Below are positions 1-64,000 of a stretch of DNA of 64,000 nt, one piece after another. Source of the stretch: Paenibacillus sp. E222 (lineage in GTDB: Bacteria; Bacillota; Bacilli; Paenibacillales; Paenibacillaceae); NCBI RefSeq assembly GCF_013401555.1, contig NZ_CP058552.1:5828001-5892000 (forward strand), given 5' to 3'. The notes beneath the pieces were generated by a model, which worked only from the letters and a program-made list of their open reading frames with translations, made no database searches and was not told the origin of the DNA. How positions within the stretch are numbered: the first letter of the stretch is position 1; every line of letters starts with the position of its first letter. The position numbers and the translations under genes are program-made.

Positions 1-2
1 TT

Positions 3-932
3 GAGCTGCTTTGTCACGAAATAGCCCAGTCTTATCCAGATAATGTACAAGTGTTCCATGACGGAGCCCACCCCGGTATTATGCATTTCATTACATTGGA
101 AGGTATTCAGCACGAATTTGCTCAGCAGATCACAGCACAGACCCGCTCTGTCTTAACGATGGATGTACAAGTTGGATTGGGATTGTCCGTGTCTGGGGTT
201 GACCGCTGGAAAGAAGGATATATTCATTCCCTCCTGGCTTGGAACTCTGCTGGGCGCAAAGGTGCACAGGACCGTGTGCCCGTAATAGATCATAGTCCAT
301 TACTGCCTGAGGAAACCAGTCGCATGCTGCATCGTTGCCTCATTCGTGGAGAGCTGGATTCCTTCCGCAGCGTGATTCAAAAGGAGCTTGCTGACTCATT
401 TCGGATATCCACTTCCCATATGATCCGAAGCCTTTTTCAAATTTCATTATTGTTCGAACAGGAATCCTCGTGGATTTCCCCGGAATGGGTGCTTTGGCTA
501 AAAACTCCAGACCAGGCAGAACTGCTGCTGATGCATTGGGCGGAAGATTTTGTGAATCAACAGCAGCCATCCGAGGTTGGAGAAGAGACGGTTATTGAAT
601 CGGCCAAACGATATATCGAGGAAAATTACATGCTGGAACTGACATTAACTTCGTTAGCTGAGCAATATAACTACAACTCTACCTATTTTTCAGAGATATT
701 CAAAGAAGCTGCCGGCATCTCTTTTATTCAATATGTAACCGAGGTGCGAATGAAACATGCCATACGTTTACTGAGGGAAACCCAACTAACCGTCTGGGAT
801 GTTACAGAGCTGACAGGCTTCCGTTCTCCAAGCTATTTCAGTTCAAAATTCAAAAAAAAGTTCAACATAAGTCCTTCAGATTATCGTTTGATGCACTCCG
901 AAAAAATTGATAATCATGATCCGAAGAAATGA
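3..932 (+). CDS. AraC-family transcriptional regulator, 5' partial
   Basis: The reading frame is already open at the window edge, so the N-terminus is missing; the first in-window candidate start (GTG at 51) is probably internal. The last ~100 residues form an AraC/XylS double helix-turn-helix: a first HTH in the segment around SLAEQYNYNSTYFSEIFKE, then GFRSPSYFSSKFKKKF and ISPSDYR typical of the second HTH. The preceding ~180 residues resemble the poorly conserved middle part of YesN-like regulators. It stands immediately upstream of, and on the same strand as, a sugar ABC transporter and a glycosidase, so it is probably their activator. Whether it is a response regulator or a membrane-anchored AraC protein cannot be decided here because the N-terminus is outside the window. 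Confidence 0.88.
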   Translation, partial: ELLCHEIAQSYPDNVQVFHDGAHPGIMHFITLEGIQHEFAQQITAQTRSVLTMDVQVGLGLSVSGVDRWKEGYIHSLLAWNSAGRKGAQDRVPVIDHSPLLPEETSRMLHRCLIRGELDSFRSVIQKELADSFRISTSHMIRSLFQISLLFEQESSWISPEWVLWLKTPDQAELLLMHWAEDFVNQQQPSEVGEETVIESAKRYIEENYMLELTLTSLAEQYNYNSTYFSEIFKEAAGISFIQYVTEVRMKHAIRLLRETQLTVWDVTELTGFRSPSYFSSKFKKKFNISPSDYRLMHSEKIDNHDPKK

Positions 933-991
933 GATTCCGGCTTCTCCTCCTCCCCGGTATGATGAATTTACCAAGAGAATCACTGCAAACA

Positions 992-1007
992 TTGTAAGCG
1001 GATTCAA
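992..1007 (+). promoter_or_regulatory. cre site (CcpA operator), perfect consensus
   Basis: TTGTAAGCGGATTCAA fits the Gram-positive cre consensus WTGNNARCGNWWWCAW at every defined position. It lies in the 118-bp gap between the AraC gene and the first permease gene, 44 bp before that start. Position and fit suggest carbon catabolite control of the transporter-glycosidase operon. CcpA binding itself is inferred. Confidence 0.65.
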
Positions 1008-1050
1008 CAGCGGTGATCACGAATTCACATCCAATCCTGAAGGGAGGCCT

Positions 1051-1968
1051 ATGATGAGAAAGCTGTCCAAGCCGTTATACGGCCAGCAGAATATGACTGC
1101 TTATTTGTTTCTGCTGCCCTGGCTCATCGGACTTTTCTGTCTGACACTCGGACCGATGGTTGCATCGCTCTACCTATCCTTGACGAAATTTAATTTGTTA
1201 TCATCACCCACGTGGACGGGGCTCAGCAACTATGTCCAGATTTTTACCGAAGACGATACCTTTCGCAGATCTTTGGGGCTAACGTTTTATTATGTATTTC
1301 TATCCGTTCCGCTCAGGCTTGCCTTCGCCCTGCTTGTAGCAATGGCGCTGAACAAAGGGATTCGGGGACTCGGCATATACCGAACTGTGTATTACATCCC
1401 TTCCCTATTGGGAGGCAGCGTCGCTATTGCGATCGTCTGGCGTCAGATTTTCGAAGGAAGTGGCTTGGTCAATCAGTTTCTGAGTTGGTTCGGAATCACC
1501 GGACCCGCCTGGATTGCCCATCCCGATTATGTGGTCTATACGATCATCACACTCTCTGTATGGCAGTTCGGTTCGGCCATGGTTATCTTCCTGGCTGGCC
1601 TAAAGCAAATTCCAGCCGATTTATATGAAGCTTCGGACGTCGACGGGGCCGGAAAGGTACGCCAATTCTTCGGCATCACACTTCCGATGCTCTCGCCTGT
1701 TATTTTTTTCAACCTGATCATGAGCATGATCCATTCGTTTCAAGCCTTTACACCCGCTTATGTGATCGGGGATGGACGAGGAGGCCCGCTCGACGCCACA
1801 ATGTTCTATACCTTGTACCTGTATCTGAAAGGCTTCTCGTTCTTTGATATGGGTTATGCTTCGGCCCTGGCGTGGATCATGCTGGTCATTATCGGGGTAT
1901 TCACCGCAATCGTCTTTCTCACCTCGAAGTTCTGGGTGTTCTACGGCGATAATCAGGAAGGGAGATAG
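1051..1968 (+). CDS. Sugar ABC transporter permease, MalF/UgpA type (CUT1)
   Basis: Membrane permease of a carbohydrate ABC importer, about 305 residues with six predicted membrane helices; the first is YLFLLPWLIGLFCLTLGP. The EAA loop for contact with the ATPase is visible as LYEASDVDGAGKVRQFFGITLP about residue 195. The frame is open upstream to 907, but AGGGAGG at 1041-1047 precedes a double ATG at 1051/1054, so a start there is preferred. It begins an operon with the next permease (4-bp gap), the binding protein and a glycosidase. No ATPase gene is present nearby, which is usual for CUT1 systems that share MsmX/MsmK. The substrate is unknown, most likely an oligosaccharide. Confidence 0.92.
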   Translation: MMRKLSKPLYGQQNMTAYLFLLPWLIGLFCLTLGPMVASLYLSLTKFNLLSSPTWTGLSNYVQIFTEDDTFRRSLGLTFYYVFLSVPLRLAFALLVAMALNKGIRGLGIYRTVYYIPSLLGGSVAIAIVWRQIFEGSGLVNQFLSWFGITGPAWIAHPDYVVYTIITLSVWQFGSAMVIFLAGLKQIPADLYEASDVDGAGKVRQFFGITLPMLSPVIFFNLIMSMIHSFQAFTPAYVIGDGRGGPLDATMFYTLYLYLKGFSFFDMGYASALAWIMLVIIGVFTAIVFLTSKFWVFYGDNQEGR

Positions 1969-1972
1969 TCAC

Positions 1973-2812
1973 ATGCCACTAAAGCGACGTTTGGTTCAAG
2001 CCGGGAGGCATGCCGCCATTATCCTCTTCGGTCTGCTGATGTTGTATCCGGTGTTATGGTTAATTCTCAGTTCATTTAAACCGAATCATCTCATCTTCAC
2101 GAGTAGCAGCCTGATTCCAACCAGCTTTACTCTCGATCATTTTGTGAATGGCTGGAAAGGATTGCAAGGGGTGTCGTTTGGCCGTTTCTTCGGCAACTCG
2201 GCGCTGATCTCGGTCATGAGTGTGCTGGGAAATGTGATTTCTTGTTCCCTTGCAGCCTACGCTTTTTCCAGATTGAAGTTCAAGTTCAAAGGCTTGTGGT
2301 TCAGCATTATGCTGGTCACAATCATGCTTCCTTACCATGTAACTCTGGTACCTCAGTACATTCTGTATAACGAGCTGCATTGGATTAATACGTATTTCCC
2401 GCTCATTCTGCCCAAGTGGCTGGCACAGGATTCCTTCTTCATTCTGCTCATGGTTCAATTCATCCGTGGTATTCCACGGGAGCTGGACGAGAGTGCAACC
2501 ATTGACGGTTGCGGGCAATCGCAGATTTTTTTCAAAATCGTGGTGCCTCTTCTCGTTCCTGCCCTGATCACAACAGCGATCTTCACCTTCATCTGGAGCT
2601 GGGATGACTTCTTTAGTCAGATGATCTACCTGAGCAAAATTGATCTGTTTACCGTACAGCTTGGGATTCGGTCGTTATTCGATCCATCGGGACAATCGGA
2701 TTGGGGCGCACTGCTCGCCATGTCCACGCTGTCTCTGCTGCCTGTGACCATTATCTTTCTGGTATTTCAGCGTTATTTTCTAGAGGGGATTGCAACGACT
2801 GGGCTGAAGTGA
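1973..2812 (+). CDS. Sugar ABC transporter permease, MalG type (CUT1)
   Basis: Second membrane permease of the importer, 279 residues. It begins with a short basic N-terminus and a first helix around IILFGLLMLYPVLWLILSSF, and has the EAA loop ELDESATIDGCGQSQIFFKIVVP. It ends with QRYFLEGIATTGLK, the usual C-terminus of MalG-like permeases. The start ATG at 1973 follows AAGGGAG and lies 4 bp after the stop of the previous gene, so the two are almost certainly co-translated. The frame extends further upstream inside the preceding permease, but that extension has no permease character. Confidence 0.93.
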   Translation: MPLKRRLVQAGRHAAIILFGLLMLYPVLWLILSSFKPNHLIFTSSSLIPTSFTLDHFVNGWKGLQGVSFGRFFGNSALISVMSVLGNVISCSLAAYAFSRLKFKFKGLWFSIMLVTIMLPYHVTLVPQYILYNELHWINTYFPLILPKWLAQDSFFILLMVQFIRGIPRELDESATIDGCGQSQIFFKIVVPLLVPALITTAIFTFIWSWDDFFSQMIYLSKIDLFTVQLGIRSLFDPSGQSDWGALLAMSTLSLLPVTIIFLVFQRYFLEGIATTGLK

Positions 2813-2900
2813 TTACGAAATTACGAAAATACCTGTCCAGACGCAATACGTGTACAACAGATATTATGTTTTTCATTATCTATCGTCAGGGGGATTTCTC

Positions 2901-4217
2901 ATGTTCAAACGATTAATGATCACTGTTATAGCTTCGCTCCTGTTATTGGTAACTGCCTGCTCTGGAACGGATCATACCGGCGCTGATGAGCAGACAGAAA
3001 CGAAGACAGCTGAAGACGGGCAAGTCGAATTGCGCATGATGTGGTGGGGCGATCAAAAACGGGCAGATATTACGAATGAAGCCCTGAAGGTTTTTCAGGA
3101 GAAACATCCGAATATTAAAATTGTAGGTGAATTTGCGCCTTCCTCCGGATATTTCGACAAGTTGAATACTCAGTTGGCATCAGGCACAGCACCGGATATT
3201 TTCTTCCTTGGAGGTAATGTGGTTGATTATGCCAAGAAGGATGTGCTTTTGAACCTGGACCCTTATGTCGGTAGTGAACTGAATCTGGATGGCATGGATG
3301 CCAGCATGGTTGACTACGGGCGTCTTGATGGGAAGTTGCAGCATATTTCCGCGGGTGCGAATGCACGGGGCATTGTCGTCAATCAGGCGCTGTTCGATCA
3401 AGCGGGAATCCCTTTGCCAGCTTCGGATTGGACTTGGGAAGATTATGCTGCAATCAGCAAGGAGCTGTCCGACAAGCTCGGCAAGGGCTTTTATGGAACC
3501 TATAATTTCACGGTTGATGGTATGGACATCTTTTTGAAACAACGCGGCAAACAGCTATATGATATGAAGAACGGCACGCTCGGATTTGCAAAAGAAGACA
3601 TTTTGGAATGGTTCATTTACTGGGAGCAGGCTTCCAAATCCGGAGGTGTGGTCACGTCTGAATTGCAGGTTTCCAATCCACCGGATGATACGAGTAAATC
3701 CTTGCTTATTACGGGCAAGGCGGCGATGAGCCTGCTTCCTTCGAATCAACTGGCTGCTTTCCAGAGCCTCACGGAAGATAAGTTAATTCTTTTGCCTGTA
3801 CCACGGGGGCCAAAAGGAACTGGGGTTGTATTTGAATCCAGTCAGGGGTTGTCCGGGTATGCAAATACCAAACATGCAAAAGAAGTCGCCATCCTGATGG
3901 ATTTCTGGATTAATGATCCGGACGCAGCCAAAATTCTCGGCAACGACCGCGGCGTGCCCGTTACGGAAGCCAACCGCAATCTGCTTCAGCAAGAAGCGGG
4001 ACCTGTTGAAGAGATTGTATATAATTACACCAGCTTTGTATCTGAAGCTACGAAAACGGAGCCTTTTGACGTGAGTTATAATCCTCCGGGATTCGCTGAA
4101 TTCTCCAAGCTGGCCCAGACAACCAACCAGGAAATCGGCTTCGGCCGAAAAAGTGTGGAGCAAGCCGTGACTGACTTTTATAATGGCACCGTAAGAATTT
4201 TTGAATCCAATCAGTAA
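2901..4217 (+). CDS. Sugar ABC transporter substrate-binding lipoprotein
   Basis: Family 1 extracellular solute-binding protein, about 438 residues, lipid-anchored on the outer face of the membrane. The N-terminus MFKRLMITVIASLLLLVTAC is a lipoprotein signal with lipobox VTAC. The mature part has typical features: VELRMMWWGD, FQEKHPNIKIVGEF, LASGTAPDIFFLGG. The start ATG at 2901 is preceded by CAGGGGGA and is the first that yields a signal peptide; an upstream in-frame start at 2850 would spoil it. It lies 88 bp after the second permease and is the binding component for that pair. The ligand cannot be read from sequence; an imported glycan fragment cleaved by the downstream glycosidase is likely. 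Confidence 0.93.
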   Translation: MFKRLMITVIASLLLLVTACSGTDHTGADEQTETKTAEDGQVELRMMWWGDQKRADITNEALKVFQEKHPNIKIVGEFAPSSGYFDKLNTQLASGTAPDIFFLGGNVVDYAKKDVLLNLDPYVGSELNLDGMDASMVDYGRLDGKLQHISAGANARGIVVNQALFDQAGIPLPASDWTWEDYAAISKELSDKLGKGFYGTYNFTVDGMDIFLKQRGKQLYDMKNGTLGFAKEDILEWFIYWEQASKSGGVVTSELQVSNPPDDTSKSLLITGKAAMSLLPSNQLAAFQSLTEDKLILLPVPRGPKGTGVVFESSQGLSGYANTKHAKEVAILMDFWINDPDAAKILGNDRGVPVTEANRNLLQQEAGPVEEIVYNYTSFVSEATKTEPFDVSYNPPGFAEFSKLAQTTNQEIGFGRKSVEQAVTDFYNGTVRIFESNQ

Positions 4218-4240
4218 TTAACCGCTTCAAGGAGGTCAAC

Positions 4241-5887
4241 ATGACAGAAGCCCTGCTAAACAAGCTGCGGCAGATCTCGATCCACGATCATGTGCAGCCA
4301 GGTAAACCGGAAGATCAAAAGTTAATACAGGAATGGCAGGCGTCGGGTGTTCGATTCGCGGCATCCGGCGGACGATTGGAAGCGACTTATTATTCCGCTT
4401 TGGAGAAGTTACTGACTTGCATTGTGCCCTTGAACGGCAGTGAGCCCATTCTTCAGGAAGGTGGCATCTATCTGGGTTGCTGGCTGGAGAGTACGGGCAC
4501 CATTAATGCGGAGCTGCTGTCACGTCTGATTCCTTCTGTATCGGAAACGACCTATCTTGCTTTTGCCCGACACCAAAGAGAAGACGGATTGCTGCCTTAT
4601 AAGCTAACGGAGAACGGCCCATCCTTTCGCCAGATTCAGCTCGTTACACCCTTGGCGCGAAGCGTATGGAACCACTACCAGCTTCATGGAAAGAACCGAT
4701 CCTTCCTGAAGACCATGTACAAGGCCATGGTACAATACGACGAATGGATTGCAACGTATCGCGATACCCGAAGGACCGGCTGTGTGGAGGCATTTAGCAC
4801 CTTTGATACCGGGCATGATCTGTCCCCGCGGTTCTGGCACGTTCCGGATACACCATATATGAATGATGCTGCGTCCTACCATCCGGACTCTCCAGTCCTG
4901 CCTTTTTTGGCACCAGACTTGACCGCCAATATATATTGTCAGCGCATGTATTTATCCCGAATGGCTGAGGAACTTGGAGAGTCTGGTGGTGAATGGAAAG
5001 AAAAAGCTGAAGCCAGTCTCGAAAGTCTCTTCCGCTACTGTTACGACGAAGAGGATATGTTCTTCTACGACCGGGATCGCAATGACGAATTCGTCAGGAT
5101 ACAGTCCGATGTGCTGCTGCGCGTGATGGCGTGCGAGGTGGGCGACCGTGAATTGTTTGATAACATGCTGCGCCGGTATTTGCTGAACACAAGCAAGTTT
5201 TTTGCCAAATACCCGTTTACCTCCATGTCGATGGATGATCCACGGTTCGATCCGTTCTCCTCTTATAACAGCTGGGGTGGAGCATCCAACTTCCTGAGTC
5301 TGATCCGTTCACCCCATGCATTTGAATATCACCATCGCTATGTGGAATTGACCTGGGTGCTGCAACCCATCCTGTCGTCCCTCTCCAAAGCAACTCGCTT
5401 TGCGCAGGCTTTAAGCCCATGGACCGGGGAGGAGGGTTTTACCGAAACCTACTCCCCCTCCATTCTTTGCCTGCTTGATTATGTGGAACGGTTATGCGGC
5501 ATTATGCCGGTTGGATCGGACCAACTGTGGTTTACCGGTCTTCTCCCCATCGACATGGATCATGGCGAAGAAGTCGCTGGTCATACAGCGTATAGCCGCA
5601 CGGTGAATGGACTGCATTTTGAATTGGTGAACACACCAGAACGAGTAACGGTATATCAGGATGGTAAGGCTCTTATGGAAGGGCCAGCAGGAATTCGATT
5701 CATTACGGATCGTAGTGGACATTTGGAAGGTGTCATCGGTATGAGCGTGCGCACGATTGAAGGTGAACTGATCTATCGAGGAAAATGCATTCCGTTTCGA
5801 ATCAAAGGAAATGAACTCCAGCGATATATTGAGGGAAACTTGAAAACAGAACGGGATATCGGCATCATCTTTCCTTCTTATTGCTAG
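4241..5887 (+). CDS. MGH1-like (alpha/alpha)6-barrel glycoside hydrolase
   Basis: A 548-residue cytoplasmic protein without a signal peptide; AAGGAGG precedes the ATG. Its make-up is that of an (alpha/alpha)6-toroid glycosidase of the GH63/mannosylglycerate-hydrolase-like group: RHQREDGLLPYKL near 110, EAFSTFDTGHDLSPRFW about 190-205 with acidic residues placed as in this clan, and SYNSWGGASNFLSL about 345. The last ~100 residues look like a small beta-sandwich. It is the last gene of the AraC-ABC operon and probably hydrolyses the oligosaccharide that the transporter brings in. The exact CAZy family and linkage are not determined. An uncharacterised trehalase- or amylo-1,6-glucosidase-like activity is also possible. 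Confidence 0.7.
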   Translation: MTEALLNKLRQISIHDHVQPGKPEDQKLIQEWQASGVRFAASGGRLEATYYSALEKLLTCIVPLNGSEPILQEGGIYLGCWLESTGTINAELLSRLIPSVSETTYLAFARHQREDGLLPYKLTENGPSFRQIQLVTPLARSVWNHYQLHGKNRSFLKTMYKAMVQYDEWIATYRDTRRTGCVEAFSTFDTGHDLSPRFWHVPDTPYMNDAASYHPDSPVLPFLAPDLTANIYCQRMYLSRMAEELGESGGEWKEKAEASLESLFRYCYDEEDMFFYDRDRNDEFVRIQSDVLLRVMACEVGDRELFDNMLRRYLLNTSKFFAKYPFTSMSMDDPRFDPFSSYNSWGGASNFLSLIRSPHAFEYHHRYVELTWVLQPILSSLSKATRFAQALSPWTGEEGFTETYSPSILCLLDYVERLCGIMPVGSDQLWFTGLLPIDMDHGEEVAGHTAYSRTVNGLHFELVNTPERVTVYQDGKALMEGPAGIRFITDRSGHLEGVIGMSVRTIEGELIYRGKCIPFRIKGNELQRYIEGNLKTERDIGIIFPSYC

Positions 5888-5958
5888 TGCGTTGAAGTAA
5901 GTAGTGTGCTCTCCACAGAAACATTAACAAAGCCATTCCCGATGAATAGTTGCAACAC

Positions 5959-6004
5959 CAAAAGCGCAAGTGGCAAGGGTAGCTCCCCTGTACTTGCGCT
6001 TTTC
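5959..6004 (+). terminator. Intrinsic terminator, probably bidirectional
   Basis: Perfect 12-bp inverted repeat AAAAGCGCAAGT (5960-5971) / ACTTGCGCTTTT (5992-6003). It separates the end of the sugar operon from the convergent small gene that ends at 6050, and can serve both. Confidence 0.7.
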
Positions 6005-6049
6005 CGATTTGATATCCTGATGAACTATCCACGAAAATAAATTTTCCGT

Positions 6050-6394
6050 TTATGCTTTCCGCTCCCACGCAGGGTGGCGATAGAACTCAATCGTATCTAT
6101 ATAGTTCACCGTGTACTTCTGTTCAACATCCGACAGCTCCAGCAGCTTTCTGTCCATTTGTTTCAAACCCATGACCACATCATGTCGGAGAAGGTCCATT
6201 GCGATTTTGCCTACAAAGCCGCCTTCCATCTCTTTATGTTTATTCCGAAATTCTTCATTATAGATCAGTTCCGGTGTAAACGATGCTTCAACAAATGCGT
6301 TAACAAGCGTAAGTTCATTACCCTCCATCTGCACCGCGATATAATAGTTGCCACGTTCATCGCGAATGAGGTCTTTATACATTTCCACGTCCAT
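6050..6394 (-). CDS. Conserved hypothetical protein, 114 aa
   Basis: Not recognised. A soluble 114-residue protein that starts MDVEMYKDLIRDERGNYYIAV and alternates charged and hydrophobic residues; no membrane segment, signal peptide or metal motif. ATG at 6394 is chosen because AGGGAG lies 8 bases upstream, whereas the GTG at 6403 overlaps that site. It is transcribed alone, converging on the sugar operon. The ribosome site, clean start and codon use argue that it is a real gene; nothing supports a function. Confidence 0.7.
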   Translation of the reverse strand: MDVEMYKDLIRDERGNYYIAVQMEGNELTLVNAFVEASFTPELIYNEEFRNKHKEMEGGFVGKIAMDLLRHDVVMGLKQMDRKLLELSDVEQKYTVNYIDTIEFYRHPAWERKA

Positions 6395-6514
6395 CTGAAT
6401 CACTCCCTATATCTTAAGTTGTACCTTATCATGAGTAACATGGGCGCCATTTCGCTCACCTCTTGCCCTCGTCCATTCATATAGTAGGTATAAATGGCGA
6501 ACGGAGGATTGCTT

Positions 6515-6913
6515 ATGAATTGGCACCAACTTCATACAGGAAAAACACTTCAGCAGCGTCTGGCCGAGTTCCAGGGACATCTGGCAGAACTGAATGCTCC
6601 ATTGTCTGGTCTGGAACCTGGAATAATTAGAAAAGTATATCCGCGCAATTTCATCAAAGTTAATCGGCAGTTATTTATTCCACTCAGCTTGTTTTCCATT
6701 CGTGTATTTGATGTACCACGAGCACGGCGAGGCATACGGGTAGGCATCCGCACGGTATTTCCATCCCGGAATGCATTTAACAATATCCGACTTGTTGGTG
6801 TTGGACTGGATTACATTGAGCTGCAGGGAAAGGGTAAATTCTCCTCACGTATTCTCTTTCCGCTAACTCAGGTCGAATCGATCTATCGCCCAACGAATAA
6901 AAAGAAGAAATAA
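6515..6913 (+). CDS. Conserved hypothetical protein, 132 aa
   Basis: Not recognised. A basic 132-residue protein beginning MNWHQLHTGKTLQQRLAEFQ and ending in a lysine run; the middle carries FIPLSLFSIRVFDVPRARRG and a predicted beta-rich C-terminal half (LVGVGLDYIELQGKGKF). The ATG at 6515 has CGGAGGA six bases upstream; an ATG at 6494 in the same frame lacks a ribosome site. It is divergent from the gene that ends at 6050 and stands alone. No function is proposed. Confidence 0.7.
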   Translation: MNWHQLHTGKTLQQRLAEFQGHLAELNAPLSGLEPGIIRKVYPRNFIKVNRQLFIPLSLFSIRVFDVPRARRGIRVGIRTVFPSRNAFNNIRLVGVGLDYIELQGKGKFSSRILFPLTQVESIYRPTNKKKK

Positions 6914-7076
6914 TGAGGCCAGACTTCGCTGAATTCATATCTGTCTGTGCCTGTAATCGCCCGATTAGAGAAACGATTCACATCTTGAGTCTATCCCATG
7001 TCATGATATCCATATTTCTCTTTCCCTAGTATAACTCATACCTGCATGAGTCTGCTCGGATATTGTGCATAGCAAA

Positions 7077-7114
7077 AAGCGGTGAGCACAGAACCTTTCT
7101 GTGTCTCACCGCGC
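7077..7114 (-). terminator. Intrinsic terminator of the CYP102 gene
   Basis: Inverted repeat GCGGTGAG-c-ACAGA / TCTGT-g-TCTCACCGC between 7079 and 7112, followed on the minus strand by TTTTT. It lies about 40 bp beyond the stop of the P450 gene. Confidence 0.8.
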
Positions 7115-7150
7115 AGATGCCTATTAATCATTGGAATCAGAACGTATCAC

Positions 7151-10100
7151 TTAGATACCTGTCCACACATCTTTGGCATAACGGCCTTCCTGCTGCAAAC
7201 GTTCTAACCACGCATCAGCTTGCTCCGCAGAGTTGCCGCTGACATCAACGTACGCCGTCTTAAGTGTTGCTTCAACATCAGGTGCCATCTTGCTGCCATC
7301 GCCGCAAACATACAGATGTCCACCCTGTTCGAGCAGAGGAATCAGTTTGTGCGCATCATCTCTCATTAGATGCTGCACGTAACATTTCTCTTCCCCGTCC
7401 ACACGGGAGAATGCGGTATGAAGCTGGACAAGACCCTCTTGCTCGGCTGTTTCGAGTTCATTTTTATACAAATAGTCATGTTCAGGGTTGCGACATCCAA
7501 AATACAGATGGGCCTCACCCACCTGCTGACCTTGTTCCTTCAATACACGTCTTGCCTGCAGGAAACCGCGGAATGGAGCCACACCCGTCCCCGGACCAAC
7601 CATAATGATTGGGGCCTCTGCATATTCCGGCAGTTCGAACCCGGACTCGGGCGTGCGTATGAACATGACTACCTCTTCACCCGGCTTCAGGTTCGCCAAA
7701 TAGTTGGACGCTATGCCTTTATATTCTCCCTGACCACTCCACGCCGGAGCACGAACTACGCTGACGGTTATGCTGGCCTGCTCAGGCTGCACTCGTGGTG
7801 AACTGGAGATTGAATAATATCGGGCTTTCAGGGAAGGCAGCAGTTCCAAAAACCGTTCAAAAGGCAGTTCACATGCTTCGTATTTTACCAAATAATCCAG
7901 CATGGATATCCGTTTCTTACGTACTTCTTCCATGTATACAGACTCATCAAGAAGTGCTTCGAGCTCCTTCTTATGCGGTGGACATACCGTGTACGCCGCG
8001 AGTTCCCTCAGTTGGGCCCGAGTTGCCGCTTCCTGAAGTTCCACACTGTGACTGAGCAGATCGACCAAATTAACCGGTTGGTGCAATGGCAGATGAGCGG
8101 CGCTGCGACCGGAGGCATCCAGAACCAGATGTTCCGTGCCTGTGAATCCATATCGTTTCAGTACTCGTTCTACGAGCTCAGGCGGGTTTTGCGGTAAAAT
8201 GCCCAGGTGATCGCCTTCCTTATACGTTGCGCCTTCAGGCAGTTTAATCTCCAGATGACGTGTGCTTCGTTCACTGCCCGCATCGTGAAGTTCCCGATTC
8301 TCAAGGAGTTCAGCAACATGTGCATCATACGTATCCGCGAGCGGCGTTACTGCCAGTCCGCTGACAAACTGTACAGACAAGGAGCTGCGCTCACTACCTG
8401 AGCTAGTGTTCAACTTGAGGCCCAGAGTTCGTGCCAGATCCGGCCATAGTTGCTCGGTCCAGTCTCCAACCTGTTTCTCAAAGTCCCCGCTGGCATCACT
8501 TTCTCCGATCGGTGATAACCGTTCTGCTCCTTTGGAAGATAACTGCTCATCAATCAATCGCGGGATACGCTGGTACGTGCTGGCCCAGTTGTGATCCCCA
8601 CATCCGAGAACAGAGAATCGAACCCCTTGGAATTCCCCTGCATCCGCATGTTCAATCCACTCGACGAAGTCTTTGGCATTGCTTGGTGGCTGACCATTGT
8701 AGGATGCACTCACAATGATGACGACGCCTTCCTTGGGCAGTTTGCCAACACGATCATCCAGAGTAGCAACCTCGCTGCGGAAACCTTGGTATCTTGCGGT
8801 ATCTGCGATTTCACGCGCAATGCCTTCCGCGGTCCCGAGATTGGAGCCATACAGGACGAGCATTGGGGTATGATGGGCATTTGCCGTATCCGGCTCTTGT
8901 CGTTTGGCCACCGGAGTTGGTTCCTCCACGGCAACACCCGGAACAGCCATGACTGGTTGACCCCCGCGTGCACGAACACGGATCGTGAAGTTATCGGGTT
9001 TGAGCGTCAGCGTTTCTTTCACTTTCAACTGATAGTCTGCATGATCGATGAAATCAAAATGCTTCAAAACCATGCCCAGCACAAGTGTTGCTTCCTGAAG
9101 GGCAAACTGCTGACCAATGCAGGCCCGCTGACCATTACCAAAAGGTTTATAGGCATCATGTGGCACCTTGCTCGGATCTTCAAACCGTTCCGGACGGAAT
9201 GCCTCCACATCGTCACCCCACGCATCGCGGTCCCGATGCAGCTTGGGAATGAGCACACTGACACTATCCCCTTTTTGCAAAGGATATTTACCGTCCAGAA
9301 CGATATCTTTCTTCGCGTATAAGGAGAATGCCGGAGCCGTAGGCCACAACCGCAATGCTTCATTCAAAACCATGCGAACATATTTCAGATTGCGAACCTG
9401 ATTGTATGTCGGGACCGGATCTTTCAGAATCTGATCTGCTTCAGCTTGAGCCTTGGCGAGTGTATCTGGATTTTTCATTAAATAATAGATGGCAAAGGAC
9501 AACAAGCCACTCGTCGTCTCATGTCCAGCAATCAGGAAGGTGATGATCTGGTAACGGATATTTTCATCGTCCAGCGTTTCCCCGGTTTCCGGGTCTTTCC
9601 CGCTAAGCATATGGGATAACAGATCGTCTGCCCCTTCCTGGGGCTGCTCCTTGCGCTCCGCAATAATATGATCCACCAGAGAGAACATCGAACGAATATC
9701 CTGCTCAAACTGTTTCTTCTTGGTGATCATCAGCTTGTCTTGTAGACGCAAACGCTGCAAAGAACTCATCGATTCGTCCAATGCCCGCACCATGCTGGTA
9801 ATGAAAGGATGGGGCTCTTCCCGATAAAAGCTGTTAAATCGATAGTTGAACCCACACAGTCCAATCGTATCCAGGGTGAGACGAGTCATATCATCGGGTA
9901 CGTTAACCGTCTCGTCCGGGTTCAATCTGGACCACTTCTGCACGAGCTGTACAGCGAGATCGATCATTTTATTGTGATACCCCTGCATCGCACGCTGGCT
10001 GAAGCTAGGCAGCAGCACATTGTGAGCTTTTTTCCAATTAGGTTCTTGTGTCCAGCTCGTAAACAGGCCATCCCCGGCAAATGCACGAACCTTCTCCAGC

Positions 10101-10324
10101 GGTGCCCATACACGTTTATCGAATTTGGATTCGTCGCTTACCTCGGCTACCAGTTCGTGACCTGATATATACAACTCACTTCGTCCAGGATACTCCATTC
10201 TAAAAATGGGTCCATACTCTTCAGCGAGTTTCACCAGGGATTGTACAGGCTCATCGGTATTTAACTGTGGTAAGTTTCCTAAAGGGCCAAAAGTTTTAGG
10301 TTGGGGAACTGAAATTTGCGCCAT
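7151..10324 (-). CDS. CYP102-type self-sufficient P450/NADPH reductase fusion
   Basis: A 1057-residue fusion closely related to P450 BM3 (CYP102A, ~1049 aa): a fatty-acid monooxygenase that takes electrons from NADPH through its own FAD/FMN reductase. Heme domain: I-helix AGHETTS about 265, ExxR in NEALR about 320, heme loop [13 protein letters not shown] about 394-406 with the cysteine ligand. Substrate-pocket residues equivalent to BM3 R47, Y51 and F87 are R48, Y52 and F88. Reductase: FMN loop [13 protein letters not shown] motif [13 protein letters not shown] motif [13 protein letters not shown]-terminal KDVWTG. ATG at 10324 has GAGGAG upstream; a start 11 codons earlier has none. Reaction inferred: subterminal hydroxylation of medium/long-chain fatty acids. 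No TetR-type BM3R1 repressor gene is adjacent. Confidence 0.95.
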
Positions 10325-10699
10325 AATACTCACTCCTCTTCCAAGTAATACGTTCAACTAAATAATACCTTCGTTCAATTAAGACTTCAGATCAACAGAC
10401 ATGCCTTCATTTTCTGCAAATTTTCATATTTCATCCAGATAACCTAAAAATCATTCTGGAACCAATTGACCGAAATAGTATATTGGTCATTTTAGAATAA
10501 AAAAAATGGGTTCCTTCGTTATCTCTCTTTTACCCTAACATTTCCAGTCCTAATCTTCAACAGTCTCAAAGTCGTAGGACCAATGGGTATCCATCCGAAT
10601 TGGCATGAGTAAAATTCCCTTTGGTCCATTAATATAAAAAATATTTAGCTCTGAACGAACACTAGAATTTTGAAGATACACAGTTCGCTCAAACTCAAA
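10325..10699. other. 375-bp intergenic region upstream of the P450 gene
   Basis: No gene is seen. The region holds a dyad at 10453-10498 and a second dyad GGACCAA (10577-10583) / TTGGTCC (10621-10627). Both contain ACCAA half-sites. It serves as the P450 promoter region and the downstream region of the peroxidase gene. Confidence 0.5.
10453..10498. promoter_or_regulatory. Dyad-symmetric operator candidate upstream of the P450 gene
   Basis: Two nested inverted repeats share one centre: ATTCT (10453-10457) / AGAAT (10494-10498) and ACCAAT (10461-10466) / ATTGGT (10482-10487). It sits ~130 bp before the P450 start, a plausible place for a TetR-type or other dimeric repressor. CYP102 genes are commonly fatty-acid inducible; the protein that would bind here is unknown. 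Confidence 0.4.
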
Positions 10700-11254
10700 C
10701 TAGGCCTGTCTCAGCAAATCCCGAATCGCGGACTCCATCGCTATCGGTGCAACTGTAGTCTCATAGCGGCCACTCACTTCCCCGGTTCGATCAATCAGAA
10801 ATTTGGTGAAATTCCATTTGATCCCGTCTCCCCGGTATAAATCGGGATGTTTCTCCTTGACGAATTGATCCATCCACCGACCTTCTTCCGACTCCATATC
10901 ATAACCTTCAAATGGGGCAGCTTCGACCAGATCGCGAAACACAGGGTGTATGGATTGTCCGGTAACCTCGATCTTCTCAAAAATCGGAAAGGATATATGA
11001 AAATGATTCCTGCAATACTGAGCTATCTCATCACTGCTGCCCGGCTCCTTGTGATTAAATTGATCACAGGGAAACGCCAGGATCTCCAGCCCTTGATCAC
11101 GATACTGCTCATACAGGTGCTGAAGCTCCGTAAATTGTCGAGAGTAACTGCACTTGCTGGCTGTATTCACAATAAGCAGCACCTTCCCCTCATAAACAGA
11201 TAAATCACCCGCGTGTCCATCCATAAATGGAACCTGATAAGAAAATATGCTCAT
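10700..11254 (-). CDS. Glutathione-peroxidase-fold thiol peroxidase
   Basis: Cytosolic 184-residue peroxidase of the GPx family, expected to reduce hydroperoxides with thioredoxin-like donors in a Firmicute that lacks glutathione. Motifs: LLIVNTASKC with the peroxidatic Cys about residue 35, ILAFPCDQF about 60-68, and WNFTKFLID near 145. ATG at 11254 is preceded by AAGGAGG at optimal spacing. It is a single gene after the lut operon. A second member of this family, with the same motifs but clearly different sequence, lies at 51240-51788. Confidence 0.9.
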   Translation of the reverse strand: MSIFSYQVPFMDGHAGDLSVYEGKVLLIVNTASKCSYSRQFTELQHLYEQYRDQGLEILAFPCDQFNHKEPGSSDEIAQYCRNHFHISFPIFEKIEVTGQSIHPVFRDLVEAAPFEGYDMESEEGRWMDQFVKEKHPDLYRGDGIKWNFTKFLIDRTGEVSGRYETTVAPIAMESAIRDLLRQA

Positions 11255-11439
11255 TCATAACGCCTCCTTGGTCGGGTCTCACATGAACCCTCTCTTGAAA
11301 TGGATTATACGCCGCTTCTCTTGATAGGTTAAATATATAATAATTATAATATTAATAGCCTTTATCTATAAAATATCTTATCTGCTGCCATATGATTAGA
11401 TGGCTCATTATCCTTTTCATATTGGACATACTAGACATA

Positions 11440-11484
11440 GAAAAACTGCCCTTCGCAGACAAAAAGGCTGCTTTTGGACAGTCA
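11440..11484 (-). terminator. Intrinsic terminator of the lut operon
   Basis: On the minus strand ACTGTCC pairs with GGGCAGT around an inner GCAG/CTGC stem, followed by TTTTTC. It lies ~30 bp after the stop of lutC. Confidence 0.65.
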
Positions 11485-11512
11485 TTCGTGAGGTGAAGCA
11501 TTTCGAATGGTG

Positions 11513-12238
11513 TTACCCCATAATAAGACCATAGACAATCCCCGGTCCATGTACCCCAATCGTCAAATCATTTTCAATATCGGAAGAACGACTGGGACCG
11601 GATATAAAATGAATGCCTGCGGGAAGATTCTCTCTTCCCGCTTCATCGAAGCGATCAAGCGTTTCACCGAGCCTGGTGTAGAGCCGTTCAATCGGAATAA
11701 TAATGATGAGTACGGTGGGCAATAGACTCACTGAGCGTCCCTTTTCTGGCGAAGAAAGCACCGTGACGGAACCCGTATATGCTGTTGCATAATCCGCCAT
11801 GACTACACCGATATCTGCCTCGGCTGCCCGTGCCTTCCAGTTCTCCTCTGCTTGGCTGTTCCATACAGAAATTTGCACATCGGGGAGTTGCTCTTCCAAT
11901 CCAAGTTCGGTCAGCGCCTGTTCATTCTGACGTATGATATATTTCGCGCTTAATTCATGAGATTTGTTAGCGATGAAATCCGAGGCTTCGCCAATGTCTC
12001 TTACCCGCGCAATATGAGCACCTACACTCACAAAATTATCGGTAAATGCCTGTATGCGCTTATCTATGTCCCAATCCAGATCCGTCCAGAATGCGGGTGC
12101 ACCGCGAAAAGGTTGAGTCGGAGCATGTGTCTTCCGTGGTCTTCTCAATTTGGACGCAATGTCATTCATAAAGTGTTCCTGCTTTGCACGGGACTTTTTC
12201 TCCATTTGCTCCAGCCATTCCTGATGTTCAGTGTTCAT
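11513..12238 (-). CDS. lutC: L-lactate utilization protein LutC
   Basis: 241-residue LUD-domain protein (DUF162), third component of the LutABC iron-sulfur complex that oxidises L-lactate to pyruvate. Visible: the N-terminal MEKKSRAKQEHF segment, then the conserved C-terminal block GRSVSLLPTVLIIIIP followed by FISGPSRSSDIENDLTIGVHGPG. ATG at 12238 overlaps the 3' end of lutB by 11 bases in another frame, indicating translational coupling; an in-frame start nine codons earlier is less likely. Function is assigned by family and by the intact A-B-C order. Confidence 0.93.
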   Translation of the reverse strand: MNTEHQEWLEQMEKKSRAKQEHFMNDIASKLRRPRKTHAPTQPFRGAPAFWTDLDWDIDKRIQAFTDNFVSVGAHIARVRDIGEASDFIANKSHELSAKYIIRQNEQALTELGLEEQLPDVQISVWNSQAEENWKARAAEADIGVVMADYATAYTGSVTVLSSPEKGRSVSLLPTVLIIIIPIERLYTRLGETLDRFDEAGRENLPAGIHFISGPSRSSDIENDLTIGVHGPGIVYGLIMG

Positions 12239-13745
12239 GTTGACCACCGCCCCCCTCGCGCTCACGCAGAATCTGTTCCATTCGGTCCCGAACGGAAGAA
12301 TCCATCTCTTTCTTCTCCTGATTCAGCTCCTGATCCAGCTTGTTCCATTGCTGCCGGAAGGAACGCTTCGCGAGGCTTGGCGCAACCCGATAGCTGTTCC
12401 AGCCCTTGAGTGGCCCAAGTTTAAGTGAAATTCCGTTATTCCGCACAACGGCTTTCTGACCAATCTGTCCAAGACGTATAGCCGCTCCGAAGCGTTTAGA
12501 ATTGGATACAACTGCTGCAAAACCTTTCATGCCAACACTCTCAAGCTTGTTGCCATGGCCCTCTTCCACCTTGCGTCTGCGTAAATATACGAGCATATCA
12601 TGCAGCGGAATTTTGACCGGACAGGCTTCATAACAGGCTCCGCACAGACTGGAAGCACCCGCAATGTCGTTCCATTCATCAATATTGCCATTGAGTGCAG
12701 GCGTAAGCACCGCTCCGATCGGTCCGCTGTAGGTTCCACCATAGGCATGCCCGCCGATATGACGATATACCGGACAAGCGTTCAGACAGGCCCCGCAGCG
12801 AATACAGTTCAACAGCTCCTGGAATTCGGGATCACCCAACTGGAGTGAACGTCCATTATCCACGATAATAATGTGCATTTCATCTGGTCCGTCCCCATCT
12901 TCTGTTCGACGAGGACCAGTTATGCCTGACATATACATCGTCAATTTTTGACCTGTCGCGGAGCGTGGCAGAAGGGTCGCCATCACCTCGAGATCCGTCC
13001 AAGATGGAATGATACGCTCCATGCCCATTAAGGTAATCTGTGTTTTTGGCACGGTGGATACCATGCGGGCATTGCCTTCATTTTCAAATAGGACCATGGA
13101 ACCCGTCTCCGCAATGGCAAAATTGCAGCCGGTCATGCCAATATCGGCTTCAAGAAACTTCTCCCGCAGCTTTTTACGTACAAATCCGGCAAGTACGGTG
13201 GTGTCCGGATCCAGAGTTTCACCCGCTTCCTTGGACAACAGGTCCGCAATCTGGTAACGGTTCTTGTGAATAGCCGGAATGACGATATGAGATGGAGCTT
13301 CACCCGCCAATTGAATGATGTATTCACCCAGATCGGTCTCTATCGCTTCAATACCTGCGGATTCCAATACATGATTGAGATGTACTTCCTCGGATACCAT
13401 CGACTTGGATTTCACCACGGTAGAAGCCTGCTTATGAGCCGCAATATCCAGTGCAATCGCCGCTGCCTCTGCCGAAGTATCGGCAAAATGAATATGAACC
13501 CCATTGGCGCGTGCATTATTGACGAATTCATTAAGGTAATAATCCAGATGTGCGATCGTATGCAGACGAATCTGACGTCCACGTTCACGCCATTCTTCCC
13601 AGTTGCCATGTTCTTCCGATGCAGACTTCTTGCCATTACGCAATCGCTCTGTCGTAAACTTGACGGCTTTCCGCAGGAAATCATCATTCAAAGCCAGTTC
13701 TGCACGTTCTTTGACGGTAACATCCATTACGCCGGGTTGACTCAT
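12228..13745 (-). CDS. lutB: L-lactate utilization iron-sulfur protein LutB
   Basis: 505-residue subunit combining a LUD domain with two ferredoxin-type [4Fe-4S] motifs, CIRCGACLNACPVYRHIGG and CGACYEACPVKIP, about residues 310-370. It is expected to pass electrons from lactate oxidation to the membrane chain. The N-terminal half includes GNWEEWRERGRQIRLHTIAHLDYY and GMTGCNFAIAETGS, both usual in LutB. Its ATG (13745) overlaps the lutA stop in ATGA, and its end overlaps lutC, so the three genes form one tightly coupled unit. Confidence 0.95.
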   Translation of the reverse strand: MSQPGVMDVTVKERAELALNDDFLRKAVKFTTERLRNGKKSASEEHGNWEEWRERGRQIRLHTIAHLDYYLNEFVNNARANGVHIHFADTSAEAAAIALDIAAHKQASTVVKSKSMVSEEVHLNHVLESAGIEAIETDLGEYIIQLAGEAPSHIVIPAIHKNRYQIADLLSKEAGETLDPDTTVLAGFVRKKLREKFLEADIGMTGCNFAIAETGSMVLFENEGNARMVSTVPKTQITLMGMERIIPSWTDLEVMATLLPRSATGQKLTMYMSGITGPRRTEDGDGPDEMHIIIVDNGRSLQLGDPEFQELLNCIRCGACLNACPVYRHIGGHAYGGTYSGPIGAVLTPALNGNIDEWNDIAGASSLCGACYEACPVKIPLHDMLVYLRRRKVEEGHGNKLESVGMKGFAAVVSNSKRFGAAIRLGQIGQKAVVRNNGISLKLGPLKGWNSYRVAPSLAKRSFRQQWNKLDQELNQEKKEMDSSVRDRMEQILREREGGGGQHEH

Positions 13746-14470
13746 CCTGTTTGCACCCCCTCGTACAGCAGTTCGGCCAAATGCATCACACGTACTGGTT
13801 CATTCCGATACCGCAGATTACCTGCGATATTCATCAGACAGGCCATATCCAGTCCTACCAATACTTCGGCTTCCGTCTCTTTGATGTGATCTACCTTTTC
13901 TGTGACCATGGCACCAGATATATCCGGCATTTTGATGGCAAAGGTACCACCAAAGCCGCAGCAGTCCTCTCCGTAAGGAAGGGGGACAAATTCCAAACCT
14001 TTTACTGCCGAAAGTAATGCCATAGGCTCATCCTTTACGCCTAACAAACGGCTGCCATGACAGGAGGGATGATATGTAACCTTATGCGGAAAATGTGCAC
14101 CCAAATCGGTGATGCCAAGCACCTGAACGAGAAACTGTGTGAATTCGTAGGCTTTGGCTTCCAAACGTTTAGCCTTCTCCAGCCATACAGGTTCATCGAC
14201 AAACAGCTCTGGATAATGATGAATCATGTACGTACAGGAGCCCGAAGGACAGACGACAAAATCACTGTCATCAAAGGCTTCCATAATCGTTTTGGCGGCT
14301 ACCCGTGTCTCATCCCAATACCCGCTGTTGTAGGAAGGCTGACCGCAGCAGGTCTGCACGGGCGGGAAATCCAACCGAACGCCGTGAGCGGCGAGCAATC
14401 TCACCATCGCCTCCCCCACACGGGGATATATGGCATCGCTGAGGCAGGTAATGAATAAGGAGACCTTCAT
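13742..14470 (-). CDS. lutA: L-lactate utilization protein LutA (cysteine-rich CCG domains)
   Basis: 242-residue protein with two CCG-type cysteine-rich domains, as in heterodisulfide-reductase-like subunits: QTCCGQPSYNSGYW about residue 40 and EDCCGFGGTFAIKMPDIS about residue 180. It also has PSGSCTYMIHHYPEL and YHPSCHGSRLLGV. ATG at 14470 follows ATAGGAGCG. It is the first gene of lutABC. The gap to the upstream DeoR gene is 67 bp, so it may be co-transcribed with rhaB-deoR or have its own promoter there. Confidence 0.94.
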   Translation of the reverse strand: MKVSLFITCLSDAIYPRVGEAMVRLLAAHGVRLDFPPVQTCCGQPSYNSGYWDETRVAAKTIMEAFDDSDFVVCPSGSCTYMIHHYPELFVDEPVWLEKAKRLEAKAYEFTQFLVQVLGITDLGAHFPHKVTYHPSCHGSRLLGVKDEPMALLSAVKGLEFVPLPYGEDCCGFGGTFAIKMPDISGAMVTEKVDHIKETEAEVLVGLDMACLMNIAGNLRYRNEPVRVMHLAELLYEGVQTG

Positions 14471-14537
14471 AATTACACGCTCCTATAACTGATGAATTGT
14501 TGTTATAACGCATATACGTATCGAATATCGTATTGTT

Positions 14538-15299
14538 TTATACCGTTGTGATTGAGATATCATAGCTGTTCAGTCGTTCTATCACATCTTCATCAAGCGA
14601 CTGATCCGTGATCACCGCATGAACCGCATTTAACCCGGTTACCCGGGCAAATGCACGAACCCCAAACTTGCTCGTATCTGCAAGCAAAATGACCTGGTCG
14701 GATATACCGACCATTTTCTGCTTCAACCGTGCCTGAAGCTCATTGGATTCACTGATTCCGCCGCCTTCCAGATGCACACCTTTACAAGACAGAAACAATT
14801 TATCGACATGATATGTCTCTAGAGAACGTTCGGCGAGCGGTCCAACAAAAGACAGCGATCTCTGGGCCAGCTGGCCTCCCGTCGAGATGACTTCAATCTT
14901 GTCCCTGCTGCTCAGTTCGGTGGCTACCTGTATGGAGTTGGTCAATACGGTCAGTGGCATATCCGGCATATTGGCCGCCATATACCCTGCTGTTGTGCTG
15001 GCATCCAGTAGAATTCGATCACCCGGACGAATCATGGATAGAGCCGACTGGGCAATTCTTTTCTTTTCCTCAGCATGTGTTGTTTCCCTTACCCGGTAAG
15101 GGATCTCCGACTGCTCTTCCTTCACGCTAACAGCTCCGCCATGGGAACGACGCAGTCGCCCTTCTTGCTCCAGCCGGTCCAGATCTCGCCGAATGGTCTC
15201 TTCTGTTACCCGGCAGTGCTCACTAAGCTCGGAGACACGCATGCTGCCCTTAACATTAACCATCTCCACAATCCGGTCATAGCGCTCTGCTGCCAGCAT
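14538..15299 (-). CDS. DeoR-family transcriptional regulator, linked to rhaB
   Basis: 253-residue DeoR/GlpR repressor: N-terminal winged HTH (GSMRVSELSEHCRVTEETIRR, with LRRSHGGAV) and a C-terminal sugar-phosphate sensor domain (DASTTAGYMA, LTNSIQVATEL, ISTGGQLAQRSLSFVGP). Its ATG follows the rhaB stop by a single base, so it is co-translated with rhamnulokinase. In B. subtilis a DeoR protein (YulB) is likewise linked to rhaB, so control of rhamnose genes is the natural reading. A paralogue with clearly more than half of its residues identical is at 25842-26609. Confidence 0.9.
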   Translation of the reverse strand: MLAAERYDRIVEMVNVKGSMRVSELSEHCRVTEETIRRDLDRLEQEGRLRRSHGGAVSVKEEQSEIPYRVRETTHAEEKKRIAQSALSMIRPGDRILLDASTTAGYMAANMPDMPLTVLTNSIQVATELSSRDKIEVISTGGQLAQRSLSFVGPLAERSLETYHVDKLFLSCKGVHLEGGGISESNELQARLKQKMVGISDQVILLADTSKFGVRAFARVTGLNAVHAVITDQSLDEDVIERLNSYDISITTV

Positions 15300-15300
15300 G

Positions 15301-16794
15301 TTACACCTCGCTCCCAGCTTGTGATTTGGGCAAAGCCGTCAACCTTAGGAATCTACCGTAGGCCTCTTCCCAGATTGGTCTGTCCTTTGGCTCATAATCG
15401 GTAACCGGGAATGAATCGCGAATGACCTTGCGGGCTTCCCATATATCTTTAAAGGCTCCACTTGCGATCCACTGTACAGCCATGTTCCCGATCGCACTAC
15501 CTTCTGCTGGCCCCGCCCATACCGGTTTGCCAATGGAATTGGCTGTCCACTGACATAACAGGCGATTCTGAATGCCACCACCGACCATATGCAATCCATT
15601 AAAAGACTGTCTGGACAGCTGTTCTGTCCATTCCAGCACCCTCCGATACTTCAGTGCAAGGCTCTCCAGAATGGAACGGGCAATAGCCCCCTGATCTTGC
15701 GGCTCAGCCTGCCCTGTATCACGGCAATATTGTTGTATACGAGAGGTCATATCCCCTGCCGGCATAAACCGGTCATCATCGGGATCAAACAGGCTCGCAA
15801 ATGGAGGAGCAAGTTCCGCCCTGCTCAGTAACTCCGCATAGCTGATTCCCTGTCCCTTCCGTTCCCATTCACGCATGCATTCCTGCAAAATCCACAGGCC
15901 CATGATGTTCTTGAGCAAACGGAACATGCCTCCTGCCCCGCCCTCATTCGTAAAGTTAAGCGCCAGACTCTCGGAACTGATGGCGGGGTGATCAATCTCC
16001 GTGCCCATGAGTGACCAGGTTCCGCAGCTCAGGTAAGCAAATGAACGCTCTGTTGCCGGAACAGCCACAACCGCCGAACCTGTGTCATGCTCTGCAACCG
16101 CAATAACCGGAATGGCAGATAATCCAAGATCACTGCAAATGCTGCTGCGCAGCTGCCCCACTCGAGTACCTGGCATGACTGCTTCTCCGAACAGTGTCTC
16201 CGAAATACCGATATGTGCAAGCAGTTCACTGTCCCAATGCCCTGTGGTGGGATTGTATAGCTGTGTTGTGGTGGCGTTGGTAAACTCATTCACCGCTTCA
16301 CCGGTCAGAAAGTAACGAAGCAGATCGGGGATCATGAGGAAACGCTCCGCTTCGTTAAGCAGTGGGGAGCCTTTCCGCTTAAGCGTTGCCAACTGGTACA
16401 GTGTGTTAAAGCCAAGAAACTGGATGCCTGTGCGTTCGAAAATTCGCTGAGAGGTCAATTCCTTGCGCACCTGATCCATCATGCCGTTAAATTGTGCATC
16501 ACGGTAATGATACGGATTACCCAACAACTCACCATGACTTCCAAGCAGTCCAAAATCAACAGCCCAGGAATCAATCCCCAGACTTTCAGGCTGCTCTCCC
16601 TTTTGTTTAACAAGATTTAGCCCTTCCAGCAATTCATGGTGCAGCCTCAATATATCCCAGTGCAGCCGCTCCCCCGCTTTTACCGGCTCATTCTTGAACC
16701 GATGGATCTCCATCGTTTCCATTCCCCGATCATTCAGATGACCCAGCAGTGCTCTCCCGCTTCCAGCACCCAAATCATACGCCAGCACACTCAC
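15301..16794 (-). CDS. rhaB: Rhamnulokinase
   Basis: 497-residue FGGY-family sugar kinase that phosphorylates L-rhamnulose to L-rhamnulose-1-phosphate in the cytosol. Motifs: N-terminal phosphate loop AYDLGAGSGRALLG, middle SCGTWSLMGTE, C-terminal MVGGGIQNRLLCQWTANSIG and GPAEGSAIGN. The start is GTG at 16794 with only a weak AAGAGCG upstream. It is followed by a DeoR gene one base away, then lutABC. The isomerase, aldolase and dehydrogenase of the pathway are not in the window. A near-consensus cre site lies ~150 bp upstream. Confidence 0.92.
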   Translation of the reverse strand: MSVLAYDLGAGSGRALLGHLNDRGMETMEIHRFKNEPVKAGERLHWDILRLHHELLEGLNLVKQKGEQPESLGIDSWAVDFGLLGSHGELLGNPYHYRDAQFNGMMDQVRKELTSQRIFERTGIQFLGFNTLYQLATLKRKGSPLLNEAERFLMIPDLLRYFLTGEAVNEFTNATTTQLYNPTTGHWDSELLAHIGISETLFGEAVMPGTRVGQLRSSICSDLGLSAIPVIAVAEHDTGSAVVAVPATERSFAYLSCGTWSLMGTEIDHPAISSESLALNFTNEGGAGGMFRLLKNIMGLWILQECMREWERKGQGISYAELLSRAELAPPFASLFDPDDDRFMPAGDMTSRIQQYCRDTGQAEPQDQGAIARSILESLALKYRRVLEWTEQLSRQSFNGLHMVGGGIQNRLLCQWTANSIGKPVWAGPAEGSAIGNMAVQWIASGAFKDIWEARKVIRDSFPVTDYEPKDRPIWEEAYGRFLRLTALPKSQAGSEV

Positions 16795-16942
16795 CGCTCT
16801 TCACCAGCCTTTCATCCCAACTGTATTTCGTCCTTGAATATTTATTAATTTCATTCCTAGCTGCTCTGTACTTTATTCTTTATTTTTTGTTTGTTTGTTT
16901 TTGTTTTATACTGTTTAGTTTTATTTTACGAGTATATCATCA

Positions 16943-16958
16943 TTGTAAGCGTTTGAAT
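16943..16958. promoter_or_regulatory. Possible cre site upstream of rhaB
   Basis: TTGTAAGCGTTTGAAT matches the cre consensus except at two positions of the right arm. It is 150 bp upstream of rhaB, after a T/G-rich stretch (16880-16925). Catabolite control of rhamnose use would fit, but the mismatches leave this tentative. Confidence 0.35.
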
Positions 16959-16989
16959 ACCCTGTGATTGGTTTCTTTTACCCATACCA

Positions 16990-17023
16990 AAAACGACTCT
17001 CTCCACACGGGAGGAGCCGCTTC
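16990..17023 (-). terminator. Probable terminator of the DUF2500 gene
   Basis: Imperfect hairpin CGACTCTCTCC / GGGAGGAGCCG followed on the minus strand by TTTTT, just beyond the stop at 17033. Confidence 0.5.
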
Positions 17024-17032
17024 ACTGTTATT

Positions 17033-17548
17033 TCACGTATAAAAGCTGTTTTTACTAACACCGGACTGAGGCTGCACATCTCTTTCAAAATGCTTAAACC
17101 TTGTCCCCTGATATGTCAGCATGCCTCGGTCATTTTCTACAAACATCCCGTAATTACTGCCGCCAACATTTAATTCCACACGATCTCCATTATCAAATTC
17201 AAACGTGGCGTAATACCAGGTAGATGCACTGCTGTCCCCGCTCCCACCTGTGACTTCTGTTCGTTTGGCCACAATTGTTGAATGCAAAGTTAACAGCGCT
17301 GATGCATTGTTTGATGACCATGTGCGTACCCCGGAAATAATGGCATAAACAATAACACCCGCAATGATGAGAAATATGCCGCCGATAAAGATTGATCCAA
17401 ACGCACTCATTGCTCCAAACTCATTGAAACCAGCAAAAAAACCACCCTGATTGCCCTCAAATCCCGGAACATCATTCATGTCATCAAAAATACCGAAGCC
17501 ATCCATGCTTAACCAGCCCAGTGATGAAGATATGCTCAATGACGTCAT
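17033..17548 (-). CDS. DUF2500-type membrane protein
   Basis: 171-residue protein with an aromatic and glycine-rich N-terminus, one hydrophobic segment about residues 50-72 (IFIGGIFLIIAGVIVYAIIS), and an extracytoplasmic or cytosolic C-terminal domain with the DUF2500 pattern: VAKRTEV, TWYYATFEFDNGDRVELNV and GDRGMLTYQGTRF-like endings (here NDRGMLTYQGTRFKHFER). DUF2500 proteins have no established function. The gene stands alone between pepF and rhaB, with GGGAGAAGGG ahead of the start. Confidence 0.78.
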   Translation of the reverse strand: MTSLSISSSLGWLSMDGFGIFDDMNDVPGFEGNQGGFFAGFNEFGAMSAFGSIFIGGIFLIIAGVIVYAIISGVRTWSSNNASALLTLHSTIVAKRTEVTGGSGDSSASTWYYATFEFDNGDRVELNVGGSNYGMFVENDRGMLTYQGTRFKHFERDVQPQSGVSKNSFYT

Positions 17549-17577
17549 TCATCATCGTTCCCTTCTCCCTGCAAATT

Positions 17578-17613
17578 AAGATGCACCGTCCCCTGCCAAG
17601 GAGACGGTGCACG
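17578..17613 (-). terminator. Probable terminator of pepF
   Basis: Inverted repeat TGCACCGTC / GACGGTGCA flanking a short loop, about 45 bp downstream of the pepF stop. The T-tract on the minus strand is weak (CTTAATTT). Confidence 0.5.
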
Positions 17614-17656
17614 CAGACAACCCTACAAGCCTTGTCCGTATACTATATGAACCTGA

Positions 17657-19459
17657 TTACGAATACAGACGTTCAAGTTCATCGACCAGACTGCCAACAT
17701 AGGCCACGGCACTACGAATCGGCTCAGGCCCGGACATGTCCACACCTGCAAGCTTCATCAGCTCTTGCGGATCAAGGCTTCCTCCCGCTTTCAAGGCGTC
17801 AAGCCAGCGATCTACGGCAGGCTGCCCCTCTTCCCGAATCAGCTGTGCAGCAGCGGTAGATGCCGTCAGACCTGCTGCATAGGTATATGGATACAATCCC
17901 ATATAATAATGAGGCTGTCTCATCCAGGTCAGTTTGGCCCCTTCGTCAATCACCAGTTCAGGCCCCCAGAACTCGGAGAGGATGTTTCCTTTCAGCTGAC
18001 TTAACGTCTTCGCTGTGATCGGTTCATCCTTGGTTGCGAGTGCATACACCTGACGCTGCAATTCACCTTCAAGCAGATGCGTAACAAAGTTATGGTAATA
18101 CGTATTGAGCAATTGCAAAATGACCCAACGACGCATTCTCGGATGATCAGAACGTTTCAACAGATGATCTGCCAGCAGCATTTCATTCATCGTTGAAGGC
18201 GCCTCGATGAAATAGAGGGACGGTCGTGTATTCGTGAGGCGTTGGTAATGCCCGGCAAGCATGAAATGTCCGGCATGTCCGACTTCATGGGCAAGTGTAA
18301 ATGCTCCGCGCATATTATTTGCCCATGAGATGAGGATATAGGAATGAGAACCATATATGGACGAACAAAAAGCTCCTGTCGACTTGCCCGCATTATCCGC
18401 GTAATCTACCCAACGCTCACTAAACGCACGTTCCACAATGTCGCCATATTCCGGTCCCAGCACGGCAAGAGCCTCCCGAATGAGCGTGCATGCTTCCTCA
18501 TATGTAATAGCAGGACTGAATTCAGGGTCCAATGGTGCTTTCAGATCACAGAACATCAGCTTGTCCAGACCTAACTCACGTTTCTTGAGAGCTGCCAGTC
18601 TGCGCATGTGAGGTGCGAGTTCCTGCTGGATGATATCCAGGACATTGTTATACATCTCTTTGCTTACCTGCTGAGGACTAAGCAGCATATCCGTAACATC
18701 ATCATATCCACGAAGTCTGGACAGGACGACCTGCTTCTTCACTTCGGTGGCGTATCCTTCAGCAAACGTATTTTTGTAATCGTTCAGCTTGGAACTGAAT
18801 GCGGCATACGCAGAGCGTCGCAGCTTTGTGTCCGATGACATTTCATAATTGTTCTCATAAAATGACCAGGACAGCGGGCGGTTATGGTCATCGCCGTCAA
18901 GTGCATCGTCAAACGTCATGTCTGCCAATTTACCGCGCAGATAGATCCGGTATGGCGAATCCAGCACTTCCCCAAGGGAAGCGAGTACCTTCTCCGTTTC
19001 GGGCGAAAGACGATGTTCTTTTTCCTGAATTAGACGCTCCAGACTGCGGGCATACGGCTGCAAACCCGGAAGTTCTTCAATATAACGTTTAACCGTTCCA
19101 TCGGGAAGATTCACGATCTCGGAATTCACAAAAGACAAGGACGACGACAAATCCGATAAGATGTCTCCCGCCTTGGCTGAATTCTCAATATTCGCGGGAT
19201 TGGTACTGTCCTCCGACTGTTTCAGCCTGGCATATGAAGCCGTTTTGCTAATGCGTTCCTGCAAAGCTTCGCGGGCATCCAGACAGGCCAGCAGCTGCTC
19301 TGCGCCTTCGCCCAGATGTCCTTTGAAGGTTTCAATATGGGCAGCAGCTTCAGGCAGTGATCTAAGCTCCAGTTCCCACTCTGCGTCAGTCCCAAACAAG
19401 TCTCGCAAGTCCCAGGTCGTCTCTTGGCTTACTTCATCGCGTGTACGTATTTTTTCCAT
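17657..19459 (-). CDS. pepF: Oligoendopeptidase F (M3B metallopeptidase)
   Basis: 600-residue cytosolic zinc oligopeptidase that trims short peptides. The M3 signature is LAHEVGHAGHFMLAGH about residue 390, where HEVGH supplies two zinc ligands and the catalytic Glu, with the third ligand Glu in YFIEAPSTMNEMLL. The N-terminal part starts TRDEVSQETTWDLRDLF, typical of PepF. Length is the family norm. AAGGAGGATGAC precedes the ATG. It is monocistronic; the 388 bp upstream carry repeat copy A. Confidence 0.96.
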   Translation of the reverse strand: MEKIRTRDEVSQETTWDLRDLFGTDAEWELELRSLPEAAAHIETFKGHLGEGAEQLLACLDAREALQERISKTASYARLKQSEDSTNPANIENSAKAGDILSDLSSSLSFVNSEIVNLPDGTVKRYIEELPGLQPYARSLERLIQEKEHRLSPETEKVLASLGEVLDSPYRIYLRGKLADMTFDDALDGDDHNRPLSWSFYENNYEMSSDTKLRRSAYAAFSSKLNDYKNTFAEGYATEVKKQVVLSRLRGYDDVTDMLLSPQQVSKEMYNNVLDIIQQELAPHMRRLAALKKRELGLDKLMFCDLKAPLDPEFSPAITYEEACTLIREALAVLGPEYGDIVERAFSERWVDYADNAGKSTGAFCSSIYGSHSYILISWANNMRGAFTLAHEVGHAGHFMLAGHYQRLTNTRPSLYFIEAPSTMNEMLLADHLLKRSDHPRMRRWVILQLLNTYYHNFVTHLLEGELQRQVYALATKDEPITAKTLSQLKGNILSEFWGPELVIDEGAKLTWMRQPHYYMGLYPYTYAAGLTASTAAAQLIREEGQPAVDRWLDALKAGGSLDPQELMKLAGVDMSGPEPIRSAVAYVGSLVDELERLYS

Positions 19460-19570
19460 CGTTATATGTCATCCTCCTTGCATTTCCAATATCTCTCATC
19501 GTATCATATTCGAAGCATTTATACCTTACATATCCTAAAATGAGGCTTTTGGTTCAATGGATTCACACCC

Positions 19571-19778
19571 AAGTTGAAAAATGTAGTTTGCTCGCGTCAA
19601 TCCGCCGGCAGAATAACCTTCCGATCGCTGTTATCCCCAGATTTTTTGATCCCTTTTTTAAAGGGGAAATCCGGGGATAAGCATATGCTTCCGATGTAGC
19701 TTTCCTTCAGAAAGCTTTTAGCTCTACTTCTTGAAGATATTTCTGCCCACTGCGTTTGGAGTAAACTGTTGATCCACT
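19571..19778. repeat. Intergenic palindromic repeat, copy A
   Basis: A ~208-bp element that shares its layout and many words with copy B (20465-20646): cagaataaccttccgatc here, cagaacaatcttccgatc there, then ctgttNNNcccNNattttt, later cttctNNag, atttctg and gtaaa. Its core is a long hairpin TTATCCCC-a-GATTTTTT / AAAT-cc-GGGGATAA at 19631-19680. It lies between hxlR and pepF and contains no gene. Confidence 0.65.
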
Positions 19779-19790
19779 GACCAAAATATA

Positions 19791-19832
19791 AAAAACCGTC
19801 GGGTGATGGAAGTAACCATTTACCCGGCGGTT
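19791..19832 (-). terminator. Intrinsic terminator of hxlR
   Basis: Stem AAACCGTCGGGTGATGG / CCATTTACCCGGCGGTT with two mismatches and a TTTTTTAT tail on the minus strand, 15 bp beyond the hxlR stop. Confidence 0.75.
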
Positions 19833-19847
19833 CGTTCTGACTTTAAC

Positions 19848-20207
19848 TTATTCTGATTTCCAAATTACATTTTCACCATAGTTCTTGCCCCAGTTATACA
19901 TCGCATGTAGCACAGGCATCAGGCTGTGGCCGTGATCCGTCAACGTATATTCAACACGAGGAGGTACTTCTGCATACACTTTGCGCTCAATTAGTTTGTC
20001 TTCCTCCAGTTCGCGCAACTGGTTGGTCAGCATCTTTTGGGTAATATGAGGAATCAATCGCTTCAATTCACTGAAACGCTTAGTGCCTTCAAGACCCAGA
20101 TGCCATAGAATAATCAGTTTCCATTTGCCTCCGATCACCGCAAGGGTCAATTCTTTCTCACAGTTAATCTCTTTCAAGTTGATCCGTTCCTTAACTTCGG
20201 ACGCCAT
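19848..20207 (-). CDS. hxlR: HxlR-family transcriptional regulator
   Basis: 119-residue winged-helix protein of the HxlR family and very like B. subtilis HxlR, including [52 protein letters not shown] and [13 protein letters not shown]. The conserved cysteine in NCEKEL could sense formaldehyde or another electrophile, as proposed for the family. In B. subtilis hxlR is divergent from hxlAB; here it follows them on the same strand, separated by 474 bp that contain a terminator and repeat copy B. Its likely targets are hxlA and hxlB. Confidence 0.85.
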
Positions 20208-20414
20208 GGCACCGAGCCCCCTTCTCTTCCATTCGATCTTATATCGCTAAAATGCAATTCGCATATCACAAGAACACTCCGCAACAGGAGAACTTGCCGC
20301 TCCCTTGTATCATATAACGGGTTCATTGGTTCGATACAGCTTGTATACATTTTACTATAGCATGACCCCAATGTTAAGCAAACCCCGAATCAGACCACAA
20401 ACAACGATAACAGA

Positions 20415-20455
20415 AAAGACCGGAACTCCCTCTTTTCAAGGAAATTCCGGTCTTC
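20415..20455. terminator. Hairpin between hxlB and hxlR
   Basis: AAGACCGGAA (20417-20426) and TTCCGGTCTT (20445-20454) form a perfect 10-bp stem. It probably ends the hxlAB transcript after repeat copy B, since hxlB stops at 20682. The T-tract on the minus strand is short. Confidence 0.55.
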
Positions 20456-20464
20456 CATCTATAT

Positions 20465-20646
20465 AAGTTGAACTAATGAATATTTACACTAGCCACTCCG
20501 ATGACAGAACAATCTTCCGATCACTGTTTTGCCCAATTTTTTCATCCTATTTATCAAAAGTGAAAATCTGGTCATAAAGGCGAACGCTCCGCTTCTCCAG
20601 CTTATTTCTGTCCTCTACGTTATTTTGTAAATGTTTAGTTCAACTT
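20465..20646. repeat. Intergenic palindromic repeat, copy B, with terminal inverted repeats
   Basis: A ~182-bp element bounded by inverted ends: AAGTTGAACTAA at 20465 and TTAGTTCAACTT ending at 20646, with TTTAC and GTAAA continuing the pairing inward. Its interior resembles copy A and is itself an imperfect palindrome (gacagaa on both arms). No coding potential is seen. The structure resembles a MITE or an intergenic RNA-hairpin repeat. Confidence 0.65.
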
Positions 20647-20681
20647 ATCTATTCTACTTTATAAAGTTTATGACACATGGA

Positions 20682-21245
20682 CTATTCCAAGTTCGCATGA
20701 CGCCCAAACATGTCTGCTCCAGTCATACTCTTCATTTCCATCATGGTGAGCACCAGTGCATCCATGCTCAGCAGCAGCCCCTGTTCAAACAGTGAGCCCA
20801 TCGGCTGAATGGTCACGGCTGCTCCGGCGGTCGCTGTATCCTCTTTGGCGGAGGCCGGAAGACGAACCACGGTATCTGACAACTGCCCAATGGTGGACTC
20901 TGGTTTAATTGTGATCAGACCCACAGGAGCCCCTGCTTTACTGGCCTTCTGAGCCATCGCCGCCAAACTGCCTGTCTCCCCTGAGCCTGAGCATAACAAG
21001 AGGAAGTCTTTCGGGCTGATCCCTGGCGTAACGGTCTCCCCAACTACATATACCCGAAGCCCCATCTGCATCAATCTCATGGCAAAAGCCTTGCCCATCA
21101 GACCGGATCGGCCTGCTCCTGCCACAAAAACCTGTTCGGCAGCCAGAATATGTTCCGCCATGGCCTGCATCTCCGAGTCGTCGATCTGGCTTAGCGTACG
21201 TTCCAGCTCTTTCAAGATGTCCACTGCGTATTGCTCTGTGCTCAT
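20682..21245 (-). CDS. hxlB: 6-phospho-3-hexuloisomerase
   Basis: 187-residue SIS-domain isomerase that turns D-arabino-3-hexulose-6-phosphate into fructose-6-phosphate, the second step of the ribulose monophosphate route for formaldehyde fixation. Motifs: FVAGAGRSGLMGKAFAMRLM about 35-54, LLLCSGSGETGSL about 82-94, and the C-terminal DALVLTMMEMKSMTGADMF. It begins 5 bp after the hxlA stop with AAGGGTAAG as ribosome site, so the two are co-transcribed. Confidence 0.95.
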   Translation of the reverse strand: MSTEQYAVDILKELERTLSQIDDSEMQAMAEHILAAEQVFVAGAGRSGLMGKAFAMRLMQMGLRVYVVGETVTPGISPKDFLLLCSGSGETGSLAAMAQKASKAGAPVGLITIKPESTIGQLSDTVVRLPASAKEDTATAGAAVTIQPMGSLFEQGLLLSMDALVLTMMEMKSMTGADMFGRHANLE

Positions 21246-21250
21246 CTGTC

Positions 21251-21883
21251 TTACCCTTGTTGAACCAGACGTTGCATCTCAGCTGCTACTTTGGCTTTGT
21301 CAGCTTGGCCCGTAATACCGCCACCCACAATTACCAGATCGGGTTGTGCTTTAATCACTTCAGGCAATGTTTCCAGCTTGATGCCACCAGCTACAGCTGT
21401 TTTTGCATTTTTTACGGCTTGTTTGATCGTTTGCAGATCTTCGAACGGGCTTTGTCCTTCAGCTTGCAGGTCATAACCTGTGTGTACACAGATGTAATCT
21501 ACGCCAAGCGAATCAACTTCACGAGCACGCTGTTCAAGGTTAGGCACGTTGATCATGTCCACAAGAACTTGTTTGTTTTGTTTCTTCGCTTCTGCTACTG
21601 CACCTTTGATCGTACTATCATTGGTTGCCCCAAGCACAGTGATCAGATCCGCACCAGCCTCAGCTGCTTTCATGATTTCATAACCACCCGCGTCCATAAT
21701 TTTCAGATCGGCGAGTACTTGCAGATTAGGAAAGGCTTCTTTCATCGCTTTAACCGCATGCAGTCCTTCATTAATAACGATTGGCGTACCAATCTCAACG
21801 ATATCAATATATTGTTCAACTTCTTTAACAAGTGCAATACCTTCAGGGATGTTTACCAAGTCCAGCGCCAATTGCAATTTCAC
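21251..21883 (-). CDS. hxlA: 3-hexulose-6-phosphate synthase
   Basis: 210-residue TIM-barrel enzyme of the OMP-decarboxylase superfamily that joins formaldehyde to ribulose-5-phosphate. Motifs: LQLALDLVN at the N-terminus, VEIGTPIVINEG, VLADLKIMDAGGYE about 57-70 with the metal and catalytic Asp/Lys set, VHTGYDLQAEG, and VGGGITGQADKA near the end. It is the first gene of the hxlAB pair and is read from the 626-bp region that holds an inverted repeat with AAGTAC/GTTACTT ends. Role inferred: formaldehyde detoxification. Confidence 0.95.
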   Translation of the reverse strand: MKLQLALDLVNIPEGIALVKEVEQYIDIVEIGTPIVINEGLHAVKAMKEAFPNLQVLADLKIMDAGGYEIMKAAEAGADLITVLGATNDSTIKGAVAEAKKQNKQVLVDMINVPNLEQRAREVDSLGVDYICVHTGYDLQAEGQSPFEDLQTIKQAVKNAKTAVAGGIKLETLPEVIKAQPDLVIVGGGITGQADKAKVAAEMQRLVQQG

Positions 21884-22009
21884 GATTCATTTCTCCTTTG
21901 TTGTTCAAATATGAGTATGTCCTGTAAAGGATGTTAAATATTTAGCCTGCACCGTTCACCCAGTTCAGATGCATGCAATGTTTGTCATGGCTACTTATTC
22001 ATTGTAGAA

Positions 22010-22058
22010 CCTGACTATCGATTAAGGAAGTACGCACTTTGAAGTCAGGTAGTTACTT
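22010..22058. promoter_or_regulatory. Possible HxlR operator upstream of hxlA
   Basis: Inverted repeat CCTGACT (22010-22016) / AGTCAGG (22043-22049), interlocked with AAGTACGCACTTT (22028-22040) and AGTTACTT (22051-22058). It lies ~130-175 bp before hxlA. HxlR-type regulators bind dyads of this general kind; the exact site is inferred. Confidence 0.35.
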
Positions 22059-22224
22059 GCACGAAACTATTGAATAAAAGCAGTTGTTATATGAATTCCA
22101 AACCATCTCGAAACGGCTTCCCATTTCAGTAAGCGACCACAGGTCGGTTACCCTGATACACCAAACTTGCAAGGGCTAAGGAATCTACCGAACGCTAAAT
22201 GACAGATTCGAAAGGGTTGCAAAT

Positions 22225-22321
22225 TGTAACGAACTTCAGTGATGTTATTTCGGTGAAAAAACGGCTTCCAAGCCTCAAAAACGACGTAATCGATGAAATA
22301 ACGTCTATGAGATTCGTTACA
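22225..22321. repeat. 97-bp imperfect palindromic element
   Basis: TGTAACGAA near the left end pairs with TTCGTTACA at the right end, and GTTATTTC on the left arm pairs with GAAATAAC on the right; overall each 27-base arm matches the other at about 21 positions. The loop holds AAAACGGCTTCCAAGCC. It is non-coding and may be a member of a dispersed repeat family. Confidence 0.6.
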
Positions 22322-22389
22322 TCTCAGAACGGTGCAGATGGGGGCAAATAATGTGTGCCAGGTTCGTTAGCCCTTTTTACATCTCAGCA

Positions 22390-22427
22390 TAAAGACCCTG
22401 CCACAAAATACAAGGCAGGGTCTTTTT
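22390..22427. terminator. Intrinsic terminator of the lactonase gene
   Basis: Perfect stem AAAGACCCTGCC (22391-22402) / GGCAGGGTCTTT (22414-22425), ~85 bp beyond the lactonase stop. Confidence 0.7.
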
Positions 22428-22509
22428 CCATTTTTCAATTCAGCAAGATGGTCCATATCAATCCTGAACTCAATGTGAGTCCCAAGCTAATATATCGCAA
22501 ATCCAGGGT

Positions 22510-23592
22510 TTACAGATAAACAGGTTTCACGCATACCGGCTTGGATACACCTGTGCTGTGACCTGTGTATTTCAAACGTCCGCTCTCCTGATCTACTGTA
22601 AAGGAAACGATATTGTTGGTATCACGGTTAGCTGCGATCAACAGTTTGCCATTCGGAGTCAAAGCAAAGTGACGTGGGTGTTCACCCTCAGCAGATACAT
22701 GCTCAACCAGTTTCAAATGTCCTGTTTCGGCGTCTACTGCGAATACCACGATGCTGTCATGCCCGCGGTTCGAACCATATACGAAACGACCATCGTTGGA
22801 TACGGCGATTTCAGCTGTTGTGTTCTCACTGCCGTCATAGCCGTCAGGCAATGTGGACACGGTGGAAACCTCTGTCAACGTGCCTGCTGCTGCATCATAA
22901 CGGAAAGTCGTAATAGAAGAATCCACTTCGTTAATAACATAGGCGAATTGACCGTTCGGATGGAATGCCAAGTGACGAGGTCCTGCACCCGGATGTGTTT
23001 TGGTTTCACTGTGCAGTACGAGTTCGTTCTTGTCTGCATCAATGGAGTAGATTGCGATTTTATCCGCACCCAAATCCTGTACCATCATGTATTTGCCATC
23101 CGGGCTGAAGAACGCGGAATGCACATGCGGCTTGTCCTGACGCTCAGGATGCGCACCTTTACCTTCATGTTTCTTCTCATCCAGAAGCACGCCAACTTCA
23201 CCGTTATCCGTCAGGGCTTGCAGACCCACCAGACCACCGTGGTAGCTGGAAAGGATCAAGTAACGTCCGGAAGGATCACGTTGGATATGACATGGCGGAG
23301 CCGAAATGGAGTCATGACGATTCAGCAACGACAATTTTCCTGTAGAAGGATCAATGCTCAGAGCTACAGCTTCAGACATTTTATTACCTTCGGCAGACGC
23401 CGTTTCACCGATCGCATACAGTTTGTTACCTTCAGCATCCACGTTTACAAACGTTGGATTTTTCACGCCCGAGATGCCGTCAAGCTTGGAGAGGTTACCT
23501 GTATCCTCATTCAATTCATATGCGTAAATGCCCTCATTTTCCGCTTCGGCATAAGAGCCGACCAATACGAGCAAGCGTTTTGATTCACTCAT
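22510..23592 (-). CDS. Lactonase family protein (6-phosphogluconolactonase-like beta-propeller)
   Basis: 360-residue seven-bladed beta-propeller of the YkgB/Pgl lactonase family (PF10282), cytosolic. Repeated blade motifs: ALSIDPSTGKLSLLNR, HVHSAFFSPDGKYMMVQDLG, GAGPRHLAFHPNGQFAYVIN, EGEHPRHFALTPNGKLLIAANRD. The E.HPRH.A and GPRHLAFHP blocks are the family signature. ATG at 23592 follows GAGGAGGAAA; a start 13 codons earlier lacks a ribosome site. The usual role is hydrolysis of 6-phosphogluconolactone, but several members act on other lactones, so the substrate is uncertain. Confidence 0.88.
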   Translation of the reverse strand: MSESKRLLVLVGSYAEAENEGIYAYELNEDTGNLSKLDGISGVKNPTFVNVDAEGNKLYAIGETASAEGNKMSEAVALSIDPSTGKLSLLNRHDSISAPPCHIQRDPSGRYLILSSYHGGLVGLQALTDNGEVGVLLDEKKHEGKGAHPERQDKPHVHSAFFSPDGKYMMVQDLGADKIAIYSIDADKNELVLHSETKTHPGAGPRHLAFHPNGQFAYVINEVDSSITTFRYDAAAGTLTEVSTVSTLPDGYDGSENTTAEIAVSNDGRFVYGSNRGHDSIVVFAVDAETGHLKLVEHVSAEGEHPRHFALTPNGKLLIAANRDTNNIVSFTVDQESGRLKYTGHSTGVSKPVCVKPVYL

Positions 23593-23808
23593 TACAGTTT
23601 CCTCCTCTATGTGTATGTAATCTGGTTGCACCTCTTCTATAATAAATCTGCCATATCAAAATAGCAATCCACTGCCTCTGCGCATCCATCAAAGAAGTAG
23701 CCTCAAACATAAGCTCATTAAACAGGTCAATACCAAAATCCATTCCGACAAAGATCAACTTCTGCTATGATAAAATAGGTTTTTCATCCAGAAAGGACTG
23801 AATTTTGA

Positions 23809-24738
23809 TTGTTTAATTCATTTCTGCTCACGTTATATCATGTATTTCTGCCCATATCCCTTCCGGTAATCGGAGGCATTCTGCTAAAACAGTTCAAAAA
23901 TTGGGACACTCGGCCGCTGTCGACCTTTTCCCTTTATATTTTGAGCCCTGCGCTTATCTTTGATACACTGCTGCATGCCGAAATTACATGGACAGACGTA
24001 ACAGGCACGTTCTGGTTCTCTATCATCAATCTGATCGCCCTGTGGGCACTAGCTGAACTGCTGAGCCGAGTTTTCCATCTTGGGGCAAGCGAAAAAGCAG
24101 GACTTACCCTTGTCTCCACGTTTACGAACTGCGTGAATTATGGGCTCCCGCTTGTATTGCTTGCCTTTGGACAGCTTGGATTGGATAAAGCTTCGGTATA
24201 TGTCATCGGACAGATGATCATTGTTAACACAGTAGGAATTTTTTTTGCTGCCAGATCTGAATTCACGGTCAAAAATGCGATTCTGTCCGTCTTCCGTATG
24301 CCTTCCATCTATGCTGCTTCGATAGCCATCATCCTGCGTGCATCCAATCTGAGCTTGCCAGTGGCACTGGATGGAGGCATCTCCATCCTCGCAGCCGGTT
24401 ACTCCCCTGTCGTACTAGCCATTCTCGGTGCACAGATGCTAAGACCGCGCGGTGCCTCCGAACCTTGGAAACCCAACGTTCGCAAAGCATTCTGGACGGG
24501 GCTTGTCGTACGACTGGCCGCAGCGCCAGTACTCTCATATCTAATCCTGACTGCACTTCAGATTGAAGGAACGTTATTCAGTGTGCTGCTGATCCTGGCT
24601 TCCATGCCAACTGCAGTGAACGCAGTCATTTTGGCCGAGCAATTCAATGCATCTCCGCAGTTTGTGTCTCGCTGCATTCTGTGGACAACCGCTGCCTCCA
24701 TGGTCATTCTGCCGATTATGATTGTGATGTCTTCCTGA
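23809..24738 (+). CDS. Auxin efflux carrier (AEC) family transporter
   Basis: 309-residue membrane protein with about ten hydrophobic helices in two inverted halves, typical of AEC/malate-permease-like carriers (PF03547): opening LTLYHVFLPISLPVIGGILLKQF, GLTLVSTFTNCVNYGLPLVLLAFG with the central Asn/Gly/Pro motif, and ASMPTAVNAVILAEQF near the end. The only suitable start is TTG at 23809, with AAAGGA about a dozen bases ahead. Substrate unknown; organic acids are usual for bacterial members. Its 3' end overlaps the convergent DUF2062 gene by 23 bp. Confidence 0.87.
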   Translation: MFNSFLLTLYHVFLPISLPVIGGILLKQFKNWDTRPLSTFSLYILSPALIFDTLLHAEITWTDVTGTFWFSIINLIALWALAELLSRVFHLGASEKAGLTLVSTFTNCVNYGLPLVLLAFGQLGLDKASVYVIGQMIIVNTVGIFFAARSEFTVKNAILSVFRMPSIYAASIAIILRASNLSLPVALDGGISILAAGYSPVVLAILGAQMLRPRGASEPWKPNVRKAFWTGLVVRLAAAPVLSYLILTALQIEGTLFSVLLILASMPTAVNAVILAEQFNASPQFVSRCILWTTAASMVILPIMIVMSS

Positions 24739-25306
24739 TCAGCACGGGAGCTGGATTTGAAGACATTGCTGCCTGCTTGCGTTTCTCCAACCGGCGTTCA
24801 AAGCGGCGTTTAAGTGCTCTGACATAAAAAAACTTAACGACAAAGTAAGAAATAACACCCAGGATGACTCCAAAGACGGACATGCCTGCCAAAATATCCA
24901 GACCACCCAGCAAAAGTTCACTTAGCGCGGACCAGTTGCCGCGAAACAGCTCCATAAAGGCACTCTCATGAACAAGCCCCTGCCCCATGCTGTGCGCCGG
25001 CAATATCCAGGAACCGATTTGCTTGGCAAGCGGCATCAATATGATGGGCAGGAACGTTAGCTTGCCGACCACGTTGCCCACAATAGCCGCTGGCAGCGAG
25101 CCACCGGACAAACGTACAATGGGATAGAACACGAGATATACCAGTGACGCTGTCGAAATGACGATCAGTTCCAGACCAAAACCCAAAGCAAAGCCGGTAG
25201 ATACTTTATGTGCCCCGCCGGGAGCACGTAACAATTTGAGAAAATTAAGCTTCAAAGCACGTGTTAAACGCGCAAAACGTGAGTTTTTGCTTTTCTGTAG
25301 GTTCAT
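24716..25306 (-). CDS. DUF2062 membrane protein
   Basis: 196-residue protein with a basic start (KNSRFARLTRALKLNFLKLL), the DUF2062 opening GAHKVSTGFALGFGLELIV, and about four membrane segments, two around ASLVYLVFYPIVRLSG and ILAGMSVFGVILGVISYFVV. The C-terminus is basic and rich in Arg/Lys. The family is widespread without assigned function. AAGGGGAAG precedes the ATG. The overlap with the facing AEC gene means both transcripts share an end. Confidence 0.82.
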   Translation of the reverse strand: MNLQKSKNSRFARLTRALKLNFLKLLRAPGGAHKVSTGFALGFGLELIVISTASLVYLVFYPIVRLSGGSLPAAIVGNVVGKLTFLPIILMPLAKQIGSWILPAHSMGQGLVHESAFMELFRGNWSALSELLLGGLDILAGMSVFGVILGVISYFVVKFFYVRALKRRFERRLEKRKQAAMSSNPAPVLIRKTSQS

Positions 25307-25363
25307 ACCGAACTTCCCCTTATCTTACACAAATGACGGTCAAGCCGCCTATTCTTCAGTATA

Positions 25364-25822
25364 TCACACCGCGTTAACCCCTGCTGTTATAATCACTGGC
25401 TGTGTCTCGAGGGCAACGTTACCTGCTACCGCTCTGGAGATCATGCAGGACTCTTCTGCTTTATGTGCCAAGCGCTCTGCCTTCGTTACATCAGCATCAG
25501 ATGCGTCAGCTTTGAGCACAATGCGAGGTCTGTGTATGATCCGTTCGTACGTAAATACGTTATTGGTAACATCGACCGTCGCTTCGGACTCCAGTGTCAG
25601 CTCATCCGGTGTAATATCCGATCGCTCCAGCATTGCTGCCAGCGTAATTAAATAACAGGTGGAAGCTGCACCCAGCAGCATTTCATCCGGATTGGTACCG
25701 GTACCCGGACCACCCATCTCCTGTGGAATCGAAATGACTGTTTTTAACCCGCCCGCATCAATATGCCCTTCACTGTTACGTCCACCATTCCAAGTAGCTT
25801 TCAGGTGAAAAGGATGTTTCAT
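25364..25822 (-). CDS. OsmC/Ohr-family peroxide-resistance protein
   Basis: 152-residue OsmC-fold protein. Features: MKHPFHLKATWNGGRNSEG at the start, GGPGTGTNPDEMLLGAASTCYLITLA about residues 45-65 carrying the first reactive Cys, and KAEESCMISRAVAGNV near the end with the second. The Cys pair supports a thiol peroxidase acting on organic hydroperoxides. ATG at 25822 has AAAGGA seven bases upstream; starts further upstream in frame run into the DeoR gene. It follows that DeoR gene (stop at 25842) closely enough to be in one transcript. Confidence 0.9.
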   Translation of the reverse strand: MKHPFHLKATWNGGRNSEGHIDAGGLKTVISIPQEMGGPGTGTNPDEMLLGAASTCYLITLAAMLERSDITPDELTLESEATVDVTNNVFTYERIIHRPRIVLKADASDADVTKAERLAHKAEESCMISRAVAGNVALETQPVIITAGVNAV

Positions 25823-25841
25823 TATATTCATTCCTTTCAAA

Positions 25842-26609
25842 TTAGACACGGACACATGCTATAGATTGTTCATTCAGTGCGTTAACCTGCTCTTCCACTA
25901 AGCCCAGATCCGTTATTACTTTTGCCACACTGCCGAGCTCCGCCACTCTTGTAAAAGCCTGCACGCCAAACTTGCTCGAATCTGCCAGCAAAATAACTTC
26001 ATCAGCGATGCTGATCATCTTCTGCTTCACCAGCGCCTGCAATTCATTCGACTCACTGATACCCTTGGTCAGATGTACACCTTTGCAGGATAAGAAAACT
26101 TTATCCACATGATAAGCATCAAGCGAACGTTCAGCAAGCGGCCCTACAAATGACAGGGACTTTGATGCAAGCTGCCCGCCTGTCGCGATTACACGGATCT
26201 GTTCCTTGTTACTCAGCTCCGCCGCGACCTTAATGGAGTTGGTTAACACAGTGAGTGGTATGTTTGGCAGACCTGCTGCCATATACCACGCCGTTGTACT
26301 GGCATCCAGCGCGATCCGGTCACCAGGCTCTACCATTTTCACCGCTTCGTCCGCAATTCTGCGTTTCTCTTCTGCATGAGTTACAGCCCGCTCCGGATAA
26401 GGGATTTCCGACTGCCCCTCTTCTTTATATTTTACGCTGACAGCCCCGCCATGGGAACGTCTGAGCCTTCCCGCCTGCTCCAGCTTGTCCAGATCACGAC
26501 GGATTGTCTCTTCCGTTACGCCGCAGCGCTCACTAAGCTCGGTTACACGCATACTTCCCTGTGCATCTACCCATTCCACAATTTTCTCATAACGTTCAGC
26601 CACGAGCAT
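25842..26609 (-). CDS. DeoR-family transcriptional regulator (paralogue)
   Basis: 255-residue DeoR/GlpR regulator, a paralogue of the rhaB-linked one at 14538-15299: GSMRVTELSERCGVTEETIRR for the winged helix, LRRSHGGAVSV, DASTTAWYMA, LTNSIKVAAEL, ATGGQLASKSLSFVGPLAER, FGVQAFTRVAEL. ATG at 26609 is preferred because GGAG lies at proper spacing and the start then matches the paralogue (ML.AERY). Its only partner is an OsmC gene; no sugar gene is adjacent, so its effector and targets are open. Confidence 0.9.
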   Translation of the reverse strand: MLVAERYEKIVEWVDAQGSMRVTELSERCGVTEETIRRDLDKLEQAGRLRRSHGGAVSVKYKEEGQSEIPYPERAVTHAEEKRRIADEAVKMVEPGDRIALDASTTAWYMAAGLPNIPLTVLTNSIKVAAELSNKEQIRVIATGGQLASKSLSFVGPLAERSLDAYHVDKVFLSCKGVHLTKGISESNELQALVKQKMISIADEVILLADSSKFGVQAFTRVAELGSVAKVITDLGLVEEQVNALNEQSIACVRV

Positions 26610-26716
26610 CTTCATTCACTCCAAACCGTTGATTATCCAAGATGAATCCTGTTCATCCCATCATACCACAGTGCCCCTGGAAGGAGAATTTCATTGAGGG
26701 CGCAGAGGGTGCAAAA

Positions 26717-26740
26717 AAGAGGGAGCTTATGCTCCCTCCA
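26717..26740 (-). terminator. Intrinsic terminator of the OYE gene
   Basis: Perfect stem GAGGGAGC / GCTCCCTC (26719-26738) with loop TTAT, followed on the minus strand by TCTTTTTTGC-type sequence. Confidence 0.75.
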
Positions 26741-26759
26741 TTTTCAATGAAATAGTGTC

Positions 26760-27890
26760 TTATTTATCGTCAGCCATAGGGAACCAGCCCGGTGTGTGGA
26801 TGATTGCATTCCACAGACCGTCAGGGATAACCAGACGTTCCTGATCCGATTTGGTGAGAATCGTCTCGATATCTTCCTCACGTCCGCTTTCGATTTTCTC
26901 AACCCAGTCAGGCTCGATAATCAGCTCACGACCAATGGCAAGCAGTGACACACCACTTTGAAGAGCTTCAACTGCCTCATCTGCGGTATGGATGGCCCCT
27001 ACGCCAATCACAGGCAGTTTACCATCCACACGGTCAAGAATAAATTCAATTCTGGAGCGAGTATCTGCTTCACCTCGTCTTGGTTTGGACCAGAACTCGT
27101 TGAGGGATACATGCAGGTAATCCAGATTTTTATCTTTCAGCGCATCCACCAATGCATACGTCTCTTCCATGGTCAGTCCCGGTGTTTCCGGCTCTTCTGG
27201 TGAGAAACGGTATCCAACGATAAACGGCAGTTTCGTATGTGCAGCTACCACCTTCTGGACTTCATCCACCACAGCCAGTGGGAATGTGAGACGTTTCTCG
27301 ATGCTTCCACCCCAACGATCTTCACGTCGGTTGGAATGCGGAGAGAAGAACTGCTGAATCAGATAACCGTTCGCACCATGAATCTCAACACCGTCGAATC
27401 CAGCTTCAATGGCGCGGCGGGTTGCTTCTCCAAAGTCTTTGATGATGGACGTAATTTCGTCATCAGACAGCTCTCTTGGTACAGGAGATCCGGGACGCTC
27501 ACTGGCAACAGCACTTGGAGCGGCGACTTGACCCGCTGGTACCGCTTGTTCTGGCGTGAGACGACCTGCATGGAAGATTTGCAGTACGGCTTTGGAACCT
27601 TGCTGCTTAATCGTATCGGCCAGACGTTTCAGACCGGGAATAAAGCTATCATCATAGCTACCAAATTGAGCCGGAAAACCAATTCCATTCGGAGTTACAT
27701 GAGTTACCGCTGTAACAGACATACCAGCACCGCCGGTACGACGTGCATAATAAGCAAGTTCAGCGTCTGATACAGTACCATCGGGATTCGATGACATATG
27801 AGTCATGGGAGCGAGCACGATCCGGTTTTTCAGTGTAATGCCGCTTGGCAGTGAAACTTGTTCAAACATTGGGCTATACTTTGGATTCAT
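26760..27890 (-). CDS. NADH:flavin oxidoreductase, Old Yellow Enzyme family
   Basis: 376-residue FMN-dependent TIM-barrel reductase close to B. subtilis YqiG. Motifs: NRIVLAPMTHMSSNPDGTVSD at the FMN-binding N-terminus, QIFHAGR, GFDGVEIHGANGYLIQQFFSP with the His-x-x-Asn pair, HSNRREDRWGGS, and LLAIGRELIIEPDWVEKI at the end. It reduces activated C=C bonds (enones, nitro compounds) with NAD(P)H; the physiological substrate is unknown. The AGGAGGG ribosome site is good. Monocistronic. Confidence 0.93.
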   Translation of the reverse strand: MNPKYSPMFEQVSLPSGITLKNRIVLAPMTHMSSNPDGTVSDAELAYYARRTGGAGMSVTAVTHVTPNGIGFPAQFGSYDDSFIPGLKRLADTIKQQGSKAVLQIFHAGRLTPEQAVPAGQVAAPSAVASERPGSPVPRELSDDEITSIIKDFGEATRRAIEAGFDGVEIHGANGYLIQQFFSPHSNRREDRWGGSIEKRLTFPLAVVDEVQKVVAAHTKLPFIVGYRFSPEEPETPGLTMEETYALVDALKDKNLDYLHVSLNEFWSKPRRGEADTRSRIEFILDRVDGKLPVIGVGAIHTADEAVEALQSGVSLLAIGRELIIEPDWVEKIESGREEDIETILTKSDQERLVIPDGLWNAIIHTPGWFPMADDK

Positions 27891-28090
27891 TCGTGGTTCC
27901 CTCCTGATTAAATATCTCTTTTAATAGATATATGAATATATGCGTTCGCTTACTGTAATGATTATAGTTACGTTTTACTCACATTGCAAATTTTCATTTT
28001 TCACCCCCTATTCATTCCATGCTTATAGGCTCGTTGCTCCTTTCATTTCCTGCCTTTTTTCCATTACACTTGTTCCTTCTTTCTCAACCC

Positions 28091-28120
28091 AAAAAGACGG
28101 AGTGTCTTACGACCCTCCGC
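28091..28120 (-). terminator. Intrinsic terminator of the SRAP gene
   Basis: On the minus strand CGGAG-g-GTC / GAC-a-CTCCG followed by TCTTTTT, 25-50 bp after the stop. Confidence 0.6.
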
Positions 28121-28142
28121 CTCATTACACTCCTTGCTCAGC

Positions 28143-28820
28143 TTAGAAACTGCGTACGTATGCCAGCTTCTGGTCCATCTCTTCCACACATTCATAACAG
28201 TCATGCTCATCATTGGCTACCATCGGAGTAACCGGATACAGATTCATCTCTGTACTGTTGTAGGATTTCAACAACGGCAGCAGCTGGGTCACGCGTGTGT
28301 TCGCCGGATCCAGCCAGGTATTGATCTCTTCTTCAGACAGAATCGCCGGCATTTTGCTGCCAAACTCCCGTGTAACCATGTTCGCACCCGCCATCAGCAT
28401 CGTGCAGGTACGCAGTGGTTGTTTGCGCGTATCTTTCCAGACCTCGTATAATCCCGCAATGCCAAACAATCCGCGATCGGGCATAACGACACGCACCGCA
28501 TAGCTTTTCTTGCCTTCCTGACGCCAGTAATACAAACCATTGCATGGGATCACACAACGCTTCGTCTCTACCAGCTTATAGTAGGCTGGATTCTCATGCA
28601 CTGTCATGAGGTTGGCGTTGACTGCATCGCGTCCCCAGAACGGAATGAATCCCCATCGAAATTCGTCCAATACCCGCTCACCATCCTGATGCAAAATAAT
28701 CGGTGTATGCTGGGTTGGGCTGATATTGTAACGGTTTTTGTAATAATACATCACCCGTTCAATTTTAAAATGATCCCTGACCTCATCCAAATCCGCTGCC
28801 AATGAAAAACGGTTACACAT
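28143..28820 (-). CDS. SOS response-associated peptidase (SRAP/YedK/HMCES)
   Basis: 225-residue SRAP protein that crosslinks through Cys2 to abasic sites in single-stranded DNA and so protects them. The start MCNRFSLAADLDEV places Cys at position 2, as required. Other conserved parts: YNISPTQHTPII, EFRWGFIPFWG, NLMTVHENPAY, RCVIPCNGLYYWR with the active-site region, and MLMAGANMVTREFGSKMPAIL (H replaced by the Firmicute variant VTREF...MP). Monocistronic. Confidence 0.92.
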   Translation of the reverse strand: MCNRFSLAADLDEVRDHFKIERVMYYYKNRYNISPTQHTPIILHQDGERVLDEFRWGFIPFWGRDAVNANLMTVHENPAYYKLVETKRCVIPCNGLYYWRQEGKKSYAVRVVMPDRGLFGIAGLYEVWKDTRKQPLRTCTMLMAGANMVTREFGSKMPAILSEEEINTWLDPANTRVTQLLPLLKSYNSTEMNLYPVTPMVANDEHDCYECVEEMDQKLAYVRSF

Positions 28821-29008
28821 GCTCAGGCACTTCCTTTCCCTGCGTGAATTTGAATGTATTGTTTGTTATTGCAGGGAAATTATGCATGCACCTATGGACA
28901 GCAATCGACTTTTTCAGACGAAAAGAAGGTCTAATCCAGCAAAATCCTTTGTTTTCAACACGAAAACAAAGACTTAAGACTCATTTCAATCGATCTATTC
29001 CTTGTTAC

Positions 29009-29014
29009 TATAAT
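29009..29014 (+). promoter_or_regulatory. -10 element upstream of the metalloprotease gene
   Basis: TATAAT preceded by TTGTTAC, 34 bp before the start codon. A -35 hexamer is not clear. Confidence 0.35.
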
Positions 29015-29047
29015 AGAGAAAAAATACAATTATTGGAGGTTTTAAGT

Positions 29048-29569
29048 ATGAAAAGGAAGTTTCTCATGAGCATCATGTTGTTTTCAGCCATCGCGATGTT
29101 CGGCAGTACCATCTATGCGGCAACTTTTTTAACCTACGGCTACCCGAGCTCCACCATCCCGATTCGTACTTATAACTACGCCTCCGCGTGGCAAACCCCG
29201 ATGGATGCCTCTCTCAGCAACTGGAACAATGCCGGTGCCAAAGTACAGTTTACCAAAACGAGCAGTTCCCCCAACACGATTACGGCCGGAAACTTCAATA
29301 ACACAGCCTATGGTGTCAACTACGCCTCGGTGTCTGGCAGCCAGGTTGTAAGCTTCCGTATTGAATTGAACGCAACCACCATAACGGCTGATGCAACCAA
29401 CTTGTCCAACTTTATTCAAAGCGTATTCGTTCATGAGCTCGGACACTCCGTTTGGCTCGGGGACAATCCCTCCACTACCAGCCCTTCCATCATGCTCTAC
29501 TCCCGTAACCGGAACACAATGACACAGCCTCAAACCTTCGACATCAACAATGTCAGATCCAAGTACTAA
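29048..29569 (+). CDS. Small secreted zinc metalloprotease (matrixin/snapalysin-like)
   Basis: About 173 residues: signal peptide MKRKFLMSIMLFSAIAMFGS ending near AAT, then a compact domain with the zinc motif HELGHSVWLGD near residue 132. HExxH gives two His ligands and the catalytic Glu; the position of the third ligand is Asp, as in snapalysins (HExxHxxGxxD), rather than His as in matrixins, and the usual Gly is Trp. A Met-turn candidate is SIMLYSRN. ATG at 29048 has GGAGG nine bases upstream; open frame before it is not coding-like. A lipoprotein gene follows after 43 bp, probably in the same operon. Target unknown. Confidence 0.75.
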   Translation: MKRKFLMSIMLFSAIAMFGSTIYAATFLTYGYPSSTIPIRTYNYASAWQTPMDASLSNWNNAGAKVQFTKTSSSPNTITAGNFNNTAYGVNYASVSGSQVVSFRIELNATTITADATNLSNFIQSVFVHELGHSVWLGDNPSTTSPSIMLYSRNRNTMTQPQTFDINNVRSKY

Positions 29570-29612
29570 TCCGCTATTTTCAAACCCCTAAATCCAAGGA
29601 GGACTCCTATCC

Positions 29613-30287
29613 ATGAAAAAAATTCGCGTATTGACGATGCTTGCCTCTTCCATTTTCATTTTATCTGCCCTAGGCTGCTCCCCAGCAACGACAAATACAG
29701 CTGCCACCAAGGATGAACCAATCACGATGATTGCTTCCGAGGACTTCCCGAGTTACTCAAGCATCGGCGATCTCTCCGAGAGAGCAAACACCATCGTTAG
29801 AGGCAGTGTCATCCAAACACGGGTTGAAGCATTGAATGATATGATACAAACCCCTTCTGTTAATGAAAGTGCTCTGGATGAGGAAACGAACCCGGGCGGT
29901 GAGGATATTGTTCCTTTTGATAAAATCTATACAATCTATACCATTAAGGTTGCTGAATGCTTCAAGGGGACTCATGCTGCCGGAGACACCATTGAAGTGA
30001 AACAGCTTGGCGGACAGCTGGGAAATACCGAGATTATTAACGATGACAATATCAAATTCATTCCTACCAAAGATTATGTACTCTTCCTGGAAACGTATGA
30101 GGACACCCCTGCCAGCCTGCTGAATTCCGTGCAAAGCCTGTATGTGATCAAACCCGCAGCCAAATCCACTCAACCGGGTGAGCAGGCATTGAAGTCCGAC
30201 GTTATTGTGAGCGCGAACCCCGAGAATGATCTCAAATTAAGCATCGATGAGCTCCAGGAAATCCAAAGCCAAAATCAGAACAAATAA
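29613..30287 (+). CDS. Hypothetical lipoprotein downstream of the metalloprotease
   Basis: 224-residue lipoprotein: MKKIRVLTMLASSIFILSAL followed by GCS as lipobox (SALGC). The mature part is acidic, with DLSERANTIVRGSVIQTRVE, YTIYTIKVAECFKGTHAAGDTIEVKQ-type beta strands and DYVLFLETYEDTPAS; the pattern of an OB-like or beta-sandwich surface protein. No family is recognised with certainty. AAGGAGG precedes the start. Being in an operon with a secreted protease, it may be a substrate, inhibitor or anchor; that is inference only. Confidence 0.75.
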   Translation: MKKIRVLTMLASSIFILSALGCSPATTNTAATKDEPITMIASEDFPSYSSIGDLSERANTIVRGSVIQTRVEALNDMIQTPSVNESALDEETNPGGEDIVPFDKIYTIYTIKVAECFKGTHAAGDTIEVKQLGGQLGNTEIINDDNIKFIPTKDYVLFLETYEDTPASLLNSVQSLYVIKPAAKSTQPGEQALKSDVIVSANPENDLKLSIDELQEIQSQNQNK

Positions 30288-30338
30288 CCTCGTTGGGCAT
30301 GGATCTATCTCCCTCCTCCTACTGTTCAGTCATATAGC

Positions 30339-30381
30339 AAAAACGTGCCGCTCAGTAGAAACTGGGCAGCACGTTTTTTTA
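30339..30381 (+). terminator. Intrinsic terminator of the metalloprotease-lipoprotein operon
   Basis: Stem ACGTGC-c-GCTCAG / CTGGGC-a-GCACGT followed by TTTTTTT at 30374-30380. Confidence 0.85.
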
Positions 30382-30499
30382 GTATTGATGGTAGCCTATG
30401 CCTGTTTGGTACGTGATAACTTATTCACTATATTTGTTGAGATCATATTTAATGTGATATTTATTTATGTCTCACTTATCCCTCTTATCCCCCGCTTCC

Positions 30500-31324
30500 C
30501 TAACTGTACAATGATCTAAATTGCTGCGGTGTCATCCCGATATAGGTCCGAAACATACGAATAAAATAACTGCTGTGTGTAAATCCGCACTGAGAAGCAA
30601 TTTGTTTCACGGATAATTCCGAGTCTACGAGCATTCTTTTTGCGACCATAATGCGGCAATCCAGCAGATATCTGCCCGGCGGAACCCCCATGATGTTCTT
30701 GAACATGCGATTAAAATAATACATGCTGTATCCCGCAGTATCCGCCATTTCAGCAAGACTTAACGGGTGTGTGCAGTGACGACGAATATAATCAGCAGTA
30801 GAACGAATCGTATCCTGATGGTTCAGTAAAGACGCCCCTTCAATTGACTCTGAATTCCGTGCCAGTTCAACTAGTAACTCATACAGTACCGCCGATAATT
30901 TCGGTTCATGCACACTCTCATAACCTGCACCGAGCTGGCATAATTGTTCATGCAACTCCTCGAAATGGTCCTCTCCAGAGAATGAAAATAGCCACACTTT
31001 ATCCGGATTCCGCAAGTCTAACAGCCGCTCCAGATCGTGAGCTTGCAGATGAATCCATCCGATATCCCAGGGATCAGTTGGATCGGCATAATATTGCTGT
31101 GCCTGTCCCGGCGCATATAGAAAGCCTTGTCCAGCCGTTAAGCGGACGTTCCCCTGCTCGGTCCTCACTTCACCCTGTCCGTTAAAAACCAGATGCAGAT
31201 TATACTCCCGTATTCCGTGCGGACGATGTTCCTTGTGCTCTGGATCAAGATATCTTCCGTAGGCTACCGGATAACATGCATACCCTGCATATCCTGGCTC
31301 CGGCATAAACCAATGATTTCGCAT
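30500..31324 (-). CDS. AraC-family regulator, divergent from GH42
   Basis: 274-residue regulator: N-terminal cupin sensor (GEVRTEQGNVRLTAGQGFLYAPGQ) and C-terminal double HTH (LAEMADTAGYSMYYFNRMFK; VKQIASQCGFTHSSYFIRMFR; GMTPQQFRSLY). ATG at 31324 has GGAGGAAG at good spacing; a start ten codons earlier is less likely. It is divergent from the beta-galactosidase across 192 bp, the usual arrangement for a dedicated activator that senses galactosides or their products. Confidence 0.9.
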   Translation of the reverse strand: MRNHWFMPEPGYAGYACYPVAYGRYLDPEHKEHRPHGIREYNLHLVFNGQGEVRTEQGNVRLTAGQGFLYAPGQAQQYYADPTDPWDIGWIHLQAHDLERLLDLRNPDKVWLFSFSGEDHFEELHEQLCQLGAGYESVHEPKLSAVLYELLVELARNSESIEGASLLNHQDTIRSTADYIRRHCTHPLSLAEMADTAGYSMYYFNRMFKNIMGVPPGRYLLDCRIMVAKRMLVDSELSVKQIASQCGFTHSSYFIRMFRTYIGMTPQQFRSLYS

Positions 31325-31516
31325 GTGTTCTTCCTCCAAAAATAGCAAGATCATGATACCCTACCGCAACATGTTATTATATTCCCCTCTCATTATCCAT
31401 TATAAAATGAAATAGACTCGACACTTCTCCACAAGATGATGATAGTGGAGTCAATAAGCACGGGCTTGACCGTACTTAAAAATCATTATTTTTCTGACCA
31501 AAGGAGCGTAACATAT

Positions 31517-33511
31517 ATGAACCAAAACCGACCTGTTCAAATGGGCGTTGATTATTATCCCGAACATTGGGACCCTCATCTGTGGGAACAGGATGCCAAA
31601 TTAATGGCCGATAGTGGTGTACGTATTGTACGTGTGGGTGAATTCGCCTGGAGCCGAATGGAGCCTGCCGATGGGCAATTCGAATGGTCATGGCTGGATC
31701 AGGCGCTCGATACCCTTCATCGTAACGGGCTTCAGGTGGTGATCGGCACACCAACGATGACACCTCCGCGCTGGCTCATCGACAAGTGTCCCGATATTCT
31801 GCCAGTGCTGCCAAGTGGACAGCTGTACCATGAAGGAGTTCGCGGCCATCGCTGTTATAACAGTCCGAGCATGCGAACGTACAGTGCACGAATTGTTCAG
31901 AAGCTGAGCGAGCGATATGTAAGACATCCGGCTGTAATTGGCTGGCAGACCGATAATGAATTCAGTTTCACAGATTGTCAGTGCACTGCATGTTCTGAGG
32001 CTTTTCGCGAATGGGTTCGTACCCGTTACAATACACTAGAGCAGCTCAACCAGGCTTGGGGTACCGTTGTCTGGAGTGGAGAATACAGCGATTGGGAACA
32101 GGTGACCCCACCCTATGGCGGCTCTCCGTTTCAGAATCCTTCGTTCCTGCTGGACTACTCCCGTTTTCAGTCGGATTCCATTGTAGCTTTTCAAACCATG
32201 CAAATCGAGATCATTCGGCATAACTGTCCAGATCATTTTGTCACTCATAATTTTCATAGCTATCCGCAAAAGGCAGATCAATATAAAATCGGTCAGGATC
32301 TGGATTTCGCTTCTTTTGATTACTATCCCAACCCTTCACCGAACAAAACAGACACCGCACCTTACAGTGGCGCATTGTCTTTAGATCTGACACGTGGCAT
32401 CAAACGCCGCAATTTCTGGATCATGGAGCAGCTAAGCGGACCTCCGGGATGCTGGTTTCCAATGTGGCGCACACCACAGCCCGGCTTCTTGCGTGCTTAC
32501 TCATGGCAGACTATCGCCCGTGGAGCAGATGCGGTCGTGCATTTCCGCTGGCGCAGTGCCACTATTGGAGCAGAACAGTTCTGGCATGGACTGATTGATC
32601 ACAGCAATGTTCCAGGGCGACGGTTCAAGGAGTTCCAGCAACTGTGTACCGAAGTGAACAGTCTGGGTGAACGCCTGCAAGGCTCTACATTGCAGAACGA
32701 AGTGGCCATCCTGCATTCGCATGATCAGTTAAACGCTCTACGAATTCAGCCACAGGCCGAAGGTCTGGAGTACTACGAAAATATTAAAGTATGGCATCGT
32801 GCCTTGGCCAAATGGGGAATCAGTACAGATGTTATCCATTCCTCGGAAGCGCTGGATGGCTACAAAATCATCATCGCTCCGCATTTGTATTTGCTGGACG
32901 AGAACACCGCGGAACGTCTGCAAGCTTTTGCAGCGGATGGTGGCATATTGGTCTTAACGCATCGCACTGGTGTCAAAAACGATAACAACCGCTGTGTCAT
33001 GGCGTCACTTCCAGGTATGTTATCTGCCTGCTCGGGCGTGCGTGTTACCGAATATGATCCCGTCGGTGGTGACCAAATTCAGATTCGGGACGAGAAGAGC
33101 AACATATATACTGCTTCACAATGGGCTGATGTGTTGGAACTGGACACGGCACAGGCGATTGCGGTTTATGCGGATCAATTTTATGCCGAAAGTGCGGCTG
33201 TCACCCAAAACAACTGGGGTAAAGGTGCTGTCTATTATGTAGCGACCCAGCCGGACGAAGCTTACCTGAGCCAGTTATTGCGAACCATCGCTGAACAATG
33301 TGGCCTCTCCGAGATTCATTCTCTGCCAGACGGTGTCCAGGTGACAACTCGCTCAGGACCGAATGGAACGTTTCGTTTTATCCTGAATTTAAGTCCTGAA
33401 TCTGTCTCCATTCCGTTGCAAGCATCATACACCAGTGCCTTGGATGGAACTATAAAGGGAACTCGATTGGAACTGGGGCCGTATGATATCGAAATCCTGG
33501 AGATTCAATAA
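31517..33511 (+). CDS. Beta-galactosidase, GH42
   Basis: 664-residue GH42 enzyme with no signal peptide, so intracellular. N-terminal barrel: MGVDYYPEHWDP, RVGEFAWSRMEP, GTPTMTPPRWL. The acid/base Glu is in GWQTDNEFSF about residue 147; the nucleophile is in FWIMEQLSGPPGCW about residue 304. The zinc-site cysteines CQCTAC, seen in Thermus A4-type GH42, follow the acid/base. A trimerisation domain and a small C-terminal beta domain complete it. ATG at 31517 follows AAAGGAG; a start 27 codons earlier has no GH42 character. Likely substrates are plant-derived galactosides. Confidence 0.95.
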   Translation: MNQNRPVQMGVDYYPEHWDPHLWEQDAKLMADSGVRIVRVGEFAWSRMEPADGQFEWSWLDQALDTLHRNGLQVVIGTPTMTPPRWLIDKCPDILPVLPSGQLYHEGVRGHRCYNSPSMRTYSARIVQKLSERYVRHPAVIGWQTDNEFSFTDCQCTACSEAFREWVRTRYNTLEQLNQAWGTVVWSGEYSDWEQVTPPYGGSPFQNPSFLLDYSRFQSDSIVAFQTMQIEIIRHNCPDHFVTHNFHSYPQKADQYKIGQDLDFASFDYYPNPSPNKTDTAPYSGALSLDLTRGIKRRNFWIMEQLSGPPGCWFPMWRTPQPGFLRAYSWQTIARGADAVVHFRWRSATIGAEQFWHGLIDHSNVPGRRFKEFQQLCTEVNSLGERLQGSTLQNEVAILHSHDQLNALRIQPQAEGLEYYENIKVWHRALAKWGISTDVIHSSEALDGYKIIIAPHLYLLDENTAERLQAFAADGGILVLTHRTGVKNDNNRCVMASLPGMLSACSGVRVTEYDPVGGDQIQIRDEKSNIYTASQWADVLELDTAQAIAVYADQFYAESAAVTQNNWGKGAVYYVATQPDEAYLSQLLRTIAEQCGLSEIHSLPDGVQVTTRSGPNGTFRFILNLSPESVSIPLQASYTSALDGTIKGTRLELGPYDIEILEIQ

Positions 33512-33551
33512 TATGTAACATCTCTGCAGATCAAAACAAAATGAACCATGA

Positions 33552-33590
33552 AAAGGCCCGGTACACACGTCAAGTGCATACCGGGCCTTA
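33552..33590. terminator. Bidirectional terminator between GH42 and GH2 genes
   Basis: Perfect stem AAGGCCCGGTA (33553-33563) / TACCGGGCCTT (33579-33589) between two convergent genes. Confidence 0.85.
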
Positions 33591-33628
33591 AAGAATTGGC
33601 AAGAACACCGTAAACCCATCTTACTTGA

Positions 33629-36178
33629 TTACAACTTGATGAAATCAGCCATGGAACGAACCTGAATGGCCCCTGCCTTGGAGACAGCACCATCAGATCC
33701 TTGCAATTCCTCTCGGGATGTGAACTTGACCTTCACCGGAATGCCAGGAATAAGGTCGAAGAAATTGTCCGAGAACACCCCTTCTGCTTCAGTAGAAATC
33801 CACACTTGTTTGGCAAGCACATCACTTTCCAGAACCAGATATACGCCATCATTCTCGGTAACTTCGGTTACTTTAATTTGCGCTGGTTGCAGTGCAATGT
33901 CCTTTGATGGTGCAAAATAATGCTCCTGTGTGATGTCGGCTGCCCCATCCTGCTTCAGATCCATACGCAGCAATGTTGTTGCAGCATCGCGACCTTCCAG
34001 CCATTCCGTCTGATTCAATGACAGCACCTGTTGACCAGAGTTGGATGACAGAGCGACTTCATGCTCTTCCTCACGATAGACCGTGCCATCAAAGCCAATC
34101 AGGCGTACCTGGAGTTTGCCTTTCACAGGTTCAAGCTGATCCGAGATGAGATAAATATCCGTCACATCTTCCTTCGTACCGTCTACCGATACCAAAATAT
34201 CGCTGAAGCTGCGTTTCGCGTAATATTGCAGCGCTTTCCAACGTCCGAAATAATCCATACCCGCCCATGAAGCCACCGGCCAGCAATCGTTCATCTGCCA
34301 GTAGAGCGTTCCCATACAGAACGGTTTGCGACGACGGTGAGCTTCAATGGCTGTCTTCATCGCCTCAGCCTGGAGTACTTGGCTCATATAGAGGAAGGAT
34401 GGGAAATCCTTCGGTTCATGCATGTACATATCCATGTATTGTTTGATCAGACGATTACCTGCCCCGTTCTTCTGATGCGCCAGCATGACTTCAGACTCTA
34501 GTGCCAGATCCTCTTCCTCCGCATACTTGCGAACCGAATCATATTCAGGGAAAGACTGAAAGCCATACTCACTCATGAAGCGTCCAACATGAACATTGTA
34601 ATTCTCAAAGGGCTCCACATTATGCCACACACCCCAATAGTGGATATCCCCTTCCGATGTGGAGGGGTGAGCATGCTGCTTGTCGTCACCCGACAGGGAT
34701 ACCAGTGGTGAAGAAGGCCAATAATCCACACCAGGTGCATAGGTTTCGACCACTTCCGGCAAAAGATCATGGAAAATAGCTTCGTAATCCGCCCAAATGC
34801 GTTCTCTTTGCTCGGCGTTGTAATCTTTTTTCCAGCCCCAGCCGCCATCCTCAATGTAATGTGCCCACGCTGAATCAATCTCGTTATTACCACACCACAG
34901 CACAATGCTTGGATGATTACGCAGACGTTTCACATTATCAATCGCCTCATGCTTCACACTGTTCAGGAAAGCCTCGTCTCCAGGATACATGCTGCAAGCA
35001 AACATAAAGTCCTGCCATACGAGCAACCCATATTCGTCACACAACTCGTAGAATACGTCTTCTTCATAGAAGCCACCACCCCATACACGGAGCATATTCA
35101 TGTTCGACTCGGCAGCAGATACAATCTCATGCAGATAACGCTCACGTGTCACTTCGGTTATGAAGCTGTCATTGGGAATGTGGTTCGCCCCTTTGGTAAA
35201 GACAGCAACTCCGTTTAACTCAAAATAAAAGGATGCTCCCGCTTCATCTTTGTCACGAACCAGACGAATGGACCGAATACCCGTTTTGACTGTAGACTCA
35301 GCCACAGCCTGTTCGCCCTGAATCACTTCCGTATGGAAAGAATACATATGCGCGTCACCCAGTCCACGGCTCCACCACAGCTTCGGCTCATTCATGGAGA
35401 TTGCAACTTCCACAGTCTGGACACCCGGTTTAAGGGTTACAGCCTGCTCCCAGCTATGTCCGTCTGTTCCTACTCGAATAACCGTTTCTATCGATTGTGT
35501 AGACTCCACTTCCACGACCGCAGTGAGCGAAGCGGAAGCAGCGGTTACTTCATTTTGCTGAATGAATACATCATTAATTCGTATGTTCGTCCAGCCTTCA
35601 AGGCGTGCTTCACGCCAGATTCCGCTGGTTACAAAACGTGGACCCCAGTCCCAACCATAGTGATACGGGGCTTTCCGTGCAAAAATACTCACTCTTTTGT
35701 CGCCTAGTCCCCCCACGTCGGATTGATCATTCGATGCAGGCAGGGCATATCCGAGCTTCTCCAGCTTCGGCAGATCTTCATGGATCGGAGAACGAAAGCG
35801 TATTCGTAAAATGTTGCCATTTGCCTTTACAACGGATTTCACGTCGACTGTCCACACCCGGAACATATTGTCTGCCGACAATACATGTTGTTCATTTACA
35901 TACACATCTGCATATGTATCCAGACCATCAAAAACCAGCTCCAGATGCTGCTGCGACAGCAGTGCTTCATTCACATCAAATTCGGTACGATATTCCCAGT
36001 CTTTCTTATCGACCCATTGAACTTCTTTTTCGTTAGTTCCATAGAAAGGGTCCGGAATTTTACCCAGTTTCAGCAAATCCGTATGCACACAGCCGGGTAC
36101 GTGAGCCGGCAACCATTCCTGATCTTCACAAGCCTTGAACGTCCAATTCTGAAAAGTCTGCGATTGTATTTTGCTCAT
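33629..36178 (-). CDS. Beta-mannosidase, GH2
   Basis: 849-residue cytosolic GH2 enzyme of the beta-mannosidase subgroup, which releases mannose from the non-reducing end of imported manno-oligosaccharides. Domains in order: jelly-roll start (WTFKACEDQEWLPAHVPG, HTDLLKLGKIPDPFYGTNE), Ig-like domain, TIM barrel, C-terminal sandwich. Acid/base Glu in WCGNNEIDSAW about residue 430; nucleophile in SEYGFQSFP about 535; MLRVWGGGFYEEDVFYELCDEYG between. GGAGG precedes the ATG. The next gene on the strand, upstream, is a LacI regulator, and both promoters share TTTGTTAGGTT. Confidence 0.93.
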   Translation of the reverse strand: MSKIQSQTFQNWTFKACEDQEWLPAHVPGCVHTDLLKLGKIPDPFYGTNEKEVQWVDKKDWEYRTEFDVNEALLSQQHLELVFDGLDTYADVYVNEQHVLSADNMFRVWTVDVKSVVKANGNILRIRFRSPIHEDLPKLEKLGYALPASNDQSDVGGLGDKRVSIFARKAPYHYGWDWGPRFVTSGIWREARLEGWTNIRINDVFIQQNEVTAASASLTAVVEVESTQSIETVIRVGTDGHSWEQAVTLKPGVQTVEVAISMNEPKLWWSRGLGDAHMYSFHTEVIQGEQAVAESTVKTGIRSIRLVRDKDEAGASFYFELNGVAVFTKGANHIPNDSFITEVTRERYLHEIVSAAESNMNMLRVWGGGFYEEDVFYELCDEYGLLVWQDFMFACSMYPGDEAFLNSVKHEAIDNVKRLRNHPSIVLWCGNNEIDSAWAHYIEDGGWGWKKDYNAEQRERIWADYEAIFHDLLPEVVETYAPGVDYWPSSPLVSLSGDDKQHAHPSTSEGDIHYWGVWHNVEPFENYNVHVGRFMSEYGFQSFPEYDSVRKYAEEEDLALESEVMLAHQKNGAGNRLIKQYMDMYMHEPKDFPSFLYMSQVLQAEAMKTAIEAHRRRKPFCMGTLYWQMNDCWPVASWAGMDYFGRWKALQYYAKRSFSDILVSVDGTKEDVTDIYLISDQLEPVKGKLQVRLIGFDGTVYREEEHEVALSSNSGQQVLSLNQTEWLEGRDAATTLLRMDLKQDGAADITQEHYFAPSKDIALQPAQIKVTEVTENDGVYLVLESDVLAKQVWISTEAEGVFSDNFFDLIPGIPVKVKFTSREELQGSDGAVSKAGAIQVRSMADFIKL

Positions 36179-36219
36179 GACAGCCTCCGTTATCCTTATT
36201 GAAGTAGTTTGAAAAACAC

Positions 36220-36230
36220 TTTGTTAGGTT
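36220..36230. promoter_or_regulatory. Shared motif upstream of GH2, putative LacI operator
   Basis: TTTGTTAGGTT occurs here, 42 bp before the beta-mannosidase start, and again at 37546-37556 before the LacI gene. Each copy is accompanied by an ACAAAACAA-type word on one side. Such sharing suggests a common regulator, most simply the LacI protein. Confidence 0.4.
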
Positions 36231-36335
36231 TTGTTATTATAAAATCAAATAACTTACAAAACAAAATTAACATGATATGCTCAATTCAGTCAATCTGTTT
36301 TGTAGATTATTTCTAAAAAATATATCCGATAAACA

Positions 36336-36371
36336 AAAAAGACATGAAGCCCAATGTCTCCATGTCTTTTC
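36336..36371 (-). terminator. Intrinsic terminator of the LacI gene
   Basis: AAAAGACATG (36337-36346) / CATGTCTTTT (36361-36370), followed on the minus strand by TTTTTTGTTT. Confidence 0.75.
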
Positions 36372-36435
36372 ATCCCAAGTTTATAGCGCATTGGCGTGTG
36401 CTATTTTTCTCATTACCGATTCACGTTCGTTAACT

Positions 36436-37461
36436 TTACGGCAAAATAGCATTGTACTCATCACGAATGATTAATTCCGAATAGATCAGCTTTCTTTCAA
36501 AAGGCCCGTCCGGATGCTCCATGCGCCATAATAACTGGTCCACCGCACGTCTGCCCAGATTTTCCTTATCGATATGCATCGTAGCAAGAATAGGCTCTGC
36601 TGTACGGGTATTATCGAATCCGGTTACTGCACAGCGCTCCGGCACCTCAATGCCTCTGCTTTGAAGTGCACCAATCACAACAGCGGCCATGTGGTCGTTA
36701 GCACATACCATCACTTCGGGGATATCCTCCATCTTCATACCCACAATCGATTCCCGAATGTGATCCAGATCAGGTCCCAGCAAATCTGCTTGCTGTGAAA
36801 CCTGCAGCTGCATCTCTTCCAGTACCGAACGATAACCGAGCCATCGCTCTCTGAAACTGGCTGCATCAGGCAATTGGCCAGCAAACTGCAGCCGTCTGTA
36901 GCCTTTTCCAACGAGCATCAGAACCAGTTCCTGCATGCATTTCATGTTATCTGTAAATATCGTGTCTCCATGAATTGCCGGGTCTTCATGATCAACCATC
37001 ACAAGTGGAATATGCAGTCGATAAATCTCGAGCAATACGGATGTGGAGATGGAACCGACGGTAATAATTCCGCTGATGGCTTCAGGATTAAGCACAGAAA
37101 ACATGCGATCCGAGGAAGGTTCCGTCAAGGTTAGGATATCCATGCCCTTCTCATTCAGGCGTGCAGATATTCCATCAAAGATGGGACCCCAGTACAGGGA
37201 GGAGCGATTCTGAGAACGAATGTTAGGAAACAAGATCAGAATAGTCCCCTGTCTATCTATCTTCATCTCCTGTTCAGCAGGGGTTTCCACTAGATAACGT
37301 TTCGGTTCCGCTTTGAAATATCCGAGCTGTCCTGCCGTCCTGACAATCATCTCCCGGGTATGTTCACTGACACCAGGTTTGCCGGTCAACGCACGAGAGA
37401 CTGCGAATTTGGATACCCCCGCAGCATCGGCAATTTGCTGCATGGTTACTCTTTTGGCCAT
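36436..37461 (-). CDS. LacI-family transcriptional regulator
   Basis: 341-residue LacI/GalR repressor: N-terminal HTH VTMQQIADAAGVSKFAVSRALTGKPGVSEHTR, hinge, then a periplasmic-binding-like sensor (ILILFPNIRSQN, GIITVGSISTSVLLEI, VMVDHEDPAIHGD, VMVCANDHMAAVVIGAL, VTGFDNTRTAEP). ATG at 37461 is preceded by GGGTGAG; a GTG three codons earlier is inside that site. It is upstream of and on the same strand as the beta-mannosidase, with its own terminator between. Likely a repressor of the mannosidase and of itself. Confidence 0.92.
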   Translation of the reverse strand: MAKRVTMQQIADAAGVSKFAVSRALTGKPGVSEHTREMIVRTAGQLGYFKAEPKRYLVETPAEQEMKIDRQGTILILFPNIRSQNRSSLYWGPIFDGISARLNEKGMDILTLTEPSSDRMFSVLNPEAISGIITVGSISTSVLLEIYRLHIPLVMVDHEDPAIHGDTIFTDNMKCMQELVLMLVGKGYRRLQFAGQLPDAASFRERWLGYRSVLEEMQLQVSQQADLLGPDLDHIRESIVGMKMEDIPEVMVCANDHMAAVVIGALQSRGIEVPERCAVTGFDNTRTAEPILATMHIDKENLGRRAVDQLLWRMEHPDGPFERKLIYSELIIRDEYNAILP

Positions 37462-37545
37462 CTTTCTCACCCGTTTTTCCTTTATTTTTCATTTAGTGTA
37501 GCATAAAAAAAGAGATTCAACAAAACAAGTTATGAAAAGTTTCAT

Positions 37546-37556
37546 TTTGTTAGGTT
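37546..37556. promoter_or_regulatory. Shared motif upstream of LacI gene
   Basis: Second copy of TTTGTTAGGTT, 85 bp before the LacI start, next to CAACAAAACAAGTTATG at 37519-37535. See the copy at 36220-36230; autoregulation would explain it. Confidence 0.4.
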
Positions 37557-37599
37557 GAGGATTTGCTATAGATTTTTAAAATTGCTCAAATAAATAACA

Positions 37600-37646
37600 A
37601 AAAAAGTTCCTCCACCACCTTCACAATGAAGTTGATGGAAGAACTC
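37600..37646 (-). terminator. Intrinsic terminator of the EamA gene
   Basis: Stem AGTTCCTCCACCACCTTC / GAAGTTGATGGAAGAACT with three mismatches, followed by TTTTTTGTT on the minus strand. Confidence 0.75.
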
Positions 37647-37662
37647 TTGCTTTATTTCTAAA

Positions 37663-38610
37663 TTATACGCCCGGTGCTCCCTGATCTCCCAGTTCGGTCT
37701 GCAATGCTGTCCGCTTTCTGCGCCAGAATACCGGATAAGGGACTTTGATCTCCGTTATCAGGACACCAATGAGCATCAGTGCTGCACCCGCATACCCTTG
37801 CAGTGTAAGGGACTCCCCTTGAAAGGTAAATGCAAATGCTGCTGCAAACAGTGGTTCGAGCGAAAAGATCAGACTCGTTCTCGTTGGTGATGCATGCCGC
37901 TGGGCCAGAGTTTGCAAAATGTAGCCAATGCCGCTGCAAAGTACCCCCAGTCCTATAATGGCAGCCCAAGATTGTGGTGTGTCAGGTAAACGTGGTGTCT
38001 CCAGGAGAAATGTAGCAGCCAGCCCCCACAGGGCCGCAACGCCTAGTTGAACCGTTCCCAGCGTTAGTGGATCATGCTTCGGCGTATACTTGCCAGCAAT
38101 CATAATGTAGATCGCGTACACTAATGCTGCGAGAATGCAAAGGATATCCCCCATATGCAGACTAAGCTCATGTTGAAGTGTCAACAATGCAAGCCCGGTT
38201 ACCGCCACGAGAATACTTATCGTTAACCGCAAGTCTGGCATTCGCCGGTGCAGAATTGTCGTCAGGATGGGCACAAAGATCACTGCCAAACTGATCAAAA
38301 AACCTGCCTGGGAAGCCGTTGTGCGCTGTACTCCATACGTGATAAATACAAAGGCAGCGAATAACGCTGTTCCCATAATAGCCCCTGCTGCAAGTGTTCT
38401 GCGGTCCATTTGGAACAGTCGCCGATGGAAAAGAACAGCCGCCGCGATAAAGGCAATTCCAAACCGGAAAGCGACCAAATTCAACTCCTGTATGGACTCC
38501 AATCCTGATTTCATAAACAGATAGGATGATCCCCATATTACCGTTGCGAGCAGCATCTGCAAATCCGCTCTTCTTGATGCCTGACCTTGTGGTGCACGTA
38601 CTCCGTTCAT
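37663..38610 (-). CDS. EamA/DMT-family permease
   Basis: 315-residue membrane protein of ten helices with two EamA repeats. First repeat starts LLATVIWGSSYLFMKSGLESI and NLVAFRFGIAFIAAAVLF; the second has VYAIYIMIAGKYTPKHDPLTL and PTRTSLIFSLEPLFAAAFAF with GYAGAALMLIGVLI. The family exports small metabolites or amino acids. A LysR regulator is divergent across 165 bp, a common pair in which the regulator switches on the exporter. Substrate unknown. Confidence 0.92.
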   Translation of the reverse strand: MNGVRAPQGQASRRADLQMLLATVIWGSSYLFMKSGLESIQELNLVAFRFGIAFIAAAVLFHRRLFQMDRRTLAAGAIMGTALFAAFVFITYGVQRTTASQAGFLISLAVIFVPILTTILHRRMPDLRLTISILVAVTGLALLTLQHELSLHMGDILCILAALVYAIYIMIAGKYTPKHDPLTLGTVQLGVAALWGLAATFLLETPRLPDTPQSWAAIIGLGVLCSGIGYILQTLAQRHASPTRTSLIFSLEPLFAAAFAFTFQGESLTLQGYAGAALMLIGVLITEIKVPYPVFWRRKRTALQTELGDQGAPGV

Positions 38611-38775
38611 CTTGCTTCGACCTTCATTCTATGTATTGTAATCTGACCAAGGCTCTGTCGAACTAACTCGCCTTGGCAAGTATAAACGATCTCTTTGCAT
38701 TATAAAAATGAATATTTATAATAGTTAATATGAAATAAAGTCATGTATTAAATGAAGAGAGGAACGGAATCTTTC

Positions 38776-39651
38776 ATGTCATTGGTCAAATACGAAATTT
38801 TGAATGCCGTAGTGGAATACGGCAGCCTCACCAAAGCAGCAGAAGCATTGAATATTACCCAATCTGCCGTCAGTCATGCCATCGCCAGTCTGGAGACCGA
38901 GTGTGGTTTTTCACTGCTGAATCGAGGCCGCTCCGGTGTACGACTTACTGCTGAAGGGGAACGTATTCTGGGCTATACTCGTGAAATTCTGCGGTGGACG
39001 GAACTGATGAACCAGGAAATTTCATTAATTCGCGGCGCCGAGATTGGAACCGTGCGTATTGGCACCTTCGCCAGTGTATCCACGCAGTGGCTGCCTGGTA
39101 TCCTGAAGCAATTTCGCCTCGGTCATCCCGGCATCGAAATTAAGCTGTGGGAGGGGGACTATGCTGAAATTGAAGGCTGGCTGGCTGGAGGTGCCATCGA
39201 TCTTGGTTTTCTGTCCCTTGGCGATTCTTCACCTTTTGAGACGATTCCATTACAAAAAGACAGGATGATGTGCATCCTGCCTCTGGAACATCCACTCGCT
39301 ACGGAGAAGTCTGTTTCATTTGATGTACTGCTGGAACAACCCTTTATTTTGCCTAAATGGGGTGGTGATAACGAGATCGAACGGTTGATCCGGCAGCATG
39401 CGGCCAAGCTGAATGTGGTCTATGAGGTCGCCGAAGATCAGGCCATCATGGCGATGGTTCGAAACGGTCTGGGCATCAGTCTCTTGCCTGAAATGGTTCT
39501 TCAACACCATACGAACGAGCTCGCTCTTGTTCCTCTCACTGGAGATCCTTTTCGTACCATTGGCATCGCATGCCCGTCTCTCACCAATCTGTCTCCTGCT
39601 TCACGTCGTTTTATCAGAGCGGTACAGGAATGGCTAACTCCATCGTTCTAA
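38776..39651 (+). CDS. LysR-family transcriptional regulator
   Basis: 291-residue LysR regulator: HTH GSLTKAAEALNITQSAVSHAIASLE followed by GFSLLNRGRSGVRLTAEG, then the effector-binding domain (GTVRIGTFASVSTQWLPGIL; GAIDLGFLSL; VAEDQAIMAMVRNGLGISLLPE). ATG at 38776 is chosen because AGAGGAA precedes it, while the ATG at 38752 has no ribosome site. Divergent from the EamA permease, its likely target. Confidence 0.92.
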   Translation: MSLVKYEILNAVVEYGSLTKAAEALNITQSAVSHAIASLETECGFSLLNRGRSGVRLTAEGERILGYTREILRWTELMNQEISLIRGAEIGTVRIGTFASVSTQWLPGILKQFRLGHPGIEIKLWEGDYAEIEGWLAGGAIDLGFLSLGDSSPFETIPLQKDRMMCILPLEHPLATEKSVSFDVLLEQPFILPKWGGDNEIERLIRQHAAKLNVVYEVAEDQAIMAMVRNGLGISLLPEMVLQHHTNELALVPLTGDPFRTIGIACPSLTNLSPASRRFIRAVQEWLTPSF

Positions 39652-39851
39652 CCGACGTTACTTATAAATTGTATAATGCCAATGACCAGCATGAGAACAA
39701 ATACAACGGCAATCACAATTGCAAAACCAATCAGGAAGCGTACACCGGGTGAGCGTCTGTTCGCATGTTGAGCTTCTGCCAGGTAATCCAGCTTCTGCTC
39801 AAGCCGGTCAAGTCTTTCGTGCACTTGTTCTTGTTCGTGATTCGAATTCAT
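39648..39851 (-). CDS. Small single-pass membrane protein, 67 aa
   Basis: MNSNHEQEQVHERLDRLEQK begins a short helical, possibly coiled-coil segment, followed by basic residues (ANRRSPGVR) and one membrane helix FLIGFAIVIAVVFVLMLVIG. AAAGGAGATGATTGG precedes the ATG. The stop overlaps the end of the convergent LysR gene by 4 bp. Function unknown; the layout (cytosolic coil plus tail anchor) suggests a small membrane scaffold. Confidence 0.7.
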   Translation of the reverse strand: MNSNHEQEQVHERLDRLEQKLDYLAEAQHANRRSPGVRFLIGFAIVIAVVFVLMLVIGIIQFISNVG

Positions 39852-39898
39852 CCAATCATCTCCTTTAGATTAATTGTTATCGCTCGATTACATTAGTT

Positions 39899-40381
39899 TT
39901 ACTCCCATACTCGATCCAGTTGATCTGCATAGAAACGGATGGCTCTGCTGTAGTCGGTTATTCCCTTATCTTTTGATGTTTCGGCCAGTTGTACAAGCAG
40001 CCGTCTCATAGCCTCCGCATGCTCGCCCAGATTGTAGAGCACCATGGCAAGAAAAACTTCAAATTCCCGGTTCTCCGGGAATTCATTTAACCCCTTTTCA
40101 AACCAGGCCTTCGCCTGCTCATACTGCCCCAGAGTCCGATATGTGCTGCCAAGTCCAAGTATGGCACCTGTCCTGTCCTCAACCGGAAGCCCCAGACTTA
40201 GAGCCTTCTCATAATGCGGTACTGCTTCCCGCTCCAGTCCAAGTGAATCATGAGCCCAAGCCAGCTGGTACCAAACCTGTGCATTGTCCGGTTCATGTAA
40301 TGCCAGTTCCTGCAGCAGCTCTATCGCCTCCTGCATTTTCCCCTCCGTTCTCAAGAGGATAGCCTGCTGTAAATCATTCAT
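39899..40381 (-). CDS. Tetratricopeptide-repeat protein
   Basis: 160 residues made almost wholly of TPR helix pairs: AIELLQELALHEPDNAQVWYQLAWAHDS-type repeats (first), GLEREAVPHYEKALSLGLPVEDR (second), LGQYEQAKAWFEKGLNEFPENREFEV (third), LGEHAEAMRRLLVQLAETS (fourth, weaker). No signal peptide, so cytosolic; a protein-interaction role is expected without a known partner. GTGGAG precedes the start. Confidence 0.88.
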   Translation of the reverse strand: MNDLQQAILLRTEGKMQEAIELLQELALHEPDNAQVWYQLAWAHDSLGLEREAVPHYEKALSLGLPVEDRTGAILGLGSTYRTLGQYEQAKAWFEKGLNEFPENREFEVFLAMVLYNLGEHAEAMRRLLVQLAETSKDKGITDYSRAIRFYADQLDRVWE

Positions 40382-40435
40382 TTACTCCACTTCCCATTCT
40401 TCCAAAATCATTTTCCATAGTATAATTATAACAAA

Positions 40436-40482
40436 AAAACACCCCGAGAAGTACGCCCGGGACAACCAGAGGTTGTCCAAGC
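40436..40482 (-). terminator. Terminator region downstream of ctaB
   Basis: Two hairpins: GGACAAC/GTTGTCC (40461-40479) and, on the minus strand, CCCGGG/CTCGGG followed by GTGTTTTTTT. The second has the form of an intrinsic terminator. Confidence 0.55.
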
Positions 40483-40573
40483 CTATTCTACAGCGTGCTT
40501 TTTCGTAAGATGCCAGCTACCTTGACATCTTCATATTCGAATATTTCACAAAAGTACAAAAGTGATGAGTTGC

Positions 40574-41431
40574 TCAGGACCAGGTTGTGTTTGCCACCAT
40601 GACAATGAATACAACCATGAGATAATTGACGGAGATCAGAAAGTTAACCTTGGCCCATTTCTCATTATCCTGAGTTTTCAATCCGCTTAGTGTATGGACA
40701 AACCAGATCAGACCACCAATGACGGATACAAGCAGAAACACAAGCCCAACGAAGTTGTAGTAATACAACAGAAATACAGCAGGCAGCAACAGAAACACGT
40801 AAGGAATCATCTGCACCTTTGTACGCTTCACACCTTTGACTACCGGCAACAGCGGGAAACCGGCTGCACGATATTCTTCCACTCTGCGAATCCCGAGTGA
40901 CCAGAAGTGAGGTGGCTGCCACAGGAATAACAGTGCAAACAGCAACCAGGCACCTGCATCAATCTGATTGGTTACCGCGCAATAACCGATTACAGGCGGC
41001 ATCGCCCCCGCAATTCCACCCAATGACGTACTCCAGGTCGAGCTGCGTTTGAGCCACATCGTATAGATCACGATATAAGCAAACCATCCGAGCAGTGCCA
41101 TCCAACCGGATAACGGATTGACCAGGAAGTATAGCAGCACAAAACCAACCACACCCAGAATAATTCCATACCCCAATACAAACTTGGGTTTAAGATGATT
41201 GATGTAATCAATCCGTTTTTTGGTACGCTCCATCTTCTGATCCAACTCACGATCCCAGTAGTTGTTAATGACACAAGCCGAAGCGATGACCAAGGTTGAT
41301 CCAATCAACACCATGAGCAGAGATATCCACGAGATATCCCATTTTGAAGCGACCCAGAACCCTACCGCTACCGCAAACACATTCAGCCGCAAAAGTCCGG
41401 GTTTCGTTAATGCAATCATGTCTTTAAGCAT
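40574..41431 (-). CDS. ctaB: Protoheme IX farnesyltransferase (heme O synthase)
   Basis: 285-residue UbiA-superfamily membrane enzyme that adds farnesyl to heme B to give heme O for cytochrome oxidases. Motifs: first Asp-rich loop NNYWDRELDQKMERTKKR about residue 55, second WQPPHFWSLGIRRVEEYRAAG about 165 and PLLPVVKGVKRTK; nine hydrophobic helices. AGGAGGC precedes the ATG. Unlike many genomes no cta/cox genes are adjacent; the gene is alone. Confidence 0.95.
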   Translation of the reverse strand: MLKDMIALTKPGLLRLNVFAVAVGFWVASKWDISWISLLMVLIGSTLVIASACVINNYWDRELDQKMERTKKRIDYINHLKPKFVLGYGIILGVVGFVLLYFLVNPLSGWMALLGWFAYIVIYTMWLKRSSTWSTSLGGIAGAMPPVIGYCAVTNQIDAGAWLLFALLFLWQPPHFWSLGIRRVEEYRAAGFPLLPVVKGVKRTKVQMIPYVFLLLPAVFLLYYYNFVGLVFLLVSVIGGLIWFVHTLSGLKTQDNEKWAKVNFLISVNYLMVVFIVMVANTTWS

Positions 41432-41526
41432 GAGAAGCCTCCTGAACTATGTAAAAACACCATTCCTATAATGATACATGTACATACCATGAATTACAAT
41501 CTCCTTCATGAATTTGTCATAAGCAA

Positions 41527-41568
41527 AAAGCATCCCTGCCGGTTCAATGAAACCGGAGGAATGCTTAA
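41527..41568 (-). terminator. Intrinsic terminator
   Basis: Stem AAGCATCCCTGCCGGTT / AAACCGGAGGAATGCTT with mismatches, T-run on the minus strand (CTTTTTGCTT). It ends the gene at 41589-42152. Confidence 0.75.
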
Positions 41569-41588
41569 CCGTTGCATTTGATCTAATT

Positions 41589-42152
41589 TTAAGGGATGTA
41601 CTGCTGTACAATTTTTGTCACTTTGCCGTCCTGCACAGTGAGGTGATACGGGAATACGGACAGATCAAGAATATTGGTATTGTCATACAAGGATTCAAAC
41701 TTGCTGAGCGCCACGGACTCATTCCATTGAATAGTAGTGCCCGACACTGTTCCATCACGATCATACAACTGCATCAGCACTTCAGCATTCGCACTTACTT
41801 CTACCTTTTCCTGCTCTTTGCTGTCATTGACAATATAATAACCATCAGGAGCACCATCTATACCCGAGTCCGGATTGCGTTGTTCAAAAACTTTATCGGC
41901 CTCTTCCCCTTGGTACCAGCCAATCTTGTCTACAATTAAATACAATTTACCGTTCTCATGCTGTATGTCATTCACATACGCTGTAAACATCTCGGAGTTA
42001 GCAGCCTGCGCTTTGGCAGAAGCCTGTACAGAGTCCCTGCTCTCCTCAGCGTTCGCTGGTGTAAGTAAATATGTAGCAAGCACAATCATGCCAAGCAATG
42101 CAACAGCCGCACCCAGCATTCGTAATTTCCATTGTTTCGCCGCGTTCTTCAT
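41589..42152 (-). CDS. Hypothetical secreted or membrane-anchored protein
   Basis: About 187 residues: a signal or anchor MLGAAVALLGMIVLATYLLT ending PANAEE, then a polar domain with FTAYVNDIQHENGKLYLIVDKIGWYQGEEADKVF, DGYYIVNDSKEQEKVEV and FPYHLTVQDGKVTKI. No known family recognised; the beta-rich form with a repeated ...V.DGK... phrase is usual in small Paenibacillus envelope proteins. ATG at 42152 is ten bases after AAGGAGA; the ATG at 42161 is nearly in contact with that site. Confidence 0.7.
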   Translation of the reverse strand: MKNAAKQWKLRMLGAAVALLGMIVLATYLLTPANAEESRDSVQASAKAQAANSEMFTAYVNDIQHENGKLYLIVDKIGWYQGEEADKVFEQRNPDSGIDGAPDGYYIVNDSKEQEKVEVSANAEVLMQLYDRDGTVSGTTIQWNESVALSKFESLYDNTNILDLSVFPYHLTVQDGKVTKIVQQYIP

Positions 42153-42325
42153 AGGCAGCATCTCTCCTTATTATGAACGTTACTATTCCTTAACCGGAAG
42201 GCTTACTCTTCAAACGCTCATATGAATATTTACTCTTTCTTTTACTCTCTCTATCATAACGGGTGTACACCCTGCAAAAGTATCAGCCAGATGAAAAATA
42301 GTTACAATAGATGTCATCAAAAAGA

Positions 42326-42354
42326 AACCCTGAATGCCATGGCATCCAGAGTCT
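42326..42354 (-). terminator. Intrinsic terminator of the DUF3243 gene
   Basis: Stem around ATGCCATGGCAT: ACTCTGGATGCC / GGCATTCAGGGT on the minus strand, then TTCTTTTTG. Confidence 0.7.
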
Positions 42355-42386
42355 CTATTGGCTTAGCTTTTCGTTGCAGCTAAATT

Positions 42387-42740
42387 TTAATGATTCGGGG
42401 TTGAACCTTGTGCCAGACGCACAAGCATATGAGCCAGCATATGGCGTTCTTCCTCTTTCCCGACATTCCACAGTTCTTGCAGCAACTTCTCTTCACGGTT
42501 ACGCGGCTCTTCCCGGGCTGCCAAATAGTCTGCTACTTTCTCGGCAATTTTGGCCATCTGCTCCTCACCTAGTCCAATCGATTCTCCCATTGCAATTCGT
42601 TTGCCCAGATAGCCTTTAAAGGTATCAAAATTCTGTAAAATCTGTTCCCGTTCCTCCGGCGCAATCTTATCAATCGCATTATCTACCTTGTCAGTTGAAA
42701 CTTGGCCATCCTTATGGATAACATGATTTTGTTCATTCAT
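42387..42740 (-). CDS. DUF3243 domain protein
   Basis: 117-residue cytosolic protein. The C-terminal ~75 residues follow the DUF3243 pattern known from B. subtilis YmfJ: NFDTFKGYLGKRIAMGESIGL, KIAEKVADYLAAREEPRNREEKLLQELW and EEERHMLAHMLVRLAQ. The N-terminal ~40 residues are polar and not conserved in YmfJ. ATG at 42740 has AAGGAGG eight bases upstream. No function is established. Confidence 0.85.
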   Translation of the reverse strand: MNEQNHVIHKDGQVSTDKVDNAIDKIAPEEREQILQNFDTFKGYLGKRIAMGESIGLGEEQMAKIAEKVADYLAAREEPRNREEKLLQELWNVGKEEERHMLAHMLVRLAQGSTPNH

Positions 42741-42856
42741 CTGAAAAACCTCCTTGAGAATAATTGCTTTGTGATATGTAAGCAAAATGCTTAATCATAC
42801 CAGGTTATCTATAATATAAACTTCTCGCTGGAGATTAATCAGACCATTTCTATCCT

Positions 42857-43411
42857 TTATCCATCTATTGTCTCTTTAGGGATGCTTCGTAATCGCCATA
42901 CTACCAGAGCTCCCCACATATACAGTATGGCACTCAGATAAAATAAAACATCAATCGTCAGCCAATCAATCAGCACACCGCCTACAATAACCGCAAATCC
43001 TGACACGGCGGATGTCCAGAAATGATAGTGACCTACAGCTGGGCCACGCTGCCCAGCCACCGTATTATCGGCGAGCAGCACTCGTTCACTCATTCGCTGC
43101 ATCGCATTGCATGTCCCCATCAACATTTGCAGCAGCAGCACCCAGATATAGGATATGACCCATGGAAATGCAATCATGGCTGCGGCCATCCCCAGTGAAC
43201 TTACCATGAGCCACTGCTTGGCATGTCGATCCATCCGGGGAGCGAGCCATTGTGAAGCAGCAGCCGAACTTATTGTAAATACAGCAAAGGCAAGCCCATA
43301 TTTGGAGAAGCTGTTACCCAGATTTTTGAGAAACAAAAGATAATACGGATAAATCATGCCCGAAGCGAGCGTAACGATACTTTGAGATCGAACAAGCCAC
43401 TTGATATTCAT
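42857..43411 (-). CDS. Half-size MFS-type membrane protein (six helices)
   Basis: 184 residues with about six membrane helices resembling one half of a major-facilitator transporter: GMIYPYYLLFLKNLGNSFSKYG, APRMDRHAKQWLM in the position of the cytoplasmic DRxG-like loop, ISYIWVLLLQMLMGTCNAMQR, and FWTSAVSGFAVIVGGVLIDW. Typical MFS proteins have 12 helices and ~400 residues. The ATG overlaps the stop of the FAD oxidase by 4 bp, so they are translationally coupled. The normal C-terminus and lack of a nearby remnant argue for a genuine short protein that may dimerise. Confidence 0.75.
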   Translation of the reverse strand: MNIKWLVRSQSIVTLASGMIYPYYLLFLKNLGNSFSKYGLAFAVFTISSAAASQWLAPRMDRHAKQWLMVSSLGMAAAMIAFPWVISYIWVLLLQMLMGTCNAMQRMSERVLLADNTVAGQRGPAVGHYHFWTSAVSGFAVIVGGVLIDWLTIDVLFYLSAILYMWGALVVWRLRSIPKETIDG

Positions 43412-44835
43412 GGATGATTTCCTCCATACTGCTCCATAAAATAGTTCATAAAAAGATGATTGGGGTCAACCTTTTCTTTGGCTGCAAAAAACTCATTCTT
43501 TCGTGGATAGGCCTGTTCGAACTGCTCTGGAGTTGCATAACCTGCATAGGGCAGATAATATGTTCCGTTATATCGAAGGACGGCATGGATCAGCTGCTGC
43601 ATACTTTCCTTGAACTTCCCTTGTTCTTCCTCGGACAATGAAGCGTGAAATAAACAGACAAGACCGAACATATCCTGCGTTGCATAAGAAAGCACAGCTT
43701 CTTCATCATGTTTCACATACCTGACTGTAATGTTAAGCAGATCCAATTGCTCCTGGGATACAATCTCACCCATCTCCTGAACAAATGCGGGAAAGGCATC
43801 AACCGGAATAAAATATTCCTGCAGCAGATCATTTTCGCCGGGCTGGTGATACTCCATAAAGGCAGACGCAGAAGCCATCGCATTGTTTCGGCTGAGCCTC
43901 TTGCCATCCTGTGACTCGAAGTATCGCTGCTGCAGCGGCCAAAACCAGGCCTGCCCCCACTCGAATTCACGGTTCAGGTTGAATAGAAGTTTGCTCGTGA
44001 GCACGCCCCTTTCACGTTCATCCAGATGATTATAATCATCCAGTGAAGCCGTAGGATCATAGGCATAATTCAATGCATACATCTCGCGAAAGTAACCTTC
44101 ACCCGGCTGAACTGAAATTCGGGCCAGATGCATACGCATCATCGGGTCTCCCAGGATATTCTTTTGAAAATAAGACGGGTAGTCCTCAACCTGCACCTGC
44201 TCCGTTGTGAGACGATAGACTTCGTCATCCGTTAACGTCAACGTAACGTCCAGAATTACGCCAAACAGTCCGTAACCGCCGAGAACAAGCGGGAAAAGCT
44301 CGGCATTCTCGGTGCGACTTATTTGCCGAATTAGACCGTCTGCCATCAAGAGATGGAAGGAATCAACACTTTCAATCAAGGAACCCTGCTGAAGCTCTCG
44401 ACCATGTGCATTTACACTGATAGATCCGCCTACGGTGAAAATATTTTGGGACTGCATATTTTTGACCGCCAATCCATATGGATTAATGGCTCGCTGTAGG
44501 TCAGCCCAGGTCGCTCCAGCCTGCACACGCACCTTTTTGGCATCGGCATTGACTTCCAGCACTTTGTTATACGAGGTCATGTCTATGACAATGCCGTCTT
44601 TATAATAGGTGTGTCCTCCCTGACTATGGCGCTGCCCGGCAATCGATATCGTCAGGTTTCGCTCTCGGGCATCCTGGAGCAGTTCAACGAGCTGCTGCTC
44701 TTCATGACCTTTCACCACACGTTCAACCTTAACCGGATGAAGGCGGCTGTAGTCGGTAATCAGATACGGATTCTGATCATCGCTATCTGTCCTCCAATAT
44801 GTCCACACACATAAAATCAGAAGTAACAGGAGCAT
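43408..44835 (-). CDS. Membrane-anchored FAD-binding oxidoreductase (PCMH/ALO type)
   Basis: 475 residues from the ATG. An N-terminal hydrophobic segment (MLLLLLILCVWTYW) anchors it; then the FAD-binding PCMH domain: ISIAGQRHSQGGHTYYKDG, VQAGATWADLQRAINPYGL, NIFTVGGSISVNAHGRELQ. The C-terminal part ends KVDPNHLFMNYFMEQYG, as in aldono-lactone oxidase-like enzymes. It probably oxidises a sugar, polyol or lactone outside the membrane. The ATG has no ribosome site, but an in-frame CTG six codons earlier (44853) has GGGGAGGAGG seven bases ahead and would add FKKTS, giving a proper basic signal anchor. It overlaps the half-MFS gene. Confidence 0.83.
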   Translation of the reverse strand: MLLLLLILCVWTYWRTDSDDQNPYLITDYSRLHPVKVERVVKGHEEQQLVELLQDARERNLTISIAGQRHSQGGHTYYKDGIVIDMTSYNKVLEVNADAKKVRVQAGATWADLQRAINPYGLAVKNMQSQNIFTVGGSISVNAHGRELQQGSLIESVDSFHLLMADGLIRQISRTENAELFPLVLGGYGLFGVILDVTLTLTDDEVYRLTTEQVQVEDYPSYFQKNILGDPMMRMHLARISVQPGEGYFREMYALNYAYDPTASLDDYNHLDERERGVLTSKLLFNLNREFEWGQAWFWPLQQRYFESQDGKRLSRNNAMASASAFMEYHQPGENDLLQEYFIPVDAFPAFVQEMGEIVSQEQLDLLNITVRYVKHDEEAVLSYATQDMFGLVCLFHASLSEEEQGKFKESMQQLIHAVLRYNGTYYLPYAGYATPEQFEQAYPRKNEFFAAKEKVDPNHLFMNYFMEQYGGNHP

Positions 44836-44982
44836 GCTCGTTTTTTTGAACAGATGAACTCCTCCTCCCCTAACACTTAGCGTTTCAATTTGATTTAATT
44901 GGTTAATCGTTTACATATACATTACAAGGATTGGATATGTTAAGGAACACCTTAAACATACCTGAATAAGGAGGAATTTTCC

Positions 44983-45171
44983 ATGAATGAACATAAAAAA
45001 GAACGAAAAAACAAAGATCTGCAGCCCGGTGTGAATGCAATTATTCAACCTGACCCGGACAATCCCGGACCAACGGACATGATTGAAGAAGCCGTAGGAG
45101 AAATCGTAGACAACATCACCCATCCTCACAAAGCCAAAACGAACGAGACACGCAATACAAACAGCAAATAA
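44983..45171 (+). CDS. Small hydrophilic protein, 62 aa
   Basis: MNEHKKERKNKDLQPGVNAI opens a charged, unstructured-looking peptide with a DPDNPGPTDMIEEAVGEIVDNI segment that could form an amphipathic helix. AAGGAGGAATTTTCC gives a strong ribosome site and the gene ends before a terminator, so it is real. Not recognised; the form resembles small stress-related proteins of Bacilli. Confidence 0.68.
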   Translation: MNEHKKERKNKDLQPGVNAIIQPDPDNPGPTDMIEEAVGEIVDNITHPHKAKTNETRNTNSK

Positions 45172-45210
45172 TTTCAGACCATACTTTTGTAAACAGCTTG
45201 CGTACAACGC

Positions 45211-45253
45211 AAAAAGTCCTCCAACCTTTGTCTTAACGGTCGGGGGACTTTAA
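45211..45253. terminator. Terminator between convergent genes
   Basis: AAAGTCCTCCAACC / GGTCGGGGGACTTT stem with a few mismatches between the small gene (+) and the reductase gene (-). Confidence 0.65.
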
Positions 45254-45305
45254 AATTGTTTTTTCTATGAATGGGGCTGTTCACCATCTGCATTTTAATT
45301 TGCGT

Positions 45306-46235
45306 TTAGATCTGCTTCACCTTATTTTCCTTTTTCATCTGTTGCAATGCCTTGTGAATCCAGATCGCAGCAATTGAGCCTTCACCCATGGCAACCGTAG
45401 CTTGTTCCGCGTGCAGACCCAGATCCCCGGCAATCCATACATTAGGGGCAGCCTGCATGCTGCGTGCGTTGGCTTCCACGTGTTTATTTTCCGCAATGAC
45501 GGCTCCAAGCTGCTCTGCCAGTTCATAATGTACACGATTGCCTCCAAATGCGACAAATCCACGCTCTGACTCATATATCTGTCCATCTTCCGTCAATACA
45601 CCTGTAATATGGCCATCCTCCATCTGTTGCACTTCTTGAACGGCCGCCTCAAGGTAACGAACTCCTGCCTCTTTCATGCTTCGATGAAGCTCAGCGGAGA
45701 TTGGCGACTGCTCATGGTTGATGTACAACAATTCATTCGTGCGTTGAATCAAAACCATAGCCATGTTTGCACCGGCTTCGCCTGCACCCAGCAATATCGT
45801 GCGCTGGTCCTGAATCTCATATCCATCGCAATCCGGGCACACATATACTGTTCGTCCCAACGTAGGCCTTAATCCCCGAATAGCGGGTATTCTGTCCGTT
45901 AGTCCGGTTGCCAGCAAGACTGTTTTTGCCATATATTCAGAGCCGGAAGAGCCGAACAATTGAATCTGTTCTCCCCGGCGTCCTGCCTTAATGATACGGT
46001 CTTTCTCAAAAGACACTCCAGTCCGCTCTGCCTGCATTCTGCCTTTGGAGCGCAGCTCTTCACCGGATACTCCATCGGGAAAACCAAGAATATTATGATA
46101 GGTTCGGCATAACGTTGATCTGCCTTCTCCGGCGTCCACTACCAACACCCGATGGCAAGAGTAACGCCCCATCTGAATGGCTGCCTGAAGTCCTGCGAGT
46201 CCTCCACCTACTATGATGCAATCATACTCTCGCAT
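45306..46235 (-). CDS. Thioredoxin-reductase-like FAD/NAD(P) oxidoreductase
   Basis: 309-residue class II pyridine-nucleotide oxidoreductase. FAD-binding CIIVGGGLAGLQAAIQMGRY at the N-terminus, the redox-active dithiol CPDCDGYE about residue 130, the NAD(P) loop ILLGAGEAGANMAMV about 145-160, and the second FAD motif NVWIAGDLGLHAEQATVAMGEG near the end. The dithiol pair is CPDC instead of the CATC of TrxB, so it is a TrxB-like protein rather than the main thioredoxin reductase. AGGAGGGAG precedes the start. Partner protein unknown. Confidence 0.88.
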   Translation of the reverse strand: MREYDCIIVGGGLAGLQAAIQMGRYSCHRVLVVDAGEGRSTLCRTYHNILGFPDGVSGEELRSKGRMQAERTGVSFEKDRIIKAGRRGEQIQLFGSSGSEYMAKTVLLATGLTDRIPAIRGLRPTLGRTVYVCPDCDGYEIQDQRTILLGAGEAGANMAMVLIQRTNELLYINHEQSPISAELHRSMKEAGVRYLEAAVQEVQQMEDGHITGVLTEDGQIYESERGFVAFGGNRVHYELAEQLGAVIAENKHVEANARSMQAAPNVWIAGDLGLHAEQATVAMGEGSIAAIWIHKALQQMKKENKVKQI

Positions 46236-46365
46236 GCTCCATCTCCCTCCTATGCTTCTATCTACTCATATGTTATTGGACAGTTCACTATCCTTCTATC
46301 CATTTACACCATTCAACCAAAATCAAACGTGATCCGTTACAACTTAGCTTTTACCAAAATAAAAT

Positions 46366-46404
46366 AACCCAAACCATCCGTCTGAATAACGGTGCGTTTG
46401 GGTC
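46366..46404 (-). terminator. Intrinsic terminator of the SLH-GH18 gene
   Basis: ACCCAAAC / GTTTGGGT outer stem with inner CCGT/ACGG and TTATTTTATTTT on the minus strand. Confidence 0.65.
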
Positions 46405-46432
46405 AGTTAAGAAAGGGTTATGATTCCTGAAT

Positions 46433-48064
46433 TCAGAAAATATATGATTCAAATCGTGAAGCATTCGAAATGGCATTCCATACATCTGCCGTCTCTCCAC
46501 CCATATACCAGTAGGCCAATCCGGCAATATTACGTTCTCCGCTCATCATTACTTTCGCGGATAATGAACGACTGTCCTCTGCCCATATATATCTCGGTGT
46601 CCCATTACTGTTGTAGCCAATGACATATTGGACCAGATCTGCATCCCATCGTCTCACGGAACCCGAAGCTCGTGCACGAGTTCCCTGTTCTGCCAAGGTG
46701 ATGTCCCATGAACTGGCTGCCGGATTAACGGAAGACCAATCCCGTGTATATAAAGGCAGGGCCAGAATGCTTTTGGCGCGAACGACCTCAGCGAGCATCG
46801 TGTCCAGAGCCTTTTCAACCCAAGGGAGAGAGGCCACAGACCCTGCTTGCGGATCGCCGTTCCAATGCTCCTCATATCCCATCAGTACCATGTAATCCGA
46901 TACAGCGCCCAATTGCGCATAATCAAATGCATCCGTCCAGTCTGTCCCCAGATCGGGTGATACGTCCACGGATACAACAGCGCCCAGTGCATGTAGAGCC
47001 GTTGTCAGTGAAGTAATAAATGCGGTCATTCCTTCACGATCAGCTGGCAGTACGTTCTCGAAATCCACGTTAATGCCATCCAGTTTATATGTTTTCACAT
47101 AAGATGCGACCTGTGAGATCACTGACGTCCGGTTGGCTGAGCTCGATAACATCTGGTGGGTAAGGTCCGGGTTCGAACGATTGCCAAGCAACGGCCATAC
47201 CTGTCGGTCTGTAGCAGATGCCCATGATAATAACGATGTGTCCGTGAGATCCGTGACTTTCATGCTGCTATTCAGGAAGAACCAACGGGGAACCAGCGTA
47301 TTGGCTTCCGATTGTTCGACCTGTTTCTTGAACTCAGCAGTAGAGGCATTATATTGCCATCCTAGCTGAATACCAAGCTGATCGTGGCCTTTCAGCTGAT
47401 CTGACCAGGTTTTCTTTTGCAAAATGGCATCCAGCATCACTGCTGCCTCTTCTCTGGTCACTTGGTCATGCGGGCGAAACTTGCCATCACTGCCGCGCAT
47501 CAAGCCAAGCTGATATACGGTCTGCACATAAGGACGCGCCCAGTCGGAAATCTCCGCTGCATCATCATACGTGGATGAGAGGAGATTCGTTGATTTGGAG
47601 GATTGTTTCAGCATCCTTACCAGCAGTGCAGCCGCTTCTTCCCGAGTGATGGAGGCGTTTGGCTGGAACACGCCCTGACTCTTGCCCTCAAGAATGGAAA
47701 GATTGGTCATGGCTGCAACGTTCCCGTAATACCAAGCGTTCATGCTGACATCGTTATAGGGATTAATATTGTTTTTAACAGGTTTCAAACCTAGCAGTCT
47801 CACAGCAAATGTTGCAAATTCAGCACGTGTGACTGCCTTTTTGGGTTCAAACGTATTCTCAGAGGTTCCGGCAGCAATTCCCGCCTTGACCAGATGTGCA
47901 ATGGCATCCTTGGCATAACTGGAGGTTGTATCCTTGAATACCTGCTGAGCCGCTGCTGCCTGAGCTGTGGATTCACCGATGGAGATTGATCCTATCGCCA
48001 GTACACCGCACAAAACAGCATTGCATAGCTTTTGCCGGATACGTTTGTATATTCTATTATTCAC
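46433..48064 (-). CDS. SLH-domain cell-surface GH18 protein
   Basis: 543 residues: signal peptide (GVLAIGSISIGESTAQAAAA), three S-layer-homology repeats about residues 40-215 (FKDTTSSYAKDAIAHLVKAGI; YNDVSMNAWYYGNVAAM; YDDAAEISDWARPYVQTVYQ), then a GH18 domain with catalytic DGINVDFENV about residue 333 and VLMGYEEHWNG about 395. SLH repeats attach it to pyruvylated wall polymers. GH18 domains of this spore/peptidoglycan subtype cleave N-acetylglucosaminyl bonds in peptidoglycan or chitin. The start is GTG at 48064; the only ribosome site, GAGG, is inside the 3' arm of the preceding terminator hairpin. Confidence 0.9.
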   Translation of the reverse strand: MNNRIYKRIRQKLCNAVLCGVLAIGSISIGESTAQAAAAQQVFKDTTSSYAKDAIAHLVKAGIAAGTSENTFEPKKAVTRAEFATFAVRLLGLKPVKNNINPYNDVSMNAWYYGNVAAMTNLSILEGKSQGVFQPNASITREEAAALLVRMLKQSSKSTNLLSSTYDDAAEISDWARPYVQTVYQLGLMRGSDGKFRPHDQVTREEAAVMLDAILQKKTWSDQLKGHDQLGIQLGWQYNASTAEFKKQVEQSEANTLVPRWFFLNSSMKVTDLTDTSLLSWASATDRQVWPLLGNRSNPDLTHQMLSSSANRTSVISQVASYVKTYKLDGINVDFENVLPADREGMTAFITSLTTALHALGAVVSVDVSPDLGTDWTDAFDYAQLGAVSDYMVLMGYEEHWNGDPQAGSVASLPWVEKALDTMLAEVVRAKSILALPLYTRDWSSVNPAASSWDITLAEQGTRARASGSVRRWDADLVQYVIGYNSNGTPRYIWAEDSRSLSAKVMMSGERNIAGLAYWYMGGETADVWNAISNASRFESYIF

Positions 48065-48067
48065 ATC

Positions 48068-48126
48068 AAAAAGCCTCGCTTCATTGGAGTACGATCTACA
48101 TCATCGTATCAAATTGAAGCGAGGCC
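48068..48126 (-). terminator. Terminator hairpin of the nitroreductase gene, overlapping the GH18 ribosome site
   Basis: GCCTCGCTTCA (48073-48083) / TGAAGCGAGGC (48115-48125) form a perfect 11-bp stem with an inner ACGAT/ATCGT; TTTTTG follows on the minus strand. The distal arm contains the GAGG ahead of the GTG at 48064. Confidence 0.75.
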
Positions 48127-48215
48127 GTATGTGGTTAAATATTGGGAAATTCGCTGAACCAGTGTTTCTCAATTTTTTTGTGAATCGAGGTCACATTCGG
48201 CTTTGAGCGAAAGTC

Positions 48216-48818
48216 TTACTTGTGTACTTTTACACGTTGTTCAATCGGTTGGAATTCTTTCTCGCCTGGTGTTGCTGTTGGTTTGCCGAATGGCATTTGA
48301 GCGATTAGTCTCCAGTTCTCTGGAATGTTCCATTCCTGTTTGACCTTCTCGTCAATCAACGGGTTATAGTGCTGCAGGGAAGCGCCCAGGCCTTCTTGTT
48401 CCAAAGCAGTCCAGATCACCAGTTGCAACATACCGTTGGATTGGTTCGCCCAGATCGGGAAGTTATCGGCATACGCTGCAAAATTTTGTTGAAGCTGCGC
48501 GATCACATTGTTGTCTTCGAAGAAGAGTACTGTACCGTATCCACTGCGGAATCCGGCCATTTTCTCAGCTGTAGATTGGAAAGCTTCTGCATTGCCAACC
48601 ACTTCACGCAAAATTTCTTCTGTGTGGTTCCACAGTTTGTCGTGTTGTTCACCGAGCAATACTACGGCACGAGATGTTTGTGAGTTGAAAGAAGTCGGAG
48701 TGTATTTTACCGCTTCTTCCACGATTTCCTGGATTTTAGCATCCGAGATCGTGGATTCCTTGCTGATTCCATAATAAGATCTTCTGTTTTTCAACGCTTC
48801 AAAGAAAGATGTAGACAT
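48216..48818 (-). CDS. Nitroreductase-family protein
   Basis: 200-residue FMN-dependent reductase of the HBN1/YdgI-like branch. N-terminal FMN-binding KNRRSYYGISKEST and YTPTSFNSQTSRAVVL, middle DNFPIWANQSNGMLQLVIWTALEQEGLGASLQHYNP, end MPFGKPTATPGEKEF. It reduces nitro or quinone compounds with NAD(P)H; the natural substrate is unknown. GGGAGGCG precedes the ATG. The promoter holds a palindrome that resembles sites of redox-sensing HxlR-type regulators. Confidence 0.92.
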   Translation of the reverse strand: MSTSFFEALKNRRSYYGISKESTISDAKIQEIVEEAVKYTPTSFNSQTSRAVVLLGEQHDKLWNHTEEILREVVGNAEAFQSTAEKMAGFRSGYGTVLFFEDNNVIAQLQQNFAAYADNFPIWANQSNGMLQLVIWTALEQEGLGASLQHYNPLIDEKVKQEWNIPENWRLIAQMPFGKPTATPGEKEFQPIEQRVKVHK

Positions 48819-48860
48819 AAATATTCGCCTCCCAAAATGGTATTTCCTAAGTTACCAACA

Positions 48861-48881
48861 TAGTAACTATAATATAGTAAC
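48861..48881. promoter_or_regulatory. Palindrome in nitroreductase promoter, YodB-like operator candidate
   Basis: ACTATAATATAGT (48866-48878) is a perfect palindrome with TAGTAAC repeated on both sides (48861-48867 and 48875-48881). It is ~50 bp before the start and overlaps a likely -10. B. subtilis YodB, which controls nitroreductase YodC, binds sites of the TACTA...TAGTA form; binding here is inference. Confidence 0.45.
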
Positions 48882-48959
48882 ATACATTAGTCAACAAACT
48901 AATTTATTCTCACCACAAGTGCTTTTTGTTTATTTTAAACAGCTATTGCATCCATCTGA

Positions 48960-49205
48960 TCACTGCGACTCGCGAAAATCTGCTCGATATTTCTCTTCCG
49001 ATGACGAATTGCTCTTGGTCTGATCCTTATTCTTCTCTTCCTGCTTCTCCATATTCAGATCTTCCATCGGAATGGGGTCCACCGTCTGCTCTTCTTCATA
49101 TCGGTCAAGCAAACTTTCCTGCTCTGTTGCATACTGCTCCGGATTGTCATGGGAACGATCCTGATGTGCATCCTTGTTATTTTGATCCGGTGTGCGCTCT
49201 TTCAT
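48960..49205 (-). CDS. Small hydrophilic acidic protein, 81 aa
   Basis: Residues are almost all polar (MKERTPDQNNKDAHQDRSHD, then EEEQTVDPIPMEDLNMEKQEE and a lysine/serine tail); no hydrophobic core, so it is probably disordered. ATG at 49205 has GGAGGAA at correct spacing, better than the start eight codons earlier. Not recognised; disordered proteins of this kind in Bacilli are often spore or stress proteins, which is only a guess. Confidence 0.65.
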   Translation of the reverse strand: MKERTPDQNNKDAHQDRSHDNPEQYATEQESLLDRYEEEQTVDPIPMEDLNMEKQEEKNKDQTKSNSSSEEKYRADFRESQ

Positions 49206-49339
49206 TCGTGATTCCTCCTTCGTTTTCATTTTTCCATTTAACCTTCTTTTACCTTTTCTGTCTGGCTTCTAAACACGGAGCAGTTATGAGATGAATGTAA
49301 CAGGTACGCCATGTCTGCATCAGGAGGTAAAATAGAAAA

Positions 49340-49369
49340 AAAGCCAACCAGAACAGACTGGTTGACTTC
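49340..49369 (-). terminator. Intrinsic terminator of the thioesterase gene
   Basis: AAGCCAACCAG (49341-49351) / CTGGTTGACTT (49358-49368), followed by TTTTTCTATT on the minus strand. Confidence 0.75.
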
Positions 49370-49392
49370 ATCTACTTGTTTTCAGTTCCATT

Positions 49393-50163
49393 TCATTGAT
49401 TAATAGGCGAAGCGGTTGAGTCTCCGAGACTTAATTTGGCTTCAAAAATAATGCTCTCATTCTCTTCGGCCAATCTTCCTCGGACCCACACAGCTCCCTC
49501 TGTAACTTCTGAACGCTCAACGATCATTTGCTCCTGCATACGAATCTCACGATGATATGATATTTGCAGACGGATCATGCCTGCAGCCAGTTCATCCAGT
49601 GTTAATGCATCACAACACACGTCTGCATACCGGGCGTTGTTCATATGACCATTACTGTCTGTGCTGCTGTATTGTACAGTTAAACGATATTGTTCCTGCA
49701 AGCTGAGTTCAGAAGGGACCGTGACTTTTGCAGGGGCTTCACCTAAGGATAAATCCGGATATGATTTCACTTCAAAAGGCAGAGCTGATGGTCTGACGAC
49801 TCTGCGTCTCTTTAGATCGACCAACGCCCAAGCCGTGCGAGCCTCCGCCAGATGTGTTCCCTCTCGATCTGTGAGGATATAATCCCTTAACCAGGTCACA
49901 CCTTTATTTTCTTTATGCCACGTCTGCAAGGATACTTCTTCTTCCAATCGGGCTGGGCGCATGATCGTGACATCTGTCGTTAATAACATCCAGCCCAATC
50001 CCTGATCCAGCATCTGCGATACGGTAACTCCCATACCTGCTAAATCACGGTCTGCTGCCAACTGCATATGCTCCAGTAAAGCAGATGGGCGACATTGTGA
50101 TCTGTAATCAGCATCGGCTGATCCAATGCGGTAATCAAGCTTGAATGGTTGATCAGATTGCAT
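49393..50163 (-). CDS. Acyl-ACP thioesterase (double hot-dog)
   Basis: 256-residue cytosolic enzyme of the FatA/FatB-like family (PF01643), which releases fatty acids from acyl carrier protein. First hot-dog: FKLDYRIGSADADYRSQCRPSA-type strand and LLTTDVTIMRPARLEEEVSLQTWH. Second hot-dog carries the active-site loop TDSNGHMNNARYADVCCDAL about residues 170-190 with the Asn-His pair. AGGAGG precedes the ATG. Single gene with its own terminator. Confidence 0.88.
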   Translation of the reverse strand: MQSDQPFKLDYRIGSADADYRSQCRPSALLEHMQLAADRDLAGMGVTVSQMLDQGLGWMLLTTDVTIMRPARLEEEVSLQTWHKENKGVTWLRDYILTDREGTHLAEARTAWALVDLKRRRVVRPSALPFEVKSYPDLSLGEAPAKVTVPSELSLQEQYRLTVQYSSTDSNGHMNNARYADVCCDALTLDELAAGMIRLQISYHREIRMQEQMIVERSEVTEGAVWVRGRLAEENESIIFEAKLSLGDSTASPINQ

Positions 50164-50218
50164 TCCGTAACCTCCTCAGGCTGTGAAGCATGTAAAATTT
50201 TTTATCCGTAAAACAACA

Positions 50219-51079
50219 TTAATCAAACGGTCGCTGTAATCGACTGCGGTAGAGATCCGGTGCACAACCTACACTTTGTTTGAACATACGGCTGAAATGG
50301 GATAAACGTTTGAACCCGGCCAATCGGCTGGCCTCTGTCACACTGATATCCGGCTGGAACTGGAATAACAGCTTGGCCTGATTGATGCGGCGGTCATACA
50401 CATATTTAAATATGGTACTACCCGTCATTTCTTTAAACAATCCTGCCAGATAAGGCTTGGACAGATGAAGCTCATTTGCCAGATCATCCAGACCAATGTC
50501 CTCCATGTAATGGGTTTCGACATATCCAATAATATGCTGTACATGCCGCTCCTTCTCGGAAGAGGGAAGGTGGTCCTCAACCCTGCCTCGGCAGATTCCA
50601 GCTATAACATACAGCAGGTCACATAAACGAACGTTCATGCGTTCCTCTTTGAAATCACCCGGATTCACCGTAAGCTGATGCAAACTCAGCAGCAGAGATT
50701 CGAATTCGGAGCGGATATTGCCTGTCAGATTGATCCGGCAGTTTCTCAGTTCTTCGAACGGCTTCAACACTTCGCTCACCCGGTCCGGGTGCAGACTGCT
50801 GCGGATGGCTGAGGGATCGAAGTGCAGCGTCGTTCGCACATACGGTTTCCCCGGCATGGGATGTGGCCGATGAAGAGTCATGCCATGCATCAGGACCAGA
50901 TCACCCGGTTCAAGGTTGTAGACTCGATCTCCAATCAGATAGGTGCATTCGCCATCATGAAAATAGTACACCTCATATTGCGGATGTGAATGAAATCCGT
51001 CCGAGGCTCCAGGGTCGTACGTGCTGGTGGAGCGATAGCTATATTCCAATGGACCACTAAATTGCATTACACTTGGCAC
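50219..51079 (-). CDS. AraC-family regulator with cupin sensor
   Basis: About 286 residues. Cupin domain: GFHSHPQYEVYYFHDGECTY and NLEPGDLVLMHGMTLHRPHP; double HTH: LDDLANELHLSKPYLAGLFK and EASRLAGFKRLSHFSRMFKQ, ending GCAPDLYRSR. AGGAGGT precedes two candidate starts: TTG at 51085 (too close) and GTG at 51079 (eight bases); the GTG is preferred. No sugar gene is adjacent, so the target is unknown; its sensor resembles that of the AraC protein at 63224. Confidence 0.88.
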   Translation of the reverse strand: MPSVMQFSGPLEYSYRSTSTYDPGASDGFHSHPQYEVYYFHDGECTYLIGDRVYNLEPGDLVLMHGMTLHRPHPMPGKPYVRTTLHFDPSAIRSSLHPDRVSEVLKPFEELRNCRINLTGNIRSEFESLLLSLHQLTVNPGDFKEERMNVRLCDLLYVIAGICRGRVEDHLPSSEKERHVQHIIGYVETHYMEDIGLDDLANELHLSKPYLAGLFKEMTGSTIFKYVYDRRINQAKLLFQFQPDISVTEASRLAGFKRLSHFSRMFKQSVGCAPDLYRSRLQRPFD

Positions 51080-51168
51080 GTTCAAGTACCTCCTGTTCTG
51101 GAGAGGTTTCTTACCATTTTACCCGTTTCACATCATGTCGGATAGTACTGGACAGACTTTGAAATATA

Positions 51169-51219
51169 GAAGGCCATGCACATATCCGCTTGTTTGCACG
51201 GTACGTGTCATGGCCCTTT
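51169..51219 (-). terminator. Probable terminator of the second peroxidase gene
   Basis: AAGGCCATG (51170-51178) / CATGGCCCTT (51209-51218), with inner CAC/GTG pairs. It lies ~20 bp beyond the stop. Confidence 0.55.
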
Positions 51220-51239
51220 GGGAGATTGGGAAAGATAAC

Positions 51240-51788
51240 TTACAGAAGCTGTTCTATACTCGCCTGAATCTCGTCAATCGAATCAACAGGTTCAAAACGT
51301 TTAACCACATGCCCTTCGGCATCAATCAGAAATTTCGTGAAGTTCCACTTGATTGCATCACCATGCAACCATTCCGGTGCTTTGTCCGCCACCATCAGCT
51401 TCAACAGTTTCGCTTGCACATCTGACTCATCAAAACCTGCAAAAGGTCCCGACTTTTTCAAAAAGTCATACAGCGGATGTGCCGCTTCTCCATTGACATC
51501 CATTTTGGAGAACATGGGGAATTTCACGCCATAGTTAATCTGACAAAAGGACTCCGCCTCTTCGCTGCTTCCCGGCTCTTGCTCCGCAAACTGATTACAC
51601 GGGAAACCAATGATCTGAAGCCCTTGCCCTTTATATCGGTCATAAAGCTTCTGCATGTCGTCGAACTGATGCGTGTACTTACACTTGCTCGCTGTATTCA
51701 CGATCAGTACAGGTTTTCCTTCGTATTGATAGAGCGGGAAACGCTCTCCACTCGTTTTGGTTACGCTAAAGTCATAGATGGTTGGCAT
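51240..51788 (-). CDS. Glutathione-peroxidase-fold thiol peroxidase, second copy
   Basis: 182-residue GPx-family enzyme with VLIVNTASKCKYTHQF (peroxidatic Cys about residue 35), IIGFPCNQFAEQEPGSSEEA and WNFTKFLID. It differs from the copy at 10700-11254 over most of its length but keeps all motifs. ATG at 51788 is preferred: the next upstream start, at 51806, adds six residues not seen in the family. Weak TGAGGTG ribosome site. Hydroperoxide reduction with a thioredoxin partner is expected. Confidence 0.9.
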   Translation of the reverse strand: MPTIYDFSVTKTSGERFPLYQYEGKPVLIVNTASKCKYTHQFDDMQKLYDRYKGQGLQIIGFPCNQFAEQEPGSSEEAESFCQINYGVKFPMFSKMDVNGEAAHPLYDFLKKSGPFAGFDESDVQAKLLKLMVADKAPEWLHGDAIKWNFTKFLIDAEGHVVKRFEPVDSIDEIQASIEQLL

Positions 51789-51962
51789 AAGATTGGTGCA
51801 CCTCACGATGTTATGTAGTTATAAAGACTCATATGAATTTCTATTATATACGAAATAGAAGATTCTGTACCGTAAAAAAAGCCTATAACTGCTGCACGAA
51901 CAAATCAATCTCATTATCGGGATGTTCAGGTTGATATCGTTCATCCCAAATTTCAAAATTAT

Positions 51963-52748
51963 TCATCTCAACATCCGTTCCAGCACTATCGCAACTCCGT
52001 CAGAATCATTCGTATCAGTGATCTCTTTCGAGAGAATCTTCAACTCTTCAATTGCATTACCCATGGCTACCGACCAGCCACATATTTCAAATAACCCGAT
52101 ATCATTAAAATCATCACCGAAAACCATTACATCTTCAACTTTTATTTTCATTGCCTTACATAAAATTCTCAATGCATTTTCTTTGGAGGCTTTGATTGAT
52201 GAGACTTGAACAAGATTACCACCGTCTGTAACCAAAACATTTAATCTGGATGCAAACTTCTTTCTGAGAAAATCTATATCCTTGAATCCCGTAAAAAGTA
52301 CTTTTGTTGCAGCAATACCTTTGAGCTCTTCTAATGATTTTATCGATGGGTTTTCTTTAACTCTCATAAGCGTTGTATAATCATATTCTTTTAAACTAAT
52401 CCATTGATCCTCCACTTCAAGGCTTAAACCCAGTTCATTGTTATTCTTCATGCCATAATTTATTAATTCAGCAGTGATCGCAGGGTCTATGTGTTCATAT
52501 TGTTGAATACCAGTGTAATTGCAGTGGATATAGGCTCCATTGTAATATATAAAAGAACCGCTACGGAGCAATTCCTCAGGTAAAAGCAACCTTACTGCTC
52601 TTGGTGGACGTGCTGTAGCATAGATAAATCTGATCCCTTGTTTAGAGCATGTCACCATTGTCTCATAATTCCGTTTCGAAATTTGTTTATCTGTGTTGAG
52701 TAATGTTCCATCCAAATCTAATACTACTATTGGATACTGTATAGAAAT
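51963..52748 (-). CDS. Cof-type HAD hydrolase with unclear start
   Basis: HAD superfamily phosphatase (class IIB), about 260 residues. Motif I is VVLDLDGTLLNTDKQIS, with the nucleophile Asp at the first D; later IRFIYATARPPRAV (motif II) and VMVFGDDFNDIGLFEICG (motif IV). The frame is open only from a TAG at 52755-52757. Between this stop and motif I there is no ATG or GTG; the only TTG is the Leu codon between the two Asp of motif I and cannot be the start. Remaining options are ATT at 52748 or ATA at 52742 after a GGGGGGG run (52749-52755), or loss of one G from the run, which would join a TTG at 52767. Confidence 0.75.
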   Translation of the reverse strand: MSIQYPIVVLDLDGTLLNTDKQISKRNYETMVTCSKQGIRFIYATARPPRAVRLLLPEELLRSGSFIYYNGAYIHCNYTGIQQYEHIDPAITAELINYGMKNNNELGLSLEVEDQWISLKEYDYTTLMRVKENPSIKSLEELKGIAATKVLFTGFKDIDFLRKKFASRLNVLVTDGGNLVQVSSIKASKENALRILCKAMKIKVEDVMVFGDDFNDIGLFEICGWSVAMGNAIEELKILSKEITDTNDSDGVAIVLERMLR

Positions 52749-52774
52749 CCCCCCCTATGCCACTCAAGTTCACT

Positions 52775-53285
52775 CTACACTTTCGTTGCGTTATTGAATC
52801 GATGTATTCCAAATTCTTTGAAATCCGATGTAAGTATCGCCTCTCTCATTGGGTGCAAATTTGGAGTAAATCTGAGTTCAATTCCTTTCTTAAATAATCT
52901 CTCCATTAAACCATCTATACGGTCTATTTGTAGAGGCTTAGTAACCTGATGAGAAATGTAGTATCCCGCCGTTGGATCAAAGTTCAAAAGTCGTGTCATC
53001 GAATTGGTACCTGTACAGGGTCTGATTCATAATGCTCGGATACCATGAACTTTCAACCGTAACGATGATATCTGCATCAGAATGCTTGAAAAACTTCTCC
53101 CTATTCTCATCACTTAAAGTGTCAGTCTTTTTACAGATGATTCTCGGGCAAGCTCTTGGAAAGTAATATGAATATTCATGCTCTTCATCAATAGCCCACA
53201 CCACTGCTGGAAATTCAGCTCTGTTTTGTTTCTCTCTTGGAATAAAAACCTGGATATCTGAAACCTCGCTAAAATGATAAAGCAT
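52775..53285 (-). pseudogene. DUF6886-like gene split by a frameshift
   Basis: Two overlapping frames make one protein. The first (53285-52977) runs MLYHFSEVSDIQVFIPREKQ to LYRYQFDDTTFEL and stops; the second (entered near 52985, ending 52775) runs FDPTAGYYISHQV to FKEFGIHRFNNAT. Together they match the remembered layout of DUF6886 proteins (~170 residues). A single-base change around GAACTTTGATCC near 52975-52985 separates them. It is either a disabled gene or a sequence error. Function of the family is unknown. Confidence 0.65.
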
Positions 53286-53334
53286 TCAGGCACCTCTCAT
53301 CATTTAGTGATTCTTAAGCCTCGGAAAGATTCTC

Positions 53335-53834
53335 TTACATTCCAACATTGCCCCACTTCTCGTCACATAAAACGACAGAAGTCTCGATTTGTCTTTCGGG
53401 AACGTTCCAGTATCGAGTTAATAACTGCTTCTTCTCATCCGAAGAAACTAGGGTAAAACCATTTTTCAAATAGAATTTTATAGCCATTCTGCGGAGTCCC
53501 AAGTTCCTATTAATATCGGTTTATCGGTGGATGCCACCAGATGAGCCAACAGCTTTGTGCCTATTCCGCTCCCCCGTTGGTGAGTTCTTACATATGCGTG
53601 CCTGATTAAAGCAACATCACCTTTATCCTGAATTCCCATAACGCCCCATAATCTATTATTTTCTTCAAAGCCCCAGAATACGACGCCATCATGGATTTCC
53701 TGATTCAATTCTTGCAATGGCATATAGGGTTCATGATAGCGATCCTCAGGAATTACACCCTGGTATGCCTTTGCTGCATCATTAATGATCTCAACCATTG
53801 CATCTGCGTCCATGCTGTTACACAATCTGATCAT
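53335..53834 (-). pseudogene. GNAT acetyltransferase gene with a one-base deletion
   Basis: The first frame (53834-53478) encodes a GNAT start: MIRLCNSMDADAMVEIINDA, HAYVRTHQRGSGIGTKLLAH with the acetyl-CoA loop, then IGTWDSAEWL and a stop. Adding one G to TGGCTATAA (near 53484) restores the frame and continues AIKFYLKNGFTLVS, then LLTRYWNVPERQIETSVVL, the usual end of such acetyltransferases, to a stop at 53335. AGGAGGATTATGCC precedes the start. As it stands the protein lacks its last beta strands. Confidence 0.75.
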
Positions 53835-53873
53835 GGCATAATCCTCCTGAAGGTTTACATTCTATTAATTGAA

Positions 53874-54509
53874 CTATCGTAATGGATATACCAATTCAAT
53901 AGGTTCGTTAATCAATTCCTCTTTGAAAATATAATTATGATCTGCTCCCACAACACATAGAATTTTCTTACCCGGATTCGAATGATATGTGTTCTTCACA
54001 CGTTGAATCATGATCTGATTTCGTACGATCCATCTAAAGTTATTTGCTTTTGGATTAATCTGATCCAACCATTCATATTTCTGTTTGGTCATCGTATCAA
54101 ACGCATCCGAGTTAAAGGGAATCGATCCAACATCATGTGTATTCATTTGTTTAGCAAACCATTCATCATCGACCTTCTCCAATGCTTTACGCTGCTCTTC
54201 TGAGAAACCGTTAAATGGATCAAAATCATTCCAGACATCTAACTCAAACCAGTCAATAGGTACAAACTCTATATTCCGTTCTTCGCATAATGGAAAGATA
54301 AGCTCCCAATACTCACTGGCTGGCTCCCCCCAATATCCCTTATCCTGTTTATCCTTGATATACTTCTTCCAACTCTGGGGATGCACTTCACCGCAGATGA
54401 TATCCGGGTTGAATTCAGTGATCAGATCCTCATACAGGGTAAGTGAACTGTTATATTTCGCTCTTAATTCTTGATTATGAATTGTCCCCAAGATTCCAAC
54501 GACGGTCAT
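53874..54509 (-). CDS. TIKI/TraB-like hypothetical protein
   Basis: 211 residues, no signal peptide. It begins TVVGILGTIHN, followed by DIICGEVHPQSWKKY and IEFVPIDWFELDVW, and ends near CVVGADHNYIFKEEL. A GxxH motif near the N-terminus (GTIH, residues 8-11) and another near the C-terminus (GADH), plus an acidic residue after the first strand, are the hallmarks of the TIKI superfamily (TraB/PrgY, erythromycin-esterase-like, haem-binding ChaN). AAGGAGAAATGAT precedes the ATG. Assignment is from motif pattern only and remains tentative. Confidence 0.6.
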   Translation of the reverse strand: MTVVGILGTIHNQELRAKYNSSLTLYEDLITEFNPDIICGEVHPQSWKKYIKDKQDKGYWGEPASEYWELIFPLCEERNIEFVPIDWFELDVWNDFDPFNGFSEEQRKALEKVDDEWFAKQMNTHDVGSIPFNSDAFDTMTKQKYEWLDQINPKANNFRWIVRNQIMIQRVKNTYHSNPGKKILCVVGADHNYIFKEELINEPIELVYPLR

Positions 54510-54562
54510 ATCATTTCTCCTTTGTAGATGTTATATCATGATTCTGAGATTCCTATGTAAGT

Positions 54563-55006
54563 CTATAATCTTTTCTTCAGGAAATACTGAATAATTCCTT
54601 CCGGGTATTCATCTATCATTCCAAACACTTCATAACCCATCTTCTTGTAAAATTCAGGAGACTGATAAGAAAATGTACTTGTGTGTGAAAGTTTGCAGCC
54701 CTCCCGAACAGCAATGCTCTCTGCTTTTGTGATTAATGATTTCCCATACCCATTTTCTCTGTATTCTTCATCAATCCAAAAGTTATCAATATATAAAGTA
54801 TAACAGTACGTAGCACAGAAGATCCCACCTACGGCTTTGCCTGTCTTATCCCTTAGAAACAAATTGATGCTTTTTCCAGGTTTCTTTAATAGACCATTGG
54901 TTTCTCTTAGATTGTATTGATACAGATTGCTACAGACAGCATGGTAATCCTCCTCATGATCTTCCAATACAATGTTCAATTCATCGTTAACAGCAGGGTT
55001 ATTCAT
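54563..55006 (-). CDS. GNAT-family acetyltransferase
   Basis: 147-residue GNAT. Acetyl-CoA loop WIDEEYRENGYGKSLITKAE about residues 80-98, preceded by CYTLYIDNFW and followed by LSHTSTFSYQSPEFYKKMGYEVFG, typical of small aminoglycoside- or peptide-acetylating members. ATG at 55006 has GTGAGGACG upstream; the GTG inside that site (55021) is unlikely. Its substrate cannot be inferred. Confidence 0.88.
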   Translation of the reverse strand: MNNPAVNDELNIVLEDHEEDYHAVCSNLYQYNLRETNGLLKKPGKSINLFLRDKTGKAVGGIFCATYCYTLYIDNFWIDEEYRENGYGKSLITKAESIAVREGCKLSHTSTFSYQSPEFYKKMGYEVFGMIDEYPEGIIQYFLKKRL

Positions 55007-55114
55007 TTTTAACGTCCTCACGATTTCATATTATTTGTCTATGATTACATGTTAACAATGATCACCCTCTTTTTCCAATGATTTCTGAATACCCTTGAGG
55101 AATGAAAGCATAAG

Positions 55115-55141
55115 CAAAAAAGGCCGCCCTGCAGGCAGCCC
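55115..55141 (-). terminator. Intrinsic terminator of the MBL gene
   Basis: On the minus strand GGCTGCC / GGCGGCC (one wobble) with a TGCAG loop and TTTTTT tail, ~125 bp beyond the stop. Confidence 0.75.
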
Positions 55142-55264
55142 TTTCCAACCTTATTTACGAACGGAGAGAATGAACTTCTCCAGCAATTCTGTATTGGTAA
55201 TGCTGTGATTACATCCTTGGTTGTGAACAGGTAATAAACCTTCTTGTGTGTCGATGGTACTCTT

Positions 55265-56122
55265 TTATTCCGCTGCTTTTGATTGTAATATCTGATCATT
55301 CACAAATCCTTGTAAGAAGAAAAGCTCATTGTCATTCGCTGTTCGATTATTGGCTGCTTCAAAACGCTCGATCGCATCTTCTAATGACGTGGATTTCACA
55401 GCATCATTGGCTGAGATGAGCTCTCTCCAAAACGTATCCATCTCCTCCACGTCACAGATCGACTCATGACCAAGCAAGAAATGAACGGCATCATATTGCT
55501 GAATGTCCTCAATCATAGGCAATAACTTGTCTTGCTTAATATGATATAGCGAATTTGTAGTTGTGTTGTAAGCACTGTCCCCCAGAAAAATGACCTTTTC
55601 ATCCGGAATATACACAACTGTTGAATCATCCGTATGCGTACTTCGAATGGTTTCCAAAATACACACTTTATTTCCCAAATCCACATGAAGTGATTTTTCA
55701 AAAATGATATCCGGGTGGCTTAATTGAAAGGTTTCTCTGTCGGGTATTTCATGTTGTATCGTTTCCATGCATAGTGTGTTCATCTTCTTGGAATCCACAT
55801 ACTCCTGAAGAGAGCGGTCATCATAAGAATAGTTCCGCCAATCATTCATCTTTTGGTTAGTTAGACTATTCATAATAATCGTAGCTCCGTATTCATTCAT
55901 TCCTAAAAAATGATCCCAATGGGCATGAGTGATGACCACATATTTAACGGGTGGAACGTTTAACTTCTCTATTTCATGTAAGAAATCCCTGGCATGTTGA
56001 ACCGAATTTCCAGCGTCAACGACGAGGCTGTATTTATCACCGCAAACTAACCCCAATGTCGGTCTTTCTTTATCATTTTGGTTAGATAGATAATAGATGG
56101 TTTCACTTAATTGATTTAGCAT
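55265..56122 (-). CDS. MBL-fold metallo-hydrolase
   Basis: 285-residue metallo-beta-lactamase-fold enzyme: GDKYSLVVDAGNS, the zinc motif VITHAHWDHFLGMNEYG about residues 62-75, LETIRSTHTDDSTVVYIPDEKVIFLGD with the bridging Asp, and HFLLGHES with the last His. Substrate not evident; beta-lactamase-like, lactonase or other ester hydrolysis are possible. ATG at 56122 has GAGGAGA at good spacing. The reading frame continues 37 codons past the stop without interruption. Confidence 0.85.
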   Translation of the reverse strand: MLNQLSETIYYLSNQNDKERPTLGLVCGDKYSLVVDAGNSVQHARDFLHEIEKLNVPPVKYVVITHAHWDHFLGMNEYGATIIMNSLTNQKMNDWRNYSYDDRSLQEYVDSKKMNTLCMETIQHEIPDRETFQLSHPDIIFEKSLHVDLGNKVCILETIRSTHTDDSTVVYIPDEKVIFLGDSAYNTTTNSLYHIKQDKLLPMIEDIQQYDAVHFLLGHESICDVEEMDTFWRELISANDAVKSTSLEDAIERFEAANNRTANDNELFFLQGFVNDQILQSKAAE

Positions 56123-56440
56123 GTTCATTCTCCTCTATAATAAATTCTTGATCCATAAGAGAGAAAATCTGCATGCTTATTTAAATCAACATTTAGATTT
56201 TCTCATTTTATTTGTTTACCAATGGAATCACCTCCCTTGTTTACTCATGGATAGAAAATGTTAATTATATCCAAGCACTAAACGTTAGCTTAACTCATCT
56301 GATAAAAATATTCCATTAATTTTTCCTTATATGATAATTTCCACTCATAATTATAGGTAGCTCTAATGCAAAATAATCCCAAACCAAAAGGAGGATACAG
56401 GAAACTGTATCCCCCATCCTCCGTACAAGTCCGCCTTATT
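56123..56440. other. 318-bp intergenic region
   Basis: AT-rich, with no gene. It holds the promoter region of the MBL gene and, at its right end, the terminator of the polysaccharide locus. Confidence 0.6.
56388..56416 (-). terminator. Intrinsic terminator of the GH105 operon
   Basis: GGATACAG / CTGTATCC with loop GAAA and a CCTTTTGG tail on the minus strand, ~25 bp after the GH105 stop. Confidence 0.7.
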
Positions 56441-57511
56441 CTATTCGGCGGTTGGAACCCGCAAGCCCTCAATCAGGATAAACAACGTAAGTGCTTGTCC
56501 ATAACCCATCGGACTGATCGGTATATCTTTATAAAACTGAGCATCCTGCCCCACAGGTGTACCATAGGACACCTGCTGTACAACACCGTGATCATCAATT
56601 TGTTTCAACACCGCTTCAAGCGCACTCAAGCCATTCTGGCGATAGGATTCATCCAGGTATCCATACCGGATTCCCTTGAGAATGCCGTATCCAATCGCTG
56701 CTGTTGCCGAGGTTTCTTTGTAAGATGCGGGGTCATCCAGTACGGTGTGCCACATGCCATCCTCACCCTGAAGCTTGCTCAGTGCTCTTACTTGAGCGGT
56801 TGCTGTATCCAGCAGATAGGCCTTGAGCCCGTCTTCGATCGGAATGATATTCAGGAAATCCATAACTCCCGCCGTATACCATGCATTGCCCCTTCCCCAA
56901 TGAACAGCACCATAGTTATGATTTTCATTGAAATCCCAGCCATGATAGAACAATCCGGTTTTCTTGTTGTATAGATATTTGATATGCACAAGGAACTGTC
57001 GCTTTGCTTCTTCCACCATGTCCGGTTTCTTGAAGTATACCCCTGCCTTGGCCAAAAATAGCACCGTCATAAACAGGGTATCAATCAGAATTTGACCATC
57101 ATTGGCGTCTCCCGTGATCATATGCTGAAACGCACCATCTCCGGTTCGCAGCAGTCCATCCATGATCCAATTGCTCCACTCCTCACAGACATGTTCGTAC
57201 TCCCTGTTTCCGGTCAGCTCGCATAGTGAGATCAAAGTAAGGAGCGGAGCGCAGGTGTTCACATTTTTTTCCGGTAATCCTTCCATCAGCCTTGCATTGT
57301 ACCATGATTCGAGAAATTCCAGCACTTTGGCATCCTTCGTTGCCTCATGAAGTTGAAGCAAGCCATACAGACCGACACCTTGCGGCCATTCCCATAGATG
57401 TATGTCGATTAATCCGATTGGAAACTGTTCATTGATGCTTGTGTTTTTCATAGACTCCATCGCTTGGGATACCTTGCTTATTCTCTCCTGCAGCACCATT
57501 TGATTCGGCAT
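56441..57511 (-). CDS. GH105 unsaturated rhamnogalacturonyl/uronyl hydrolase
   Basis: 356-residue cytosolic (alpha/alpha)6 enzyme of the GH105 (YteR-like) family. It uses hydration of the 4,5-double bond left by polysaccharide lyases to release the terminal sugar. Motifs: HLWEWPQGVGLYGLLQL about residue 45, DGQILIDTLFMTVLFLAKAG with the catalytic Asp about 143 (as in YteR), VHWGRGNAWYTAGVMDFL about 205, and ETSATAAIGYGILKGIRYG. ATG at 57511 follows AAGGGAGTG; no signal peptide. Last gene of the operon, 35 bp after the 851-residue protein. Confidence 0.9.
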   Translation of the reverse strand: MPNQMVLQERISKVSQAMESMKNTSINEQFPIGLIDIHLWEWPQGVGLYGLLQLHEATKDAKVLEFLESWYNARLMEGLPEKNVNTCAPLLTLISLCELTGNREYEHVCEEWSNWIMDGLLRTGDGAFQHMITGDANDGQILIDTLFMTVLFLAKAGVYFKKPDMVEEAKRQFLVHIKYLYNKKTGLFYHGWDFNENHNYGAVHWGRGNAWYTAGVMDFLNIIPIEDGLKAYLLDTATAQVRALSKLQGEDGMWHTVLDDPASYKETSATAAIGYGILKGIRYGYLDESYRQNGLSALEAVLKQIDDHGVVQQVSYGTPVGQDAQFYKDIPISPMGYGQALTLFILIEGLRVPTAE

Positions 57512-57546
57512 GTTGGTTCTCACTCCCTTGGTTTCTTACACACGAT

Positions 57547-60102
57547 TCAGCGCTCCATGTCCAGTAACTTCAGTTGTCCCTTCACTCCATAACCTTCATG
57601 TACAATTTCCTTTTCTTGAATATGAAAAGGCTTGTTCATTCCCCATTGAATTGGACCATATACCGGGTCTGCTAGCGTGAGAGTTAAAGCTTGATTATCG
57701 AATTCCGGGCTGGCAGAACGAACTTGGTTGATAAAAGCGTCAAACGACCCGAATAGCTGTTCGCTTCCTGCTCTTATAATCCAGGCGTTACGCAAGCCAG
57801 GGGAAATAAGTTCGCGCTCTCTTGTCACTCCGTTGCTCTCCATACTCGTCCCGTTGGCCGCATATATGGCTGCATACCCCTTATCCAAACGGGCAAAATG
57901 CCAGTTCTCATGCTGTACCCATTCTGTGAAGGAGTGGGTAGGAAAATAAGCATGTGTCCAGTCAGCGGTCTGATCGGCAGGAATATCAAACATCATCAAA
58001 GCGATCCCTTCATGCTGAACAACATCGGGCAATATCCCATTCCCGGCCCAGAAGCAAGGCCGACCATCCCCATGCTTGTATATTTCTGCCGGATGATTCA
58101 CCCAAATCTGCGCCTCAGGTGACAGAGATAAATGCTGAACGTGCTCCTGATAACCTGGCTTGCCTGGACGAAAGCGAATGATTGATGATAAGGAGTATTC
58201 ATTTGTCCGAAAGTGATAGAGCTTGGCGTAACCTCCCTTGCCCTGCTGATTGGCGAACACCAATTGCTGATTTTCCCCAAGCAGCAGATGCTCCTGATAT
58301 GCTGCTGGAGGACTGTAATCCGATATACTCAAGGCAACATTACTGATTGAATAATTGTTTACATTGCCAACGCCATAAGCGATCCAGCACATGGAAGTCG
58401 TTCCCGCTGCATAACTACCCAGCAGTTCCTTCTCATAGCTGCGCCCAAACGTTGTGGACACGACACCTTGATGCATCTGAACGGTAATATAATAGAATAA
58501 CAGGTCCATTGCCTTTTTGGCTTGCTGCCTGAGCTGTTCATTATGGGCAAATTCATAGATATGCAGCAGCCCAACCGCATCAATCGGAATGTATGCACTT
58601 GAATTCCATTCTGCCAATCCTTCATCCAAAAAGCGCTCGAACCATAATGCAAGCCTCTGCTCTGCTTTTTGGCGATGTACTTCACCGGATTCACCACTGT
58701 TGCTGAATGTTTCATCCCCAAACAACTGTCCGGCTAACAGCTCATTGGTGTGGAACAACAAGGCATGGTTCTCACTGAAGAACCACATCACATCATCGCC
58801 AGGTTCATCAATCCAATATCGATAGCCCAGAATACTTGCTTTTACCCGATCCCAGAACAATTCACTGAACAGACCGCTATTTCGCTCATCTCTCCAAAGA
58901 CGGAACAGTCCCACCAGATAGAAGTCACTGCAATCCTTCCGTTGTTCAATCCCTTCCACACCTTCAAGCAGCATGTTCTCTGCTTCTTGCACATTGCCAT
59001 TTGTTTTTAACATGGCGATAGCCGTATGAATGTTAGGACTGCCCTTCTCAGCAATACATTGCAGAGCCAGAGATTTGCGTGCTTCAATATCCGCAGTTTG
59101 CTGAGCAGCCTCATCATAACTGGTATCGTAGGATTGACAGCCGAACTTCTTCGTCAATGCTACGTTTGAAACTGAAATCGTCAGCGTGAAGTATACGTAA
59201 TGATGACCAATTTCATTGGTATGTGCCAGAACCAGTTCCGTTTCCTTCTCAGCTATGTGTATTGTCTTGTTTTCGGTGCCATCAAAAAAATTGCCATACT
59301 GGATATCAATCTCTCTAACGATGTCCGGTAAGGGAAGCGGCAGCTTGAGCTTAATCTGCTCACCTCTGAAGAGATCCGAAGGAAAATAAGCCTGTTCGAG
59401 GGCTTGCTCTGCGGATTTTACAGACTCGGCCAAATGAGGAGCAATAGGCAGGGAAATCACCAATTCCTCGTCTCCCAGATATTCCACCGAAAAAGCATAC
59501 ATGGTATCCCGCTCAGCCAGATCCTCCCAGCAGGCATAGATTTCATTGATTCCGGCTACAAGTTCAGCTTTAATAACGATTTCCTGCTCCTTGTTACGCA
59601 TGAGTGGCGCAAAATCCGTTACCATTTCCCCATTCATCCACAACGTCAGACTGCCATAGGTCTTAATTCGCAAAGAGGCGGTATGAGCAGTCGGAGAAAT
59701 TAGTCTTGTCGCCGCGTAACTGCGCAGATGTGTCGGTACAAACCAGAATCCTGATTTCTCCACCCGTGGATTATTCCAAGGAGAATACAGTGCCCAAGGC
59801 ATTCCGTTCTCTTCTCCAACAAAGTCGTCTCCCGGGCTAGGAAACTCGCTCCATTGATCAAAAAATCGGTTCACAGGCTGCGTTCTCCTATGTTCTACAA
59901 ATTCCTTTCTGCATGGATTCTCATGAATAGCAAAACCATCGATAAGCCAATCATTAATATCTCCCTCCATCGTTGTGGGAACAAAGGCAACAGGCTTCGT
60001 ATATATACCGCTGATCATCCAATGATTAATGACCTGATTGTGACCTAATTTCATAGGTTTATAATTCAAGGTATCCATCTCACTCCGGGTGGTATCTGAC
60101 AT
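57547..60102 (-). CDS. Large uncharacterised protein, putative carbohydrate-active enzyme
   Basis: 851 residues, no signal peptide, not assigned to any family by eye. The first ~270 residues look beta-rich with a carbohydrate-module flavour (LRIKTYGSLTLWMNGEMV, a GH2-like sugar-binding phrase; EIVIKAELVAGINEIYACWED). About 350-620 is helical, with ENHALLFHTNELLAGQLFGDE, SSAYIPIDAVGLLHIYEFAHN and SYAAGTTSMCWIAYG, an (alpha/alpha)-toroid-like pattern. The end is again beta-rich (HYFRT-type strands, FHIQEKEIVHEG). It sits between a permease (5-bp gap) and GH105, so it probably acts on imported uronate-containing oligosaccharide. AAAGGATGAG precedes the ATG. A new lyase or hydrolase family is possible. 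Confidence 0.7.
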   Translation of the reverse strand: MSDTTRSEMDTLNYKPMKLGHNQVINHWMISGIYTKPVAFVPTTMEGDINDWLIDGFAIHENPCRKEFVEHRRTQPVNRFFDQWSEFPSPGDDFVGEENGMPWALYSPWNNPRVEKSGFWFVPTHLRSYAATRLISPTAHTASLRIKTYGSLTLWMNGEMVTDFAPLMRNKEQEIVIKAELVAGINEIYACWEDLAERDTMYAFSVEYLGDEELVISLPIAPHLAESVKSAEQALEQAYFPSDLFRGEQIKLKLPLPLPDIVREIDIQYGNFFDGTENKTIHIAEKETELVLAHTNEIGHHYVYFTLTISVSNVALTKKFGCQSYDTSYDEAAQQTADIEARKSLALQCIAEKGSPNIHTAIAMLKTNGNVQEAENMLLEGVEGIEQRKDCSDFYLVGLFRLWRDERNSGLFSELFWDRVKASILGYRYWIDEPGDDVMWFFSENHALLFHTNELLAGQLFGDETFSNSGESGEVHRQKAEQRLALWFERFLDEGLAEWNSSAYIPIDAVGLLHIYEFAHNEQLRQQAKKAMDLLFYYITVQMHQGVVSTTFGRSYEKELLGSYAAGTTSMCWIAYGVGNVNNYSISNVALSISDYSPPAAYQEHLLLGENQQLVFANQQGKGGYAKLYHFRTNEYSLSSIIRFRPGKPGYQEHVQHLSLSPEAQIWVNHPAEIYKHGDGRPCFWAGNGILPDVVQHEGIALMMFDIPADQTADWTHAYFPTHSFTEWVQHENWHFARLDKGYAAIYAANGTSMESNGVTRERELISPGLRNAWIIRAGSEQLFGSFDAFINQVRSASPEFDNQALTLTLADPVYGPIQWGMNKPFHIQEKEIVHEGYGVKGQLKLLDMER

Positions 60103-60107
60103 TCAAC

Positions 60108-60932
60108 TCATCCTTTCATTCCTGAAGTAATCATACCGCTGACAAAATATCGCTGGAAAACCATAAAAACAATCAGTACCGGAAGCATCGTGATTACGGA
60201 CATCGCTAGCAAACTTCCCCAATCTACGTTGTATTCACCAATAAAATTAGAAAGCGCAAGCTGAATCGTATATTTCGATGGATCACTAATAGCAATTAAC
60301 GGCCATACAAAATCATCCCATCTCCACATGAAGGAGAAGATCGCGAGCACCGCAAGAATCGGCTTCGCTATGGGTAGAATAATGCTCCAGTAAATTTTCC
60401 ATTCGCCCGCTCCATCCATCCGGGCAGCCTCCAGCAGCTCGTCCGGTACGGACAACAAATACTGCCGCATAAGGAATACACCTGTTGGGGTCGCTGCTGG
60501 CGGGATAATAATCGCGAGCAGACTATTATATAACCCCAGTGCGCTCAGCACCTTGAATATGGGAATCATGATTACCTCAATCGGAATCATGAGTGTTGAG
60601 ATAAAACCGATTAATATGATCGTGCTTCCGCGGAAGCGATACTTCGCGAGTGCAAAGCCTGCCATGGAATTGATCAATAACAGCAGCACCGTTGAGGACA
60701 CCGTTACAATCGTACTATTCATAAAATACAAGCCAAAATCGCCTTTCCTGAATGCCTCCTTGAAATGCTCGAAGGTGACGGGCTGCGGCCACAGCTTGGG
60801 TGGGAAACTATACAGATCGCTATTCGTTTTCAAAGCAGAAATCACGACCCACAGGACAGGCAGAAGCCACACCACGGCGGCGACACTTAACATACTGTAG
60901 ATGACAATTTTGACCATAGGCTTCATTACCAT
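60108..60932 (-). CDS. Sugar ABC transporter permease, MalG type
   Basis: 274-residue CUT1 permease: first helix IYSMLSVAAVVWLLPVLWVVIS, then LWPQPVTFEHFKEAF, EAA loop LLEAARMDGAGEWKIYWSIILP, and the end QRYFVSGMITSGMKG. ATG at 60932 overlaps the stop of the preceding permease in TGATG, with GGAGGGG as ribosome site, so the two are coupled. Transport partner of the binding protein at 61930. Confidence 0.94.
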   Translation of the reverse strand: MVMKPMVKIVIYSMLSVAAVVWLLPVLWVVISALKTNSDLYSFPPKLWPQPVTFEHFKEAFRKGDFGLYFMNSTIVTVSSTVLLLLINSMAGFALAKYRFRGSTIILIGFISTLMIPIEVIMIPIFKVLSALGLYNSLLAIIIPPAATPTGVFLMRQYLLSVPDELLEAARMDGAGEWKIYWSIILPIAKPILAVLAIFSFMWRWDDFVWPLIAISDPSKYTIQLALSNFIGEYNVDWGSLLAMSVITMLPVLIVFMVFQRYFVSGMITSGMKG

Positions 60933-61837
60933 CAGACAGCCCCTCCTTTCGATAGACGGAATTGCAGCGCCGAGAATCCGCCAATAAGGATAAACAGCAT
61001 CACCGACATGGCACTAGCCAGACCAAGCTCCTGTCTGTTAAAGCCGATCTCATAAATATATTGAACAATATAGGTGGTTTCTTTGCCCGGCCCACCACCT
61101 GTAAGCGCAAACATAAGTGGGAATGCTTTGAACGCGTCAATCAGAGTCAGCATCACAACAAGCAAGCTTGTGGGCTTCAAAAGCGGGAGCGTGATATAGC
61201 GGAACACCTTCATTCCCGTTGCCCCGTCCAAGCGGGCAGCCTCATAATAATCCGTAGGTATAGCCTGCAAGCCTGCAATAAAAATGACCATGAAAAAGCC
61301 TGCACGTGACCATACCGTCGCGATGATTACAGCCGTATTTGCCCAAAAGGAAGAGGTTAGAAAGCCGACCGGTTCCACACCAACCACGGTTAACAGATGA
61401 TTCAAGATGCCAAATGAATCTCCGAAAATCCACTTCCAGGTCAACCCTACGATAATGTAAGAAATCATGGTCGGCCAGTAAAATACGGCCCTGAAGAAAC
61501 CGCGCATTCTAATCTCGCGTGCAAGCAGTAAAGCAATGCCTAACGCTGCTGCATAGATTAGCGGGACAACAATTGCTGCATAAATCCCCGTTCGTCCGAT
61601 GGTCGACCAAAATTCCCGATCCCCTATAATTTTGATATAATTGTCCAGCCCGTTAAACTTCATTGGGTTCAATCCATCATAGACATGAAAGGAATAGTAG
61701 AGGCCCAATAAAGAGGGAAATACGATAAAAGTGCCAAAGATCAGGAGGTTGGGAAGTATAAACAGATAAGGAGCAATAACGAGCTTCCTGTTCTGTTTTG
61801 CCAGCGTATTCCTGTTTAATCGTTGTCCTTCACTCAT
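60932..61837 (-). CDS. Sugar ABC transporter permease, MalF/UgpA type
   Basis: 301-residue CUT1 permease with a basic cytosolic start (RLNRNTLAKQNRK), first helix APYLFILPNLLIFGTFIVFPS, EAA loop YYEAARLDGATGMKVFRYITLP and GGPGKETTYIVQYIYEIGF near the end. AAGGAAGGGG precedes the start. The gene is 92 bp after the binding-protein gene and overlaps the next permease by one base. Confidence 0.94.
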   Translation of the reverse strand: MSEGQRLNRNTLAKQNRKLVIAPYLFILPNLLIFGTFIVFPSLLGLYYSFHVYDGLNPMKFNGLDNYIKIIGDREFWSTIGRTGIYAAIVVPLIYAAALGIALLLAREIRMRGFFRAVFYWPTMISYIIVGLTWKWIFGDSFGILNHLLTVVGVEPVGFLTSSFWANTAVIIATVWSRAGFFMVIFIAGLQAIPTDYYEAARLDGATGMKVFRYITLPLLKPTSLLVVMLTLIDAFKAFPLMFALTGGGPGKETTYIVQYIYEIGFNRQELGLASAMSVMLFILIGGFSALQFRLSKGGAV

Positions 61838-61929
61838 CTGCTTGCCCCTTCCTTATGCGTTATTCGAAAGGGGGGCTTTACAGGAATCGGTAAGCCCCCG
61901 TTATGTGAACTAACCAAATGGCTTTAGGT

Positions 61930-63201
61930 TTATTGACTGCCAATAGCCTCATTAATCAGTTTGGCTGTTCGATCCAAAGCCTCCTGCGGAGTTGCCTTGT
62001 CAGACAGAACGTCCATAATATTATTTTTCAAATCCGTTGAAATTTTGGATATAAGCGTTTGCCTAGACCAGTCATTCGCTGCAAGAGGCGAACTGTTCTT
62101 CAGTTCATCTGCGAAAATTTCAAACATCTCCTTGCCAAATTCATAATTCAGCACAGAGCTGTCCTTCCGTGGACTCATGAACAACGACTCCTGATTGTAT
62201 TTGGAATTCACCTCTTTGGACGTTAGATATTCAATAAATTCTGCCGCTTCCTTCTCATAACCACTGCCTTCGAAAGCCATCAGGAACTTGCCGCCTGGCA
62301 CGGAAGAACGTTGAGTTTCTTTCGGCATATAAGTGACGCCCCATTCAAAGTCGGTGATATCCTTGTAATTGCTGATCATCCAGTTGCCAGCCCAGTGAGT
62401 AGCCACCGTTCCGGAACGGAACAGGTTGTTCGGATTTTCCCCTCCGAGCCAAACGGATTCGGGCATGATCCCTTCTTGATGAAGCTGCTTGAACTTCTCC
62501 ATGGCACGGATTCCGGCTTCATTGTTAATGGCCGCCGCACTGCCATCCTCTGTTAAGATGCTTCCACCATACTGGTACAAAAGAGTGGACCATCGATGCG
62601 GTGTGACATCCCATACCATGCCATATCGTGCCCCGCCTTTGTCCATAACCTCTTTTAACGCAGCGGTGTATTCATCCCACGTCCATACCTGGTCAGGAGA
62701 GGTCGGTACTTTGACACCCGCTTTATCAAATAAGGTTTTGTTATAAATAAGCCCATTCGCTGTGACATCCATAGGCGCAGCTACCAGCTTGTCATTCATA
62801 ACATAATAAGGTTTAAGGGAGTCAATAAATTGATCCTTGAATTGATCCGCATTGCCCATGTAAGGTGTAAGATCAACGGCCTGATTAGCAAACGATCCCG
62901 TATCCGTGACCCGACTCAGGGCAGGAGGCTTTCCGCCGGATAACATCGTTTTCAATTTGGTTTGGATATCCTTGAAGCCGACTTCAATGAGATTGATCTT
63001 AACCTGGGTGTTGGTCTGCTCATAATCTTTGATGATTTCCTTGATGACTTCTCCTTCTTTTCCGTCAGAGAACCACAAGAAATCCAGAGTTGCTTGTTTT
63101 CCATTGGCACTTGTACCTGAATTCCCGCAAGCAGTCAGCACGATGAGTAACATGACCAATACCATGCTAGTGATGAGCTTAAACGTTGTTCTTCTTGTCA
63201 T
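61930..63201 (-). CDS. Sugar ABC transporter substrate-binding lipoprotein
   Basis: 423-residue family 1 binding protein. Signal MTRRTTFKLITSMVLVMLLI leading to lipobox LTAC. Mature motifs: LDFLWFSDGKEGEVIKEIIKD, MLSGGKPPALSRVTDTG, YNKTLFDKAGVKVPTSPDQVWTW. ATG at 63201 with AAGGAGATG is chosen since it gives the signal peptide; an upstream in-frame start would overlap the regulator gene. The ligand is expected to be the oligosaccharide that GH105 and the 851-residue protein process. Confidence 0.94.
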   Translation of the reverse strand: MTRRTTFKLITSMVLVMLLIVLTACGNSGTSANGKQATLDFLWFSDGKEGEVIKEIIKDYEQTNTQVKINLIEVGFKDIQTKLKTMLSGGKPPALSRVTDTGSFANQAVDLTPYMGNADQFKDQFIDSLKPYYVMNDKLVAAPMDVTANGLIYNKTLFDKAGVKVPTSPDQVWTWDEYTAALKEVMDKGGARYGMVWDVTPHRWSTLLYQYGGSILTEDGSAAAINNEAGIRAMEKFKQLHQEGIMPESVWLGGENPNNLFRSGTVATHWAGNWMISNYKDITDFEWGVTYMPKETQRSSVPGGKFLMAFEGSGYEKEAAEFIEYLTSKEVNSKYNQESLFMSPRKDSSVLNYEFGKEMFEIFADELKNSSPLAANDWSRQTLISKISTDLKNNIMDVLSDKATPQEALDRTAKLINEAIGSQ

Positions 63202-63223
63202 ATCAACATCTCCTTGGAAGGGT

Positions 63224-64000
63224 TTAATGAATTTGGGCTTCCTTAAGCAATTCACTTTTACGGAATACCTGTGGTGATACACCCACATATTGTTTAAAGG
63301 CCCTGCTAAAATATACCGGTGTGTTAAAGCCTAGTGTCTCTGATATGGACAAGATCGGCGCATCCGTAGACAGCAACATTTTTTTGGCCTCAGCAACTCT
63401 TTTCCGTATTACATAATTGCTTATCGTATATCCCGTCGTCTCTTTGAAAGAATGACAAATGTAGTACTTATTCAAATGGAGTGTTTTGGACAAGTCATCC
63501 AAAGATACATTCTCCGTGTAGTTCTGGTTTAAATAATGAAGAACCCGGCTTACGCTTGTCTGCTTTTGGGAAGAAAATAAAATATCATTTACGGATCGCT
63601 CACTGGTCATTTTCCGATAAATCCGCAGTAGCAATTGGGTAAGACTCAATTTGACCATGGTTTTGTATCCTGTATTTCCGGCATCCATCTCCTCTTTGAT
63701 CCCCTTAAATATACCTGTGATATGCTCACGTTCCTCCGGGGGCCAATGCACCAATAACCCATTGGGATGACGGAATATGGACATCAGATTCTCCAACTGA
63801 CTGACAGCAAGCATGTCCAAAAGCAATAATTCCGTGAAATTGACGAAACTTCGCTTGTACACGATTTCTCTTGAAGGATTGATTCGGTGCGGCACACCGC
63901 CTCTGAATATAAACATATCTCCGGGCAACGGCTTATATATTCGGTCACCGATTAAAAAGGTTGCATCTCCTTGAATAAAATAATGTATCTCATACCCATT
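63224..64000 (-). CDS. AraC-family regulator, 5' partial
   Basis: The frame is open to the window edge (259 codons seen). The visible N-terminal part is a cupin (YEIHYFIQGDATFLIGDR, PGDMFIFRGGVPHRI), the end a double HTH: LDDLSKTLHLNKYYICHSFK and ISETLGFNTPVYFSRAFKQ, finishing VSPQVFRKSELL. It precedes, on the same strand, the binding protein (22 bp), permeases and two enzymes, and is probably their activator. A cupin that senses the imported sugar would explain the arrangement. Confidence 0.92.
   Translation of the reverse strand, partial: NGYEIHYFIQGDATFLIGDRIYKPLPGDMFIFRGGVPHRINPSREIVYKRSFVNFTELLLLDMLAVSQLENLMSIFRHPNGLLVHWPPEEREHITGIFKGIKEEMDAGNTGYKTMVKLSLTQLLLRIYRKMTSERSVNDILFSSQKQTSVSRVLHYLNQNYTENVSLDDLSKTLHLNKYYICHSFKETTGYTISNYVIRKRVAEAKKMLLSTDAPILSISETLGFNTPVYFSRAFKQYVGVSPQVFRKSELLKEAQIH

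Follow-up and report, generated by a model that had tools for sequence, protein, structure and literature searches.

What is the function of an unassigned 851-residue protein encoded between a sugar permease and a GH105 enzyme? GH105 enzymes act on unsaturated uronyl oligosaccharides made by lyases, and we asked what the protein encoded beside this one could be. We analyzed a 64,000-nucleotide stretch of the Paenibacillus sp. E222 genome (the window), starting from a sequence-only reading of the locus.

An operon with a transporter and a GH105 enzyme

The protein, which we propose to be a cytoplasmic uronide lyase, is encoded at 57547..60102 on the minus strand from an ATG start. The sequence-only reading had placed it in this interval without naming a strand; on the plus strand, many stops interrupt a single frame across 57547-60102. 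The operon order is AraC regulator, lipoprotein binding protein, two permeases, the 851-aa ORF, and GH105, all on the minus strand. The AraC-family regulator (63224..64000) runs off the end of the window; its full length in the genome is 305 aa. The lipoprotein sugar-binding protein (61930..63288, with an internal Met near 63201 as its probable true start) has a hydrophobic stretch with LTAC at its end, a lipoprotein-type signal; its PDB relatives are mixed when used as a guide to substrate. Two sugar ABC permeases follow (60932..61837 and 60108..60932). Pfam matches and the LTAC-ending stretch bear out the earlier assignment of permease, binding protein, and AraC regulator. The last gene (56441..57523) encodes a GH105 protein, a predicted unsaturated uronyl hydrolase of the NF051900 clade, matching PF07470 at 294.1 bits (cut-off 26.6) and NCBIfam NF051900 at 435.9 bits (cut-off 420).

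The ORF lies 5 bp from the upstream permease, as the sequence-only reading had it, and 23 bp from the GTG start of GH105; the 35 bp given there for the second gap had been counted to an ATG four codons inside. We infer that the ORF is co-transcribed with its operon neighbors. By hydropathy only, it lacks a signal peptide-like stretch (peak of 0.86 within the first 45 aa), in agreement with the cytosolic location originally proposed. Downstream of the operon, at 55265-56128, Pfam identifies a metallo-beta-lactamase-fold hydrolase.

The earlier reader had recognized no family in the protein, and at E up to 1 we likewise found 0 Pfam and 0 NCBIfam families. Across 40 members, no model match was significant, the lowest E-values being 0.022 (Pfam) and 0.047 (NCBIfam); PA14 matched the most members (7/40, best E 0.036). 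A single-sequence search of the PDB gave a single match, at E 2.5, and a profile search gave six, from E 0.021, led by the anti-sigma factor RsgI3, which aligned to the N-terminal domain. Together, the RsgI3 and PA14 matches amount to no more than a faint PA14-like signal for the jelly roll. Profile comparison returned a probability of 0.4% against the PL15 set (alignment A3, which 3a0o matches at 918 bits) and 0.05% against the PL12-like heparinase II/III set (alignment A2), and by sequence the protein belongs to neither PL12 nor PL15. PL26, which we took to be a possible three-domain analogue, was rejected, as its Pfam model is unmatched by the protein. The large proteins of the family are labeled hypothetical in 8/8 annotated regions (10 regions inspected, 2 without annotation), and we found no title naming the protein in a literature search that covered subscription journals thinly. 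The family thus appears new relative to Pfam, NCBIfam, PDB sequences, and profile comparison only, and a CAZy number for it may already exist.

Relatives and the GH105 partnership

Bacillota, spirochaetes, and Proteobacteria all have relatives of the protein, as does the haloarchaeon Haladaptatus, and this conservation across phyla marks a gene rather than a chance ORF. A scan with short exact patterns, one genome per species, yielded 84 relatives, of which 79 loci were kept, including Paenibacillus, Cohnella, Neobacillus, Gracilibacillus, Lacrimispora, Hungatella, and spirochaetes; many are near kin, and they form 39 clusters at 70% identity. A tblastn search of plasmids returned 200 records (123 Rhizobium, 40 Pseudosulfitobacter, 3 Haladaptatus, and a Photobacterium among them). 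Counting its own genome, the protein is present in 15 of 59 genomes (14 full length, G036 in two pieces) and in 5 of 398 genomes spread over the phylum, a patchy occurrence as for an accessory catabolic trait.

We counted GH105 in the 79 loci with an HMM built from the GH105 neighbors. It was present in 65/79, and in 58/79 it lay on the same strand no more than 300 bp away; by 70%-identity clusters, it was adjacent in 25/39 and anywhere in 29/39. The 58 adjacent loci include the fused L082 and also L074, where the true start is masked by a long overlapping frame. Five of the 14 loci without GH105 (L029, L065, L086, L088, and L089) end close to the gene. As background, the window's 7.52-Mb genome has 12 PF07470 matches, and a random 18-kb stretch holds one in about 3% of cases by arithmetic. 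The fusion, on a MAG contig (L082:8962-12447), is one 1161-aa frame that joins an 851-aa-type protein (14-820) to GH105 (812-1160); a sequencing slip is conceivable at the junction, which has a run of nine A.

The NF051900 clade exceeds its cut-off in 19/59 genomes, including 14/14 genomes with the full-length protein, at neighboring coordinates; 13 of these 14 belong to one genus, so the co-occurrence represents few independent events. Five genomes among the 59 carry GH105 of this clade without the 851-aa protein. In three distant Bacillota genomes, members have no GH105 in the 8-18 kb taken, and the wider family role therefore exceeds the GH105 partnership. NCBIfam NF051900 labels the GH88/GH105 clade (window, L096, and L170) "beta-galactosidase BglB". 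This name may mislead, given the frequent pairing of the clade with a proposed lyase and, in some loci, with Kdu enzymes. We assume that BglB, like the polygalacturonase name PglB, comes from an Agrobacterium study.

Several loci depart from the common arrangement. Two or more family members stand in tandem at L070, L090, L091, and L156, and the first member at L156 has a membrane-anchor-like segment at its start. On a Treponema-assigned contig, a 777-aa protein immediately precedes the family member (L078:6575-8908) and is unmatched in Pfam (E up to 1e-5) and NCBIfam (E up to 1e-30). The archaeal member on a Haladaptatus plasmid (L102) is short, and its gene neighbors include GNAT, DegT, and Gfo/Idh/MocA; the annotation of this stretch shows no GH105, and the Haladaptatus region is also without kduI, kduD, and GH28. 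This member perhaps has a different role, possibly in surface polysaccharide.

Fold, candidate residues, and substrate

AlphaFold models of the family (pLDDT 91 and 94.5) place a jelly roll at the N-terminus, then a helical toroid, then a beta-sandwich, the same layout as the beta-rich ends and helical middle described from sequence. The jelly-roll domain (residues 20-212; 59467..60045, minus strand) resembles the GH2 sugar-binding N-domain and is where the relatives' weak PA14 signal falls. Toroid and beta-sandwich make up the catalytic half (residues 328-851; 57547..59121, minus strand). A fold comparison had been suggested as a check, and this half matched uronate lyases with an (alpha/alpha) toroid and a beta-sandwich: among the 50 VIA-align rows listed, 49 were such lyases, many repeating one enzyme, and the 50th was dermatan sulfate epimerase. 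The lyase-clan matches are distant (TM 0.25-0.38, rmsd 5-8 A); the best lyase in Foldseek had E 4e-5. In the models, the catalytic half thus shares, as a distant likeness, the toroid followed by an antiparallel beta-sandwich of the PL8/12/15/17/21/23/35/39 clan. Low TM-scores and non-matching sequence profiles make it a distant clan member at most, lyase-like by predicted fold and residues.

The same comparisons bear on two other enzyme types. Uronyl ends could be exposed for GH105 by an (alpha/alpha)6-core glycoside hydrolase, and the GH2-like N-terminal domain would suit such an enzyme, as would the GH127/GH146 beta-L-arabinofuranosidases and further (alpha/alpha)6 hydrolases that come farther down the Foldseek list. 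However, the arabinofuranosidase rows range from E 6e-3 to 0.1, compared with 4e-5 for the top lyase, and there are zero hydrolases among the 50 VIA rows listed. Moreover, the GH105 enzymes characterized to date are known to require a 4,5-unsaturated end, which a hydrolase does not make. We regard a hydrolase as improbable. The dermatan sulfate epimerase match raises the option of a uronyl C5-epimerase sharing this fold, but the ORF has no signal peptide-like stretch and the operons are catabolic: they contain GH105, joined by KduI/KduD in 5 of the 10 regions inspected. An epimerase is very improbable.

Alignment A1 has 31 columns invariant in 40/40 rows, including Asn445, His446, Tyr504, Asn669, and His670. 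We propose Asn445-His446 (58765..58770) as carboxylate neutralizer, Tyr504 (58591..58593) as catalytic Tyr, and His670 (58093..58095), in the beta domain, as catalytic His, all on the minus strand and each invariant in 40/40 rows. These four residues are also kept in six alphaproteobacterial sequences and one archaeal sequence; Asn669 is replaced by Ser in Thioclava. A non-catalytic binding or regulatory protein, which the likeness of the N-domain to a sugar-binding domain might suggest, is scarcely credible against a polar cluster of the catalytic half that is invariant in 40/40 rows.

Catalytic residues are tabulated for PL12 (Asn240/Tyr294/His424), PL15 exoHep (Asn336/Tyr390/His555 with His337), PL17 (Asn201/Tyr258/His413), PL35 (Asn192/Tyr246/His401), and PL39 (Asn186/Tyr239/His405 with His187) in PMC12088678 (Table 4). 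For the candidate residues, chosen before the spacing test and compared purely as a sequence pattern, the spacings are 59 for Asn445-Tyr504 (known 53-57) and 166 for Tyr504-His670 (known 130-166). For PL15 Atu3025 and PL21 the reference table lists no Asn, and the residue preceding the His was substituted. The sole invariant Asn/Tyr/His triple within limits of 50-62 and 125-170 is 445/504/670. Judged by residue order and spacing, the protein would carry the Asn/His neutralizer, Tyr, and His of the toroid lyase clan. For Alg17c, Asn201 and His202 are proposed as neutralizers, Tyr258 as acid, and Tyr450 as base, but mutant data from the related Smlt2602 favor His in the last role (PMC4765187); the identity of the base is thus debated even for these enzymes.

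Overall, we consider it likely that the 851-aa protein is a cytoplasmic beta-eliminating lyase yielding unsaturated uronides for GH105. The sequence-only reading had left three options for a new type of intracellular enzyme, a lyase, a hydrolase, or a phosphorylase; the toroid/beta-sandwich lyase match and the invariant Asn-His/Tyr/His narrow these to the lyase. The neighboring ABC transporter would bring in an oligosaccharide containing a uronic acid substituted at O4. Within the cleft that the helical toroid forms with the beta-sandwich, the uronate carboxylate would be neutralized by Asn445 and His446, and removal of the proton at C5 and protonation of the departing O4 would fall to His670 and Tyr504. 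The resulting 4,5-unsaturated uronyl end would be removed by the co-transcribed GH105, and the GH105 product would pass to KduI/KduD. Beta-elimination itself, the parts assigned to the individual residues, and the choice of substrate are all inferred.

Pathway neighbors bear on the substrate. Among the 10 regions inspected, 2 of them without annotation, KduI/KduD are present in 5. In Phyllobacterium and two Shinella operons, GH88/105, kduI, the 851-aa-type protein, an ABC transporter, and kduD follow one another in that order, and in Thioclava and Pseudosulfitobacter kduI and kduD adjoin the family member. R. johnstonii and R. binae combine the family protein with GH88/105, GH28, and an ABC transporter; both kduI and kduD are absent from these stretches. 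The R. johnstonii GH28 matches NF051861, "polygalacturonase PglB", at 708 bits (cut-off 600), and would be the ortholog of Agrobacterium C58 PglB, which is involved in polygalacturonic acid degradation (PMC6683767). The window's genome has a KduI homolog away from the locus (46% identity). With GH28 and Kdu enzymes at relatives' loci, and a PglB-type polygalacturonase in the rhizobial operons, pectic galacturonide oligosaccharides are our leading, still tentative, choice of substrate. P. amylolyticus 27C64 also has the locus (L024), but its GH105 (40.6 kDa) could not be equated with the rhamnogalacturonan-induced pamy_5356 (39.2 kDa; PMC6339884 and PMC7267202).

Other loci point elsewhere. Glycerol-use genes lie in 6/79 loci from several genera: GlpK at L037, L077, and L085 (over the NCBIfam equivalog cut-off in all three), a GlpD/GlpO relative at L032, L037, and L077 (GlpD-like scores below model cut-offs), GldA with DhaKL at L062 (over subfamily cut-offs), and a glycerol-3-phosphate-oxidase-like pair at L063 and L085 (under model cut-offs). 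GH31, whose best PDB relative is a candidate alpha-glycosidase, is in 14/79 loci, among them five of the six glycerol loci (Fisher p 4.8e-4; by 70%-identity clusters, 4/8 vs 1/31, p 0.004). In addition, a myo-inositol operon (iolC, mmsA, iolD, GH105, iolG, and iolB; L170, G009:C19:146000-163000) contains an NF051900-like GH105 (358 bits, below cut-off) that possibly acts on uronyl-inositol, though the 851-aa protein is absent there. These loci would fit a lyase of the same class for uronyl-polyol conjugates, such as uronic acid-glycerol, perhaps with an alpha-linked hexose, as in lipid head groups. Yet tblastn found no glycerol-use genes in the remaining 73/79 loci, within the stretches taken, and none were seen in the locus of the window itself; the matches to GlpD and to the oxidase fall under cut-off, L-2-hydroxyglutarate oxidase fits the L063 match about equally, and the rhizobial operons indicate pectin. 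We therefore hold such a substrate class to be unlikely. Somewhat less likely still is its specific form, a new lyase family on a uronyl-glycerol glycan (uronyl-inositol in sister loci) that recycles glycolipid head groups with GH105 and GH31 and sends glycerol to GlpK/GlpD.

The protein probably represents an unrecognized family of enzymes with which bacteria use polysaccharides of plants or algae as food. If the lyase assignment is true, it adds a lyase family in rhizobia, paenibacilli, Lachnospiraceae, spirochaetes, and marine bacteria, explains the source of unsaturated ends for one GH105 clade, and calls the NCBI name "beta-galactosidase" of that clade into question. Naming candidate catalytic residues makes the lyase claim testable.

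Comparison with known uronide-degrading systems

The closest parallels are PL12 heparinase III (PDB 5jmd and 4mmh) and PL15/PL17/PL35/PL39, which have in common with the predicted protein an (alpha/alpha) toroid with an antiparallel beta-sandwich and an identical order, at nearly identical spacing, of Asn(-His)/Tyr/His. In contrast to these lyases, the 851-aa protein has an additional N-terminal jelly roll and second beta domain and is missing a signal peptide-like stretch; its TM-score to them is low, and it has no detectable sequence or profile likeness to the PL12-like set, the PL15 set, or PDB lyases. PL22 oligogalacturonate lyase (PF14583) is a cytoplasmic lyase supplying KduI/KduD, and the likeness lies in this proposed role upstream of KduI/KduD, whereas the PF14583 Pfam model does not match the 851-aa protein. 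PL22 is in 0/15 genomes with the protein, and it is too rare (4/59) for mutual replacement to be judged. GH105/GH88 unsaturated uronyl hydrolases are a separate enzyme in the same operon, acting after a lyase. The gum arabic rhamnose-glucuronate lyase, reportedly a PL42 enzyme with a beta-propeller fold, would differ from the 851-aa protein in architecture. The likeness is in the product, as this enzyme is described as creating an unsaturated uronyl end (PMC8377490), the same kind of end that we propose the 851-aa protein would make.
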